Positions 1 to 42,820 of a stretch of 42,820 nt of DNA are shown piece after piece; positions within the stretch are counted from its first letter, which is position 1; each line of letters begins with the position of its first letter. The position numbers and the translations under genes were made by a program. Origin of the DNA: Thiobacillus sp. (GTDB lineage Bacteria > Pseudomonadota > Gammaproteobacteria > Burkholderiales > Thiobacillaceae); NCBI GenBank assembly GCA_024709425.1, contig JANJWS010000061.1, positions 1 through 42,820 on the forward strand, written 5' to 3'. The notes beneath the pieces are model-generated. The model ran no database searches. It was not told the DNA's origin and worked only from the letters and a program-made list of their open reading frames with translations.

Positions 1-951
1 GAAGGCGCCGAGCGCTGCGTCGCGTTCGCCTCCGGCATGGCGGCAATCCTCGCGACCGTGATGGGTCTGATGAAGGCGGGCGAGCACGTCGTCGCGTCGC
101 GCTCGATCTTCGGCTCGACGGTGCAGCTCTTCTCCAACATCCTCGGCCGCTTCGGCATCGAGACAACCTACGTATCGCCGACCGACCCGGCGGAATGGCG
201 CGCCGCGCTGAAGCCGAACACGAAGCTCTTCTTCGTCGAGTCGCCGTCGAATCCGCTCACCGAGGTCAGTGACATCCAGGCGCTCGCCGATATCGCGCAC
301 GACGCTGGCGCCTGGCTCGCGGTCGACAACTGCTTCTGCTCGCCTGCGTTGCAGAAACCGCTCGAACTCGGTGCCGACATCGTGATTCATTCCGCTACCA
401 AGTATCTCGATGGCCAGGGCCGGGTGCTCGGCGGTGCCGTGCTCGGCAGCCAGGCGCTGATGGAAGGTGTTTACACCTTCCTGCGCACCGCCGGGCCGAC
501 ACTCTCCGCGTTCAACGCGTGGGTGATCCTGAAGGGCATGGAGACGCTGTCGCTGCGCATGGAGGCGCATTCGCGGAACGCGCTGGCGCTGGCGCAATGG
601 CTGGAAGCGCAGCCGCAGGTCGCGCGCGTGCTGTATCCCGGCCTGCCGTCGCATCCGCAGCATGACTTGGCGATGCGTCAGCAGAAGACCGGTGGCGGCA
701 TCGTCGCGTTCGATCTGAAGGGCGGCCAGCCGGCGGCGTGGAAACTGATCGATGCGACGAAGCTCCTGTCGATCACCGCGAATCTGGGTGATACGAAGAC
801 CACGATCACCCACCCGGCGAGCACCACGCACAGCCGCATGACGCCGGAGCAGCGCGCTGCGGCGGGCATCGGCGACGGTTTGGTGCGCATCGCCGTCGGT
901 CTCGAATCCGTCGCCGACATCCGGGCCGACCTCGCGCGCGGGCTGACGTGA
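1..951 (+). CDS. metZ: O-succinylhomoserine sulfhydrylase, 3' part
   Basis: This is the C-terminal part (about 316 residues) of a PLP-dependent Cys/Met-metabolism enzyme. The reading frame is open from base 1, so the start codon lies outside the window. The family makes homocysteine from O-succinylhomoserine and sulfide in methionine synthesis, in the cytoplasm. The visible block IHSATKYLDGQG contains the PLP-binding lysine (SATKY). Upstream, VDNCFCSPALQKPLELGAD and the C-terminal RIAVGLESVADIRADL are typical of the MetZ branch. The call as MetZ rather than cystathionine gamma-synthase rests on overall resemblance and the NCFCSP version of the active-site loop. The next gene starts inside its stop codon (GTGA overlap), so the two are probably co-transcribed. 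Confidence 0.85.
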   Translation, partial: EGAERCVAFASGMAAILATVMGLMKAGEHVVASRSIFGSTVQLFSNILGRFGIETTYVSPTDPAEWRAALKPNTKLFFVESPSNPLTEVSDIQALADIAHDAGAWLAVDNCFCSPALQKPLELGADIVIHSATKYLDGQGRVLGGAVLGSQALMEGVYTFLRTAGPTLSAFNAWVILKGMETLSLRMEAHSRNALALAQWLEAQPQVARVLYPGLPSHPQHDLAMRQQKTGGGIVAFDLKGGQPAAWKLIDATKLLSITANLGDTKTTITHPASTTHSRMTPEQRAAAGIGDGLVRIAVGLESVADIRADLARGLT

Positions 952-1607
952 GGCGCGGCACGCTCGCCATGTGCCTGCTGCTCGTCGCAGGCACGGCCCA
1001 GGCGGCGGACATGACCGTGCTGCGTTACCTTGACCAGGACGCGGGCGACCCGTCCTATGTCACGCGTATCCTCGTTACTGCGGATTTCCTGCGCATGGAC
1101 GGTGGCGAGGATGGCGGTGATTTCATTCTCCTCGACCGGCGTACGCGCCGCGTGTTCAACGTCCTGCACGACGCCCGCATGACGATGCAGTTCGTTCCCG
1201 GCAAGTTGCCGGACAGGCCGCAGCCATGGAAGGCGCGTCTGGCCGCGCAGCCTGGCGCTGCGGGTACGCTGCGCTACCGATTGAGTGTGGGGGAGGCGCT
1301 GTGCAGTGAAGGCAGCGTTGCCCCGCGTGCCGCGCCGGATGCCGCGCGGGCGCTGGGCGAACTGAAAGGGGTGCTCGCCGCCACGCAGTATCGCGTATGG
1401 CGGGATACGCCGCGCGAGATGCAGCATGATTGCGATCTCGCGAACCTGGTGTGGGATGCCGGCGCGGTGCCGGGCCTTGGCCTGCCGCTGGAGGAGCGTG
1501 AATTCAGCGGAAAGACCCGGCGCATCGAAAGCCAGGCGAGTGAACCGGTGCGCCCCGAACTGTTCCACGTGCCCGACGGCTATGCCGTCGTCCACGCGCC
1601 GTCATAG
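948..1607 (+). CDS. Exported protein of unknown function
   Basis: The protein has 219 residues and starts with GTG overlapping the metZ stop. It begins with a clear Sec signal peptide: Arg-Arg, a hydrophobic core, then GTAQA-AD as likely cleavage site. The mature part is rich in beta-strand-like stretches (VTRILVTADFLRMD, FILLDRRTRRVFNVL), which resemble LolA/RseB-like or DUF4412-like lipid-binding folds. This resemblance is only a pattern impression. Two or three cysteines are scattered through the mature part and there is no lipobox. Its end overlaps the 3' end of lpxH on the other strand by six bases, so the two transcripts converge. I do not recognise the family and infer only a periplasmic location. 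Confidence 0.7.
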   Translation: MRRGTLAMCLLLVAGTAQAADMTVLRYLDQDAGDPSYVTRILVTADFLRMDGGEDGGDFILLDRRTRRVFNVLHDARMTMQFVPGKLPDRPQPWKARLAAQPGAAGTLRYRLSVGEALCSEGSVAPRAAPDAARALGELKGVLAATQYRVWRDTPREMQHDCDLANLVWDAGAVPGLGLPLEEREFSGKTRRIESQASEPVRPELFHVPDGYAVVHAPS

Positions 1608-2336
1608 GGCCTCGGTCTTCAACGCGCAACCGGAGGCGTCGCACACCACGCAACCCCAGTGGTCGTACCAGTCGGGCAGCACCCAGCGCTCGCATTCACG
1701 GCCGTCGACCGTGTGCACATGCCGTGCAGGGCGGTGCGTGTGGCCGTGAATCAGGCGTCGGACCTGCTGTGCGCGCAGTATGCGCGCGACTTCCCCCGCA
1801 TTCACATCCATGATCGCCGCAGGTTTCGTCGCCTTGGCGGTCTCGCTGCCCGCGCGGGCCTGGCGTGCGAGACGGCGGCGCAGCCATTTCGGCAGATGCT
1901 TCAGGAGGGCAAGGGTGAGCGGATGACGCGACCGCCGGCGGAAGCGCTGATAGGCGGTGTCGTCGGTGCACAGCGTGTCGCCGTGCATCAATAGCGTCGG
2001 CACGCCGTAGAGATCGATACGGGTCGGATCGTCGATCAGCGTCATGCCGGCTGCGGCGGCATAACGTCGGGCCAGCATGAAATCGCGGTTGCCGTGCAGA
2101 AAATATACCGGGGTGCCGGCTGCGGTCAGCGCCTTCAGGCGGCGCGCGGTATCGTGCGCCACGGCCTCGTCGTGATCGTCGCCGGTCCAGGCCTCGAACA
2201 GGTCGCCGAGGATGTACAGCGCGTCGGCGCCCGCGATGTCCTCGTCGAGAAAGCGAAAAAAACGCCCGGTCGCGGCCGGGCGTTCGTCGGTGAGGTGCAG
2301 GTCGGCGACGAAAAAGGTGCGCCCCGTTTTCGTCAT
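1602..2336 (-). CDS. lpxH: UDP-2,3-diacylglucosamine diphosphatase
   Basis: LpxH, 244 residues, is a calcineurin-like metallophosphoesterase. It hydrolyses UDP-2,3-diacylglucosamine to lipid X in lipid A synthesis, at the inner face of the cytoplasmic membrane. The metal-binding motifs appear in order: FVADLHL near residue 10, GDLFEAW near 45, HGNRDFML near 80, HGDTLCTDD near 115 and HGHTHRP near 200. Length is normal for the family (about 240). The gene lies five bases downstream of ppiB on the same strand, a pairing common in beta- and gammaproteobacteria, and so is probably in one operon with it. Confidence 0.93.
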   Translation of the reverse strand: MTKTGRTFFVADLHLTDERPAATGRFFRFLDEDIAGADALYILGDLFEAWTGDDHDEAVAHDTARRLKALTAAGTPVYFLHGNRDFMLARRYAAAAGMTLIDDPTRIDLYGVPTLLMHGDTLCTDDTAYQRFRRRSRHPLTLALLKHLPKWLRRRLARQARAGSETAKATKPAAIMDVNAGEVARILRAQQVRRLIHGHTHRPARHVHTVDGRECERWVLPDWYDHWGCVVCDASGCALKTEAL

Positions 2337-2341
2337 TCGTG

Positions 2342-2833
2342 TCAGGCGATTTCTGCCTTCGTGATGACGACGTCCTCCAGCGGCACGTCCTGATGGCCGG
2401 CGCGGCTGCCCGTCTTCACCTTCCTGATCGCGTCGACCACGTCCGTGCCTTCGACCACCTTGCCGAACACCGCGTAGCCATAACCCTGCGCGGTGGGGGC
2501 GGTGAAATTCAGAAAGCCGTTGTTGGCGACGTTGATGAAGAATTGCGCCGTGGCCGAATTCGGGTTCGGCGTGCGCGCCATGGCGATGGTATAGGCTTCG
2601 TTCTTCAGGCCGTTGGCGGCCTCGTTCTCGATTGGCGCGCGGGTTGGCTTTTGTGTCATGCCCGGTTCGAAGCCGCCGCCCTGGATCATGAAGTTGTCGA
2701 TCACGCGGTGGAAGATCGTGCCGTCGAAGAAGCCGTCGCGCACGTACTGGAGGAAGTTCTCCACCGTTTTTGGGGCCTTTTCGGCGTCGAGTTCGAGGGT
2801 GATGGTGCCGAGGGTGGTGTGCAGCTTGACCAT
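2342..2833 (-). CDS. ppiB: Peptidyl-prolyl cis-trans isomerase B (cyclophilin)
   Basis: A single-domain cyclophilin of 163 residues with no signal peptide, so cytoplasmic. The active-site blocks are visible: [19 protein letters not shown] holds the catalytic Arg and Phe/Met, followed by [14 protein letters not shown] and [17 protein letters not shown]. The frame stays open about 63 codons upstream, but the family always begins at MVKLHTTLG, so the ATG at 2833 is the start. The protein assists folding by isomerising X-Pro bonds. It sits between the L,D-transpeptidase gene upstream and lpxH downstream, all on the minus strand with gaps of a few bases. Confidence 0.95.
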
Positions 2834-2841
2834 GGGGGTTC

Positions 2842-3990
2842 CTATAACGAGGTTTCGTGAATGATAGTCCAGCGGCCGTTGTCGCGGCGCCAGAACTGGC
2901 GCTTCTCGGTACGGTCGCTGAGATTGCTGCTGCGGTAGTCCTGCACGAAGCTGACCAGCGCGAAATCGGGGCGTTCGGGATAGAGCATCAGGCTGACGCG
3001 GTCGAGACCGACCTTGATCCACGTCTTGCCCGCGTTGACCTTCTGCTTGGAGGCGCCGAACGCGCGCAGGTCCTGCGTGCCCGCGCGGAAGGATGGATGG
3101 TAGTGCGCGAGCAGGCGCGCGGTGTCGCGGCTTTCCCAGTCCTGGCGCCAGCGGTCGAGCGCACCGGAAAGCTCGTTGCGGCGATCGGCGAGTTCGTCAT
3201 GTGCCACCCACTCGATCGTCTCGGCGATGAAGACGGGTGTCTTGCCGATTTCGATATATTGGCCCAACCGGGTGAGGTCGTCGTTGGCCAGCACGACGCA
3301 GCCTTCGCTGGCGCGCGGCGTGCGGCTGTAGGTGCTGCTCGGGCTGCCGTGGATCCAGATGCCGTGGCCGTTGCGTCCCTGCCGTGTGTCCCACTCGTTG
3401 GGGTAGTCGAGGGTGAATGCGCCGCTGCCGTAGAAGTCGCTGAGTTCGCGCGGCGACTTGAAGCTCGAGACCGAGTAGACACCGATTGGCGTGCGGTTGT
3501 CGCCTTCGCGTTGCTTGCCGGGACCGGCCTTGCCGATGGTGACGTAGAAATCCGCCACCCGTACCGGCAGCCCGGCCCGGTTGGCATAGACGTACAGGCG
3601 CGACCGGTTGGCGTCGACCACCAGGGCGTGGCGATAGCCGCCGTCCAGATTCAGCAGGTAGACAGGCACCTTGTCCTGCGGCAGCGGATCGGTTGCCGCG
3701 CGCACACGCTGGCGCGCTTCGTCGCGCAGTTGTTCGAGTTCGCCGCTGCGCGTGGCGGCGTTGCCGAGCGTCTCCAGCGGTCGCGCGCGCGCAAGCAGCA
3801 GGTCGCCGCGCACCAGGTGGGCGAGGCGGAAGTTCGGGTGCTGGCGGGTCAGCTGTTCGACGGCCGAGAACGCTTCGGGCACGCGGCTCTGCGTGACCGC
3901 GAGCAGGCTGTCGGCGAGCTGGCGGTCGGCGTCCGCGGCCGCAGCCAGCGGCAGGACGGCGAGCAGCAGGGTGGACAGCGGGCGGCGCAT
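2842..3990 (-). CDS. L,D-transpeptidase with C-terminal Cds6/NTF2-like domain
   Basis: An exported YkuD-fold L,D-transpeptidase of 382 residues from the ATG at 3990. A longer frame starts at 4026, but [19 protein letters not shown] is a clean signal peptide. Family members cross-link peptidoglycan or tether proteins to it. The catalytic signature is visible as IHGSP (His about residue 214) and SEGC (Cys about residue 231). The last ~105 residues (from [12 protein letters not shown]) form an NTF2/SnoaL-like domain seen in L,D-transpeptidases of the Cds6 type. The TPR protein encoded just upstream ends in the same domain. The gap to that gene is only five bases, so they are co-transcribed and may work together at the cell wall. 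Confidence 0.9.
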
Positions 3991-3995
3991 GGCGT

Positions 3996-4949
3996 TCAGC
4001 GGGAGGTTTCTTCGACGATGCGCCACTGCCCGTTCTGCAGCGTGAGTTTCAGGGTCTTGGTCACCGTCGAGTTCAGCCGATCGGAACGGTAGACCTGGCG
4101 GAAGGTGGCGCTCGCGGTGTCAGCCTGCTGCTCGACCTTGAGGTCGCTGATCTGAACCTCGATGCGCTTCGGTGCCATGATGCGGGCACGTCGCTGCGCT
4201 TCCCAGGTGGTCCTGGACATGCCGGCCGCGCTGAAATCGCTGGCGTAGGCGGCGAGGTAGGCGTCGACGTCGCGTCGCGACCAGGCCTGCGCCCAGCTGT
4301 TGACCGCGGTTTCGATGCTGACGGTGCCGGCGGCAGGCGTTGCTGGCGCCTGCTTGCGCACTTCCACCGCTGCGGGCGGGGCCTTGGGCGCGGCTGCTGC
4401 GGGCTTCACGGCTGCCACCGTTTTCGCGGCGGCCTTCTGCGGCTGGGCGCCCATGATGTCCTTGATCAGCGCAAGCTTGGTTTGCGCGGCGGTGTTGCGG
4501 CTGTCCAGCGAGAGCGCCTTGTCGTAGGCGATCGATGCCATCTTGGCGTAGATGTCGCCCAGGTTCTCGTGTGCCGTCGCATAGCTCGGGTGGGTGCGGA
4601 TCGCTTTTTCCAGCGAATCCTTCGCGGCCTCGTACTTGCCCTGAGAGGCATACAGCACGGCGAGGTTGTTGTAGGGTTCGGGCAACTCGGGGTAATCGTC
4701 GGTGAGCGCCGTGAAGATGCCGATGGCGTCGTTCGTCTTGCCCTGGTCGGCCAGGATCAGGCCCTTTAGGAAACGTGCCTGGGCATCCTTGGGGTTCTTG
4801 GCCAGGTAACGGTTGGCGTTCTCCAGTGCACCGGCGAGGTCGCCCTTGCGGAACTGCTGGTTGATGGTCTGGATGTCGTTGGCCAGCGCCGGGGCGCCGG
4901 CAATGACAACGCAGACAACGGCAGCAGCGAGAAAACGGGGCAGGGCCAT
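3996..4949 (-). CDS. Exported TPR protein with C-terminal Cds6/NTF2-like domain
   Basis: 317 residues from the ATG at 4949, with a second possible ATG at 4967. The N-terminus is a signal peptide (MALPRFLAAAVVCVVIAG, then ALA-ND). Residues ~25-150 hold about four tetratricopeptide repeats (for example GDLAGALENANRYLAKNPKD and PEPYNNLAVLYASQGKYEAA). An Ala/Pro/Lys-rich linker follows. The last ~105 residues (TVSIETAVNSWAQAWSRRD to WRIVEETSR) form an NTF2-like domain homologous to that of the neighbouring L,D-transpeptidase. An inferred role is a periplasmic scaffold for that enzyme. A TAGAAT hexamer preceded by TGC (extended -10 type) lies at 4982-4987 on the minus strand, but no good -35 is present. 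Confidence 0.85.
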   Translation of the reverse strand: MALPRFLAAAVVCVVIAGAPALANDIQTINQQFRKGDLAGALENANRYLAKNPKDAQARFLKGLILADQGKTNDAIGIFTALTDDYPELPEPYNNLAVLYASQGKYEAAKDSLEKAIRTHPSYATAHENLGDIYAKMASIAYDKALSLDSRNTAAQTKLALIKDIMGAQPQKAAAKTVAAVKPAAAAPKAPPAAVEVRKQAPATPAAGTVSIETAVNSWAQAWSRRDVDAYLAAYASDFSAAGMSRTTWEAQRRARIMAPKRIEVQISDLKVEQQADTASATFRQVYRSDRLNSTVTKTLKLTLQNGQWRIVEETSR

Positions 4950-5067
4950 GTGATATGCTCGGGTCATCGCGGAAAACCGGCATTCTAGCAACATCGACCG
5001 GGCTGAGACAGCCGGATCGCCGCCGGATTCCCGAATCGTGTCATTCCGTTTCCAGCCCTTTCGCTCC

Positions 5068-6435
5068 ATGCTGCACATCACCAATTCGCTCACCCGCACC
5101 AAGGAAGCCTTCGTCCCGCTCGTGCCCGGCCGCGTCCGCATGTACGTTTGCGGCATGACCGTGTACGACCTGTGCCATCTTGGACACGCGCGGGTGTTCG
5201 TCGTGTTCGACATGGTGGTGCGCTGGCTCAGGGCGGGCGGATTCGAGGTCGAGTACGTCAGGAACATAACGGACATCGACGACAAGATCATTAGGCGCGC
5301 GCAGGAAAACGGCGAAACGCCGGCCGAGCTGACCGAGCGCTTCATCGCCGCCATGCACGACGACGAGCGTGCACTCGGCGTGCTGCCGCCTGACCATGAG
5401 CCGCGCGCCACGCGCTACGTGGCACAGATGCTCGCCATGATCGCGCAGCTGGAAAAGAGCGGACTTGCCTACCCCGCGCCCAACGGCGACGTCTATTACA
5501 GCGTGCGGGGCTTCCCCGAGTATGGCCGGCTGTCCGGCAAGAGCCTCGACGAGCTGCGCGCCGGCGAGCGGGTCGAGGTCGACCCCAACAAGCGCGATCC
5601 CATGGATTTCGTGCTGTGGAAGGCCGCCAAGCCGGGTGAACCGGCGTGGGACTCGCCGTGGGGACCGGGCCGTCCGGGCTGGCACATCGAATGCTCGGCG
5701 ATGAGCGCCGAACTGCTCGGCCGCCATTTCGACATCCACGGCGGCGGACAGGACCTGCAATTTCCCCACCACGAGAACGAAATTGCGCAATCCGAGGGCG
5801 CGCACGCGTGCAAGTTCGTCAACTACTGGCTGCACAACGGCTTTGTGCGCGTCGACAACGAGAAGATGTCGAAATCGCTCGGCAACTTCTTCACCATCCG
5901 CGAAGTGCTGCGGAAATACGATGCCGAGGTGGTGCGTTTCTTCATCCTGCGCGCGCACTACCGCAGTCCGCTCAACTATTCGGACGCGCACCTGGACGAC
6001 GCGCGCGGCGCGCTCACGCGGCTCTACACGGCGCTCAAGGGTGCGCCGGGCGAAACCGCTCCGATCGACTGGCAGGTGCCGGCGGCGGCGCGCTTCCGTG
6101 TGGCGATGGACGACGATTTCAACACCCCCGAGGCGATCGCCGTGCTGTTCGACCTCGCCAGCGAGGCCAATCGCGGCGACGCCGCTGCCGCCCGCCTGCT
6201 GCGGGCGCTGGGCGGCACGCTCGGGCTGCTGCAGCGCGACGCCGAGGTCTTTCTCAAGGCCGGGGTGGCCGCGGGCGGGCTCGACGAAGCGGCGATCGAG
6301 GGCCTGATCGCTGCGCGCCAAACGGCACGCAAGGCGAAGAATTTCGCCGAATCGGACCGCATCCGCGACGAACTTGCGGCGAACGGCGTGGTTCTGGAGG
6401 ATGGGGCGGGCGGTACGACCTGGCGGCGCGCCTGA
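5068..6435 (+). CDS. cysS: Cysteinyl-tRNA synthetase
   Basis: A class I aminoacyl-tRNA synthetase of 455 residues (E. coli CysS has 461). It charges tRNA-Cys in the cytoplasm. The first zinc ligand lies in [15 protein letters not shown], where HLGH is the HIGH motif. Further zinc ligands lie in HIECSAM and in FPHHENE, and the KMSKS loop is intact (KMSKSLGN). The start chosen is the ATG at 5068 ([13 protein letters not shown]), which matches the family N-terminus; a GTG thirty bases upstream would only add an unrelated decapeptide. The gene is transcribed away from the TPR gene and ends at a strong terminator. Confidence 0.96.
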
Positions 6436-6456
6436 AGCCCGTCGCACACCGGCAAC

Positions 6457-6486
6457 AAAAAAGGGACGGCGAACCGTCCCTTTTTT
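6457..6486. terminator. Bidirectional intrinsic terminator
   Basis: A perfect inverted repeat has an AAAAAA tract, a 7-bp G/C stem (GGGACGG / CCGTCCC), a CGAA tetraloop and a TTTTTT tract. Because A- and T-tracts flank the stem symmetrically, it should work in both directions. It ends cysS on the plus strand and the Met-rich repeat gene on the minus strand. Confidence 0.93.
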
Positions 6487-6503
6487 AGCTGACCGCGCCG
6501 GGT

Positions 6504-7373
6504 TTACTTGGCGGCGGGTGCGGGCGCCGGAGCCGCAGCGGGTGCGCCATAGTAGCCGGCCGGATTCATCATGTTCATCCACGCGTTCGGGTCGAAGAAA
6601 TTGAACGTGGTGGCCGGGGCGACCGCTGTGCCGGCGGCGGCAGGCTGGCCTGCGGCGGGGGCGGTCATGCCCATCCAGCTGGCCGGGTCGAAGAAGTTGA
6701 AGGTGGTGGTTCCGGCCGGTGCGCCTGCGCCGGCGGCGCCATAGGTGGCCGGGTTCATCCAGGTGCCCCAGGAACCATACGTGGCGGGGTTCATCGACGC
6801 GTTCATCCAGCCGGTGTACGTGGCGGGGTTCATCGGTGCCATCATCATCTGCCACAGACGCGGGTCCATCGGCGCCATCATCCACTTCATGTACATGGCG
6901 GGGTTCATGGACTGCATCATCATGTTCCACATCTGCGGATCCATGGGCATCATCATCCAGCGCATCATCTTGCCCGGATCAAACAGCTGGGTCATCAGCG
7001 CGGTGTAGAAATTGGGGTCCATGGAGGCCGCCATCCACTTCATGTACATGTTGGGATCGGCGAACTGCATGTAGTTGGACAGCGAGCGCGGGTCCATCAT
7101 GGAGCCCATCATGCGGTACCAGTTGCCCGGCTCCATCATGTTGATGCCCATCTGGGTGTAGAAACCCGGTTCGGTGACAGCATTGGCCCAGGGCACGAAC
7201 ACCTTGGGGTCGCGGTAGGCGGACATGTTCTGGGTGAAGTCGGTCATGCGCTCCAGCCACTGCTGGCTGGTTTGCGGAACGGCCGTGGGTGCGTTGGCGG
7301 GGGCGGTACCGTTGGCAAATGCGGCGGGGGCCATGGCGAGGCCAAGGGCAACGACAAGGAATTTCGCTTTCAT
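6504..7373 (-). CDS. Exported methionine-rich 12-13-residue repeat protein
   Basis: An unrecognised protein of 289 residues. The signal peptide is MKAKFLVVALGLAMAP with likely cleavage after AAFA. The start at 7373 has GGAG six bases upstream; an in-frame ATG four codons earlier is less well placed. Thirteen prolines from residue 56 to 208 are spaced 12 or 13 residues apart, marking a degenerate tandem repeat: P-x-x-[YWF]-x-x-[WM]-M-x-x-x-M-[DN]. Residues 221-275 hold two copies of a TTFNFFDPxxWMxM motif. The tail is Ala/Pro-rich. About 43 Met occur in roughly 269 mature residues, with many Trp and Tyr and no Cys. Inferred roles: periplasmic oxidant sink, soft-metal (Cu/Ag) binding, or an amphipathic-helix lipid- or granule-binding protein punctuated by Pro. 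None is proven. Confidence 0.88.
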   Translation of the reverse strand: MKAKFLVVALGLAMAPAAFANGTAPANAPTAVPQTSQQWLERMTDFTQNMSAYRDPKVFVPWANAVTEPGFYTQMGINMMEPGNWYRMMGSMMDPRSLSNYMQFADPNMYMKWMAASMDPNFYTALMTQLFDPGKMMRWMMMPMDPQMWNMMMQSMNPAMYMKWMMAPMDPRLWQMMMAPMNPATYTGWMNASMNPATYGSWGTWMNPATYGAAGAGAPAGTTTFNFFDPASWMGMTAPAAGQPAAAGTAVAPATTFNFFDPNAWMNMMNPAGYYGAPAAAPAPAPAAK

Positions 7374-7435
7374 GATCGACTCCATTGAACGGGACGGGGA
7401 ATGTAAAAAATCACTAAACTAGATAGGGTGTTTGA

Positions 7436-7464
7436 ATTATTTGTTTGCATTAGCATATTGTCAA
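7436..7464 (-). promoter_or_regulatory. Sigma-70 promoter of the Met-rich repeat gene
   Basis: On the minus strand a perfect -35 box TTGACA (7464-7459) is followed after 17 bases by AATAAT (7441-7436). Transcription would start near 7429, giving a leader of about 55 bases before the ATG at 7373. The match is close to consensus and stands out in an AT-rich gap, suggesting strong expression. Confidence 0.75.
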
Positions 7465-7501
7465 TGCCTAATATACTAATCTGGTACGAAAATTCCGGGC
7501 G

Positions 7502-7966
7502 GTGTGCTCGGTGATCACTACCCGGCTCGTGTCGGTCGGAGCGGCCGGTTGGGATCGACCGGAATGGCGCGGAAGCTTCTATCCTGATGACCTGCCCGTC
7601 GACTGGCTGTTGCCGTATTACAACGCTCATTTTCAGGCGGTCTACCTGCCGTTTGCCGCCTGGCAAGCGGCTACCGATGAGAACTGGTCCCGTTGGCTGG
7701 ACGATACGGACGCGGATTTCGTGTTTGTGCTCGAACCCGGGGGGCCGTCACCGCGCCTGCCCCGGTCCGCGCGCGTCGTGCTGGCTGTGCCCGACTGGGC
7801 GGCAGCGCACCTGTGGTGGCTGGAGGACGCTCCCGACCTGCGTGCGCTCGCGCAATGCATCGGGCAACACGCCGCAACAGGGGAGCCGCTGTTCGTGTTC
7901 AGCCGGCAGGGCGACCTGGCGCGTCTCGAACAAGTCGCGAACCTGCGGCAGGTCATGGGTTATTGA
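7502..7966 (+). CDS. Short DUF72-like protein
   Basis: 154 residues from a GTG at 7502; in-frame GTGs at 7511 and 7529 are alternatives and none has a clear ribosome site. The N-terminal half, VGAAGWDRPEWRGSFYP followed by LPVDWLLPYYNAHFQAVYL, resembles the start of DUF72 (YecE-like) TIM-barrel proteins, which usually have 240-290 residues. The second half (ARVVLAVPDWAAAHLWWLED) could be the final strands of such a barrel with the middle missing. Codon use and GC content match its neighbours and the frame is intact, so it may be a shortened functional protein rather than fresh debris. It sits just upstream of mlaF. Function unknown. Confidence 0.55.
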   Translation: MCSVITTRLVSVGAAGWDRPEWRGSFYPDDLPVDWLLPYYNAHFQAVYLPFAAWQAATDENWSRWLDDTDADFVFVLEPGGPSPRLPRSARVVLAVPDWAAAHLWWLEDAPDLRALAQCIGQHAATGEPLFVFSRQGDLARLEQVANLRQVMGY

Positions 7967-8051
7967 GCGGCGAAACGGCGCCAGACGGAACGGATACCGT
8001 CATGCCTCCGGTAGAATGGCGGCCTTTCGTCACCGATCGCGGGTTAGCGGC

Positions 8052-8864
8052 TTGCATCACGACATACTGGTCCAAATCGAGGATGTGGTCTTCGGCTACG
8101 GCGCCCGGGCGGTCCTCAAGGGGATCAACCTCACCGCGCGGCGCGGCCAGGTCGTCGCCATCATGGGCAGCAGCGGCTGCGGCAAGACGACCCTCCTGCG
8201 CCTGATCGGCGGCCAGGTGCGTGCGGGGCGGGGTACAGTGCGTGTCGCGGGCGAGTCCGTGGGCGAACTCGACCGCGCCGGCCTGTATCGGCTGCGCCGC
8301 AAGATGGGCATGCTGTTCCAGTTTGGCGCGCTGTTCACGGACGTCTCGGTGTTCGACAACGTGGCGTTTCAACTGCGCGAGCACACCGACCTGTCGGAGG
8401 ACACCATCCGCGACCTGGTGCTGATGAAGCTGCATGCGGTGGGCCTGCGCGGCGCGGCGCACCTGATGCCGTCCGAGCTGTCGGGCGGCATGGCGAGGCG
8501 GGTCGCGCTGGCGCGCGCCATCGCCCTCGATCCCATGCTGGTGATGTACGACGAGCCCTTCGCCGGGCTCGATCCGATTTCGCTGGGGGTGACCGGCAAC
8601 CTGATCCGCCGGCTGACCGATAGCCTCGGCCTGACGTCGCTCGTGGTGACGCATGACGTGCAGGAATCGCTGAAGATCGTGGACTACGTGTATTTCGTTT
8701 CGGAAGGGGTGATCGTCGCGGAAGGCACGGCGGATGAGATCCGCGCCTCGGCCCTGCCCTATGTGCACCAGTTCGTGCACGGCGAGGCGGACGGCCCGGT
8801 CCCGTTCCACTACCCAGCGCCAGCGTATGCCGACGACCTGCGGCTGGGAGCGCAAGGTGCTTAG
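8052..8864 (+). CDS. mlaF: Mla phospholipid transport ATPase
   Basis: ABC ATPase of the MlaFEDB inner-membrane complex, which moves phospholipids between inner and outer membrane. Walker A is [10 protein letters not shown], the signature is ELSGGMARR and Walker B is [13 protein letters not shown]. The C-terminal [14 protein letters not shown] is characteristic of MlaF. I chose the TTG at 8052, which gives 270 residues (E. coli 269). An in-frame ATG at 8016 would add 12 residues, but it overlaps a TAGAAT hexamer (8012-8017) that looks like a promoter -10. Neither start has a strong ribosome site. This is the first gene of a long envelope operon. Confidence 0.9.
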
Positions 8865-9642
8865 ACAGTCGATCGAAGGGCTCGGCCAGCGCACCATCGA
8901 GGGGGTCTGGCGCATCGGCTTCGCCGCCCGCTTCTTCCTTGTGATGCTACTGCATTCGGGCACCGCGTTCCGCCGCTTCGGGCTCACCATCCGTGAGATG
9001 TATTTCAGCGGGGTGCTCTCACTCATCATCATTCTGGTATCCGGCCTGTTCGTCGGGATGGTGTTGGGGCTGCAGGGTTACGAAACGCTGCAAACCTACG
9101 GCTCGGAAGAGGCGCTCGGCATCCTGGTGGCGCTGTCGCTGGTACGCGAACTGGGTCCGGTGGTGGCAGCGCTCCTTTTTGCCAGTCGTGCGGGCTCTGC
9201 GATCACTGCGGAAATCGGCCTGATGAAGGCGACCGAACAGCTCTCCGCCATGGAGATGATGGCGGTCGACCCGATCGCCCGCGTGGTGGCGCCACGCTTC
9301 TGGGCGGGGGTGATCTCCATGCCGCTGCTCGCCGCGCTGTTCTCGGCGATGGGTATCCTGGGCGGCTATCTTGTTGGCGTGCAACTGATTGGCGTCGACG
9401 AGGGTGCGTTCTGGGCGCAAATGCAGAACGCGGTCGATTTCGAACAGGACATCATGAACGGCGTCATCAAGAGCGTGGTGTTCGGCGTCGCCATCACCAC
9501 CATTGCCCTGTTCGAGGGCTATGACGCGCCGCCGACCGCAGAAGGCGTGTCCGGCGCCACCACACGCACCGTCGTGACGTCCAGCCTCGCCGTGTTGGCG
9601 CTGGATTTCGTGCTGACCGCTTTCATGTTCCGGGGGATCTGA
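8857..9642 (+). CDS. mlaE: Mla phospholipid transport permease
   Basis: 261 residues from a GTG at 8857 that overlaps the mlaF stop; GGGAG seven bases upstream supports it. This is the integral membrane permease of the MlaFEDB complex. Hydrophobic stretches are evident ([39 protein letters not shown]; a C-terminal [15 protein letters not shown]). The conserved [21 protein letters not shown] segment is the loop that couples to the ATPase. Length matches E. coli MlaE (260). mlaD follows after two bases. Confidence 0.94.
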
Positions 9643-9644
9643 CA

Positions 9645-10112
9645 ATGAACCGAACCGTGCTCGACCTCTGGGTGGGATTATTCGTCATCGCCGGCATCGG
9701 CGCGTTGCTGTTCCTCGCGCTCAAGGTCGGCAGCATGAATACCGTCAAGACGGCCGACAGCTACGAAGTCGTCGCCCGTTTCGACAACGTCGGTGGCCTC
9801 AAGCCGCGCGCACCGGTGAAGAGTGCGGGGGTGGTGGTGGGACGCGTCTCCGACATCCGTTTCGACAACGAAACCTACGAAGCGGCGGTAACGCTCCGCA
9901 TCGACAAGCGCTATGCTTTTCCTATGGACACCTCCGCGGCCATCATGACCTCGGGCCTGCTCGGCGAACAGTACATCGGTCTGGAAGCCGGCGGTGACGA
10001 GCAGAGCTTGAAGGACAAGGACCGCATCAGCCTCACCCAGTCCGCGGTGGTGCTGGAAAACCTGATCGGACAGTTTATCTACGGCAAGGCTCAGGAAGGA
10101 GCACCCCAATGA
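9645..10112 (+). CDS. mlaD: MCE-domain lipid-binding subunit MlaD
   Basis: 155 residues with an N-terminal transmembrane anchor (LWVGLFVIAGIGALLFLALKVG) and one periplasmic MCE domain (DSYEVVARFDNVGGLKPRAPVKSAGVVVGRV). MlaD forms a hexameric ring on the periplasmic side of MlaFE and passes phospholipid to MlaC. It is shorter than E. coli MlaD (183) at the C-terminus, as in many betaproteobacteria. Its stop overlaps the next start in an ATGA. Confidence 0.94.
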   Translation: MNRTVLDLWVGLFVIAGIGALLFLALKVGSMNTVKTADSYEVVARFDNVGGLKPRAPVKSAGVVVGRVSDIRFDNETYEAAVTLRIDKRYAFPMDTSAAIMTSGLLGEQYIGLEAGGDEQSLKDKDRISLTQSAVVLENLIGQFIYGKAQEGAPQ

Positions 10113-11482
10113 AACCCCAACCCCTCCCCAGGATGTTAATGGCAGCGGGCCTCGTGCTCGGCGCGCTGCCGACGTACGCGGAAACCATCAACCTGCAGCA
10201 GGCCGTGGAAATGAGCCTTGCGGCCGACCCGCGCATCAAGGAGCGCGAACAGGTCGTCGAGGCCGCGCGCGGCTTGGTGCAGGAAGTCCGGGGCAATGCC
10301 GGCTGGCGGGTGAGTGCCAACGCCTTCGTCGGGCTCGCCCCCAAGGTCGAGGACGGTTTCTATCAGGGCGGTGCGTATACCTGCACGGTGCTGCCATGCA
10401 CCCCGCGTACCGACGGCGACGACTGGAACGGCCTTTCCGACTGGACCCACCTCGATTTCGCCCTGATCAAGCCGCTCTACACCTTTGGCAAGGTGGAGCG
10501 ATACGGCGAGGCCGCACAAGGCAACGTCGATCTCAAGCGCGGCGAGCTCCAGCAGACCCGTGGTGACATCGTTTACGACACCAAGCGTGCCTATTTCGGC
10601 TATCTCACCGCGCGCGACGTCCGTGTGTTCCTGGAGGACATGCAGGAGCGCCTGAACGGCGCCATCACCTCGGTCGAGCGCAACCTCAAGGAGGAAACCG
10701 GCGAGTCGCGCCAGTCCGACCTGTATGCGCTGCAGGCGGCGCGCGGTCTGCTCGGAAAATACACGCACCAGGCGCGCGCGGTCGAGAGGATCAGCCTCGA
10801 CGGCCTCAAGGTGCTCACTGGCGCCGGGCTGAAATCCCAACTGGCGGTAGCCGATGCGCGCATCGAACCACTGCCCTTCCCGCAGGTCGAACTCGCCGAA
10901 TTCCAGTCGCGTGCGCTGCAGGAACGGGCCGAGATGCAGCAGCTCGAAGCCGGCCTGCGTACGCGCCGCGCCCTGTTGGCGGCGAAGAAGGCCGACCGCA
11001 TGCCGGACGTGTACGCCGGGGTGGTCGGGCAGTTCAACTATGCCTCGCAGCGCGAGCGGCTCGACAACCCCTATCTGAGCGATCCGTTCAACGGTGGCGG
11101 GCTTACTCCCGTGGTGGGGGTGAAATGGGATACCGTGTTCGGTGTCGCCCGTGCGCGTGTCGATCAGGCCCAGGCCGAACTTGAAGCACTCAATCACAAG
11201 AAGGCCTTCGCGCTCGCCGGGATTCCATACGAGGTCGGTGAGGCCTACGTCAATGCGCACGCCAACTTCGAGGCGCAGCGTGAGCTCGCCGAGGGGGCCG
11301 CAGCCGCGCGGCGCTGGATGGTGGCCGCACTGGCCGATTTCTCGGCGGGCCTGGAAACCGCGGACAAGGTTGCCGATGCGATCCGGAACTATGTGCTGAC
11401 GCAGACCGAATATCTGCGCACCATCAACGACTACAACATGAACGTCGCCCAGCTGGCGCGGCTCACGGGTGAACTCCGCTGA
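10109..11482 (+). CDS. TolC-family outer-membrane channel in the mla operon
   Basis: 457 residues with a signal peptide (cleavage near TYA-ET). Typical outer-membrane efflux features are an N-terminal block INLQQAVEMSLAADPRIKE and long amphipathic helices rich in Ala, Glu, Gln and Arg. These appear as two related halves, with the second starting near LAEFQSRALQERAEMQQLEAG. TolC-like proteins are trimeric channels spanning outer membrane and periplasm. Here the gene lies between mlaD and mlaC, where many betaproteobacteria carry mlaA (vacJ). It starts within the mlaD stop (ATGA), so translation is coupled. An inferred role is the outer-membrane partner of the Mla system or of the YadGH-like ABC exporter downstream. 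Confidence 0.88.
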   Translation: MKPQPLPRMLMAAGLVLGALPTYAETINLQQAVEMSLAADPRIKEREQVVEAARGLVQEVRGNAGWRVSANAFVGLAPKVEDGFYQGGAYTCTVLPCTPRTDGDDWNGLSDWTHLDFALIKPLYTFGKVERYGEAAQGNVDLKRGELQQTRGDIVYDTKRAYFGYLTARDVRVFLEDMQERLNGAITSVERNLKEETGESRQSDLYALQAARGLLGKYTHQARAVERISLDGLKVLTGAGLKSQLAVADARIEPLPFPQVELAEFQSRALQERAEMQQLEAGLRTRRALLAAKKADRMPDVYAGVVGQFNYASQRERLDNPYLSDPFNGGGLTPVVGVKWDTVFGVARARVDQAQAELEALNHKKAFALAGIPYEVGEAYVNAHANFEAQRELAEGAAAARRWMVAALADFSAGLETADKVADAIRNYVLTQTEYLRTINDYNMNVAQLARLTGELR

Positions 11483-11526
11483 GGTATTGACGTCTACCCC
11501 GAGCGAATTTCAGGAGCAGGAAAATT

Positions 11527-12159
11527 ATGTTGCGCTCTTTCTTACTGGCGCTGGTGCTGGCTTTCGGGTTCGGTACGGTACATGCCAACGATGTGCCTCC
11601 CGACGTGTTGGCGCGCACCACCACCCAGGAAGTGCTGGCTGTCCTGAAGCAGGACAAGGACATCCAGAACGGCAATTCGGCGAAGATCCTCCAGCTGGTC
11701 GAGGCCAGGGTGCTGCCGAATTTCGACTTCAACCGCATGACCCAGCTCGCGGTCGGCAAGCATTGGCCGCGCGCCACCGCCCGGCAAAAGCAGGCGCTGG
11801 TCACTGAGTTCCGCAATCTCCTGGTGCGCACCTATTCCGCCTCGCTGACCGCGTTTTCCAATCAGACCGTGGAATTCAAGCCGCTGGCGATGAAGCCGGA
11901 TGCCACCGACGTCACCGTGCGCTCGGAAATCCGCCAGCCCGGCGGACAGCCCATCCCCATCGACTACAGCATGTACAAGACCGCCTTCGGCTGGAAAGTC
12001 TACGACGTGTCGATCGACAGTGTCAGCCTGGTGACCAACTATCGCGCATCGTTCGCCACCACCATCCGCCAGCAGGGTATCGACGGTCTCATCAAGACGC
12101 TTGCCGCCCAGTCCGCCCGCGCCGCCCCCGCCAAGCCGGCGGCGCGTCCCGACTCATGA
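11527..12159 (+). CDS. mlaC: Periplasmic phospholipid carrier MlaC
   Basis: 210 residues with a signal peptide (cleavage near VHA-ND). The MlaC/Ttg2D fold is indicated by VEARVLPNFDFNRMTQLAVG near residue 60, by FRNLLVRTYSASLTAF, and by YKTAFGWKVYDVSIDSVSLVTNYRAS split across two blocks near residue 160. MlaC shuttles phospholipid between MlaD and the outer-membrane complex. The start follows an AGGAGCAGGA ribosome site. The C-terminus carries an Ala/Pro extension and its stop overlaps mlaB. Confidence 0.94.
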   Translation: MLRSFLLALVLAFGFGTVHANDVPPDVLARTTTQEVLAVLKQDKDIQNGNSAKILQLVEARVLPNFDFNRMTQLAVGKHWPRATARQKQALVTEFRNLLVRTYSASLTAFSNQTVEFKPLAMKPDATDVTVRSEIRQPGGQPIPIDYSMYKTAFGWKVYDVSIDSVSLVTNYRASFATTIRQQGIDGLIKTLAAQSARAAPAKPAARPDS

Positions 12160-12425
12160 TCGCCTGCGAAGGCGGGGCCTGCCGCATCGACGGTGACGTG
12201 ACCGTCGACACGGTCGGCGGCCTGCTGCGTGCCTTGCAGCCGCATCTGTTGGCGGGGATCGACCGCCTCGACTTCAGCGCCGTCACGCGCGCGGATTCCT
12301 CGGCGCTCGCCCTGGTGTTCAGTGCGATCCGGCAGAACCACGGCAGGTTCTCCTGCACCGGCCTGCCCACCAGTTTCGCCACGCTCGCTGAACTCTACGG
12401 AGTGGCCGATCTCCTGCCCGCATGA
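12156..12425 (+). CDS. mlaB: STAS-domain protein MlaB
   Basis: 89 residues, a single STAS domain of the MlaB type that binds MlaF and stabilises the transporter. LDFSAVTRADSSALALVFSAI is the conserved helix region with the DSS motif, and the preceding strands (CRIDGDVTVDTV) match. It starts in an ATGA overlap with mlaC and ends in an ATGA overlap with the ABC ATPase gene, so three genes are translationally coupled. Confidence 0.9.
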   Translation: MIACEGGACRIDGDVTVDTVGGLLRALQPHLLAGIDRLDFSAVTRADSSALALVFSAIRQNHGRFSCTGLPTSFATLAELYGVADLLPA

Positions 12426-13330
12426 GGAGCACGGATCCCGCGATTCGCGTCGACGGCCTGCGCAAGCGTTTTCAGGCCACCCAGGCGCTCGATGGGGTTT
12501 CGCTCGACATCGGACCGGGCGAGTTCTTCGGCCTCCTGGGCCCCAACGGTGCCGGCAAGACCACGCTCATTTCCATCCTTGCCGGACTGGCGCGCGCCGA
12601 TGCCGGCCATGCAAGGGTGATGGGGCACGACGTCGTGCACGACTATCGCCAGGCGCGTCGCGCCCTGGGCGTGGTGCCTCAGGAACTGGTCTACGACCCC
12701 TTCTTCAACGTGCGCGAGACGCTGCGCATCCAGTCCGGTTACTTCGGTCTCAGGCACAACGACGACTGGATCGACGAGATCATGCACCATCTCGCGCTGA
12801 CACCGCACGCCGGCAAGAACACGCAGCGCCTGTCCGGCGGCATGAAGCGACGCCTGCTGGTGGCGCAGGCGCTGGTGCACAAGCCGCCCGTCATCGTGCT
12901 CGACGAGCCCACCGCCGGGGTCGACGTCGACCTGCGCCGTTCGTTGTGGGCCTTCATCAGCCGCCTCAACCGCGAAGGGCACACCATTCTCCTGACCACG
13001 CATTACCTGGAGGAAGCCGAGGCCCTGTGCGGCCGCATCGCCATGCTGAAGAGCGGCCGCATCGTCGCCTGCGATACCACGCGGAATCTCCTGCTGCACA
13101 CCAACGAGCACTGCGCGCAGCTGCGGCTGGATGCGGAGACGGTGCCCGCGGCCTGGCAGGCCCGCCTGCAGCGTGATGCCGACGGCCGCTGGCGACTCAA
13201 TTTCGGTGACTATGCCGAGCTGGAGAACCTGCTCGCCGACCTGCGCGCCGCCGGCATCCGCGTGCAGGAACTTCACCTGCAGGAACCCGACCTGGAGGAT
13301 GTCTTCACCGACATCATGCAGCGCACATGA
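12422..13330 (+). CDS. ABC-2 type transporter ATPase (YadG-like)
   Basis: 302 residues. Walker A is GPNGAGKTT (residues about 40-48), the signature is LSGGMKRRL and Walker B is VIVLDEPTAGVD, followed by the switch His in LLTTHYLEEAE. The C-terminal ~80 residues are the regulatory extension seen in the YadG group (LHLQEPDLEDVFTDIM). The partner is the ABC-2 permease downstream. This pair is commonly found after mlaB in betaproteobacteria, but its substrate is unknown. The normally tight junction with the permease is interrupted by a REP pair. Confidence 0.9.
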   Translation: MRSTDPAIRVDGLRKRFQATQALDGVSLDIGPGEFFGLLGPNGAGKTTLISILAGLARADAGHARVMGHDVVHDYRQARRALGVVPQELVYDPFFNVRETLRIQSGYFGLRHNDDWIDEIMHHLALTPHAGKNTQRLSGGMKRRLLVAQALVHKPPVIVLDEPTAGVDVDLRRSLWAFISRLNREGHTILLTTHYLEEAEALCGRIAMLKSGRIVACDTTRNLLLHTNEHCAQLRLDAETVPAAWQARLQRDADGRWRLNFGDYAELENLLADLRAAGIRVQELHLQEPDLEDVFTDIMQRT

Positions 13331-13348
13331 GCCAAACCAAGCGCCGTT

Positions 13349-13424
13349 GCAGGAGGGCCGCCCTCGGCCCGATCGCCGTGATGGTCGTGGCACCCCCGAT
13401 CGCGGCGAGGGCGCAGCTCCCACA
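13349..13424. repeat. REP pair (family A) inside the mla/ABC operon
   Basis: The unit has two head-to-head REP sequences. The left hairpin is GGGCCG-CCCT-CGGCCC. The right arm, GATCGCGGCGAGGGCG, is somewhat decayed. It is the same family as the copies beyond 36 kb. It separates the ATPase and permease genes by 118 bases, where overlap would be expected. Confidence 0.85.
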
Positions 13425-13448
13425 GGTTTTGCTGGGGGCAAGGCACAA

Positions 13449-14204
13449 ATGACCGGCTTCCCCGCACTCTTCCACAAGGAAATGCTTCGTTTCTGGAAGG
13501 TGGTGGTGCAGACCGTGGTCGCTCCCGTGGTGACGGCGCTCCTGTACCTGCTGATCTTCTCGCACGTGCTCGAAGACCATGTCGAGCCGTTTCCCGGTGT
13601 TTCCTACACCCGCTTCCTCATCCCCGGGCTGGTGATGATGAGCATGCTTCAGAACGCCTTCGCCAACAGCTCGTCCAGCCTCATCCAGTCGAAGATGCAG
13701 GGCAATATCGTGTTCGTGCTGCTGTCGCCCTTGTCATACCTGGGGTTCTTCCTCGCCTACCTTGGCGCGGCGGTAATCCGCGGCCTGGTGGTGGGCCTCG
13801 GCGTGTGGGCGGTGACGTTGTGGTTCGTGCCGTGGCAGACGCCGCACCCTGGCTGGCTGCTCGCCTATGCGCTGCTCGCCTGCGCCATGCTCGGCGCGAT
13901 CGGCATCCTTGCGGGCATCTGGGCAGAAAAATACGACCAGCTGGCGGCATTCCAGAACTTTCTCATCCTGCCGCTCACCTTCCTGTCCGGCGTGTTCTAC
14001 TCGATCCACTCACTGCCGGGGTTCTGGCAGGCGGTTTCCCACTTCAACCCCGTGTTCTACCTCATCGACGGCTTTCGGTATGCCTTCGTCGGGCATGCCG
14101 ACACCGACCCGTGGCTCGGCCTGCTGGTCGGCGGGGGCTGCTTTGTGGCAATATCCGCGTTTACCCTGATGCTGCTGCGAAGCGGCTACAAGCTCAGGCA
14201 TTGA
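13449..14204 (+). CDS. ABC-2 type transporter permease (YadH-like)
   Basis: 251 residues from the ATG at 13449 (MTGFPALFHKEMLRF). The frame is open further upstream only through repeat sequence. About six transmembrane segments are visible, for example VVAPVVTALLYLLIF, LGFFLAYLGAAVIRGLVVG, LLAYALLACAMLGAIGILAG and ILPLTFLSGVFYS. The ABC-2 permease signature region is NFLILPLTFLSGVFYSIHSL. It forms an exporter with the ATPase upstream; substrate unknown. Confidence 0.92.
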   Translation: MTGFPALFHKEMLRFWKVVVQTVVAPVVTALLYLLIFSHVLEDHVEPFPGVSYTRFLIPGLVMMSMLQNAFANSSSSLIQSKMQGNIVFVLLSPLSYLGFFLAYLGAAVIRGLVVGLGVWAVTLWFVPWQTPHPGWLLAYALLACAMLGAIGILAGIWAEKYDQLAAFQNFLILPLTFLSGVFYSIHSLPGFWQAVSHFNPVFYLIDGFRYAFVGHADTDPWLGLLVGGGCFVAISAFTLMLLRSGYKLRH

Positions 14205-14225
14205 TTGGGGCAGATTTCAAGCAAT

Positions 14226-14292
14226 CCGTCATGGCGGCGAAAGCCGGCGTCCAGCGCGCGAGACCCTGGACTCCTGCAGACGCTGGAATGAC
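14226..14292. repeat. Dispersed palindromic repeat (family E)
   Basis: The segment GTCATGGCGGCGAAAGCCGGCGTCCAG ... ACGCTGGAATGACAG (positions 14229-14292) has the form of the very common dispersed repeat that reads GTCAT...GGCGAAAGCCGG...CCAG at one end and CTGG...ATGAC at the other. It fills the gap between the permease gene and ibaG. No reading frame of interest lies here. Confidence 0.6.
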
Positions 14293-14338
14293 AGCCTTGA
14301 TTTTTCCGCCCCACGGTTTCAAGCGAGGCACGACGCGC

Positions 14339-14575
14339 ATGGTCACTCCCGACGACATCAAAGGCTGGATCACCGAAAAAATTCCCTGCGACCACATCGA
14401 ACTCGATGGTGATGGTCAGCATTTCCAGGCGGTCATCGTCAGCCCGGCGTTCTCCGGCAAGAACATGGTGCAGCAGCACCGTCTTGTCTATGATGCGCTC
14501 GGTACCCGCATGCATGCGCAGATCCACGCGCTATCGATGAAGACCTATACGCCCGAGGACTGGGCCGCGCGCTGA
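14339..14575 (+). CDS. ibaG: BolA/IbaG family iron-sulfur related protein
   Basis: 78 residues, a BolA-type protein: MVTPDDIKGWITEKIPCDH at the start, then the DGDGQHFQAVIVSPAFSGK region, and QHRLVYDALGTRMHAQIHAL containing the conserved His of the helix-turn-helix-like motif. The IbaG/YrbA group works with monothiol glutaredoxin Grx4 in iron-sulfur handling and acid response. In E. coli ibaG also lies between the mla genes and murA. The stop is directly followed by the murA ATG. Confidence 0.92.
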   Translation: MVTPDDIKGWITEKIPCDHIELDGDGQHFQAVIVSPAFSGKNMVQQHRLVYDALGTRMHAQIHALSMKTYTPEDWAAR

Positions 14576-15829
<1,254 letters not shown>

Positions 15830-15866
15830 CGCCATGCTCGCCTTCCGTCACATCGCCATGTTCCTT

Positions 15867-15916
15867 CGGCATCCCCCCTCTCCCTCGGTGAGGGAAAGGC
15901 CGGTGGACAGGGTGAC
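15867..15916. repeat. Short C-core-like palindrome between murA and hisG
   Basis: CCCCTCTCCCTCGGTGAGG followed by GAAAGGCCGGTGGACAGGG resembles the core of repeat family C seen in the accessory region and inside thiO. The murA-hisG gap of 165 bases holds nothing else recognisable. Confidence 0.5.
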
Positions 15917-15994
15917 AACCACCTCTGGTTTGGCGCGGGTCACCGAGCAGATTGCCGCGCCCCGTATCACCTGCAACCCGCGACGCAGCCCAAC

Positions 15995-16660
15995 ATGACC
16001 TACCCCGGCATCACGCTTGCGCTCTCCAAGGGCCGCATTTTCGAGGAAACCCTGCCGCTTCTGGCCGCGGCCGGCATCACTCCGACCGAGAATCCTGAAT
16101 CCTCGCGCAAGCTCATCATCGGCACCAACCGCGATGACGTGCGCCTCATCATCGTGCGTGCGAGCGACGTGCCAACCTACGTGCAATACGGGGCCGCAGA
16201 CCTCGGCATCGCCGGCAAGGACGTGCTCAACGAGCACGGCGGCAATGGGCTTTACCAGCCACTCGATCTCAAGATCGCCAGCTGCCGCATGATGGTCGCC
16301 GTGCGCGAGGGCTATGACTACGCGGGGAAGGTGAAGCAGGGCGCGCGCATCCGCGTCGCCACCAAGTACGTCAACGCCGCGCGCGAGCATTTCGCCGCCA
16401 AAGGGGTGCACATCGACCTCATCAAGCTGTATGGTTCGATGGAACTGGCCCCGCTGGTCGGTCTGTCGGACGTCATCGTCGACCTCGTCTCCACCGGCGG
16501 CACCCTGAAGGCCAACGGACTTGTCGCGGTCGAGCACATCAGTGACATCAGTTCGCGCCTGGTGGTCAACCAGGCTGCACTGAAGCTCAAGCGCAGCCGG
16601 ATCCAGCCGGTGGTCGATGCGTTCTCGGCGGCGCTGGGCGGGACTGCGCGCGCCGCGTGA
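15995..16660 (+). CDS. hisG: ATP phosphoribosyltransferase, short form
   Basis: 221 residues, the short HisG lacking the C-terminal regulatory domain. It catalyses the first step of histidine synthesis and in this form needs the HisZ regulatory subunit, which is not in the window. Blocks seen are [16 protein letters not shown], the [16 protein letters not shown] loop and the PRPP-binding [15 protein letters not shown]. hisD often follows hisG in betaproteobacteria; here a 262-base gap and the glycan genes follow instead. Confidence 0.95.
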
Positions 16661-16922
16661 ACGGTTCGTCGGGGCGATTGCGTGGATTCGACACGATGGA
16701 AGGCGCGGTGCGGCAGACGAACACGGTGGTCAAGCCCTGTCCAGCGCCGCTGCCGTACCGGGCGCAATCAAGACAATGCAATGGAAAGAATCTCGCAGTG
16801 TTCTTTTCGCACCATCGGTTTGACGCGTTCGTGTCTGCCGTGGTGTCGCGTCGGGTGGGCTTTCATGATTGCGGTCCCAACGGTGACGGATATCGGCTGG
16901 ATGGTGCTGCGGTCTGAATGAC
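16661..16922. other. Intergenic gap with no supported gene
   Basis: 262 bases between hisG and the glycan locus. Several overlapping short frames exist, but none has a ribosome site or a family-like sequence. It probably holds the promoter of the glycan genes, but I see no convincing -35/-10 pair, no terminator hairpin and no ops/JUMPstart element. Confidence 0.5.
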
Positions 16923-17903
16923 GTGGATTCTGGTTTGATTTCGAGCGAGTGGATCGCGCCGTTGGTGGCGTTCCTCACATGCGTGGTGACGCTGGCCGGA
17001 TTGCTTCGGCGTCGTCATGCGCTGCCGATGGACCGCCCGAATGAACGCTCCCTCCATCAGGTGGAAGTGCCGCGCGTCGGCGGGTTGGGCATCATGGCTG
17101 GAATCGGAATTGGAAGTCTCCTGCTCGATGCGCGGGATTTTGCGTGGGTGCTCGTAGCGGCAGGCGTTCTGGCTGGGGTTTCACTCTGGGACGACCTGCG
17201 CGGGGTGCCGGCATTGATCCGCTTGCTGGCGCATTTTGCCATTGCATTCGTTTTCCTGCTGACTGACGGACTGACAGGGTGGGCGCTGATCCTCGTGACG
17301 TTGCTGGTGGTGTGGATGACGAACTTGTACAACTTCATGGATGGCGCGGATGGGCTGGCGGGGGGAATGGCCGTGATCGGTTTCGGCACCCTGGCCCTGG
17401 CGGCCTGGCTGAACGGCGCAAATGCGCTGGCGGTGTCCTGCGCGGTCATCGTCGCCGCGTCACTCGGGTTTCTCGTCTTCAATTTTCCGCCGGCCCGTTT
17501 GTTCATGGGCGATGTCGGCTCGATTCCGCTGGGGTTCCTGGCGGCGGTGCTTGGCATCCATGGAATCCGCGAGCAAGTGTGGCCCTGGACATTTCCATTG
17601 CTCGTTTTCTCGCCCTTCATCTTCGATGCGAGCGTGACGCTGGCGAAGCGCGTGCTCCAAGGCGAGCGGGTCTGGCAGGCGCATCGCATGCACTATTATC
17701 AACGTTTGGTCTTGATGGGCTTCAGCCACCGAAAGCTCGCCCTCATGGCCTATGGGCTCATGCTTGGGTTTGCAGTGTCTGCCTTGGTCGCCTGGGCCTT
17801 TCCTCAGTATGCCGGCTGGCTGCTCGCCCTGAGCGCGGCGACGTATTTCCTGATATTTCTCGCTATTGACTGGCGCTGGTACGCGGCTCGTGAACCTCAA
17901 TAA
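16923..17903 (+). CDS. WecA/MraY-family initiating glycosyltransferase
   Basis: 326 residues from a GTG. A polytopic membrane enzyme that transfers a sugar-1-phosphate to undecaprenyl phosphate to start glycan synthesis. Family motifs appear in order: DRPNERSLH near residue 40, the metal-binding pair in SLWDDLRG near 95, NLYNFMDGADGLAGG near 140, FMGDVGSIPLGF near 195, and the C-terminal loop HRMHYYQRLVLMG near 255. About ten hydrophobic segments are visible. It heads the glycan operon and overlaps the next gene by 14 bases, given the GTG start at 17890. Confidence 0.92.
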   Translation: MDSGLISSEWIAPLVAFLTCVVTLAGLLRRRHALPMDRPNERSLHQVEVPRVGGLGIMAGIGIGSLLLDARDFAWVLVAAGVLAGVSLWDDLRGVPALIRLLAHFAIAFVFLLTDGLTGWALILVTLLVVWMTNLYNFMDGADGLAGGMAVIGFGTLALAAWLNGANALAVSCAVIVAASLGFLVFNFPPARLFMGDVGSIPLGFLAAVLGIHGIREQVWPWTFPLLVFSPFIFDASVTLAKRVLQGERVWQAHRMHYYQRLVLMGFSHRKLALMAYGLMLGFAVSALVAWAFPQYAGWLLALSAATYFLIFLAIDWRWYAAREPQ

Positions 17904-19713
17904 CCGTACTGCGGCCATCATCCTCCACGATATCGTGGTGGCGGCGCTGGCATGGCTGGGCGCCTACTGGCTGCGCTTCAATCTGGATCTGCCGCCGGAG
18001 TTCCGTGCGGCAGCGCTGTCCAACCTGATGTGGGTCGTGCCATTGCAGGCCCTGGTGTTCTGGCGTTTCGGCCTCTATCGAGGGATATGGCGATTTGCCA
18101 GTTTGCCGGATCTCAAGCGGATCGTGCTTGCGGTGGGCGTGGCGGCGCTTTGCGTTCCCGTGGTGCTGGTGCTTTTCAGCGCCAGTCTGCTGGTTCCCCG
18201 CTCGGTGCTGATCCTCGACCCGATGCTGTTGCTGCTGATGATGGGGGGCAGTCGCCTCGCGTATCGCGCGTGGAAGGAACAGCGGCTCGCCAGCGCGCTC
18301 CACCCGGGCAGCAGGCCGGTGCTGGTCGCGGGGGCCGGATCGGCTGCGGACTTCCTGTTGCGCGAACTGGCGCGAAATCCCGCAGGCTTCCATGTCGTCG
18401 GCCTGCTCGATGACAGCCGCGAAAAACAGGGACGTCTCGTCCAGGGCATTCCGGTGCTCGGCACGCTGGAGGATATCGCCCTGTTTGCACGGCGGATGCG
18501 GGTGGACGACATCGTGCTCGCGCTGCCGTCTGCCGCGCACGCCGTTCGCAAGCGGGTGACCGAAATCTGCTCCGAAGCGGGGCTGAACGTCCTGACCGTT
18601 CCTTCGCTGGAGGACCTCGTGGCGGGGCGGGTGTCGGTGTCGAACCTGCGTCGGATCGAGCTGGACGACCTCCTGGGTCGGGACCCGGTGCAGCTCGACA
18701 ACAGCGGCCTGCATCGCCTGTTGACGGGGCAGGTGGTGATGGTGACCGGTGCCGGGGGATCGATCGGCTCCGAACTGTGCCGGCAGATTGCGCGCTTCGA
18801 ACCCGCCAAGCTGATCTTGTTCGAACAGTCCGAACTGGCGCTGTATGGTGTCGAAGAGGATCTGGCTTCGCATTTCCCCGGCTTGCACGTGGAACCCGTG
18901 ATCGGCGATGTCAAGAATGCGCCCTGGGTCAATCAGGTGATGGCGGGCTACCGGCCCGCAGTCGTGTTCCACGCCGCGGCCTACAAGCATGTGCCGCTGA
19001 TGGAAAACTGGAATGCCTGGGAGGCGGTCCGGAACAATGTGCTCGGCACGCAGGTGGTCGCCGCAGCCGCACAGGCGCACGGTGTCGGCAAGTTCGTGAT
19101 GATCTCCACCGACAAGGCCGTTAACCCGACCAACGTCATGGGGGCGAGCAAGCGTCTCGCCGAAATCGCCTGTCAGGCAATGCAGCGCCCGGAGGGAACG
19201 CGCTTCATTTCGGTTCGTTTCGGCAACGTGCTCGGCTCATCGGGAAGCGTGATCCCAAAATTCCAGAAGCAGATCGAGTCGGGCGGCCCGGTCACCGTCA
19301 CCCATCCGGAAATCACCCGCTATTTCATGTCGATCTCGGAAGCCGCGCAGCTCGTCTTGCAGGCCGGCCTGATGGGAACGGGGGGCGAGATCTTCGCCCT
19401 CGACATGGGCGAACCGGTGAAGATCGCCGAGCTGGCGAAGCTCATGATTCGCCTGTCCGGCACGGATGAAGACCACATCCAGATCCAGTACACGGGATTG
19501 CGGCCCGGGGAAAAACTCTATGAGGAACTTCTGGCCGATGAAGAAACGACCTTGCCGACCCCGCACCCCAAGCTGCGGGTGGCCAAGGCGCGCGCTGCCG
19601 ATGCGACCTGGTATGCCGAATGCATGGCGTGGCTCAACGGGGCGGCCATGCGCGACGAGGAATCCGTCAAGCGTCAACTGAAAACCTGGGTCCCTGAATA
19701 CAGCCCTGACTAG
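17890..19713 (+). CDS. WbpM/CapD-type nucleotide-sugar 4,6-dehydratase
   Basis: 607 residues from a GTG at 17890 inside the preceding gene; a TTG at 17866 is an alternative. The N-terminal ~130 residues hold about four transmembrane helices, followed by a CoA-binding-like Rossmann domain (GRREL-type region near 150-280) and a C-terminal SDR domain starting with VTGAGGSIGSELCRQIA. In place of the usual Tyr of the SDR triad the sequence is STDKAVNPTNVMGASKR, giving Ser-Met-Lys as in WbpM. The family converts UDP-GlcNAc to its 4-keto-6-deoxy form for O-antigen, capsule or glycoprotein sugars. It probably supplies the sugar used by the initiating transferase upstream. Confidence 0.92.
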   Translation: MNLNNRTAAIILHDIVVAALAWLGAYWLRFNLDLPPEFRAAALSNLMWVVPLQALVFWRFGLYRGIWRFASLPDLKRIVLAVGVAALCVPVVLVLFSASLLVPRSVLILDPMLLLLMMGGSRLAYRAWKEQRLASALHPGSRPVLVAGAGSAADFLLRELARNPAGFHVVGLLDDSREKQGRLVQGIPVLGTLEDIALFARRMRVDDIVLALPSAAHAVRKRVTEICSEAGLNVLTVPSLEDLVAGRVSVSNLRRIELDDLLGRDPVQLDNSGLHRLLTGQVVMVTGAGGSIGSELCRQIARFEPAKLILFEQSELALYGVEEDLASHFPGLHVEPVIGDVKNAPWVNQVMAGYRPAVVFHAAAYKHVPLMENWNAWEAVRNNVLGTQVVAAAAQAHGVGKFVMISTDKAVNPTNVMGASKRLAEIACQAMQRPEGTRFISVRFGNVLGSSGSVIPKFQKQIESGGPVTVTHPEITRYFMSISEAAQLVLQAGLMGTGGEIFALDMGEPVKIAELAKLMIRLSGTDEDHIQIQYTGLRPGEKLYEELLADEETTLPTPHPKLRVAKARAADATWYAECMAWLNGAAMRDEESVKRQLKTWVPEYSPD

Positions 19714-19721
19714 CATGCCAG

Positions 19722-20981
19722 ATGATTACGGCGGAGAACGGAACGAATGACCGGGCAGGCATGAAGGCGCTGTTTGTCGGCCCGAACCCATGGCTGGATG
19801 GGTTGCTGGTCGCCCCGGCGATCGTCGTGTTCTTCTTTCAGGTTGGCCGGGGGCTGGGCAATACGGGATACGTGCTCTACTGGATCGCCGCCGTCGTGCT
19901 GCTTCTTCGGTTTCGCAGCCGCGGCTATCCGGTGGCGGCAACGTTGTTGTTTCTCATCTTGCTGCTGTGGGGCGGGGTGAGTGCCGCGTTGTCGGTCGAT
20001 CCGCATTCCGCGTATGGCGCGTGGGCGAAGTACGCCCTGCTGGGTTCCGGCTATCTGCTCACCTGGCGGCTGGTCCGGCATGTTCCGCATTTCAGCCTGC
20101 CACGGACGCTTGCCATGATCGGTGCGGTTGGCGTGCTCAGCTTCGCTTTTTTCGCCGCGCGCTACATCTTCTTGTCGGGCAGTGCCGATTTCCGGCCGGA
20201 AATCGACATCCAGGGGCTGGTTCCGGCCTATCTCTCACCCTTCGTTGTTTACTGGATCTTGCGATCCCACCCGGGAAAAGCCGGCGTGTCGCTCGTTCTG
20301 GCGTACCTGGCGGGCCTGAGCCTGTTGCTGGTATTTTCCAACAGCCTCACCGAAGTGCTCGTTCTGGCGACGGCCCTGTTCGTGCTGGCGTTTGCCTTCA
20401 TCGGCAACGCGCGCGCCTTGCTGTCGGTGTTGGCGGGCCTGGCGCTGTTCTTCGTCACGTTGATCGTGTTTTTCGATTCCGCGGGGGCCGTGCTCCACCA
20501 GGCGCCGAACCGGCATGCGGGATGGGTATCGCTTCTGGACGAATTGAGCAGTTTCCGGACGCGCCTCTGGTACCAGGCGCTGACGCTCCCGCCACCCAAT
20601 GCCTGGCTGGGCGTGGGGCCCGGAAACGTCGATTTGTATCCACCGGTGGTCATCAGTGAGACCCATGTCGTGAGGCATCTGCACAACCTGTTGCTCGATT
20701 GCTGGTACGAGATCGGGTTCGTCGGACTCGCCGCATACCTGGCGTTCTATGCGGTACAGATCCGCGCGATGAAACACGGGATCCGGGACTACCACCCGCG
20801 CGAGCGTGGCGTCATGTATGCGGCTGTTGCCGGGATCCTCGTGGCGGCCATGCTGGATCAATCCTATCGATCCCAGCATGTCGCGTTGTTCGTCCCATTC
20901 CTGTTCGCGCTCTACAGCCGCGAGCCGGCGCCTGCCCCGGAGGGGAGCGCGAGCCGGAAGACACCTGTTCGACCGGCATGA
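19722..20981 (+). CDS. O-antigen ligase/polymerase-like membrane protein
   Basis: 419 residues from the ATG at 19722; an in-frame ATG at 19761 (MKALFVGPN) is equally plausible since neither has a strong ribosome site. About eleven hydrophobic segments are present, with one long periplasmic loop before residue 310 (VLHQAPNRHAGWVSLLDELSSFRTRLWYQAL) and the motif GVGPGNVDLYPP. That segment fits the Wzy_C domain of WaaL/Wzy-type proteins. After it, HNLLLDCWYEIGFVGL contains the conserved His/Glu. The protein would ligate or polymerise undecaprenyl-linked glycan in the periplasm. The last ~25 residues are polar. Confidence 0.85.
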   Translation: MITAENGTNDRAGMKALFVGPNPWLDGLLVAPAIVVFFFQVGRGLGNTGYVLYWIAAVVLLLRFRSRGYPVAATLLFLILLLWGGVSAALSVDPHSAYGAWAKYALLGSGYLLTWRLVRHVPHFSLPRTLAMIGAVGVLSFAFFAARYIFLSGSADFRPEIDIQGLVPAYLSPFVVYWILRSHPGKAGVSLVLAYLAGLSLLLVFSNSLTEVLVLATALFVLAFAFIGNARALLSVLAGLALFFVTLIVFFDSAGAVLHQAPNRHAGWVSLLDELSSFRTRLWYQALTLPPPNAWLGVGPGNVDLYPPVVISETHVVRHLHNLLLDCWYEIGFVGLAAYLAFYAVQIRAMKHGIRDYHPRERGVMYAAVAGILVAAMLDQSYRSQHVALFVPFLFALYSREPAPAPEGSASRKTPVRPA

Positions 20982-21014
20982 CGTGTCGGCGTGCCCGCAT
21001 CGCCCGAAGGCCAA

Positions 21015-22070
21015 TCACACGGATGCGGCGTGGAGCACTGCGCTCAATTGGTGCCGTATCACCGATTCCGAAAAATGGCATCGACTCGTTTCCGTTGCGG
21101 CCCGCTCGAGCCGGGACAGCAGGTCAGGGGTTTCTGCCAGCGTGGCGACGCGTGCCGCCAGCGCTTGCGCGTCACCAGCCGGCGTCCAGACGAGCCCGCT
21201 GCTTTCCGAGGCAAGCAGGGTGTCCGGGTAGGCGTCGGCCGGGCGTGTGACCACCGCCCGCCCGCACGCGAGGGACTGGAACACCTTGTTCGGAATGACC
21301 CGGCCCGCCTTGGGCGTGGTGCCGAATACGCCGAGCAGGATGTCGGCCTGGCGAATGCGGCCCGGCAAGGCCTCGTACGGCAACCAGTCCTCGAAGTGGA
21401 CGTTCGCCAACCCCCGGGCATGCTCCTCGCACCGCTTGCGCAATGGCCCATGCCCCAGCAACGTCCATCGTACCGGCGGACCGTGATAGAGCCTTGCCGC
21501 CTCGACCACGACCTGGGGACCCTGAAGGGGAATGAAGCTGCCGTAGAACAAGACTTCCAACGGGGCGTTCGTGTCCGTCGTGCGCGGCTCGGGGTGGAAG
21601 CGTGCTGTCTCGGCGCCGACGTAGACGACAGCAAGTTTATTTTCCGGAACACCGAGCGTGTTCGCGAAATAGTCGGCGTGGGCCGGTGTGTCGGCGATCA
21701 CCCAGTCGGCACGCCTGAAAACCGCGCGTTCCCAGCGCAGCAGGTGCCGGGCGCGCAGGCTATCTGGCTTGAATTTCTCACGTTCGTCGACCTGCTTGTC
21801 GTAGGCCGAGATGAGCGGGTCCAATATCAGCGCGATGCCATGCTTTCGTGCCCAGCGGCTGGCGGCCGCCACGTCGCGCTGCCGGAAACAGGGCACCCAG
21901 ACGAGATCGGGGCGTGGCAAGCCATGCAGTGCGGCTTCCCAGTCGGCCAGCGCGGTGACACGCGGATGGAAATCGCTGAGGGTCCAGCCGAGATCGACGA
22001 AAAGCCTGCGCAGGATCCGGTTGCGCGAGTAGTCGGGGTCGAAGCGTCCCCACCAGAGTATGCTGGGCAA
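21015..22070 (-). CDS. Glycosyltransferase family 4
   Basis: 351 residues from a TTG at 22070; AGGAG lies eight bases upstream and the protein then starts LPSILWWGRFDPDYSRN, as expected. A longer frame to 22169 adds only low-complexity sequence. The GT-B features are an N-terminal domain with PDLVWVPCFRQRD, the linker EVLFYGSFIPLQGPQVVVEA, and the nucleotide-sugar site in ILLGVFGTTPKAGRVIPNK with the E/N-rich FQSLACGRAVV. The donor and acceptor cannot be told. It converges on the ligase-like gene (33-base gap) and diverges from the GT10-like gene. Confidence 0.88.
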   Translation of the reverse strand: MPSILWWGRFDPDYSRNRILRRLFVDLGWTLSDFHPRVTALADWEAALHGLPRPDLVWVPCFRQRDVAAASRWARKHGIALILDPLISAYDKQVDEREKFKPDSLRARHLLRWERAVFRRADWVIADTPAHADYFANTLGVPENKLAVVYVGAETARFHPEPRTTDTNAPLEVLFYGSFIPLQGPQVVVEAARLYHGPPVRWTLLGHGPLRKRCEEHARGLANVHFEDWLPYEALPGRIRQADILLGVFGTTPKAGRVIPNKVFQSLACGRAVVTRPADAYPDTLLASESSGLVWTPAGDAQALAARVATLAETPDLLSRLERAATETSRCHFSESVIRHQLSAVLHAASV

Positions 22071-22242
22071 GCGGGTCTCTCCTGCGGGCCGAAGGTGTTG
22101 GTGGATGCGCCGTTCCGGGCATGCGGCGCGTGACTGGGTGAATGCGCCGCCATGGCCACTGAGCGACAAGCCCGATAGACTTCGTTCATTTTACCCGGCA
22201 ACCCCTTTACCATCGGGATTTCTGTCGAAGACTCAGGATAAG

Positions 22243-23361
22243 ATGGACCGCCATCATCCACCCTGCCTTGATGACCTTGCCCTCGACAAACGCAACGTGA
22301 CCGTTTCATCCCTGGACCCCGTTCGTGTCAAATTCCTCAGCCGGCTCGACCCGCATGAGTGGTTGCGCTATTTTCCGCACGAGGATGGACGCCTGGGCGA
22401 TTGTGAATTCATCTTCGATCGCGAGGCACGCAGCTACGACTGGCTCGTGGCGTATGACGACGTTCCGCCTGCAGCCGGGCAGTCACGCAGCACCGCCAGC
22501 GAAGTGCTCGGCTGCCCCAGCCGAAACACGCTGCTGATCACCACCGAGCCTTCGTCCATCAAGGTGTATGGACGCGGGTTTTCGGCTCAGTTTGGCCATG
22601 TGCTGACAAGCCAGCCGCCCTGGGCGTTGCCGCATCGGGCGCGTCACTTTCAGCACGCCGCGAACCATTGGTTCTACGGCAGCGCTGCCGGCAGATGGAT
22701 GAGCCGGGCCGATCTCGTTCGTGGCCCGTTGCACGCGGACAAGCGGGATGGCATTTCCGTGGTCCACTCGCCCAAGCGGCAGCGGCACACCTTGCATGCG
22801 CGGCGCTTCGGATTCATCGAGGCGATGCGCATGCAGTTGCCGGAGATGCAGGTATTCGGCCGCGGCGAACGCGCCATGGAGGACAAGGCCGAGGCGCTTG
22901 CGCCGTTTCGCTATCACCTTGCCGTCGAGAATCATCTTGGCCTGCATCACATCACGGAGAAGCTTACCGATGCATTCCTCGGTCGTTGCCTGACGTTCTA
23001 TGCGGGCGCGCCCAACGCTGCCGACTATTTTCCCGCTGACAGCTTTGTTCCCATCGATATTCGTGATCCGGCAGGGACGGCGGATCGAATTCGTGCCGCG
23101 ATGGCCGGAGACGAATGGACCCGGCGGCTTCCCGCGATCGAGGAGGCGCGCCGTCGGGTGATCGAAGAGCAGAATCTCTTCGCGGTGGTTCGGCGGATCG
23201 TGTCCGACAACCGCACCGTCGGCCTTCATGCACCGGAAGAAGAAGCGCCGCTCCTGGGGCGCCATGCGTGGCGGAGGCGGCACAGGCTCGGCAGCATCGC
23301 GCTGTTGGCCGAAAAGCTGTACGTTCGAAGCCGCTCGCTTGTCGAGAAGCGGCGTCTCTGA
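22243..23361 (+). CDS. Glycosyltransferase family 10-like protein
   Basis: 372 residues from the ATG at 22243, preceded by CAGGATAAG. The C-terminal half carries the GT10 (alpha-1,3/4-fucosyltransferase) block: FRYHLAVENHLGLHHITEK, then LTDAFLGRCLTFYAGAPN and YFPADSFVPID. This matches the acceptor and GDP-sugar site of that family. The N-terminal half is divergent. The last ~50 residues are Arg-rich, possibly a membrane-association segment. Fucose or a similar 6-deoxyhexose is an inference, since no GDP-fucose synthesis genes lie in the window. Confidence 0.85.
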   Translation: MDRHHPPCLDDLALDKRNVTVSSLDPVRVKFLSRLDPHEWLRYFPHEDGRLGDCEFIFDREARSYDWLVAYDDVPPAAGQSRSTASEVLGCPSRNTLLITTEPSSIKVYGRGFSAQFGHVLTSQPPWALPHRARHFQHAANHWFYGSAAGRWMSRADLVRGPLHADKRDGISVVHSPKRQRHTLHARRFGFIEAMRMQLPEMQVFGRGERAMEDKAEALAPFRYHLAVENHLGLHHITEKLTDAFLGRCLTFYAGAPNAADYFPADSFVPIDIRDPAGTADRIRAAMAGDEWTRRLPAIEEARRRVIEEQNLFAVVRRIVSDNRTVGLHAPEEEAPLLGRHAWRRRHRLGSIALLAEKLYVRSRSLVEKRRL

Positions 23362-23363
23362 TC

Positions 23364-24311
23364 ATGGGGCCGCACGACATGTCCGTTGCAAGCGACAAGG
23401 TCCTCGTCATCAAGCTGGGTGCTTTTGGCGACATCGTGCAGGCCGACGGTGCGTTGCGGGATATCCGCGCCTTCCATCCTGGCGCGGAAATCGTTTTGCT
23501 TACGACGCCACCGTTCCGCAAGCTGATGAGCCGTTGCCCGCATATCGACCGTGTCCTGACGGATGAGCGGGCACCGCTCTGGAAGCTGGGCGCCTGGGTC
23601 AGGCTGGCCGGCATGCTGCGTCGCGAGGCCTTCACTCACGCGTACGATTTGCAGCGGCAGGATCGAACCGCGCTGTATCACCCCCTGTTCCTGCGCCATG
23701 TCGCCTGGAGCGGCAAGACCCGGGGCGAGCGACCGCAATCCGGCCTCGATGGCCTGGCGTTTCAGCTCCGCCGTTCAGGTGTTCCAACCCGCCATTGCCT
23801 TGAGCCGGATGTCTCCTGGATGGCTGACGACATGTCGGCCCTGCTGCGCCGGGAGGGCGTTCGCAGCCCCTACGTGGCGCTCATTCCGGGATGTTCCAGG
23901 CGTCATCCCGAGAAGCGCTGGCCATACTACGCGCAACTCGCCGAGGCCCTGCTGCTGCGGGGCTACGACGTGGTCACGGCGCCGGGGCCCGACGAGCTCG
24001 ATCTTGTCCGCAGCATCCCCGGCCACGCCTTGCTCGGACCTCGCGGCTTTCTCGACTGGTTCGAGCTCGCGGGGGTGTTGAAAGGCGCCTGTTACGTCGT
24101 CGGCAACGATACCGGCCCCAGCCATGTCGCGTCGTGTCTGGGGAAGGCCGGCATGGCACTGTTCGGGCCGCATACCTCGGCGCAGCGTACCGGCATTCGC
24201 CGTGGCGCATTCGACGCCATCGAGGTCACGGATCTGGCTGCGCTGTCGGTCGATGTCGTCCTGCAAGCGATTCTTCCGAAGTTGCCTCCTGCTCAGGAGA
24301 ACTCGGTATAG
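23364..24311 (+). CDS. Glycosyltransferase family 9 (heptosyltransferase-like)
   Basis: 315 residues from the ATG at 23364; an in-frame ATG at 23379 (MSVASDKVLVIKLG) is an alternative. GT9 features: VLVIKLGAFGDIVQADGAL at the N-terminus, ALIPGCSRRHPEKRWP in the middle, and VVGNDTGPSHVASCLGKAGMALFGP near residue 245 as the ADP-heptose-binding block. It begins two bases after the GT10-like gene, so the two are one transcript. It probably adds a core sugar or a related residue. Its last 19 bases overlap the 3' end of the DUF6165 gene on the opposite strand. Confidence 0.9.
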   Translation: MGPHDMSVASDKVLVIKLGAFGDIVQADGALRDIRAFHPGAEIVLLTTPPFRKLMSRCPHIDRVLTDERAPLWKLGAWVRLAGMLRREAFTHAYDLQRQDRTALYHPLFLRHVAWSGKTRGERPQSGLDGLAFQLRRSGVPTRHCLEPDVSWMADDMSALLRREGVRSPYVALIPGCSRRHPEKRWPYYAQLAEALLLRGYDVVTAPGPDELDLVRSIPGHALLGPRGFLDWFELAGVLKGACYVVGNDTGPSHVASCLGKAGMALFGPHTSAQRTGIRRGAFDAIEVTDLAALSVDVVLQAILPKLPPAQENSV

Positions 24312-24700
24312 GACTTCTCCTCGACGATGCTGGAACCGCACAGCTCGTTGATGGATTTCTTCAGCGCGGCGCGCCTGTCGTTCTGGATGTAGACGGATCG
24401 CGCGAGTTCGATGAACCTGGGTCCGAAATCGCGTGTGGCCTCGCACGCGCGGATATCGTCTTCGATCACCCACAAGGCTTCGTTGACCTGGCGCAACTGG
24501 TCTTCCAGTTGATCCAGCGCATCGGATGGTTGCAGGTTTTCCGCGCGGGCGCGGCTCAATACATCGAGTTCGTGCCTGACGTTCCGTAGCTTGTCCGGGT
24601 CGCTCATGCGATCGGCCTTGATCCTGAGAATGGTGATCTTGTCGATGAGTTCGCCGGCGCCGACCTCAATCATCAAAGTGCCTGTTGTCGAAGTTGTCAT
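24293..24700 (-). CDS. DUF6165 family protein
   Basis: 135 residues from the ATG at 24700, which has AGGA seven bases upstream; an ATG five codons earlier is less well placed. The protein is charged and predicted helical: IEVGAGELIDKITILRIKADR, then a central ELDVLSRARAENL and QLRQVNEALWVIEDDIRACE, ending YIQNDRRAALKKSINELCGS. This pattern is characteristic of a small family often found beside glycosyltransferases in LPS loci. Its biochemical role is not known to me. It lies downstream of a GT4 gene, whose stop it overlaps. Confidence 0.85.
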   Translation of the reverse strand: MTTSTTGTLMIEVGAGELIDKITILRIKADRMSDPDKLRNVRHELDVLSRARAENLQPSDALDQLEDQLRQVNEALWVIEDDIRACEATRDFGPRFIELARSVYIQNDRRAALKKSINELCGSSIVEEKSYTEFS

Positions 24701-25875
24701 GACGTTTTCCTGCATGGGTTGGATGAATCCAGGCCGCCTGTGGCAGGCGGGCGGGTCAGGTGCTCGTACAGCCCCACGGTCTGATCAAGCATGGCCCGCA
24801 AGGGGAAGAAGTCGCCGGCTGGCATGGGCTCCGATTCCTGCAGGAGTTGCACGATCTGTCGGCAGGTGTCGTCGATGCGGCCAATCCGCAGCAGTCCCGC
24901 AGGATAGACCGCCCGCAGGATTTCGCCCACACCGCCATGATCGTATCCTGCCGTCGGCACGCCCAGTCGCAGCGCCTCCAGCGTGGTTCGTCCGAACGAC
25001 TCGGGCTGCGTCGAGAGCGACAGCACCAGGCTGGAAATGGCCAGGATGTGCTTCAGGTCGTCGCGCTGGCCGGTGAAGCTGATGTCGGCTTCGAGTCCCA
25101 TGCTGCGCACACGGTAGCGCAGTTTCTGCAGGTAGCGCTGCTTGGATGGCGAGGCTCCGCCGACGATGAGGCCGTGCACCGGCAGGCCGCGCCGCTTCAG
25201 GCGTGCGACGAGTTCGATGAAATCCTCGTGGCCCTTGAGACGGGTGATGCGCCCGGGCAGGGTGAGCACGCGCTTGCCGGCGGCCCGTGGAAACTGCGAA
25301 AAGAATGTGTTCTGCCAGGTGGCATCGGGCTTCCAGCCGTGCGGATAGGCCGCGCCGTCGACCCCGCGCGGTATGACATGAATGTGCGCGGCGGGTGTGT
25401 CGGGGTATTCGCGCAGGATGTAGTCGCGCACCGTTTCCGACACCGCGATCACCGCTTCGCCGCGTGTCATGATGCCGCTGTAGCGGTTGACGCCATACAG
25501 GCCATGCACCGTGGTGACGAAGCGCGGGCGCGTGCGCGGGTTCATCCCGCGCCAGGTGAGATACGCGATCCACGCGGGAATGCGCGAACGGGCATGCACG
25601 AGGTCGACTTTCTGGTCCTGCAGAAAGCGGCGCAGCTTGCGAACCAGCAACAGCGTCTTCAGCGACTTTCGGCCAATGGGCCATTCGAAGTGCTCGGCAC
25701 CGAGCGCGATGAGCGGCGCGACCAGGCGCCCCCCGCCCGACATCACCAGCGCGCGGTGGCCGCGTTCGACCAGCGCCTGCGCGACTTCCAGGGTGCCGCG
25801 TTCGACGCCGCCGGATTCCAGCGTGGGCAGCAGCTGCAGCACGGTCAGTTTGCTTGTCGGTTTTTCTTCAGCCAT
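24697..25875 (-). CDS. Glycosyltransferase family 4
   Basis: 392 residues, a GT-B fold retaining transferase. LQLLPTLESGGVERGTLEVAQ at the N-terminus is the typical acceptor-domain start. The C-terminal domain begins VLTLPGRITRLKGHEDFIELV, and the donor site is ISSLVLSLSTQPESFGRTTLEAL with PESFG as the E-x7-E-like region. This resembles LPS core or O-antigen transferases. Its start overlaps the end of the ELM1-family gene by 31 bases, placing it in a minus-strand operon thiO-uma2-elm1-GT4-DUF6165. Confidence 0.92.
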   Translation of the reverse strand: MAEEKPTSKLTVLQLLPTLESGGVERGTLEVAQALVERGHRALVMSGGGRLVAPLIALGAEHFEWPIGRKSLKTLLLVRKLRRFLQDQKVDLVHARSRIPAWIAYLTWRGMNPRTRPRFVTTVHGLYGVNRYSGIMTRGEAVIAVSETVRDYILREYPDTPAAHIHVIPRGVDGAAYPHGWKPDATWQNTFFSQFPRAAGKRVLTLPGRITRLKGHEDFIELVARLKRRGLPVHGLIVGGASPSKQRYLQKLRYRVRSMGLEADISFTGQRDDLKHILAISSLVLSLSTQPESFGRTTLEALRLGVPTAGYDHGGVGEILRAVYPAGLLRIGRIDDTCRQIVQLLQESEPMPAGDFFPLRAMLDQTVGLYEHLTRPPATGGLDSSNPCRKTS

Positions 25876-26777
25876 TCGATGATCCAGTGGGCGCAGCGTT
25901 CGGCCTCGGCAAGCGGGGGCGCGGCGCGTGGCAGTGTGCCTGTTGTGCGCCAGTCTGCAAAGCGGGTGATGCGCCCGGCGTCGGCGAGCCAGGTGATGGC
26001 TTGCGCAACACGGCTGCCCGGCTTGACGGAAAAATCAAATACGCCGACCGCGGCGCCGGCGGTGAGCGCTTCATACACCATCGATGCACTGTCGGGCGTG
26101 ACACACGCCGTGCCGCAGCGGGCGAACTGCGCGGGCAGCCAGTCGGGTGTGGTCGCGGTGTGCGGGACGATCTCGAGCGTGGCCGACGCGGGCAGCCGCG
26201 CAGCAAAATCAGCCGGTGTGCGGCGCGAGGTGGCAAGTGTCCAGCGTATGCCTGGCGTATGGGCGAGCAGCCATCCGATCTGCGCCAGGAGCGCGTCCGT
26301 ATTCCATTCGAAATGTGCCGAGGGACCGCCGACGAGGATCATGCCCTGCATGGGATCGGCGTTGTGCGCGGGGCGGACGCGGTTGAGCGCACCTTCGCTC
26401 ACCAGGGTGTGAGTGTCGGGCGCGATGCCGTCGTGGCGCGGCACGATGCACAGATCGAAGCAGCGTCGCGGCAGGCTCGGCTTCATCAGCACCACCGCGC
26501 GGCCGCCGTGCGCGCGGCGCGCGGCGAGGAGGGTCAGATGGGTGGCGTGGCCGGCGCCGAGGAGGAGATCCGGTGCGGGCAGATCGGGCGCGACGGGGCG
26601 CCGAAGCAGCCATCTGTAGACGGCCCGTCCGCGTGGCAAGGCAGACAGGGTGTGGATCGCTGCCGGGGTAGCGCGCGCCAGTGCCTCCGCAAGCCCCAGC
26701 GACTGGTTGACGTGGCCGGGCTTGCCGTCGCTGACGATCCAGATTGCGAGCGGGCGCACCCGGGCTGCGTCAGACAA
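25845..26777 (-). CDS. ELM1/GtrOC1 family putative glycosyltransferase
   Basis: 310 residues resembling the ELM1 family, named after a plant mitochondrial fission protein but in bacteria found in LPS loci. Blocks: IWIVSDGKPGHVNQSLGLAEAL at the N-terminus, LLLGAGHATHLTLLAARR, ILVGGPSAHFEWN near residue 150, and VTPDSASMVYEALTAGAAVGVFD near residue 230, the last resembling a GT-B donor site. The bacterial function is probably sugar transfer but this is not established. Its start overlaps the Uma2 gene stop by eight bases. Confidence 0.88.
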   Translation of the reverse strand: MSDAARVRPLAIWIVSDGKPGHVNQSLGLAEALARATPAAIHTLSALPRGRAVYRWLLRRPVAPDLPAPDLLLGAGHATHLTLLAARRAHGGRAVVLMKPSLPRRCFDLCIVPRHDGIAPDTHTLVSEGALNRVRPAHNADPMQGMILVGGPSAHFEWNTDALLAQIGWLLAHTPGIRWTLATSRRTPADFAARLPASATLEIVPHTATTPDWLPAQFARCGTACVTPDSASMVYEALTAGAAVGVFDFSVKPGSRVAQAITWLADAGRITRFADWRTTGTLPRAAPPLAEAERCAHWIIEWLKKNRQAN

Positions 26778-27474
26778 TGAGCAGCCCCGTGTCCTCGTAG
26801 AGGTCGTCCAGCGTCAGCGTCAGCCGCGCGTCGCCGCAGGCGACGTCGAGCCGGTTGTCCGCGCCGAGCTCCTGCTCGAACCACACGTCCTGCGCGTCAC
26901 GGAAAAAAGCCTTGGCCCAAAGCCGTTCCGAATCGACGAGCAGGTAATAGCGCAGGCTGGGCAGCGCGCGATAGGCCGCCCATTTCTCGCGCAGGTCGAT
27001 CGCGGCCGTGGCGGGCGACAAGACTTCAGCGATGAAGCAGGGCGATTGCTTGTAGATGGGGTTGTTGTCGTTAATCGCATTGGGCGTGCGCAGCACATCG
27101 TTCGCTCCCTCTCCCGCTTGCGGGAGAGGGTTGGGGAGAGGGGGACGACCATGGTGATCGCAACGATCATGAATAGAGATGGCGTGATCACCGTGGTCGT
27201 CCGTATCGCACACCAGCATCGCATCCGGGTAGTAATACGTCGTCGAAGCCGCCAGGCGCAGCTTCATGTCGGCCATGAACGCGCGGCAGGCCTTGCCGCG
27301 CGTCGCCGTGCGCAGGTGGAAGGCGATGTTGAGCGCAATGCGGTTGTGCCGTTCGCTCGCGCCCGCCATGGCGTAGATCTCGCCGCCCACGAGCTCGTGC
27401 TTGCTCGACGCGGCTTCCTCCCGCCGCAGGTAGTCGGCTTCATCGACGGGCGAATGGACGTGGGCTTGGGTCAT
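26770..27474 (-). CDS. Uma2 family protein with in-frame repeat insertion
   Basis: 234 residues from the ATG at 27474 (MTQAHVHSPVDEADYLRREE). Uma2 proteins have a PD-(D/E)XK restriction-like fold of uncertain role. The fold is seen in KHELVGGEIYAMAGASERHN, in YYYPDAMLVCD, in CFIAEVLSPAT and in REKWAAYRALPSLRYYLLVD. Between YYPDAMLVCDTDD and NPIYKQSPC about 40 extra residues interrupt the family pattern. They include PPLPNPLPQAGEGAND, the translation of a palindromic repeat at 27103-27143, and an Asp/His-rich part from a second imperfect inverted repeat (27144-27203). The frame remains open. The insertion lies between the two metal-binding acidic positions. Confidence 0.85.
   Translation of the reverse strand: MTQAHVHSPVDEADYLRREEAASSKHELVGGEIYAMAGASERHNRIALNIAFHLRTATRGKACRAFMADMKLRLAASTTYYYPDAMLVCDTDDHGDHAISIHDRCDHHGRPPLPNPLPQAGEGANDVLRTPNAINDNNPIYKQSPCFIAEVLSPATAAIDLREKWAAYRALPSLRYYLLVDSERLWAKAFFRDAQDVWFEQELGADNRLDVACGDARLTLTLDDLYEDTGLLIV
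27103..27203. repeat. Palindromic repeat inserted in the Uma2 gene
   Basis: The core CTCTCCCGCTTGCGGGAGAG (27109-27128) is a hairpin followed by GGTTGGGGAGAGGG, the widespread form of family C core. Directly after it an inverted repeat with arms GACGACCATGGTGATC (27144-27159) and GTGATCACCGTGGTCGTC (27186-27203) surrounds about 26 bases. Both are translated in frame. Confidence 0.75.
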
Positions 27475-27505
27475 GGCGGCGCGGTCGGGCGGGTGGACAA
27501 GGGGA

Positions 27506-28624
27506 TTATGACCCGCCACCCCAGCGGCGTTCAAGCGCCGCCTGCCAGCGATACGGCGTCGGGTCGAGCGGCGGGGCGGTGCCGTCGATCAGGGCAGCCA
27601 GCAGTTCGGCCGAAGCCGGCGCGAGCGTCACGCCATAACGGAAATGGCCGGCGTTGACAAAGACGTTGTCGAAATCGGGGTGGCGGTCGATGATCGGAAT
27701 GTTGTCCGGCGCGCCCGGGCGCAACCCGGCCCAGTGTTGCACCGGCTGCACCGAAGTGAGCGCCGGCAGCAGTTCGGCAGCGGCCGCGTGCATGCGGGCG
27801 CGCGTGGCGGCGTCGGTCGCCTTGTCGAAGCCAACATCCTCCAGCGTGCTGCCGACGAGCACGTGGCCGTCCCGGCGCGGGATCAGGTACAGGCCGTCGC
27901 GATAGAGAATGGTGTCGAGCACACCCGGCTCGAGTTTGAACAGCAGCATCTGGCCGCGGATCGGGCGCACGTTGGGCGCCCGGGCCAATCCTGCCAGCCC
28001 CAGCCCCGACCACGCGCCGGTTGCCATCACCACGCTGTCCGCGGGGAACGTTCCTGCCCCGGTTTCCACCGCCGTCACGCGCCGTCCCCGGGCCCGCACC
28101 CCGGTCGCCGCGCAGTGCTCCACCACCCTGCCGCCGCGTGCCTCGACCGCGACCCGCAGTGCCGCCGTCAGGCGCGGGTTGCGCACCTGCGCCACGTCCG
28201 GCAGCCACACGGTTTGACCCCCTCCCCCTTGAGGGGGGAGGGCCGGGGAGAGGGTGAATGATCGCGATGGGGTCCCTTCGGCCGCCATGCCGTGTGCCGT
28301 GCACCAGGCGAGCGCCTGATCGACCCCGGCGACGTCCAGCGCCAGCATGCCGCAGCGCCAGTATTCCGCGTGTCGGCCCGCCGCCGCCTCGATGTCCCCG
28401 ACCCACGGCGCGTACGCCGTCATCGATCGCAGTGCCAGCGTCGTCAGGGATTCGGGGTAATCCCACGGCAGCAGTGGCGAGAGAATGCCGCCACCGGCCC
28501 AGGACGACTCGCGCCCCGCCTCACCGCGCTCCAGCACCACCACGCGCTGCCCGGATCGGAGCAGGCGCCAGGCGACGCTCAGGCCGGCGATGCCGGCACC
28601 TAGTATCAATGTGTCAGGGGTCAA
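27506..28624 (-). CDS. thiO: Glycine oxidase ThiO with in-frame repeat insertion
   Basis: 372 residues from a TTG at 28624, with AGGA seven bases upstream; the frame runs on to 28762 but only through repeat sequence. This FAD-dependent oxidase makes iminoacetate for the thiazole of thiamine. The Rossmann FAD site is LILGAGIAGLSVAWRLL at the N-terminus, then GGGILSPLLPW, and near the C-terminus WAGLRPGAPDNIPIIDRHPD. Between AHGMAAEG and TVWLPDVAQVRNP lie about 18 extra residues including TLSPALPPQGGGG, encoded by a palindromic repeat at 28216-28256. The rest is family-like, so the enzyme is probably functional. No other thiamine gene lies nearby. Confidence 0.9.
   Translation of the reverse strand: MTPDTLILGAGIAGLSVAWRLLRSGQRVVVLERGEAGRESSWAGGGILSPLLPWDYPESLTTLALRSMTAYAPWVGDIEAAAGRHAEYWRCGMLALDVAGVDQALAWCTAHGMAAEGTPSRSFTLSPALPPQGGGGQTVWLPDVAQVRNPRLTAALRVAVEARGGRVVEHCAATGVRARGRRVTAVETGAGTFPADSVVMATGAWSGLGLAGLARAPNVRPIRGQMLLFKLEPGVLDTILYRDGLYLIPRRDGHVLVGSTLEDVGFDKATDAATRARMHAAAAELLPALTSVQPVQHWAGLRPGAPDNIPIIDRHPDFDNVFVNAGHFRYGVTLAPASAELLAALIDGTAPPLDPTPYRWQAALERRWGGGS
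28216..28256. repeat. Palindromic repeat inserted in thiO
   Basis: CCCCCTCCCCCTTGAGGGGG followed by GAGGGCCGGGGAGAGGGTGA is the family C core also seen at 36.2, 37.4, 39.0 and 42.1 kb. It is translated as part of ThiO. Confidence 0.8.
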
Positions 28625-28716
28625 GTCGGGTTCCTGTATCGGGGCTGCGACGCCGGGCCGGCAACATGGCCCCGCCGGTCGACATTGTAAGCACCGCAGC
28701 GGCTTCGTGCCGCCCC

Positions 28717-28743
28717 GGATCGCGGCGAGGGCGCCGCGCCTAT
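28717..28743. repeat. Single REP sequence (family A half)
   Basis: A single REP with the perfect hairpin GCGGCG-AGGG-CGCCGC (28722-28737). It lies upstream of thiO in the 441-base gap before the pilin cluster. The rest of that gap, apart from the MITE-like element, shows nothing I can assign. Confidence 0.7.
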
Positions 28744-28776
28744 TGGGGCGTCGGCGTCGCAAGTGGGGGTTCCTTT

Positions 28777-28910
28777 GGGATGCGCTGATTCAATCGAAAT
28801 TCGTCATTGCGAGCGTCGCGAACCAATCCAGCGTGTTCGCGAAATCAATGACCTTTCGATCGCCACAGCCCGGCGGGCCTCGTGATGACGGAATAAGTCA
28901 GTGCTTCCTT
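28777..28910 (+). repeat. MITE-like element (family D), copy 1
   Basis: 134 bases, closely matching the reverse complement of the element at 36.54 kb throughout. Ends are GGGATGCGCTGATT and AGTCAGTGCTTCC, imperfect terminal inverted repeats. Internal landmarks are AATCGAAATTCGTCATTGCG and GCCTCGTGATGACGGAATAA. It encodes nothing. Confidence 0.8.
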
Positions 28911-29065
28911 GTCACATCCTTAAGAAATCGCCCGACGCGCCGATAACCTGAAAAGAGGGCATACGTCGCGGTGAAATGCCGGGGGGCGGATACCGTTCGT
29001 TCCACCCAACGCGCCGCCGGTCGCGCGGGACTGGCGAACACCGTTGCAAGGGGTAGATTTTGAGT

Positions 29066-29482
29066 ATGGACAAGCTGTATATCGATTCGGGCATCGGCCG
29101 CAACCGCCAGTCGGGTTTTACCCTGGTGGAGATCATGATCGTCGTGGCGATCGTCGCCATCCTGGCGAGCATCGCCTTGCCCGCGTATACCGAACACGTG
29201 CGCAAGGGCCATCGTGCGGCGGCCCAGTCCGAAATGATGGACATCGTCAATCGCCAGCAACAGTTCTTCCTGGCGAACCGCGCCTATGCGGAGTCGCTGG
29301 ACGAACTGGGCTACGCGCTGCCGGAAGAGGTCGACGCGCGCTACGGCGCCAGCATCGTTGCCGACAACGACGCCACCCCCCCGAACTTCACGATCACCTT
29401 CACCGCCGAGGGGGCGCAGGTCGACGATGGCGATCTCTCGCTCGACAGCGAGGGGGTGAAGACCCCCGAGGAGAAATGGTGA
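29066..29482 (+). CDS. pilE: Type IV minor pilin, PilE-like
   Basis: 138 residues from the ATG at 29066. A TTG two codons earlier (29060) is better spaced from the AAGGGG ribosome site and could be the true start. The prepilin peptidase site is RQSG/FTLVEIMIVVAIVAI, with Phe+1, Glu+5 and a hydrophobic helix. The globular part is typical of small minor pilins (YTEHVRKGHRAAAQSEM, QQQFFLANRAYAESL). PilE belongs to the minor-pilin complex that primes pilus assembly. In Pseudomonas the gene is last in the cluster; here it is first. Confidence 0.9.
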   Translation: MDKLYIDSGIGRNRQSGFTLVEIMIVVAIVAILASIALPAYTEHVRKGHRAAAQSEMMDIVNRQQQFFLANRAYAESLDELGYALPEEVDARYGASIVADNDATPPNFTITFTAEGAQVDDGDLSLDSEGVKTPEEKW

Positions 29483-30054
29483 ACACCCGCTTTCCAGCGG
29501 CCGGGCGTGCCGCTCGCCAGCGCGGCGCCTCGATGGTCGAGGTGCTGGTGACCCTTATCATCCTGACCATCGGCCTGCTCGGGCTTGCCGGCCTGCAGTC
29601 GCGGCTGCAGGCGTCCGAAATGGAGGCCTACCAGCGGGCCCAGGCACTGATTCTGTTGCAGGACATGGCCAACCGCCTGTCGGCCAACCGCGCCCATGCG
29701 GAAGACTACGTCACCGGCGACGACGCGCCGCTGGGGGGAGACATTGCCTGCCCGACGAGCACTGCGACGCGCCAGGAAATCGATTCCGGGGAGTGGTGCA
29801 ACGCCCTGCTGGGGGCTTCCGAAACCTCCACGGCTGGCAATGTCGGCGCCATGGTCGGGGGGCGTGGTTGCGTCGCCGACCTTGGGAACGGCGAATATCT
29901 CATTACGGTCGCCTGGCAGGGATTGACCCCGGTCTCCGCACCACCGGAAGGCGTCGGCTGCGGCGCGAATCTCTATGACGGCGGCAACTGCGTGGACGAC
30001 CGTTGCCGCAGGGCCGTGACTACCGTCGTTCGCGTGGCCAATCTCGCATCATGA
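29479..30054 (+). CDS. pilV: Type IV pilus minor pilin PilV
   Basis: 191 residues from the GTG at 29479, five bases after AGGAG; an ATG at 29476 is the alternative but only two bases from that site. The prepilin site is RQRG/ASMVEVLVTLIILTIGLLGL, with Ala at +1 and Glu at +5. The PilV-type helix continues as LQSRLQASEMEAYQRAQALIL. The C-terminal part has six or more Cys, likely disulfides (CPTS, WCNAL, GCVADL, GCGANL, NCVDDRCRR). The gene overlaps pilE and ends in an ATGA with pilW. Confidence 0.9.
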   Translation: MNTRFPAAGRAARQRGASMVEVLVTLIILTIGLLGLAGLQSRLQASEMEAYQRAQALILLQDMANRLSANRAHAEDYVTGDDAPLGGDIACPTSTATRQEIDSGEWCNALLGASETSTAGNVGAMVGGRGCVADLGNGEYLITVAWQGLTPVSAPPEGVGCGANLYDGGNCVDDRCRRAVTTVVRVANLAS

Positions 30055-31181
30055 AACCACATTCTTACCCCTCCTGCATGGCGCGCCGGCGCAATGGGCG
30101 CAGGCCTGACGGCTTCACCCTCATCGAGCTGATGGTCGCCATCACGCTCGGCATGCTGATCATGGCCGCCTTGCTCGCGCTGTACATCAACATCACCCGC
30201 ACCAACAACGAAATGGCCAAGGTCAACCGGCAGATCGAGAACGGCCGGTTCGCCATCCAGTTGCTGCAGAACGATCTCGTTCACGCCGGCTTCTGGGGCG
30301 GGTATATCCCGCGCTATGACGACCTCTTCGTCAGCGACGGGGCGCTCACCGCGGCGGAACTGGCTGCCCTGGACGGCGTCGATCCCTGCCTTGCGCCGGC
30401 GTCATGGGACGACACCTTCAAGACCTATCTGCTGGGAATTCCCGTGCGCAGCTTCGAGGACGACGACGCGCTCTCCGACTGCAAGGTGTCCGGGGCCCTG
30501 GCCGACAGCAACATCCTCATGGTGAGCCATGCCAACACCTGCGCAAAGGGAGCGGTCCCCTGCGACGGCGGTACCGATACCGGTCCGCACATCCAGGTCT
30601 CCAGCTGCACGACGCCGCCGCCGGAACCCAGCTTCGCGATCCATGACACCGCCTTCCCGTTGCGGCAACGCGACTGCCTCACCCCCGCCGAGCGCCGCAA
30701 GATCGTCACCAACTTCTACTACGTCGGGGAAAGCAATGGGCAGCCCACGCTCATGCGTGTGTCTCTCGACAATGGCGACTATTCGAGTGTCCCGCAGCCC
30801 CTGATCGAGGGCATCGAGGCCTTCCGCGTCGAGTTCCTGGTCGACCGAAAGAGCGAGACCAACGAGGATGTCGTCTACACCGATGTGATCAAGTGGCAGG
30901 ACACAACCAAGAAGACCACCGCCCGCAATCGTGGCGATGGCGCGCCTGACGCCGCATGCTACGGCAGCGCCTGTACCATCGACGACCTGATGAACGTGGT
31001 CGCCGTGCGCCTGCATGTGCTCGCGCGCAATCTCGAAACCACGCCCGGTCACAAGGACACCAAGACCTACCAGCTCGGCGACACCGACACCCTCGGCCCC
31101 TACAACGACGGTTACAAGCGCCACGTGTTTTCCACGACCGTGCGCCTGAACAACATCTCCGGAAGGAGGGACACGCCATGA
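30051..31181 (+). CDS. pilW: Type IV pilus minor pilin PilW
   Basis: 376 residues. The prepilin site is RPDG/FTLIELMVAITLGMLIMAALLALY, fully canonical. The PilW family start RTNNEMAKVNRQIENGRFAIQLLQ is followed by a long globular domain with paired Cys residues. The N-terminal leader is long (about 20 residues, MKPHSYPSCMARRRNGRRPD). PilW is part of the priming and tip complex with PilV, PilX and PilY1. It starts in the pilV stop and overlaps pilX by four bases. Confidence 0.92.
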   Translation: MKPHSYPSCMARRRNGRRPDGFTLIELMVAITLGMLIMAALLALYINITRTNNEMAKVNRQIENGRFAIQLLQNDLVHAGFWGGYIPRYDDLFVSDGALTAAELAALDGVDPCLAPASWDDTFKTYLLGIPVRSFEDDDALSDCKVSGALADSNILMVSHANTCAKGAVPCDGGTDTGPHIQVSSCTTPPPEPSFAIHDTAFPLRQRDCLTPAERRKIVTNFYYVGESNGQPTLMRVSLDNGDYSSVPQPLIEGIEAFRVEFLVDRKSETNEDVVYTDVIKWQDTTKKTTARNRGDGAPDAACYGSACTIDDLMNVVAVRLHVLARNLETTPGHKDTKTYQLGDTDTLGPYNDGYKRHVFSTTVRLNNISGRRDTP

Positions 31182-31654
31182 CCCGAATGCAGACCTCGCC
31201 GCGCGCCCAGCGTGGCGTAACGCTTGTCGTCGGGCTCATCATGCTGGTGCTGATCACCCTGGTGGTCACCTCGGCCTTCATGATGAGCACCAGCAACCTC
31301 AGGGCCGTGGGCAACATGCAGTTCCGGGAAGAAGCCATCGCGGCCGCCAACGCCGCCATCGAAACTACCCTGAGCGCGGCCTCGCTTTCTGCGACCAATA
31401 CCAGCGTCGACATCGGCGGCATCGAATACGATGTCGAAATCAAGACGCCGATCTGCGTGCGTGCCAGCCTCGCCGGTGCGGGCGTCCTCACCAGCCTGAG
31501 CCTGCCGCTGGCATTGTCGAGCGGCAACACCTGGAGCGCCGTGTTCGACGTCGAGGCCATCGTGGACGATCCGCGCAGCGGTGCGCGCGTCACGGTTCAC
31601 CAGGGCGTTCGTACCCTGATCACCCAGGCCCAACGCGACACACTTTGTTCCTGA
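31178..31654 (+). CDS. pilX: Type IV pilus minor pilin PilX
   Basis: 158 residues with an excellent ribosome site (GGAAGGAGGG seven bases upstream). The N-terminal motif is AQRG/VTLVVGLIMLVLITLVVTSA. As usual for PilX, Glu+5 is missing (Val here), consistent with a tip position. A short globular domain contains two Cys. It is followed by pilY1 after 42 bases. Confidence 0.92.
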   Translation: MTRMQTSPRAQRGVTLVVGLIMLVLITLVVTSAFMMSTSNLRAVGNMQFREEAIAAANAAIETTLSAASLSATNTSVDIGGIEYDVEIKTPICVRASLAGAGVLTSLSLPLALSSGNTWSAVFDVEAIVDDPRSGARVTVHQGVRTLITQAQRDTLCS

Positions 31655-31696
31655 CATGGAACACGCAGCACGTACGTATTCGACAAGGACTGCACC

Positions 31697-34600
31697 ATGA
31701 AGTCCGATTTCCTGAAACGCCTGCTCGCTCCGGCCCTCCTGCTGCTGCATCTGTCCGCCTTCGCGGAGGACATCGATCTGTTCGTCGGCCTTACCCCGAC
31801 CGAGTCCGCCAACCTGCCCAACGTGCTGTTCCTCCTGGACAACGCCGCCAACTTCGAGGCGAGCGCCACGCACGGCTGCACCTACAAGAATGACGGCGTC
31901 GCGCCTTCCCTGGGCAACAGCACCGGCGGCATGGAGCAGTGCGCGCTCTACAACGCGATCTACGACCTCGAAGTCAACAAGGATGGCACCGGCAAGATGC
32001 GGATCGGCCTGATGGCCTACAACGCCAACAAGTTCGTCGATTGGAAGGGCAACAAGTGCGACGCCGTCACCTCGGTGGGCGGCTGCCTGATGGTGCCGCT
32101 GACGGAAATGACCGCCGCCAACAAGGTTCTGATCCTGGCCTGGATCCGGACCTGGGGCACGACTTTCGCGATCAAGACCAACAACAAGGCCAACGGCGCG
32201 ATGATGCAGGAAGCCTGGGCCTACTTTGCCGGGCGCACCGGCATTTCCGGGCGCTCGTACAAGGATATTCAGCCCTCGGCCGAGTGCCTGAAGAACTACG
32301 TGGTCTTCATCGGCAATGCCTACAACAGCAGCGGCACCCCGGCCGACCAGAGCGGCGACAAGGGTCCCAAGGATGCGCTCGAGGGCAAGAACTCGGTTGC
32401 GGACAAGAACGCCTTCCCGGTTGCCACCGCCGCCCAGAAATCCATCTACCTGGGGCCGGTCACCACCATGTGCGGCACCTACACCTTCCCCACCAGTCAT
32501 GAGCTGGGCGGCTACTACGCCGACGAATGGGCGCGTTACATGGCGTCCGAGGGCACCATCAATGCCCTGACCTACACCATCGGCGTGCACAGCGACGCGT
32601 GCAAGGCCGAATACGCCGCGCTGCTGTCCAGCATGGCGACCCTGGGGGGCGGCAAGTATTTCCCGACCACCAACTTCACCGAACTGAAAGTCGCCCTCGA
32701 ATCCATCCTGAGCGAGGTGCAGCCGGTCAACTCGGCGTTCGCATCGGTCAGTCTGCCGGTGAGCGTCAACACCCAGGGCACCTATCTCAACCAGGTGTTC
32801 ATCGGCATGTTCCGCCCGGACGAGGACGCGCTGCCGCGCTGGATGGGCAACCTCAAGCAATACAAGATGGGCATGCTCGGCGACCAGCTCGCCCTGCTCG
32901 ATGGCGATGGCCTCAATGCGCTGGACACCAACCTGGAAGGCACCGGCTTCTTCGCGCCGTGCGCACGCAGCTACTGGACGCCCGACGCGGACGACGCCTA
33001 CTGGACGAACATCCCCGCCGAGAACGCGAACTGCGTCGGCCATCCCGCCGCATCCAACACCCCCGACGGCAACATCGTGGAAAAAGGCGGGCAGGGCTAC
33101 AGCTCGCGCGCGATGACGCCGTCGCTGCGCAACGTGCTGACCTGCACCGGCACGTGCAGCGCCCTCGCCAACTTCGATACGGCCAACGCTGCCATCACCA
33201 AGACCCTGCTGGGCGATGCCGCCATGAGCGATGACCAGCGGACCAACCTCATCAACTGGGCGCGCGGCCTCAACAACAAGGGCGACGAATTCGGCGCCGC
33301 CACCATCATGCGTCCCTCCGTCCATGGCGACGTCGTGCATTCCCGGCCCGTGGCGATCAACTTCGGTACCGACGACGCCCCGCAGGTCGTCGTGTTCTAC
33401 GGCTCGAACGACGGTACCCTGCGCGCCATCAACGGCAATCGCCCGGACAAGGCCACGCCCGATATCGGCGCGGCCGCCCCCGGCACCGAACTCTGGTCCT
33501 TCGTCGCCCCCGAAACCTACGGCAAGCTCGATCGCCTGCGCGAGAACCTGCCGAAGATCAAGTTCGCCGGGGCGGCGACCGGCGAACCCAAGCCGTACGG
33601 CATGGATGGCCCCATCGTGGGGTACAAGGACGAGCAGGGCACCGAGGCAACGAGCGACGACAAGTTCTACATCTTCGCCTCCATGCGGCGCGGCGGCAAC
33701 GCGCTCTATGGCTTCGACGTGACCGCGCCGGCCTCTCCCGTAGTGAAGTGGCGGTTCACCACTGCCGGGCAGTCCTGGTCTTCCCCCCGGATCCTCAAGA
33801 CATCGGGCTACGACTCGGGCAATACCCCCATGCTGATCCTGGGTGGCGGCTACGACACCTGCGAGGACGCAGATCCGAACGTATGCAGCGCACCCGCGGG
33901 CAACCGGGTCTATGTCCTCAACGCCCTCACCGGCGCGAAGCTTGCCGAATTCACCACGCTGCGCAGCGTCATCGCGGAGGTCTTCGTCGTGCCCGACGCC
34001 GTCACCGGCCTGGCGAAATATGCCTACGCAGCCGACCTCGGCGGCAACATCTATCGCATCTCCGGCGCCGATGCCAACACCCCCTTCGAGTCCACCGCCC
34101 CCGGCAGCTGGACCATGACCCGCATCGCCTCCCTGGGATGCGACGTGCCCGACAGCTGCACGGCGAACCGCAAGTTCATGTTCGCGCCGGACATACTCGA
34201 CGACAACGGCACCTACGTTCTGCTGATCGGTTCCGGCGACCGTGAAAAACCGCTCACCGTATGGACCTCCGCCACCGGGGTGAAGAATCACTTCTTCATG
34301 CTCCGCGACCGGCCCACGGAAACGACCTGGCTGACCGAGGAAAACGGCACCTGCGGCATGGACCTCATCTGCAGGGACTCCCTCCTCGCCATCGGCAGCG
34401 ACGATCCGTCGCCGGAAGACCTCGCGTCGAAACCCAAGGGCTGGTATCTCGAAATGCGGGACACCGAGCAGATCGTCACCGCCGCCCTCACCATCTACGA
34501 CGTCGTCACCTTCCACACCCACATGCCCGCAGACCCGGCATCGGCGTCGCTGTGCAAGGCCAACCTCGGCGAGACCAGCGTCTACAACGTCTACTATTCC

Positions 34601-34819
34601 AATGCCGCTTCCGCCAACGGTACGGATGAACGTTACGAGGACGTCGCCGGCGACGGCCTGCCGCCCTCGCCGGTGGGCGGCATCGTCAAGCTCGACGACG
34701 GCACCTCCGTGCCCTTCGTGATCGGCAAGTCGCCCATCACCTTCGACCCGGACATCCCCGAGCTGCCCGGCAGCACCAAACAGCCGAAAACCCGCGTGTT
34801 CTGGTACATCGACCAATGA
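31697..34819 (+). CDS. pilY1: Type IV pilus tip adhesin/assembly protein PilY1
   Basis: 1040 residues with a signal peptide (cleavage near AFA-ED). The N-terminal ~330 residues are a von Willebrand A-like domain. The C-terminal ~550 residues form the PilY1 beta-propeller: HSRPVAINFGTDDAPQVVVFY, YGSNDGTLRAINGNR, ASMRRGGNALYGFDV and YAADLGGNIYRI are clear landmarks. PilY1 sits at the pilus tip and modulates extension, retraction and adhesion. Both usual metal sites look altered: the MIDAS motif reads DNAAN (residues 48-52) instead of DxSxS, and the calcium loop before YAADLGGN reads PDAVTGLAK (766-774) without the regular Asp ladder. It is somewhat shorter than Pseudomonas PilY1. Confidence 0.93.
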   Translation: MKSDFLKRLLAPALLLLHLSAFAEDIDLFVGLTPTESANLPNVLFLLDNAANFEASATHGCTYKNDGVAPSLGNSTGGMEQCALYNAIYDLEVNKDGTGKMRIGLMAYNANKFVDWKGNKCDAVTSVGGCLMVPLTEMTAANKVLILAWIRTWGTTFAIKTNNKANGAMMQEAWAYFAGRTGISGRSYKDIQPSAECLKNYVVFIGNAYNSSGTPADQSGDKGPKDALEGKNSVADKNAFPVATAAQKSIYLGPVTTMCGTYTFPTSHELGGYYADEWARYMASEGTINALTYTIGVHSDACKAEYAALLSSMATLGGGKYFPTTNFTELKVALESILSEVQPVNSAFASVSLPVSVNTQGTYLNQVFIGMFRPDEDALPRWMGNLKQYKMGMLGDQLALLDGDGLNALDTNLEGTGFFAPCARSYWTPDADDAYWTNIPAENANCVGHPAASNTPDGNIVEKGGQGYSSRAMTPSLRNVLTCTGTCSALANFDTANAAITKTLLGDAAMSDDQRTNLINWARGLNNKGDEFGAATIMRPSVHGDVVHSRPVAINFGTDDAPQVVVFYGSNDGTLRAINGNRPDKATPDIGAAAPGTELWSFVAPETYGKLDRLRENLPKIKFAGAATGEPKPYGMDGPIVGYKDEQGTEATSDDKFYIFASMRRGGNALYGFDVTAPASPVVKWRFTTAGQSWSSPRILKTSGYDSGNTPMLILGGGYDTCEDADPNVCSAPAGNRVYVLNALTGAKLAEFTTLRSVIAEVFVVPDAVTGLAKYAYAADLGGNIYRISGADANTPFESTAPGSWTMTRIASLGCDVPDSCTANRKFMFAPDILDDNGTYVLLIGSGDREKPLTVWTSATGVKNHFFMLRDRPTETTWLTEENGTCGMDLICRDSLLAIGSDDPSPEDLASKPKGWYLEMRDTEQIVTAALTIYDVVTFHTHMPADPASASLCKANLGETSVYNVYYSNAASANGTDERYEDVAGDGLPPSPVGGIVKLDDGTSVPFVIGKSPITFDPDIPELPGSTKQPKTRVFWYIDQ

Positions 34820-35340
34820 GGACACCCATTCGGCACCCCGGACGGCATTTCGCGCAGGGTCTCACCCTGGTCGAAATGCTGGTCGTAATGGCCATCATGG
34901 CCATCCTGCTGACGATCGCCGTCCCCGCTTTCAACGACGCTTCGCTCGGCAACAAGCTCAATGCCATCTCCAATGGCTTCGCCTCCAGTGCCCAGCTGGC
35001 GCGCAGCGAAGCCATCAAGCGCAACCGGCCCGTCACCCTGTGCGCCTCCTCCGATGCCGAAACCTGTTCGGTCGACTGGAGCGACGGCTGGATCGTGTGG
35101 GACGAAGCCGCGGATGAAATCATCCAGGCCGAGCAGCCCGTCTCCAGCGGCTTCCTGCTCCAGGCCACCGGCGGCGTCGACAGCATCGTCTTCCTGCCCA
35201 CCGGCGTCGGCGCCACCGTCGCCACCCTGACCGCCTGCCGGTATTCACCCTCGGCCGGCACCCAGAAACGCGTCATCACCACCAGCGTCACCGGACGGGT
35301 CGACGTGGAAAAAGCCTACGACGCCACCAGCTGTCCCTGA
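34816..35340 (+). CDS. FimT/FimU-type minor pilin
   Basis: 174 residues starting in the pilY1 stop (ATGA). Prepilin site AQG/LTLVEMLVVMAIMAILLTIAV, with Leu at +1 and Glu at +5. The GspH/FimT domain is seen in LARSEAIKRNRPVTLCAS and WSDGWIVWDE. It probably corresponds to FimU of the Pseudomonas minor-pilin set, linking the complex to the pilus. FimT/FimU-type pilins are also involved in DNA uptake in several species, so that role is possible. It is the last gene of the coupled pilin operon. Confidence 0.9.
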   Translation: MRTPIRHPGRHFAQGLTLVEMLVVMAIMAILLTIAVPAFNDASLGNKLNAISNGFASSAQLARSEAIKRNRPVTLCASSDAETCSVDWSDGWIVWDEAADEIIQAEQPVSSGFLLQATGGVDSIVFLPTGVGATVATLTACRYSPSAGTQKRVITTSVTGRVDVEKAYDATSCP

Positions 35341-35612
35341 GCGCTCCCGGGCCTGTCGTGTCCGAGCCCGATGACGATCCGCCGCATCGCCCCGGCGCGT
35401 GACCTGATTTGGCCCAATTCCAGCGCGGGGCTTGCCCCGACAAGACGGACTTGAAGTCCGGTGTTCGGGCCGGACGTCGAGCGGTCACATCCGAACATCT
35501 CGCGTAAAAACAGTGGCTTGGAAACGATTGGCCGCTGCCTACAACTAAAGTTGTATGGCGCCGGTGAATCGCCCGTGGCACGCTTTCCCCATACAAAAAA
35601 AGGGAGGAGCGC
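35341..35612. promoter_or_regulatory. Gap with three inverted repeats before second fimT
   Basis: 272 bases. Three palindromes are visible: CGGGGC-TT-GCCCCG (35426-35439), CGGACTT-G-AAGTCCG (35446-35460) and ACAACT-AA-AGTTGT (35541-35554). The first two could end the pilin transcript, although no T-tract follows. The third lies about 60 bases before the second fimT-like gene and may be an operator. No convincing promoter was found. Confidence 0.4.
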
Positions 35613-36149
35613 ATGCCACATTTGCGGCAGGCCGGCACCACGCTGCCGGAAATCACCGTTGTACTCGCCATCATCGCCATCCTGCTCGCCATTGCCGTGC
35701 CCGGACTCAGCGCGCAAATCCGCGTGAGCGGCCTGACCGGCGCCACCCAGGACATGCTGGCATCCCTTCATCTCGCCCGCAGCGAAGCCATCAAGCGCCG
35801 CTCGCGCGCCGTCATCTGCGTCACCGCCGACGGCAATCACTGCGCCGAGGACGGCGGCTGGCATCAGGGATGGATCGTCTTCCACGACGTCAACAACAAC
35901 GCCGAACGCGAAACCGACGAAGCACTGATCCTCGCCCGCGCCCCCCTCGTCCAGGGCCTTGCCATCAACGGCAATCTTTGGGTCACCCGCTACATATCCT
36001 ATGCATCCACCGGCCAGACCCGGCTCGTATCCGGCGCCCTCCAGCCCGGCACACTCACCTTCTGCCTCGATGGCGGTCCCGCACGGCAAATCGTCATCAG
36101 CGCCACCGGTCGTCCCCGCACCGTCCGGCTCGACGCGTGCCCGCCGTAG
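35613..36149 (+). CDS. Second GspH/FimT-type pilin
   Basis: 178 residues with a strong ribosome site (GGGAGGAG) before the ATG. Prepilin site QAG/TTLPEITVVLAIIAILLAIAVPG, with Thr at +1 and Glu at +5. The FimT domain is seen in LHLARSEAIKRRSRAVICVT and WHQGWIVFHDVNNN. It is related to the preceding fimT-like gene but clearly divergent. It has its own upstream region of 272 bases, so it may be expressed separately. FimT proteins bind DNA in some naturally competent bacteria, so a DNA-uptake role is possible here. Confidence 0.88.
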   Translation: MPHLRQAGTTLPEITVVLAIIAILLAIAVPGLSAQIRVSGLTGATQDMLASLHLARSEAIKRRSRAVICVTADGNHCAEDGGWHQGWIVFHDVNNNAERETDEALILARAPLVQGLAINGNLWVTRYISYASTGQTRLVSGALQPGTLTFCLDGGPARQIVISATGRPRTVRLDACPP

Positions 36150-36161
36150 ATGGTCTGCCCC

Positions 36162-36304
36162 TTGCGGGTCCGCCTGCCCCGTCGCGATCGTGCCCAGCAC
36201 CGCCTCTCCCTTGAGGGGAGAGGGCTGGGGAGCGGGTGATGGGCGCCCGCACCCTCCGGCGCAATGCGCTGCGCTTATTGCGCCCTACACCTGCTGCCCC
36301 CCGG
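36162..36304. repeat. Family C repeat, copy 1
   Basis: Starts GCGGGTCCGCCTGCCCCGTC, then the hairpin CTCTCCCTTGAGGGGAGAG, then GGGTGATGGGCGCCCGCACC and the palindrome GGCGCAATGCGCTGCGCTTATTGCGCC split as arms GGCGCAAT / ATTGCGCC. Closely related copies lie at 37.37, 38.99 and 42.03 kb. Confidence 0.85.
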
Positions 36305-36310
36305 GCTGAT

Positions 36311-36430
36311 TACCGTGTGAACGTTCCACCGCCCCAATCGCGGCGAGCACCCGGAGGGCATCAAGGCGCCAGTGCGTGGTTGTCGCCGCGCAAGCGGCCC
36401 TATAAGCGCGGCCTGCCCCGTACGGGCGCG
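36311..36430. repeat. REP half plus nested palindrome (A-B), copy 1
   Basis: The right half of a family A unit (CCACCGCCCCAATCGCGGCG) runs into element B. B begins GAGCACCCGGAGGGCA at 36345 and ends near 36430 with a decayed complement. The same A-B joint occurs at 38.76, 40.02 and 42.19 kb. About 100 bases of unassigned sequence follow before the MITE-like element. Confidence 0.8.
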
Positions 36431-36533
36431 TCTACGGTGGCGTGAGAGGGGCGCCCCCGGCCCGAATGCCCGCCATCACGCCGCGCCACCATTCGCGGGC
36501 AAGCCCCCCTGCAACGTCATTTTCCTATGGTGC

Positions 36534-36680
36534 CCCGTTAGGGAAGCACTGATTTATTCCGTCATCGCGAGGCCCGCAGGGCCGTGGCGATCCAGAGGTC
36601 GTTGATTTAACAAACATTCTGGATTGCTTCGCTACGCTCGCAACGACGAATTTCGATTTAATCAGTGCTTCCTTAGCGGG
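36534..36680 (-). repeat. MITE-like element (family D), copy 2
   Basis: A 132-base core (36541-36672) with terminal inverted repeats GGGAAGCACTGATT / AATCAGTGCTTCC. The symmetry continues outward as CCCGTTA / TTAGCGGG, giving about 22 matched bases per end. TTA flanks both ends and could be a target duplication. It encodes nothing and ends next to the promoter of the following toxin-antitoxin pair. Confidence 0.85.
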
Positions 36681-36682
36681 CT

Positions 36683-36711
36683 TTGCGTATGCGTGCATCC
36701 TGGACTATAGT
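36683..36711 (+). promoter_or_regulatory. Candidate promoter of the AbrB-like/RelE-like pair
   Basis: TTGCGT (36683-36688) and TATAGT (36706-36711) are separated by 17 bases. Transcription would start about 25 bases before the ATG at 36744, leaving room for the ribosome site CAGGAG. The -10 is good and the -35 only moderate. It lies immediately beside the end of the MITE-like element. Confidence 0.5.
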
Positions 36712-36743
36712 GCGCTAGTGCCTTATTAATCCAGGAGATCGTA

Positions 36744-37019
36744 ATGTCACCAGCCACACAGCCCAGCGTTAAAGTCATTGGCGCCAATGGGCAAATTTCA
36801 CTGGGAAAACAGTATGCCGGTCGGCAAGTTCTGGTGGAAGAACAAGAAGCTGGCGTCTGGCTGGTGCGCACCGCCACCGTCATTCCAGACAACGAACGCT
36901 GGCTGCACCAGCCCAAGGCGGCTGCGGATCTGGAGAACGCCCTGTCCTGGGCGCAAGCCAATCCACCTGCCGACAACAATGTCGATGCCATCCTGGAAAA
37001 ACTGAATGGCCAGGACTGA
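36744..37019 (+). CDS. Putative AbrB-like antitoxin
   Basis: 91 residues with a good ribosome site (AGGAG, seven bases). The N-terminal part KVIGANGQISLGKQYAGRQVLVEEQE followed by AGVWLVRTA has the strand pattern of a swapped-hairpin AbrB/MazE-like DNA-binding domain. The Ala-rich C-terminus (KAAADLENALSWAQANPP) would be the toxin-binding tail. It overlaps the next gene by 14 bases, typical of antitoxin-toxin pairs. The classification is by pattern and context only. Confidence 0.65.
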   Translation: MSPATQPSVKVIGANGQISLGKQYAGRQVLVEEQEAGVWLVRTATVIPDNERWLHQPKAAADLENALSWAQANPPADNNVDAILEKLNGQD

Positions 37020-37332
37020 TCCGGATGCGCGGATCAGGCTTGACCTGAACAACCCTGTCTTTCAGGAACACTTGCTGACGCTGCAAAAGCCGGAGCGCCA
37101 CGCAGCGCTGGATACACTCAACAAGCTGCGGAAAATGACCTGGAATCAGGTCTATCGCGACAACGGCCTGAAGTGGGAGAAAATCATCAGCGTCAATCCG
37201 CCAACCGGTATTGACGTCGTTTATTCACTGCGCATCACACAAGCGCGGCGCGCTACGGCCTATCGCGATGGTGAATTCATTCGTTTTCTGACCATTGCAC
37301 CCGACCACGACAGCACCTACGGCACGAAGTAG
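37006..37332 (+). CDS. Putative RelE/ParE-like toxin
   Basis: 108 residues, a small basic protein: RHAALDTLNKLRKMTWNQVYRD, then GLKWEKIISV and a C-terminal YSLRITQARRATAYRDGEFIRFLTI split across that block, ending PDHDSTYGTK. The strand-Arg-rich-strand pattern near the end resembles mRNA-interferase toxins of the RelE group (RITQARRATAYRDG). The overlap with an antitoxin-like gene supports the assignment. An unusual feature is the long N-terminal part with a conserved-looking KMTWNQVYRDNGLKWE block instead of the usual short helices. Confidence 0.65.
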   Translation: MARTDPDARIRLDLNNPVFQEHLLTLQKPERHAALDTLNKLRKMTWNQVYRDNGLKWEKIISVNPPTGIDVVYSLRITQARRATAYRDGEFIRFLTIAPDHDSTYGTK

Positions 37333-37368
37333 AGTGATAAAGACGCGATCCACCCACGACTCCACGCG

Positions 37369-37480
37369 CCCCCCTCTCCCTTGAGGGGGGAGGGCTGGGG
37401 AGAGGGTGATGGGCGCCCGCATCCTCCGGCGTAATGCGCTGCGCTTATTGCGCCCTACGCCTGCTGCCCCGTGCGGGTGC
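37369..37480. repeat. Family C repeat, copy 2
   Basis: CCCCCTCTCCCTTGAGGGGG hairpin, GGGCGCCCGCATCCTCCGGC, then the GCGTAATGCGC...ATTGCGCC palindrome. It begins 36 bases after the RelE-like stop. Confidence 0.85.
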
Positions 37481-37497
37481 GCCTACATGAACCTCGC

Positions 37498-37575
37498 GTA
37501 GGAGGCCGCCCTCGGGCCGATCGCCGTGAACGTGCCACCGCTGCAATCGCGGCGCGCTCTGGCGCCGAGGCGAGG
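37498..37575. repeat. REP pair (family A)
   Basis: GTAGGAGGCCGCCCTCGGGC starts the left arm; the right arm is AATCGCGGCGCGCTCTGGCG, somewhat decayed. A fragment of the MITE-like element end (GAATAAATCAGCGTCTCCCT, 37626-37645) lies 50 bases further on. Confidence 0.75.
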
Positions 37576-37668
37576 CGCGTTCTCCAAAGCCCTTCGCGCC
37601 AGGCTGTCCTCGGCAGCGGAAGAGTGAATAAATCAGCGTCTCCCTGGGAATGGGTCTGGCCTCCAATC

Positions 37669-37697
37669 TTGTCATTTGTGGTGAGATACGATATTAT
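37669..37697 (+). promoter_or_regulatory. Promoter of the Fic gene, near-leaderless
   Basis: TTGTCA (37669-37674), 17 bases, TATTAT (37692-37697). Transcription should start near 37704, only about eight bases before the ATG at 37712. No Shine-Dalgarno sequence precedes the ATG, so translation is probably leaderless or nearly so. Confidence 0.65.
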
Positions 37698-37711
37698 TTC
37701 AACAAATTCAG

Positions 37712-38734
37712 ATGACTAATCTAACCACGCAATCTCTTGTCGAATACCTGAATGGCCGCCCGGGCGGGGCTTCTTCGGGCGGGATCGAGGCCCAGTTCGG
37801 CGTTAGCCGGAGCACCCTGATCCGTCGCTTGAAAGCCGCCATGCAGGCGGGCGCCATCACCGTTACCGGCAAGGGCCCCGCGACGCGGTATTTCAGTGCC
37901 GATCCGCTGTCCGCGCTGAAAGCATACTTCGCTAGGTCCCACACCGACAGGGTTGTCGCGCCCTACCGGGAAGAACGTCTCGCGCCCTTGCCCGGCCTCT
38001 CCGATGAGGCGGCCCTGAAATTCAGGGGCATTACCAGGCATCCGCTAGGCAAGCGCGAGCTCGGAAAATTCCTGATCGACTTTGCTTGCGCCTCGTCGGT
38101 CCTGGAGGGTGGTACCTACTCGCTGCTCGACACCCAGGCCCTGATCGAATACGGCGAGAAGTCCCCGGGCAAGCCGCTTGAAGACGCCTTCCTGGTGCTC
38201 AACCACAAGGCGGCATTCGAGTATCTCCACGACAACATGCGGCTCGATTCCATCTACCGCGTCCACGACCTGCTCACCAGTGATCACGACCTGCCGGAGC
38301 TCGCCGCGTCGCGCCACTTCCTGCCTGCAAACGAGCGTGGCGTGGCACGGGAATATGCGGAGGTCGATATCGCCCTCTCCACCTACCTGCCGCCATTTCG
38401 CCCGGGCACAGGCTACATTGCCAAGGCGCTGGAGCGTGTGCTGGAGACCGCTGACTCGATCCGGGATCCGGTGCAGGCAGCCTTTTACCTGCTGACGCGC
38501 ATCCCGTACCTCCAGCCCTTCAAGGACGGCAACAAGCGGACGTCGCGCGCGATCTGCAACGTCCCGCTGATCCGCGCAGGCCTCCCCCCGATCTCCTTCG
38601 TCGATTTCGGGAAGCAGGATTACATCGTGTCGCTGCTGGCGTTCTATGAACTCGGCGACACCCGCCTTGCAGAACACTGCCTCGTCGAAGCCTACACAAA
38701 ATCCATCGTGCGTCTCGGCATTCCGAAGCCATGA
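37712..38734 (+). CDS. Winged-helix Fic family protein, altered active site
   Basis: 340 residues. Residues 1-65 form a winged-helix domain (GGIEAQFGVSRSTLIRRLKA with a recognition helix, then a GKGPATRYF wing). The Fic domain follows. The class II inhibitory motif [ST]xxxE[GN] is present at residues 128-133 (SSVLEG). The active-site loop, normally HxFx[DE]GNGRxxR, reads QPFKDGNKRTSR at 268-279. The His that normally deprotonates the target hydroxyl is Gln268, and the second Gly is Lys as in Doc. Canonical Fic enzymes transfer AMP to proteins; without the His this activity may be lost or changed. It stands alone, with no separate antitoxin gene. Confidence 0.88.
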   Translation: MTNLTTQSLVEYLNGRPGGASSGGIEAQFGVSRSTLIRRLKAAMQAGAITVTGKGPATRYFSADPLSALKAYFARSHTDRVVAPYREERLAPLPGLSDEAALKFRGITRHPLGKRELGKFLIDFACASSVLEGGTYSLLDTQALIEYGEKSPGKPLEDAFLVLNHKAAFEYLHDNMRLDSIYRVHDLLTSDHDLPELAASRHFLPANERGVAREYAEVDIALSTYLPPFRPGTGYIAKALERVLETADSIRDPVQAAFYLLTRIPYLQPFKDGNKRTSRAICNVPLIRAGLPPISFVDFGKQDYIVSLLAFYELGDTRLAEHCLVEAYTKSIVRLGIPKP

Positions 38735-38756
38735 CAAGGCCCGGGCCGCGCCAACT

Positions 38757-38890
38757 GGGCGCCCCGGCCCGATCGCCGTAATGTTTCCACCGCCCAATCG
38801 CGGCGAGCACCCGGAGGGCATAAAGGCGCCGGTGCGTGGTTGTTGCCGCTTCCGCGGCTTACAACCACGGCCTGCCCCTTGCGGGTGCTC
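38757..38890. repeat. REP half plus nested palindrome (A-B), copy 2
   Basis: A truncated family A unit (CCGGCCCGATCGCCGTAATG ... AATCGCGGCG) runs into element B, 38805-38890, the best preserved copy. B has outer arms GAGCACCCGGAGGGCA / TGCCCCTTGCGGGTGCTC and inner arms CGTGGTTGT / ACAACCACG enclosing GCCGC-TTCC-GCGGC, so the whole 86 bases can fold into one long hairpin. Confidence 0.88.
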
Positions 38891-38896
38891 CCTCAT

Positions 38897-38970
38897 GTAG
38901 GAGGGCCGCCCCCGGCCCGATCGCCGTAATGGTTCCACCGCCCCAATCGCGGCGAGGGCGCCGCTCCCAC
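38897..38970. repeat. REP pair (family A), full-length copy
   Basis: The left REP starts GTAG at 38897 with hairpin GGGCCG-CCCC-CGGCCC. The right REP, on the other strand, starts GTGG at 38970 with hairpin GCGGCG-CCCT-CGCCGC. The two are head-to-head and about 70 % alike. This is the architecture of REP doublets (REPINs), including the GTAG-type tetranucleotide at the foot. Confidence 0.9.
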
Positions 38971-38973
38971 ATG

Positions 38974-39107
38974 CTAGGAGGGCCGCCCGCCCCGTCGCGA
39001 TCGCGCCTGGCACCCCCTCTCCCTTGAGGGGAAGGGCCGGGGAGAGGGTGATGGGCGCCCGCACCCTCCGGCGCAATGCGCTGCGCTTATTGCGCCCTAC
39101 GCCTGCC
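38974..39107. repeat. REP fragment plus family C repeat, copy 3
   Basis: CTAGGAGGGCCGCCC is the start of a REP. It joins CCCCGTCGCGATCGCGCCTG, the family C hairpin CTCTCCCTTGAGGGGAAG and the GGCGCAAT...ATTGCGCC palindrome. It ends about 40 bases before the yafQ stop. Confidence 0.8.
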
Positions 39108-39145
39108 AATCAACCGCCCGACCGCCAGCCGTAGCGAAGGCGTCT

Positions 39146-39466
39146 CTATTCGTTGAACAGATCGGCGTGGGTGCCTGTGCGGACAAAGTTGATCATATTG
39201 CCCTCGACCTGATAGATCAGCAGGAAGTCGCCGCCGATGTGGCATTCCCGATGATCGTCCCACTCCCCCTTGAGCGGGTGATCGAGCCATTCCGGGCCCA
39301 GAGGCGCATCGTTTGCGATCAATAAAAGCATCGCCTCCTTGAGGCGGGTCATGTCGTAGCGGCCCGAGTGGGAAAGGCGCTCCCAGTCTTTCAGAAAAGA
39401 CCTGGCATAGTCCGAAGCACGCGGCAACGGCGCACGCTTACTTGCGGCTGGTCTTTTCGAGGTCAT
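39146..39466 (-). CDS. yafQ: YafQ/RelE-type mRNA interferase toxin
   Basis: 106 residues from the ATG at 39466, which lies inside the antitoxin gene (29-base overlap); a longer frame exists but is unsupported. The YafQ family C-terminus is clear: LDHPLKGEWDDHRECHIGGD, then FLLIYQVEGNMINFVRTGTH and ADLF. His residues in RECHIGGD and RTGTHADLF correspond to those used for ribosome-dependent mRNA cleavage. It has no evident ribosome site of its own, so translation is coupled to the antitoxin. Confidence 0.92.
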   Translation of the reverse strand: MTSKRPAASKRAPLPRASDYARSFLKDWERLSHSGRYDMTRLKEAMLLLIANDAPLGPEWLDHPLKGEWDDHRECHIGGDFLLIYQVEGNMINFVRTGTHADLFNE

Positions 39467-39719
39467 CGAACAGCGCGCCGGCATCGGCAAAGCGAGCGTG
39501 GCGCGAAGCCATCATGGCACGAGACTCCACCATTGCAGCACGGGTTTCCGCATTGGGCACCCTGAGTTCGAGCGGGAATGCCTGATCGATCACCACGCGG
39601 CGCAGGAACAGGCGAACAGCATCGGACACCGACATGCCCATCGCGGCAAGCGCCTGGGTTGCCTGCTCTTTCGTTTCGTCGTCCACCCGGACGTGCAGCA
39701 TTGAAGTGTGCGCGGGCAT
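39438..39719 (-). CDS. dinJ: RelB/DinJ family antitoxin
   Basis: 93 residues with a perfect ribosome site (AAGGAG, six bases before ATG). The ribbon-helix-helix domain is MLHVRVDDETKEQATQALAA followed by MGMSVSDAVRLFLRRVV, the DinJ pattern. The C-terminal part (ETRAAMVESRAMMASRHARF) would wrap the toxin. DinJ represses its own operon by binding a palindrome in the promoter, and a suitable inverted repeat is present. Confidence 0.93.
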   Translation of the reverse strand: MPAHTSMLHVRVDDETKEQATQALAAMGMSVSDAVRLFLRRVVIDQAFPLELRVPNAETRAAMVESRAMMASRHARFADAGALFDDLEKTSRK

Positions 39720-39743
39720 GGTTTTCTCCTTTCAATATTTTTT

Positions 39744-39772
39744 ATTATGTATCTCAAATGAGATCCAATCAA
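39744..39772 (-). promoter_or_regulatory. dinJ-yafQ promoter with operator in the spacer
   Basis: On the minus strand TTGATT (39772-39767) and CATAAT (39749-39744) are 17 bases apart. The spacer contains the inverted repeat ATCTCA-AA-TGAGAT (39751-39764, plus strand). This is the expected layout for autorepression by the antitoxin. Confidence 0.7.
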
Positions 39773-39818
39773 GGCCAATTTGGCCGCGCTGGCCCCCATG
39801 CACGCGACACCCCCGTAG

Positions 39819-39860
39819 GGGCGGGCTTACAACCATGGCCTGCCCCTTGCGGGTACCCCT
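39819..39860. repeat. Right-end fragment of element B
   Basis: GCGGGCTTACAACCATGGCC followed by TGCCCCTTGCGGGT matches the right half of B, lying upstream of dinJ and directly before the tandem REP array. Confidence 0.7.
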
Positions 39861-39866
39861 GCAGGG

Positions 39867-40088
39867 GCGTTGTAGTAGGGCCGCCCCCGGCCCGATTGCC
39901 GTGATGCTCCCATCGCCCCAATCGCAGCGACGGCCCCGGGGCGTTGTAGGATGGCCGCCCCCGGCCCGATTGCCGTGATGTTTCCACCGCCCCAATCGCA
40001 GCGACGGCGCCGGTGCGTTGTAGGAGGGCCGCCTCGGCCCGATCGCCGTGATGGCTCCACCGTCCAATCGCGGCGAGCACCCGGAGGG
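39867..40088. repeat. Three tandem REP pairs, 74-bp period
   Basis: Units start at 39867, 39941 and 40015, each beginning GCGTTGTAG and containing GGCCGCC...CGGCCCGAT, TGATG and CCCAATCGC(A/G)GCGA. Each is one family A REP pair. The units differ by a modest number of substitutions. There are no unique spacers, so this is not a CRISPR array. Confidence 0.88.
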
Positions 40089-40155
40089 CATAGAGGCGCC
40101 GGTGCGTGGTTGTTGCCGCCTAAGCGGCTTTACAACCACGGCATGCCCCCCGGGC
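40075..40155. repeat. Element B, copy 3, right end decayed
   Basis: Begins GAGCACCCGGAGGGCA within the last REP unit, contains the inner arms GTGGTTGT / ACAACCACG, and loses similarity at GCATGCCCCCCGGG. Confidence 0.75.
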
Positions 40156-40190
40156 GTCAAGTTAAAGTGTTGAAAAACACATGAGACCAA

Positions 40191-40214
40191 TAAATCCTGC
40201 TGTGGTAGGATTTA
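40191..40214. promoter_or_regulatory. hipBA operator O1
   Basis: Perfect inverted repeat TAAATCCT-N8-AGGATTTA. This compares with the HipB operator of E. coli, TATCC-N8-GGATA, having the same 8-base spacer and the same TCC/GGA core. Confidence 0.8.
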
Positions 40215-40240
40215 TTTGGGATTCAGTACGGCATGGCCGT

Positions 40241-40264
40241 TTAATCCTATTATCGTAGTATTTA
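40241..40264. promoter_or_regulatory. hipBA operator O2
   Basis: Imperfect copy TTAATCCT-N8-AGTATTTA, exactly 50 bases downstream of O1 in register. Confidence 0.75.
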
Positions 40265-40266
40265 TA

Positions 40267-40295
40267 TTGACTTTTGTGGCATCGGCTCGTATAAC
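40267..40295 (+). promoter_or_regulatory. hipBA promoter
   Basis: TTGACT (40267-40272), 17 bases, TATAAC (40290-40295). The -10 overlaps the left arm of operator O3 and the -35 directly follows O2, so HipB bound at O2 and O3 would flank or cover the promoter. Confidence 0.75.
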
Positions 40296-40314
40296 CCTAT
40301 CCGAGTAGGATTTT
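40291..40314. promoter_or_regulatory. hipBA operator O3
   Basis: Copy ATAACCCT-N8-AGGATTTT, exactly 50 bases from O2. Its right arm AGGA is also the ribosome site of hipB (seven bases before the ATG at 40318), so one sequence serves as operator and Shine-Dalgarno element. Confidence 0.75.
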
Positions 40315-40317
40315 GAC

Positions 40318-40611
40318 ATGCGCAAGCTCTCCGTCACCCCATTCCCCGACCATCCGGCTGTCGCCAGCCCAGAGGATGTCGGCGTGCTTGTGCGAGCGGT
40401 TCGCACAGCTACCGGTATGACCCTGGAGGAGGCAGCCCTTACCCTGCAAGTAGCAAAGCAGACCTTGCAGAACCTGGAAAAAGGGAAAGGCACCGTATCT
40501 TTGAACCTGGCATTCAAGGTGCTGACCGGACTGGGCATCAGGCTGCACTGGCAGGCGCCTGAAGGTACAAATCCTGAGACGAGAAAGAAGGATATCCCGG
40601 ATGCGTCTTGA
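40318..40611 (+). CDS. hipB: HipB-type antitoxin, XRE family regulator
   Basis: 97 residues. The helix-turn-helix runs from DVGVLVRAVRTATGMTLEEA through ALTLQVAKQTLQNLEKGKGT (two helices with a VAKQTLQNLE recognition helix). The C-terminal strand LGIRLHW is typical of HipB. It binds the three operators upstream and neutralises HipA. The ATG is preceded by AGGA, and the gene overlaps hipA by 11 bases. Confidence 0.92.
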   Translation: MRKLSVTPFPDHPAVASPEDVGVLVRAVRTATGMTLEEAALTLQVAKQTLQNLEKGKGTVSLNLAFKVLTGLGIRLHWQAPEGTNPETRKKDIPDAS

Positions 40612-41926
40612 GGTTTGGCTGGATCGGGACTTGGCAGGCGGACTGTCTTATGACCCTGGCAGCAACCGGTTTGCCTTCGATTACGCCCCGGCCTGGCTGA
40701 GCCGGCCACATGCCTATCCTCTAGGTCCGACGCTCCCCCTATCGCCAGCGCCGTCGACGCCTGATGAGCACAGCGCGCGGGTGCGGCAGTTCTTCGAAAA
40801 CCTTCTGCCGGAAGGCCAGGCCCTGGACGATGCCGCGAACGCATACCGCGTATCCAAGGCAAATCTAACCGGACTGCTCATTGCCTTGGGGCGTGAAACC
40901 GCGGGCGCGGTGCGCCTTGTGATGCCCGGTGCGCAGGGACAGGACAGCGAGCGGCGACGGCTGCTGACCCGCGAAGAGCTCTCGGATCGGATACGCGCAC
41001 GCCCCCGGATGCCTTTCGCGGTCTGGGACGGCAAGGTGCGCCTGTTAATCGCCGGTTTCCAGGACAAGTTGGCCGTGCTGGATGACGCGGGCACCTGGTA
41101 CCTGGTGGAGGGGCCTGACTTGGCCTCCACCCACATCTTGAAGCCAGACCCAATCAATCCGTCGCTGGCCGGTCTCACCTCGAACGAATTCTTCTGCATG
41201 AAGCTGGCGGCCGCATGTGGCCTGGAGACAGCTTCCGTAGCGTTGCACCACGTGCCCGAGCCCGTTCTCTGCATCACTCGTTTCGACAGATATCGGGAGG
41301 GTGCGGCAGTACGCCGTCGTCACGTGATTGACGGCTGTCAGCTGCTGGGGCTGCAAAGCGGCTATAAATACGAGCGGCCCTACGGAGACAACCCGGACGT
41401 TCGAGATATTCGGGACGGGGCCTCGCTCGCCCGCTTCTTTGCTGCCACAGACGCAAGCCCGCAACCCGCAAAATCCAGGTTGCAGCTACTGCGATGGCTG
41501 GTGTTCCAGGTGCTCCTCGGCAATACCGATGCCCACGCAAAGAATCTTTCCTTCTACATGACCGCCGCCGGGCCGCTACAGGCACCGGCCTACGACCTGC
41601 TTTGCGGCGCGCTATACAAGACAGAGAACGTTAGCCAGACCTATGCCATGGCCATCGGCGATGCGTTTGGCACGGAGGAGCTGTCGGCCTACGAGTGGGC
41701 CCAGTTCTGTCTTGCCACAAAAATCAACCCGACCCTGGTGCGCAGGGAACTTGAGCGCAGCGTCAAGGCCATTCGGGTTCAACTGCCGAGAGCGGCTGAG
41801 GAAGTTCTTTGCGACGGCGCCGTGAGCGGAGTAGTCAGCCAAATCTCTGATGTGGTGGAGGCGGAGTGCTCCCGTCAACTCACCTTGGCCCCGCTCATCA
41901 AGGATATGCTGGACGTGGCTCGGTAG
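40601..41926 (+). CDS. hipA: HipA-family Ser/Thr kinase toxin with altered phospho-site
   Basis: 441 residues, normal length. Kinase landmarks: STHILKPDP near 185, NEFFCMKLAAACGLE, LCITRFDRYREG, VIDGCQLLGLQ, the catalytic loop LLGNTDAHAKNLSFY (Asp and Asn present) and APAYDLLCG. HipA toxins phosphorylate targets such as glutamyl-tRNA synthetase and switch off by autophosphorylating a serine just before the AGxQ[ED]K loop (Ser150 in E. coli). Here that loop reads LIAGFQDK and the corresponding residue is Leu149 (codon TTA at 41045-41047). A single base change from TCA would explain it. Catalytic residues otherwise look intact. Confidence 0.93.
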   Translation: MRLEVWLDRDLAGGLSYDPGSNRFAFDYAPAWLSRPHAYPLGPTLPLSPAPSTPDEHSARVRQFFENLLPEGQALDDAANAYRVSKANLTGLLIALGRETAGAVRLVMPGAQGQDSERRRLLTREELSDRIRARPRMPFAVWDGKVRLLIAGFQDKLAVLDDAGTWYLVEGPDLASTHILKPDPINPSLAGLTSNEFFCMKLAAACGLETASVALHHVPEPVLCITRFDRYREGAAVRRRHVIDGCQLLGLQSGYKYERPYGDNPDVRDIRDGASLARFFAATDASPQPAKSRLQLLRWLVFQVLLGNTDAHAKNLSFYMTAAGPLQAPAYDLLCGALYKTENVSQTYAMAIGDAFGTEELSAYEWAQFCLATKINPTLVRRELERSVKAIRVQLPRAAEEVLCDGAVSGVVSQISDVVEAECSRQLTLAPLIKDMLDVAR

Positions 41927-42028
41927 TCCCTTGCTGCCGGCAAAATCGCTGCCAGAACAAATCCCCCATGGTTTAAGACCTATGGCGGATTGTTGGAATT
42001 ACTCAGGCGTTTTTCAACACCTTACCCC

Positions 42029-42180
42029 TTTCGGGTCCGCCTGCCCCGCCGCGATCGCGCCCGGCACCCCCTCTCCCTTGAGGGGAGAGGGCTGGGGAGC
42101 GGGTGGTGGGCGCCCGCACCCTCCGGCGCAATGCGCTGCGCTTATTGCGCCCTACGCCTGCTGCCCCGTGCGGGTGCTCC
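42029..42180. repeat. Family C repeat, copy 4
   Basis: Longest copy: CGGGTCCGCCTGCCCCGCCG, CTCTCCCTTGAGGGGAGAGG hairpin, GGGCGCCCGCACCCTCCGGC, the GGCGCAAT...ATTGCGCC palindrome, and the end CCCCGTGCGGGTGCTCC. The ~100 bases between the hipA stop and this repeat show nothing I can assign. Confidence 0.88.
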
Positions 42181-42184
42181 CACT

Positions 42185-42326
42185 GTAGGAGGGCCGCCTC
42201 GGCCCGATCGCCGTGATGGTTCCGCCGCCCAATCGCGGCGAGCACCCGGAGGGCATAAAGGCGCCGGAGCGTGGTTGTCGCCGCGCAAACAGCCCCACAA
42301 CCCCGGCCTGCCCCTTGCGGGTGCTC
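42185..42326. repeat. REP half plus nested palindrome (A-B), copy 4
   Basis: Left REP from GTAG at 42185, right arm AATCGCGGCG running into element B from 42240 (GAGCACCCGGAGGGCA) to 42326 (GGGTGCTC). The inner arm on the right is slightly decayed. Confidence 0.85.
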
Positions 42327-42332
42327 CCACAT

Positions 42333-42410
42333 GTAGGAGGGCCGCCCCCGGCCCGATTGCCGTGATGGTTCCGCCGCCCACCATCGCGGCAACGACGCCG
42401 CCGCTCCAAC
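42333..42410. repeat. REP pair (family A), last copy
   Basis: Left REP GTAGGAGGGCCGCCCCCGGC intact; right arm CATCGCGGCAACGACGCCGC decayed. It is the last GC-rich sequence before the composition change. Confidence 0.75.
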
Positions 42411-42439
42411 GCCCCTCCATCAACCCCCTTGATCCCAAT

Positions 42440-42820
42440 CCCCGTGTCGATAAATTTTACACATGCACGGACGCTGGTACATGGATACTACCTCGTTGAA
42501 ACAAAACGACTTTTTCTACGCTTGGCGCGTTTTTCGCCTGCCAAGAGCCTGCTCGGAGCGCCTTTTTCTGCGGATTTTGTGTCGGAATTCTTTACAAATA
42601 CGGTCCAAAACTACCAGTCTCAACCCTCACTTAAGTGTAATTAATTTTTTAACGCGTTGATACTAAAGGCATATAAGAGAATCCTTCTAAAAACTGGTAC
42701 ACCCGTTGCTTTATATTGCTCGCCGCAAGGGGATTTTTTCAGGTGCAGAGTAAGCACCCAGTGGCAGGAGGATGTAGTAGCTTTTCGATCGATATGACCT
42801 TTCTACATGAGGAGATTTAC
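42440..42820. other. AT-rich end with no supported gene
   Basis: Base composition drops sharply to well under half GC from about 42440. Two short plus-strand frames (ending 42644 and 42660) have no ribosome site and no family-like sequence, so I leave them out. TTAACG (42649-42654), 17 bases, TATAAG (42672-42677) is a possible weak promoter. GAGGAG at 42809-42814 looks like a ribosome site for a gene that would start just outside the window. Confidence 0.45.

Follow-up and report, generated by a model that had tools for sequence, protein, structure and literature searches.

The window, which is the whole stretch of 42,820 nucleotides of Thiobacillus sp. analysed here, carries a gene for an exported protein built from regular methionine- and aromatic-rich units. 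Its repeat family, which our searches met mostly in sulfur-oxidising bacteria, may help these cells to retain or coat extracytoplasmic elemental sulfur. We tentatively propose, with a probability of roughly 45%, that the window protein is an extracytoplasmic structural protein (scaffold or coat) for zero-valent sulfur in sulfur oxidisers of the Dsr type. This proposal fits the export, the Met/Trp/Tyr units, the multi-copy genes, the existence of an OmpA-anchored form and the Dsr/SoxT/DUF302 setting of some relatives. No named family was found for the protein; for the function proposed here, the sulfur globule proteins are a known example. The dispersal, coating and availability of insoluble elemental sulfur in the periplasm or at the cell surface have been explained mainly in the purple sulfur bacteria. 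With a distribution that follows the Dsr pathway, and with some members beside a SoxT-DsrE-TusA relay, the repeat family provides candidate sulfur coats in chemolithotrophs, together with a simple chemical idea, i.e. thioether and aromatic faces on sulfur.

The gene and its repeated units

The coding sequence (289 amino acids plus stop) lies at 6504..7373 on the minus strand. By eye, the start was placed at the ATG at 7373, where the signal peptide begins and a GGAG is found upstream; an alternative longer start exists at 7385. Residues 1-20 (MKAKFLVVALGLAMAPAAFA; 7314..7373, minus strand) were read by eye, cleavage site included, as a signal peptide, in agreement with the export announced in the preliminary description, and signal-like N termini were also recognised by eye in relatives. 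After this cleavage, the mature protein contains 43 Met in 269 residues (16%), in line with the count given earlier, while neither Cys nor His occurs in the whole protein. The tail is Ala/Pro-rich and carries two FNFFDP[AN][SA]W modules, FNFFDPASWMGM (residues 225-236; 6666..6701, minus strand) and FNFFDPNAWMNMM (residues 257-269; 6567..6605, minus strand), both read directly from the sequence. The first module resembles FN[FW]FDPNAW motifs of MNPATYM-repeat proteins in other genomes.

The repeat region covers residues 56-208 (6750..7208, minus strand). Translation and spacing count gave the thirteen in-register prolines described earlier, at residues 56, 69, 82, 95, 107, 120, 133, 146, 158, 171, 183, 196 and 208, with successive spacings of 13, 13, 13, 12, 13, 13, 13, 12, 13, 12, 13 and 12. 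Four extra prolines (61, 143, 168 and 180) fall inside units. When only adjacent prolines of the core are considered, 8 spacings of 12/13 are obtained, a number reached by none of 100,000 shuffles (highest 7). The self-identity of the core peaks at lags 25 (39 matches) and 13 (35), then 12 (28), 38 (26) and 9 (22), the other lags up to 40 giving 4-19 matches. The underlying repeat is therefore a pair of units of 12 + 13 residues, with a super-period of 25. The first eleven spacings are identical in the window protein and in its OmpA-fused paralogue, and two distant members (G365 and G221) alternate strictly between 12 and 13 over 23 intervals each.

The anatomy of the unit was drawn from the window protein, the OmpA-fused paralogue and four distant members. 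Proline at position 1 and a final D/N are common to 12-mers and 13-mers. Positions 3, 4, 7, 8, 10 and/or 11 are mostly hydrophobic, Met falling on this side, and positions 2, 5, 6 and 9 are mostly polar or small. Position 7 is Trp in 20 of 40 13-mers and Met in 37 of 44 12-mers. The mean helical hydrophobic moment ranges from 0.37 to 0.63 in the six proteins, versus 0.25-0.30 in shuffled units, and in each of them 0 of 2000 shuffles reached the real value; for G221, just 15 units entered this test because TP steps inside units split the others. Short amphipathic helical units bounded by [DN]-P, as previously suggested, are thus consistent with the significant moment and with the helices predicted in weak models. 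The two AlphaFold2 models had a poor mean pLDDT, 32.9 with 7 rows and 55.9 with 15 rows for the repeat part, and gave no reliable fold. Both placed helices, at low confidence, between most [DN]-P steps, so that the structure prediction proposed at the outset returned the expected helix in most units but at a pLDDT of only 33 and 56.

The absence of a named family was also upheld. The window protein had no match in Pfam, only one chance match in NCBIfam (E 0.062, far below its cut-off) and nothing in PHROGs, where one weak match was obtained for the distant locus L091. A Foldseek search against the PDB returned a single match at E 8, which amounts to nothing, and our A2 profile had no match among PDB sequences. 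Among the relatives scanned, cut-offs were passed only by the OmpA domain of paralogue L002 and by a doubtful GerD match of L093, a distant protein of the DPKMM type (31.5 bits vs. a Pfam cut-off of 29.5). L094 came close to the same cut-off (25.6), and the NCBIfam GerD model scored L093 at 32.6 against a cut-off of 100. We take the GerD match of L093 as compositional, not as kinship to the spore protein domain. Among the matches listed from titles and abstract beginnings of open-licence PMC articles, no paper on the repeat family was found.

A sigma-70-like promoter match (TTGACA-17-AATAAT, 11/12; 7436..7464, minus strand) was found by pattern scan, in line with the consensus promoter reported previously; the scanned region held 2 such sites versus 0.5 expected by shuffling. 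Downstream, a 13-bp hairpin at 6457..6486, with A-run and T-run arms plain in the sequence, sits behind the convergent cysS gene (5038..6435, plus strand; Pfam tRNA-synt_1e and CysS_C) and resembles a bidirectional terminator shared by the two genes. The terminator announced earlier stands as far as folding is concerned, the 64-nt stretch with the hairpin folding well (z -3.9), but the terminator pattern scan reported none, this hairpin included. On the other side, a divergent DUF72-like gene (7502..7966, plus strand; DUF72 below the Pfam cut-off) is followed by mla-type genes, among which Pfam recognised ABC_tran, MlaE, MlaD and MlaC. Compared with five orthologues, the window gene has a dN/dS of 0.12-0.22, and these orthologues keep Met at 33-42 of 45 positions. 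Given the dN/dS, the kept Met, the repeat statistics, the gene's own promoter match and the hairpin, we conclude that the window gene is real and under selection. Elsewhere in the window, a Fic/DOC-domain protein (37712-38734) and a HipA-type protein (40601-41926), both recognised by Pfam, are possible toxin-antitoxin genes.

Paralogues, close relatives and distant subfamilies

Paralogues, the OmpA fusion, relatives and the sulfur-oxidation context of these relatives all go beyond the preliminary description. The genome holds three copies of the family: the window gene, a 465-aa protein ending in an OmpA domain (L002; PF00691) and a 258-aa protein (L003). A contig scan identified 13 loci, 7 in Thiobacillus and 3 in Hydrogenophilales or Hydrogenophilaceae, with cysS and a DUF72-like gene nearby in 12 of the 13 and mlaE in 11. 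Within the window's genus, a search that rests on a single-protein query found family matches in 5 of 36 genomes, that of the window among them; each of the five gave 3 to 6 matches and the remaining 31 gave none. The sister genus has five genomes with 5 to 8 matches, and none was listed without a match. In nine Thiobacillaceae loci shown with a family gene, no sulfur-oxidation gene was recognised beside it.

Tandem copies were also seen. Locus L096 has two family copies side by side, a divergent paralogue without Pfam match (10216-10896) adjoining the Met-rich copy. Two tandem family genes are flanked by mla and cysS genes at L012 (5004-6601), where the frame of the second, 227 residues long, contains a lower number of Met, 19; Met content thus drifts although most of the register is preserved.

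The profile search suggested earlier proved productive, yielding relatives with DPKMM repeats or with two cysteines in distant proteobacteria. With the A2 profile, 8 of 399 genomes of the order were matched, own included, as well as 3 of 398 genomes of the phylum, one being again the own genome and one (G576) judged spurious. This last match (E 8.7e-5) was dropped, its frame being read as antisense to a metallo-hydrolase-like ORF, and no co-occurrence count includes G576. The A3 profile, made of proteins with a 25-residue DPKMM repeat, matched 8 of 369 genomes of the class, own included, and recovered the window protein at E 7.7e-15. A2 and A3 align across 171 columns with 99.2% probability, a link between Met- and Pro-rich sequences whose scores may be inflated by composition; the common 25-residue register lends it further support. 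In a third subfamily, A6, two cysteines are invariant in its 7 rows, whereas the repeat regions of the A2 and A3 rows (16 and 4, respectively) contain no Cys at all. The genomes marked in the A6 search coincide with those of A3, which is mostly a consequence of how A6 was built: its rows came from six genomes that it then marked, or from G531. Its independent additions are therefore only G877 and G970, both already known from A3. Searches in the orders of G807 and G1106 (1 and 4 genomes, respectively) recovered only known genomes.

Association with sulfur-oxidation genes

The distribution of the family was compared with those of dsrA and soxB, in terms of gene presence only. A dsrA match over the cut-off was found in 14 of the 15 family-positive genomes outside the window's genus versus 9 of 57 controls (Fisher P = 3.5e-8), these controls being family-negative as far as the search lists show and taken, non-randomly, by consecutive handle from the order (24 genomes, G036-G059) and the class (33 genomes, G797-G806 and G808-G830). 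Two controls (G049 and G826) have dsrA pieces below the cut-off, and counting both would give 11 of 57. For soxB, 14 of 15 positives exceeded the cut-off versus 20 of the same 57 controls (Fisher P = 6.1e-5). Because the 15 positives include five genomes of one genus and two pairs of others, both tests were also run with one row per positive genus, giving 8 of 9 for dsrA (P = 3.3e-5) and 9 of 9 for soxB (P = 2.7e-4). The exceptions are G883, which has the family without a dsrA match, and G996, which has it without a soxB match.

Within the window's genus, dsrA exceeds the cut-off in 33 of 40 genomes, the window's own (G000) included. All 40 give some match to the dsrA model, and several of the remaining seven have strong partial ones; only the 33 were counted because weak matches to this model also arise in E. 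coli. As dsrA is present in 33 of 40 genomes but the family in 5 of 36, the Dsr pathway does not require this family. It is an accessory of Dsr-type oxidisers, not a core part.

The neighbourhoods of distant members point in the same direction for some of them. A SoxT/YeeE-type transporter and a DUF302 gene were found near the family gene in 4 of 13 distant loci (L093, L085, L091 and L090), neither being in view in the other nine, some of which are on short contigs. According to Pfam, L093 carries Sulf_transp, DrsE_2, TusA, a FadL-type porin, the family gene and then a DUF302 protein; a rhodanese-domain gene (L068) lies close to another family gene (L094) of the same contig. L085 presents Sulf_transp, the family gene, MNPATYM-repeat proteins, a DUF302 protein, SoxZ and SoxY (Pfam), and in L091 Sulf_transp and DUF302 flank the family gene (Pfam). 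The Sulf_transp and DUF302 neighbours of L090 were detected by tblastn, its DUF302 being confirmed by Pfam. SoxT proteins of the same transporter family are reported to import sulfur for oxidation (PMC11582611), and DUF302 genes are described within sox operons of other bacteria (PMC5248467).

A possible coat for elemental sulfur and its alternatives

The following mechanism is proposed. Once exported to the periplasm, the protein would be located at the site where sulfane sulfur is left by Sox chemistry. Between [DN]-P breaks, every unit of 12 or 13 residues would form a short helix, and unit pairs recurring every 25 residues would present a face of Met, Trp and Tyr. On chemical grounds, such a thioether and aromatic face could adsorb to hydrophobic sulfur (S8, long polysulfanes), and arrays of these helices might then coat, disperse or anchor sulfur particles as sulfur globule proteins do. 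The paralogues would supply further coat parts, the OmpA-fused form tying the coat to peptidoglycan. L002 shares its OmpA domain with OmpA-like peptidoglycan-binding proteins, whereas the window protein has no such match. Among the roles put forward in the preliminary description, granule binding is the one we count as right, with sulfur as the presumed material bound.

Sulfur globule proteins are exported, hydrophobic and marked by regular prolines, with a gene number varying between genomes, and sgpD has its own promoter and terminator (PMC10386293). The window protein is like SgpA-D of Allochromatium vinosum in its export (by eye), its hydrophobic character, its regular prolines, its scattered multi-copy genes and its host with a Dsr pathway. 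It differs from SgpD, which is almost restricted to Chromatiaceae and has a P-X2-P-X2-P-X4-P pattern (PMC10386293): this pattern is absent from the window protein, which has prolines at 12/13 spacing and Met/Trp units. Our best reading is that it would work like a sulfur globule protein with another architecture, by analogy with the published description of SgpA-D. According to PMC5248467, T. thioparus deposits elemental sulfur both on its colonies and in liquid medium, which would favour a sulfur coat if that strain carries the family. Against a coat, the window copy sits between cysS and mla-type genes, few genomes of the genus have the family while dsrA is common there, nine of 13 distant loci show neither transporter nor DUF302, and nine of the 57 controls have dsrA without a family match. 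A wider reading, possible although we hold it doubtful, is that of a separate superfamily of sulfur-binding proteins, in which arrays of 25-residue helical pairs would solvate zero-valent sulfur through faces of Met thioether and Trp/Tyr. Its forms would be scattered multi-copy coats in Thiobacillaceae, OmpA-anchored proteins, two-Cys proteins, and DPKMM-repeat proteins in SoxT-DsrE-TusA-DUF302 clusters of several proteobacterial lineages.

The nearest rival, with most evidence in common with the sulfur coat, is a periplasmic partner in sulfur relay that would retain polysulfide or pass sulfane sulfur on from SoxYZ towards SoxT, DsrE and TusA. The neighbourhoods with the SoxT-type transporter, DsrE, TusA, DUF302 and SoxYZ agree with it, as does the importer role described for SoxT, and the two cysteines invariant in A6 would be the sulfur carriers. 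The window protein, however, has no Cys, nor do the repeat regions of A2 and A3, and long repeat arrays with many paralogues better suit a structural role; we thus regard a relay function as unlikely. Lipid binding is less probable still. The units are amphipathic and punctuated by prolines like those of exchangeable apolipoproteins, whose helices follow an 11/22-residue period, and a surface protein of the outer membrane could be tied to the adjacent mla lipid-transport genes, mlaE being in the neighbourhood in 11 of the 13 loci. These loci are, however, those of orthologues of the window gene only, and no mla genes were recognised by eye beside the paralogues and distant members read. The mla-side genes also diverge from the window gene, which has its own promoter match and hairpin, and its period is 12 + 13 = 25 in a bacterial protein with a Met/Trp face.

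The two other roles proposed earlier concern methionine itself. MrpX of Azospira suillum is a periplasmic Met-rich protein that acts with MsrPQ, and the window protein, exported and with 43 Met in 269 residues, could likewise expose Met to scavenge reactive chlorine or oxygen species under MsrPQ repair. MsrP is indeed present in the genome, but on contig C53 and not on that of the window (C86). It is not co-distributed with the family either: of 36 genomes, 27 have it over the cut-off, and the majority of these lack the family. Of the three family-positive genomes in that set, G000 and G009 have MsrP, and G013 (84% complete), with three family matches, gave no MsrP match. The strict 25-residue register and the conserved W/Y/P also demand more than a sink, which makes this oxidant-sink idea improbable. 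The chances of Cu(I)/Ag(I) binding through Met thioethers appear slimmest of all. Met-rich periplasmic proteins, CrdA among them, bind copper in other systems, but the window protein lacks His and Cys, its Met fall on the hydrophobic face of each unit, and an inspection by eye of the copies read, with domain scans for a minority of the neighbours, revealed no adjacent copper gene.

Two other kinds of proteins were observed near distant family genes. The family gene of L085 adjoins, near SoxYZ, two apparently exported proteins (11078-12501) that combine a 9-residue repeat of the MNPATYMQW type with a C terminus of the FNWFDP type; similar proteins occur in L084 and L086, and they may form a further sulfur-linked repeat family. 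Exported-looking CxxCH proteins were also recognised by eye close to family genes in L093 (7770-8198) and L085 (12595-13590), i.e. in two unrelated sulfur clusters, where they are perhaps haem-binding partners.
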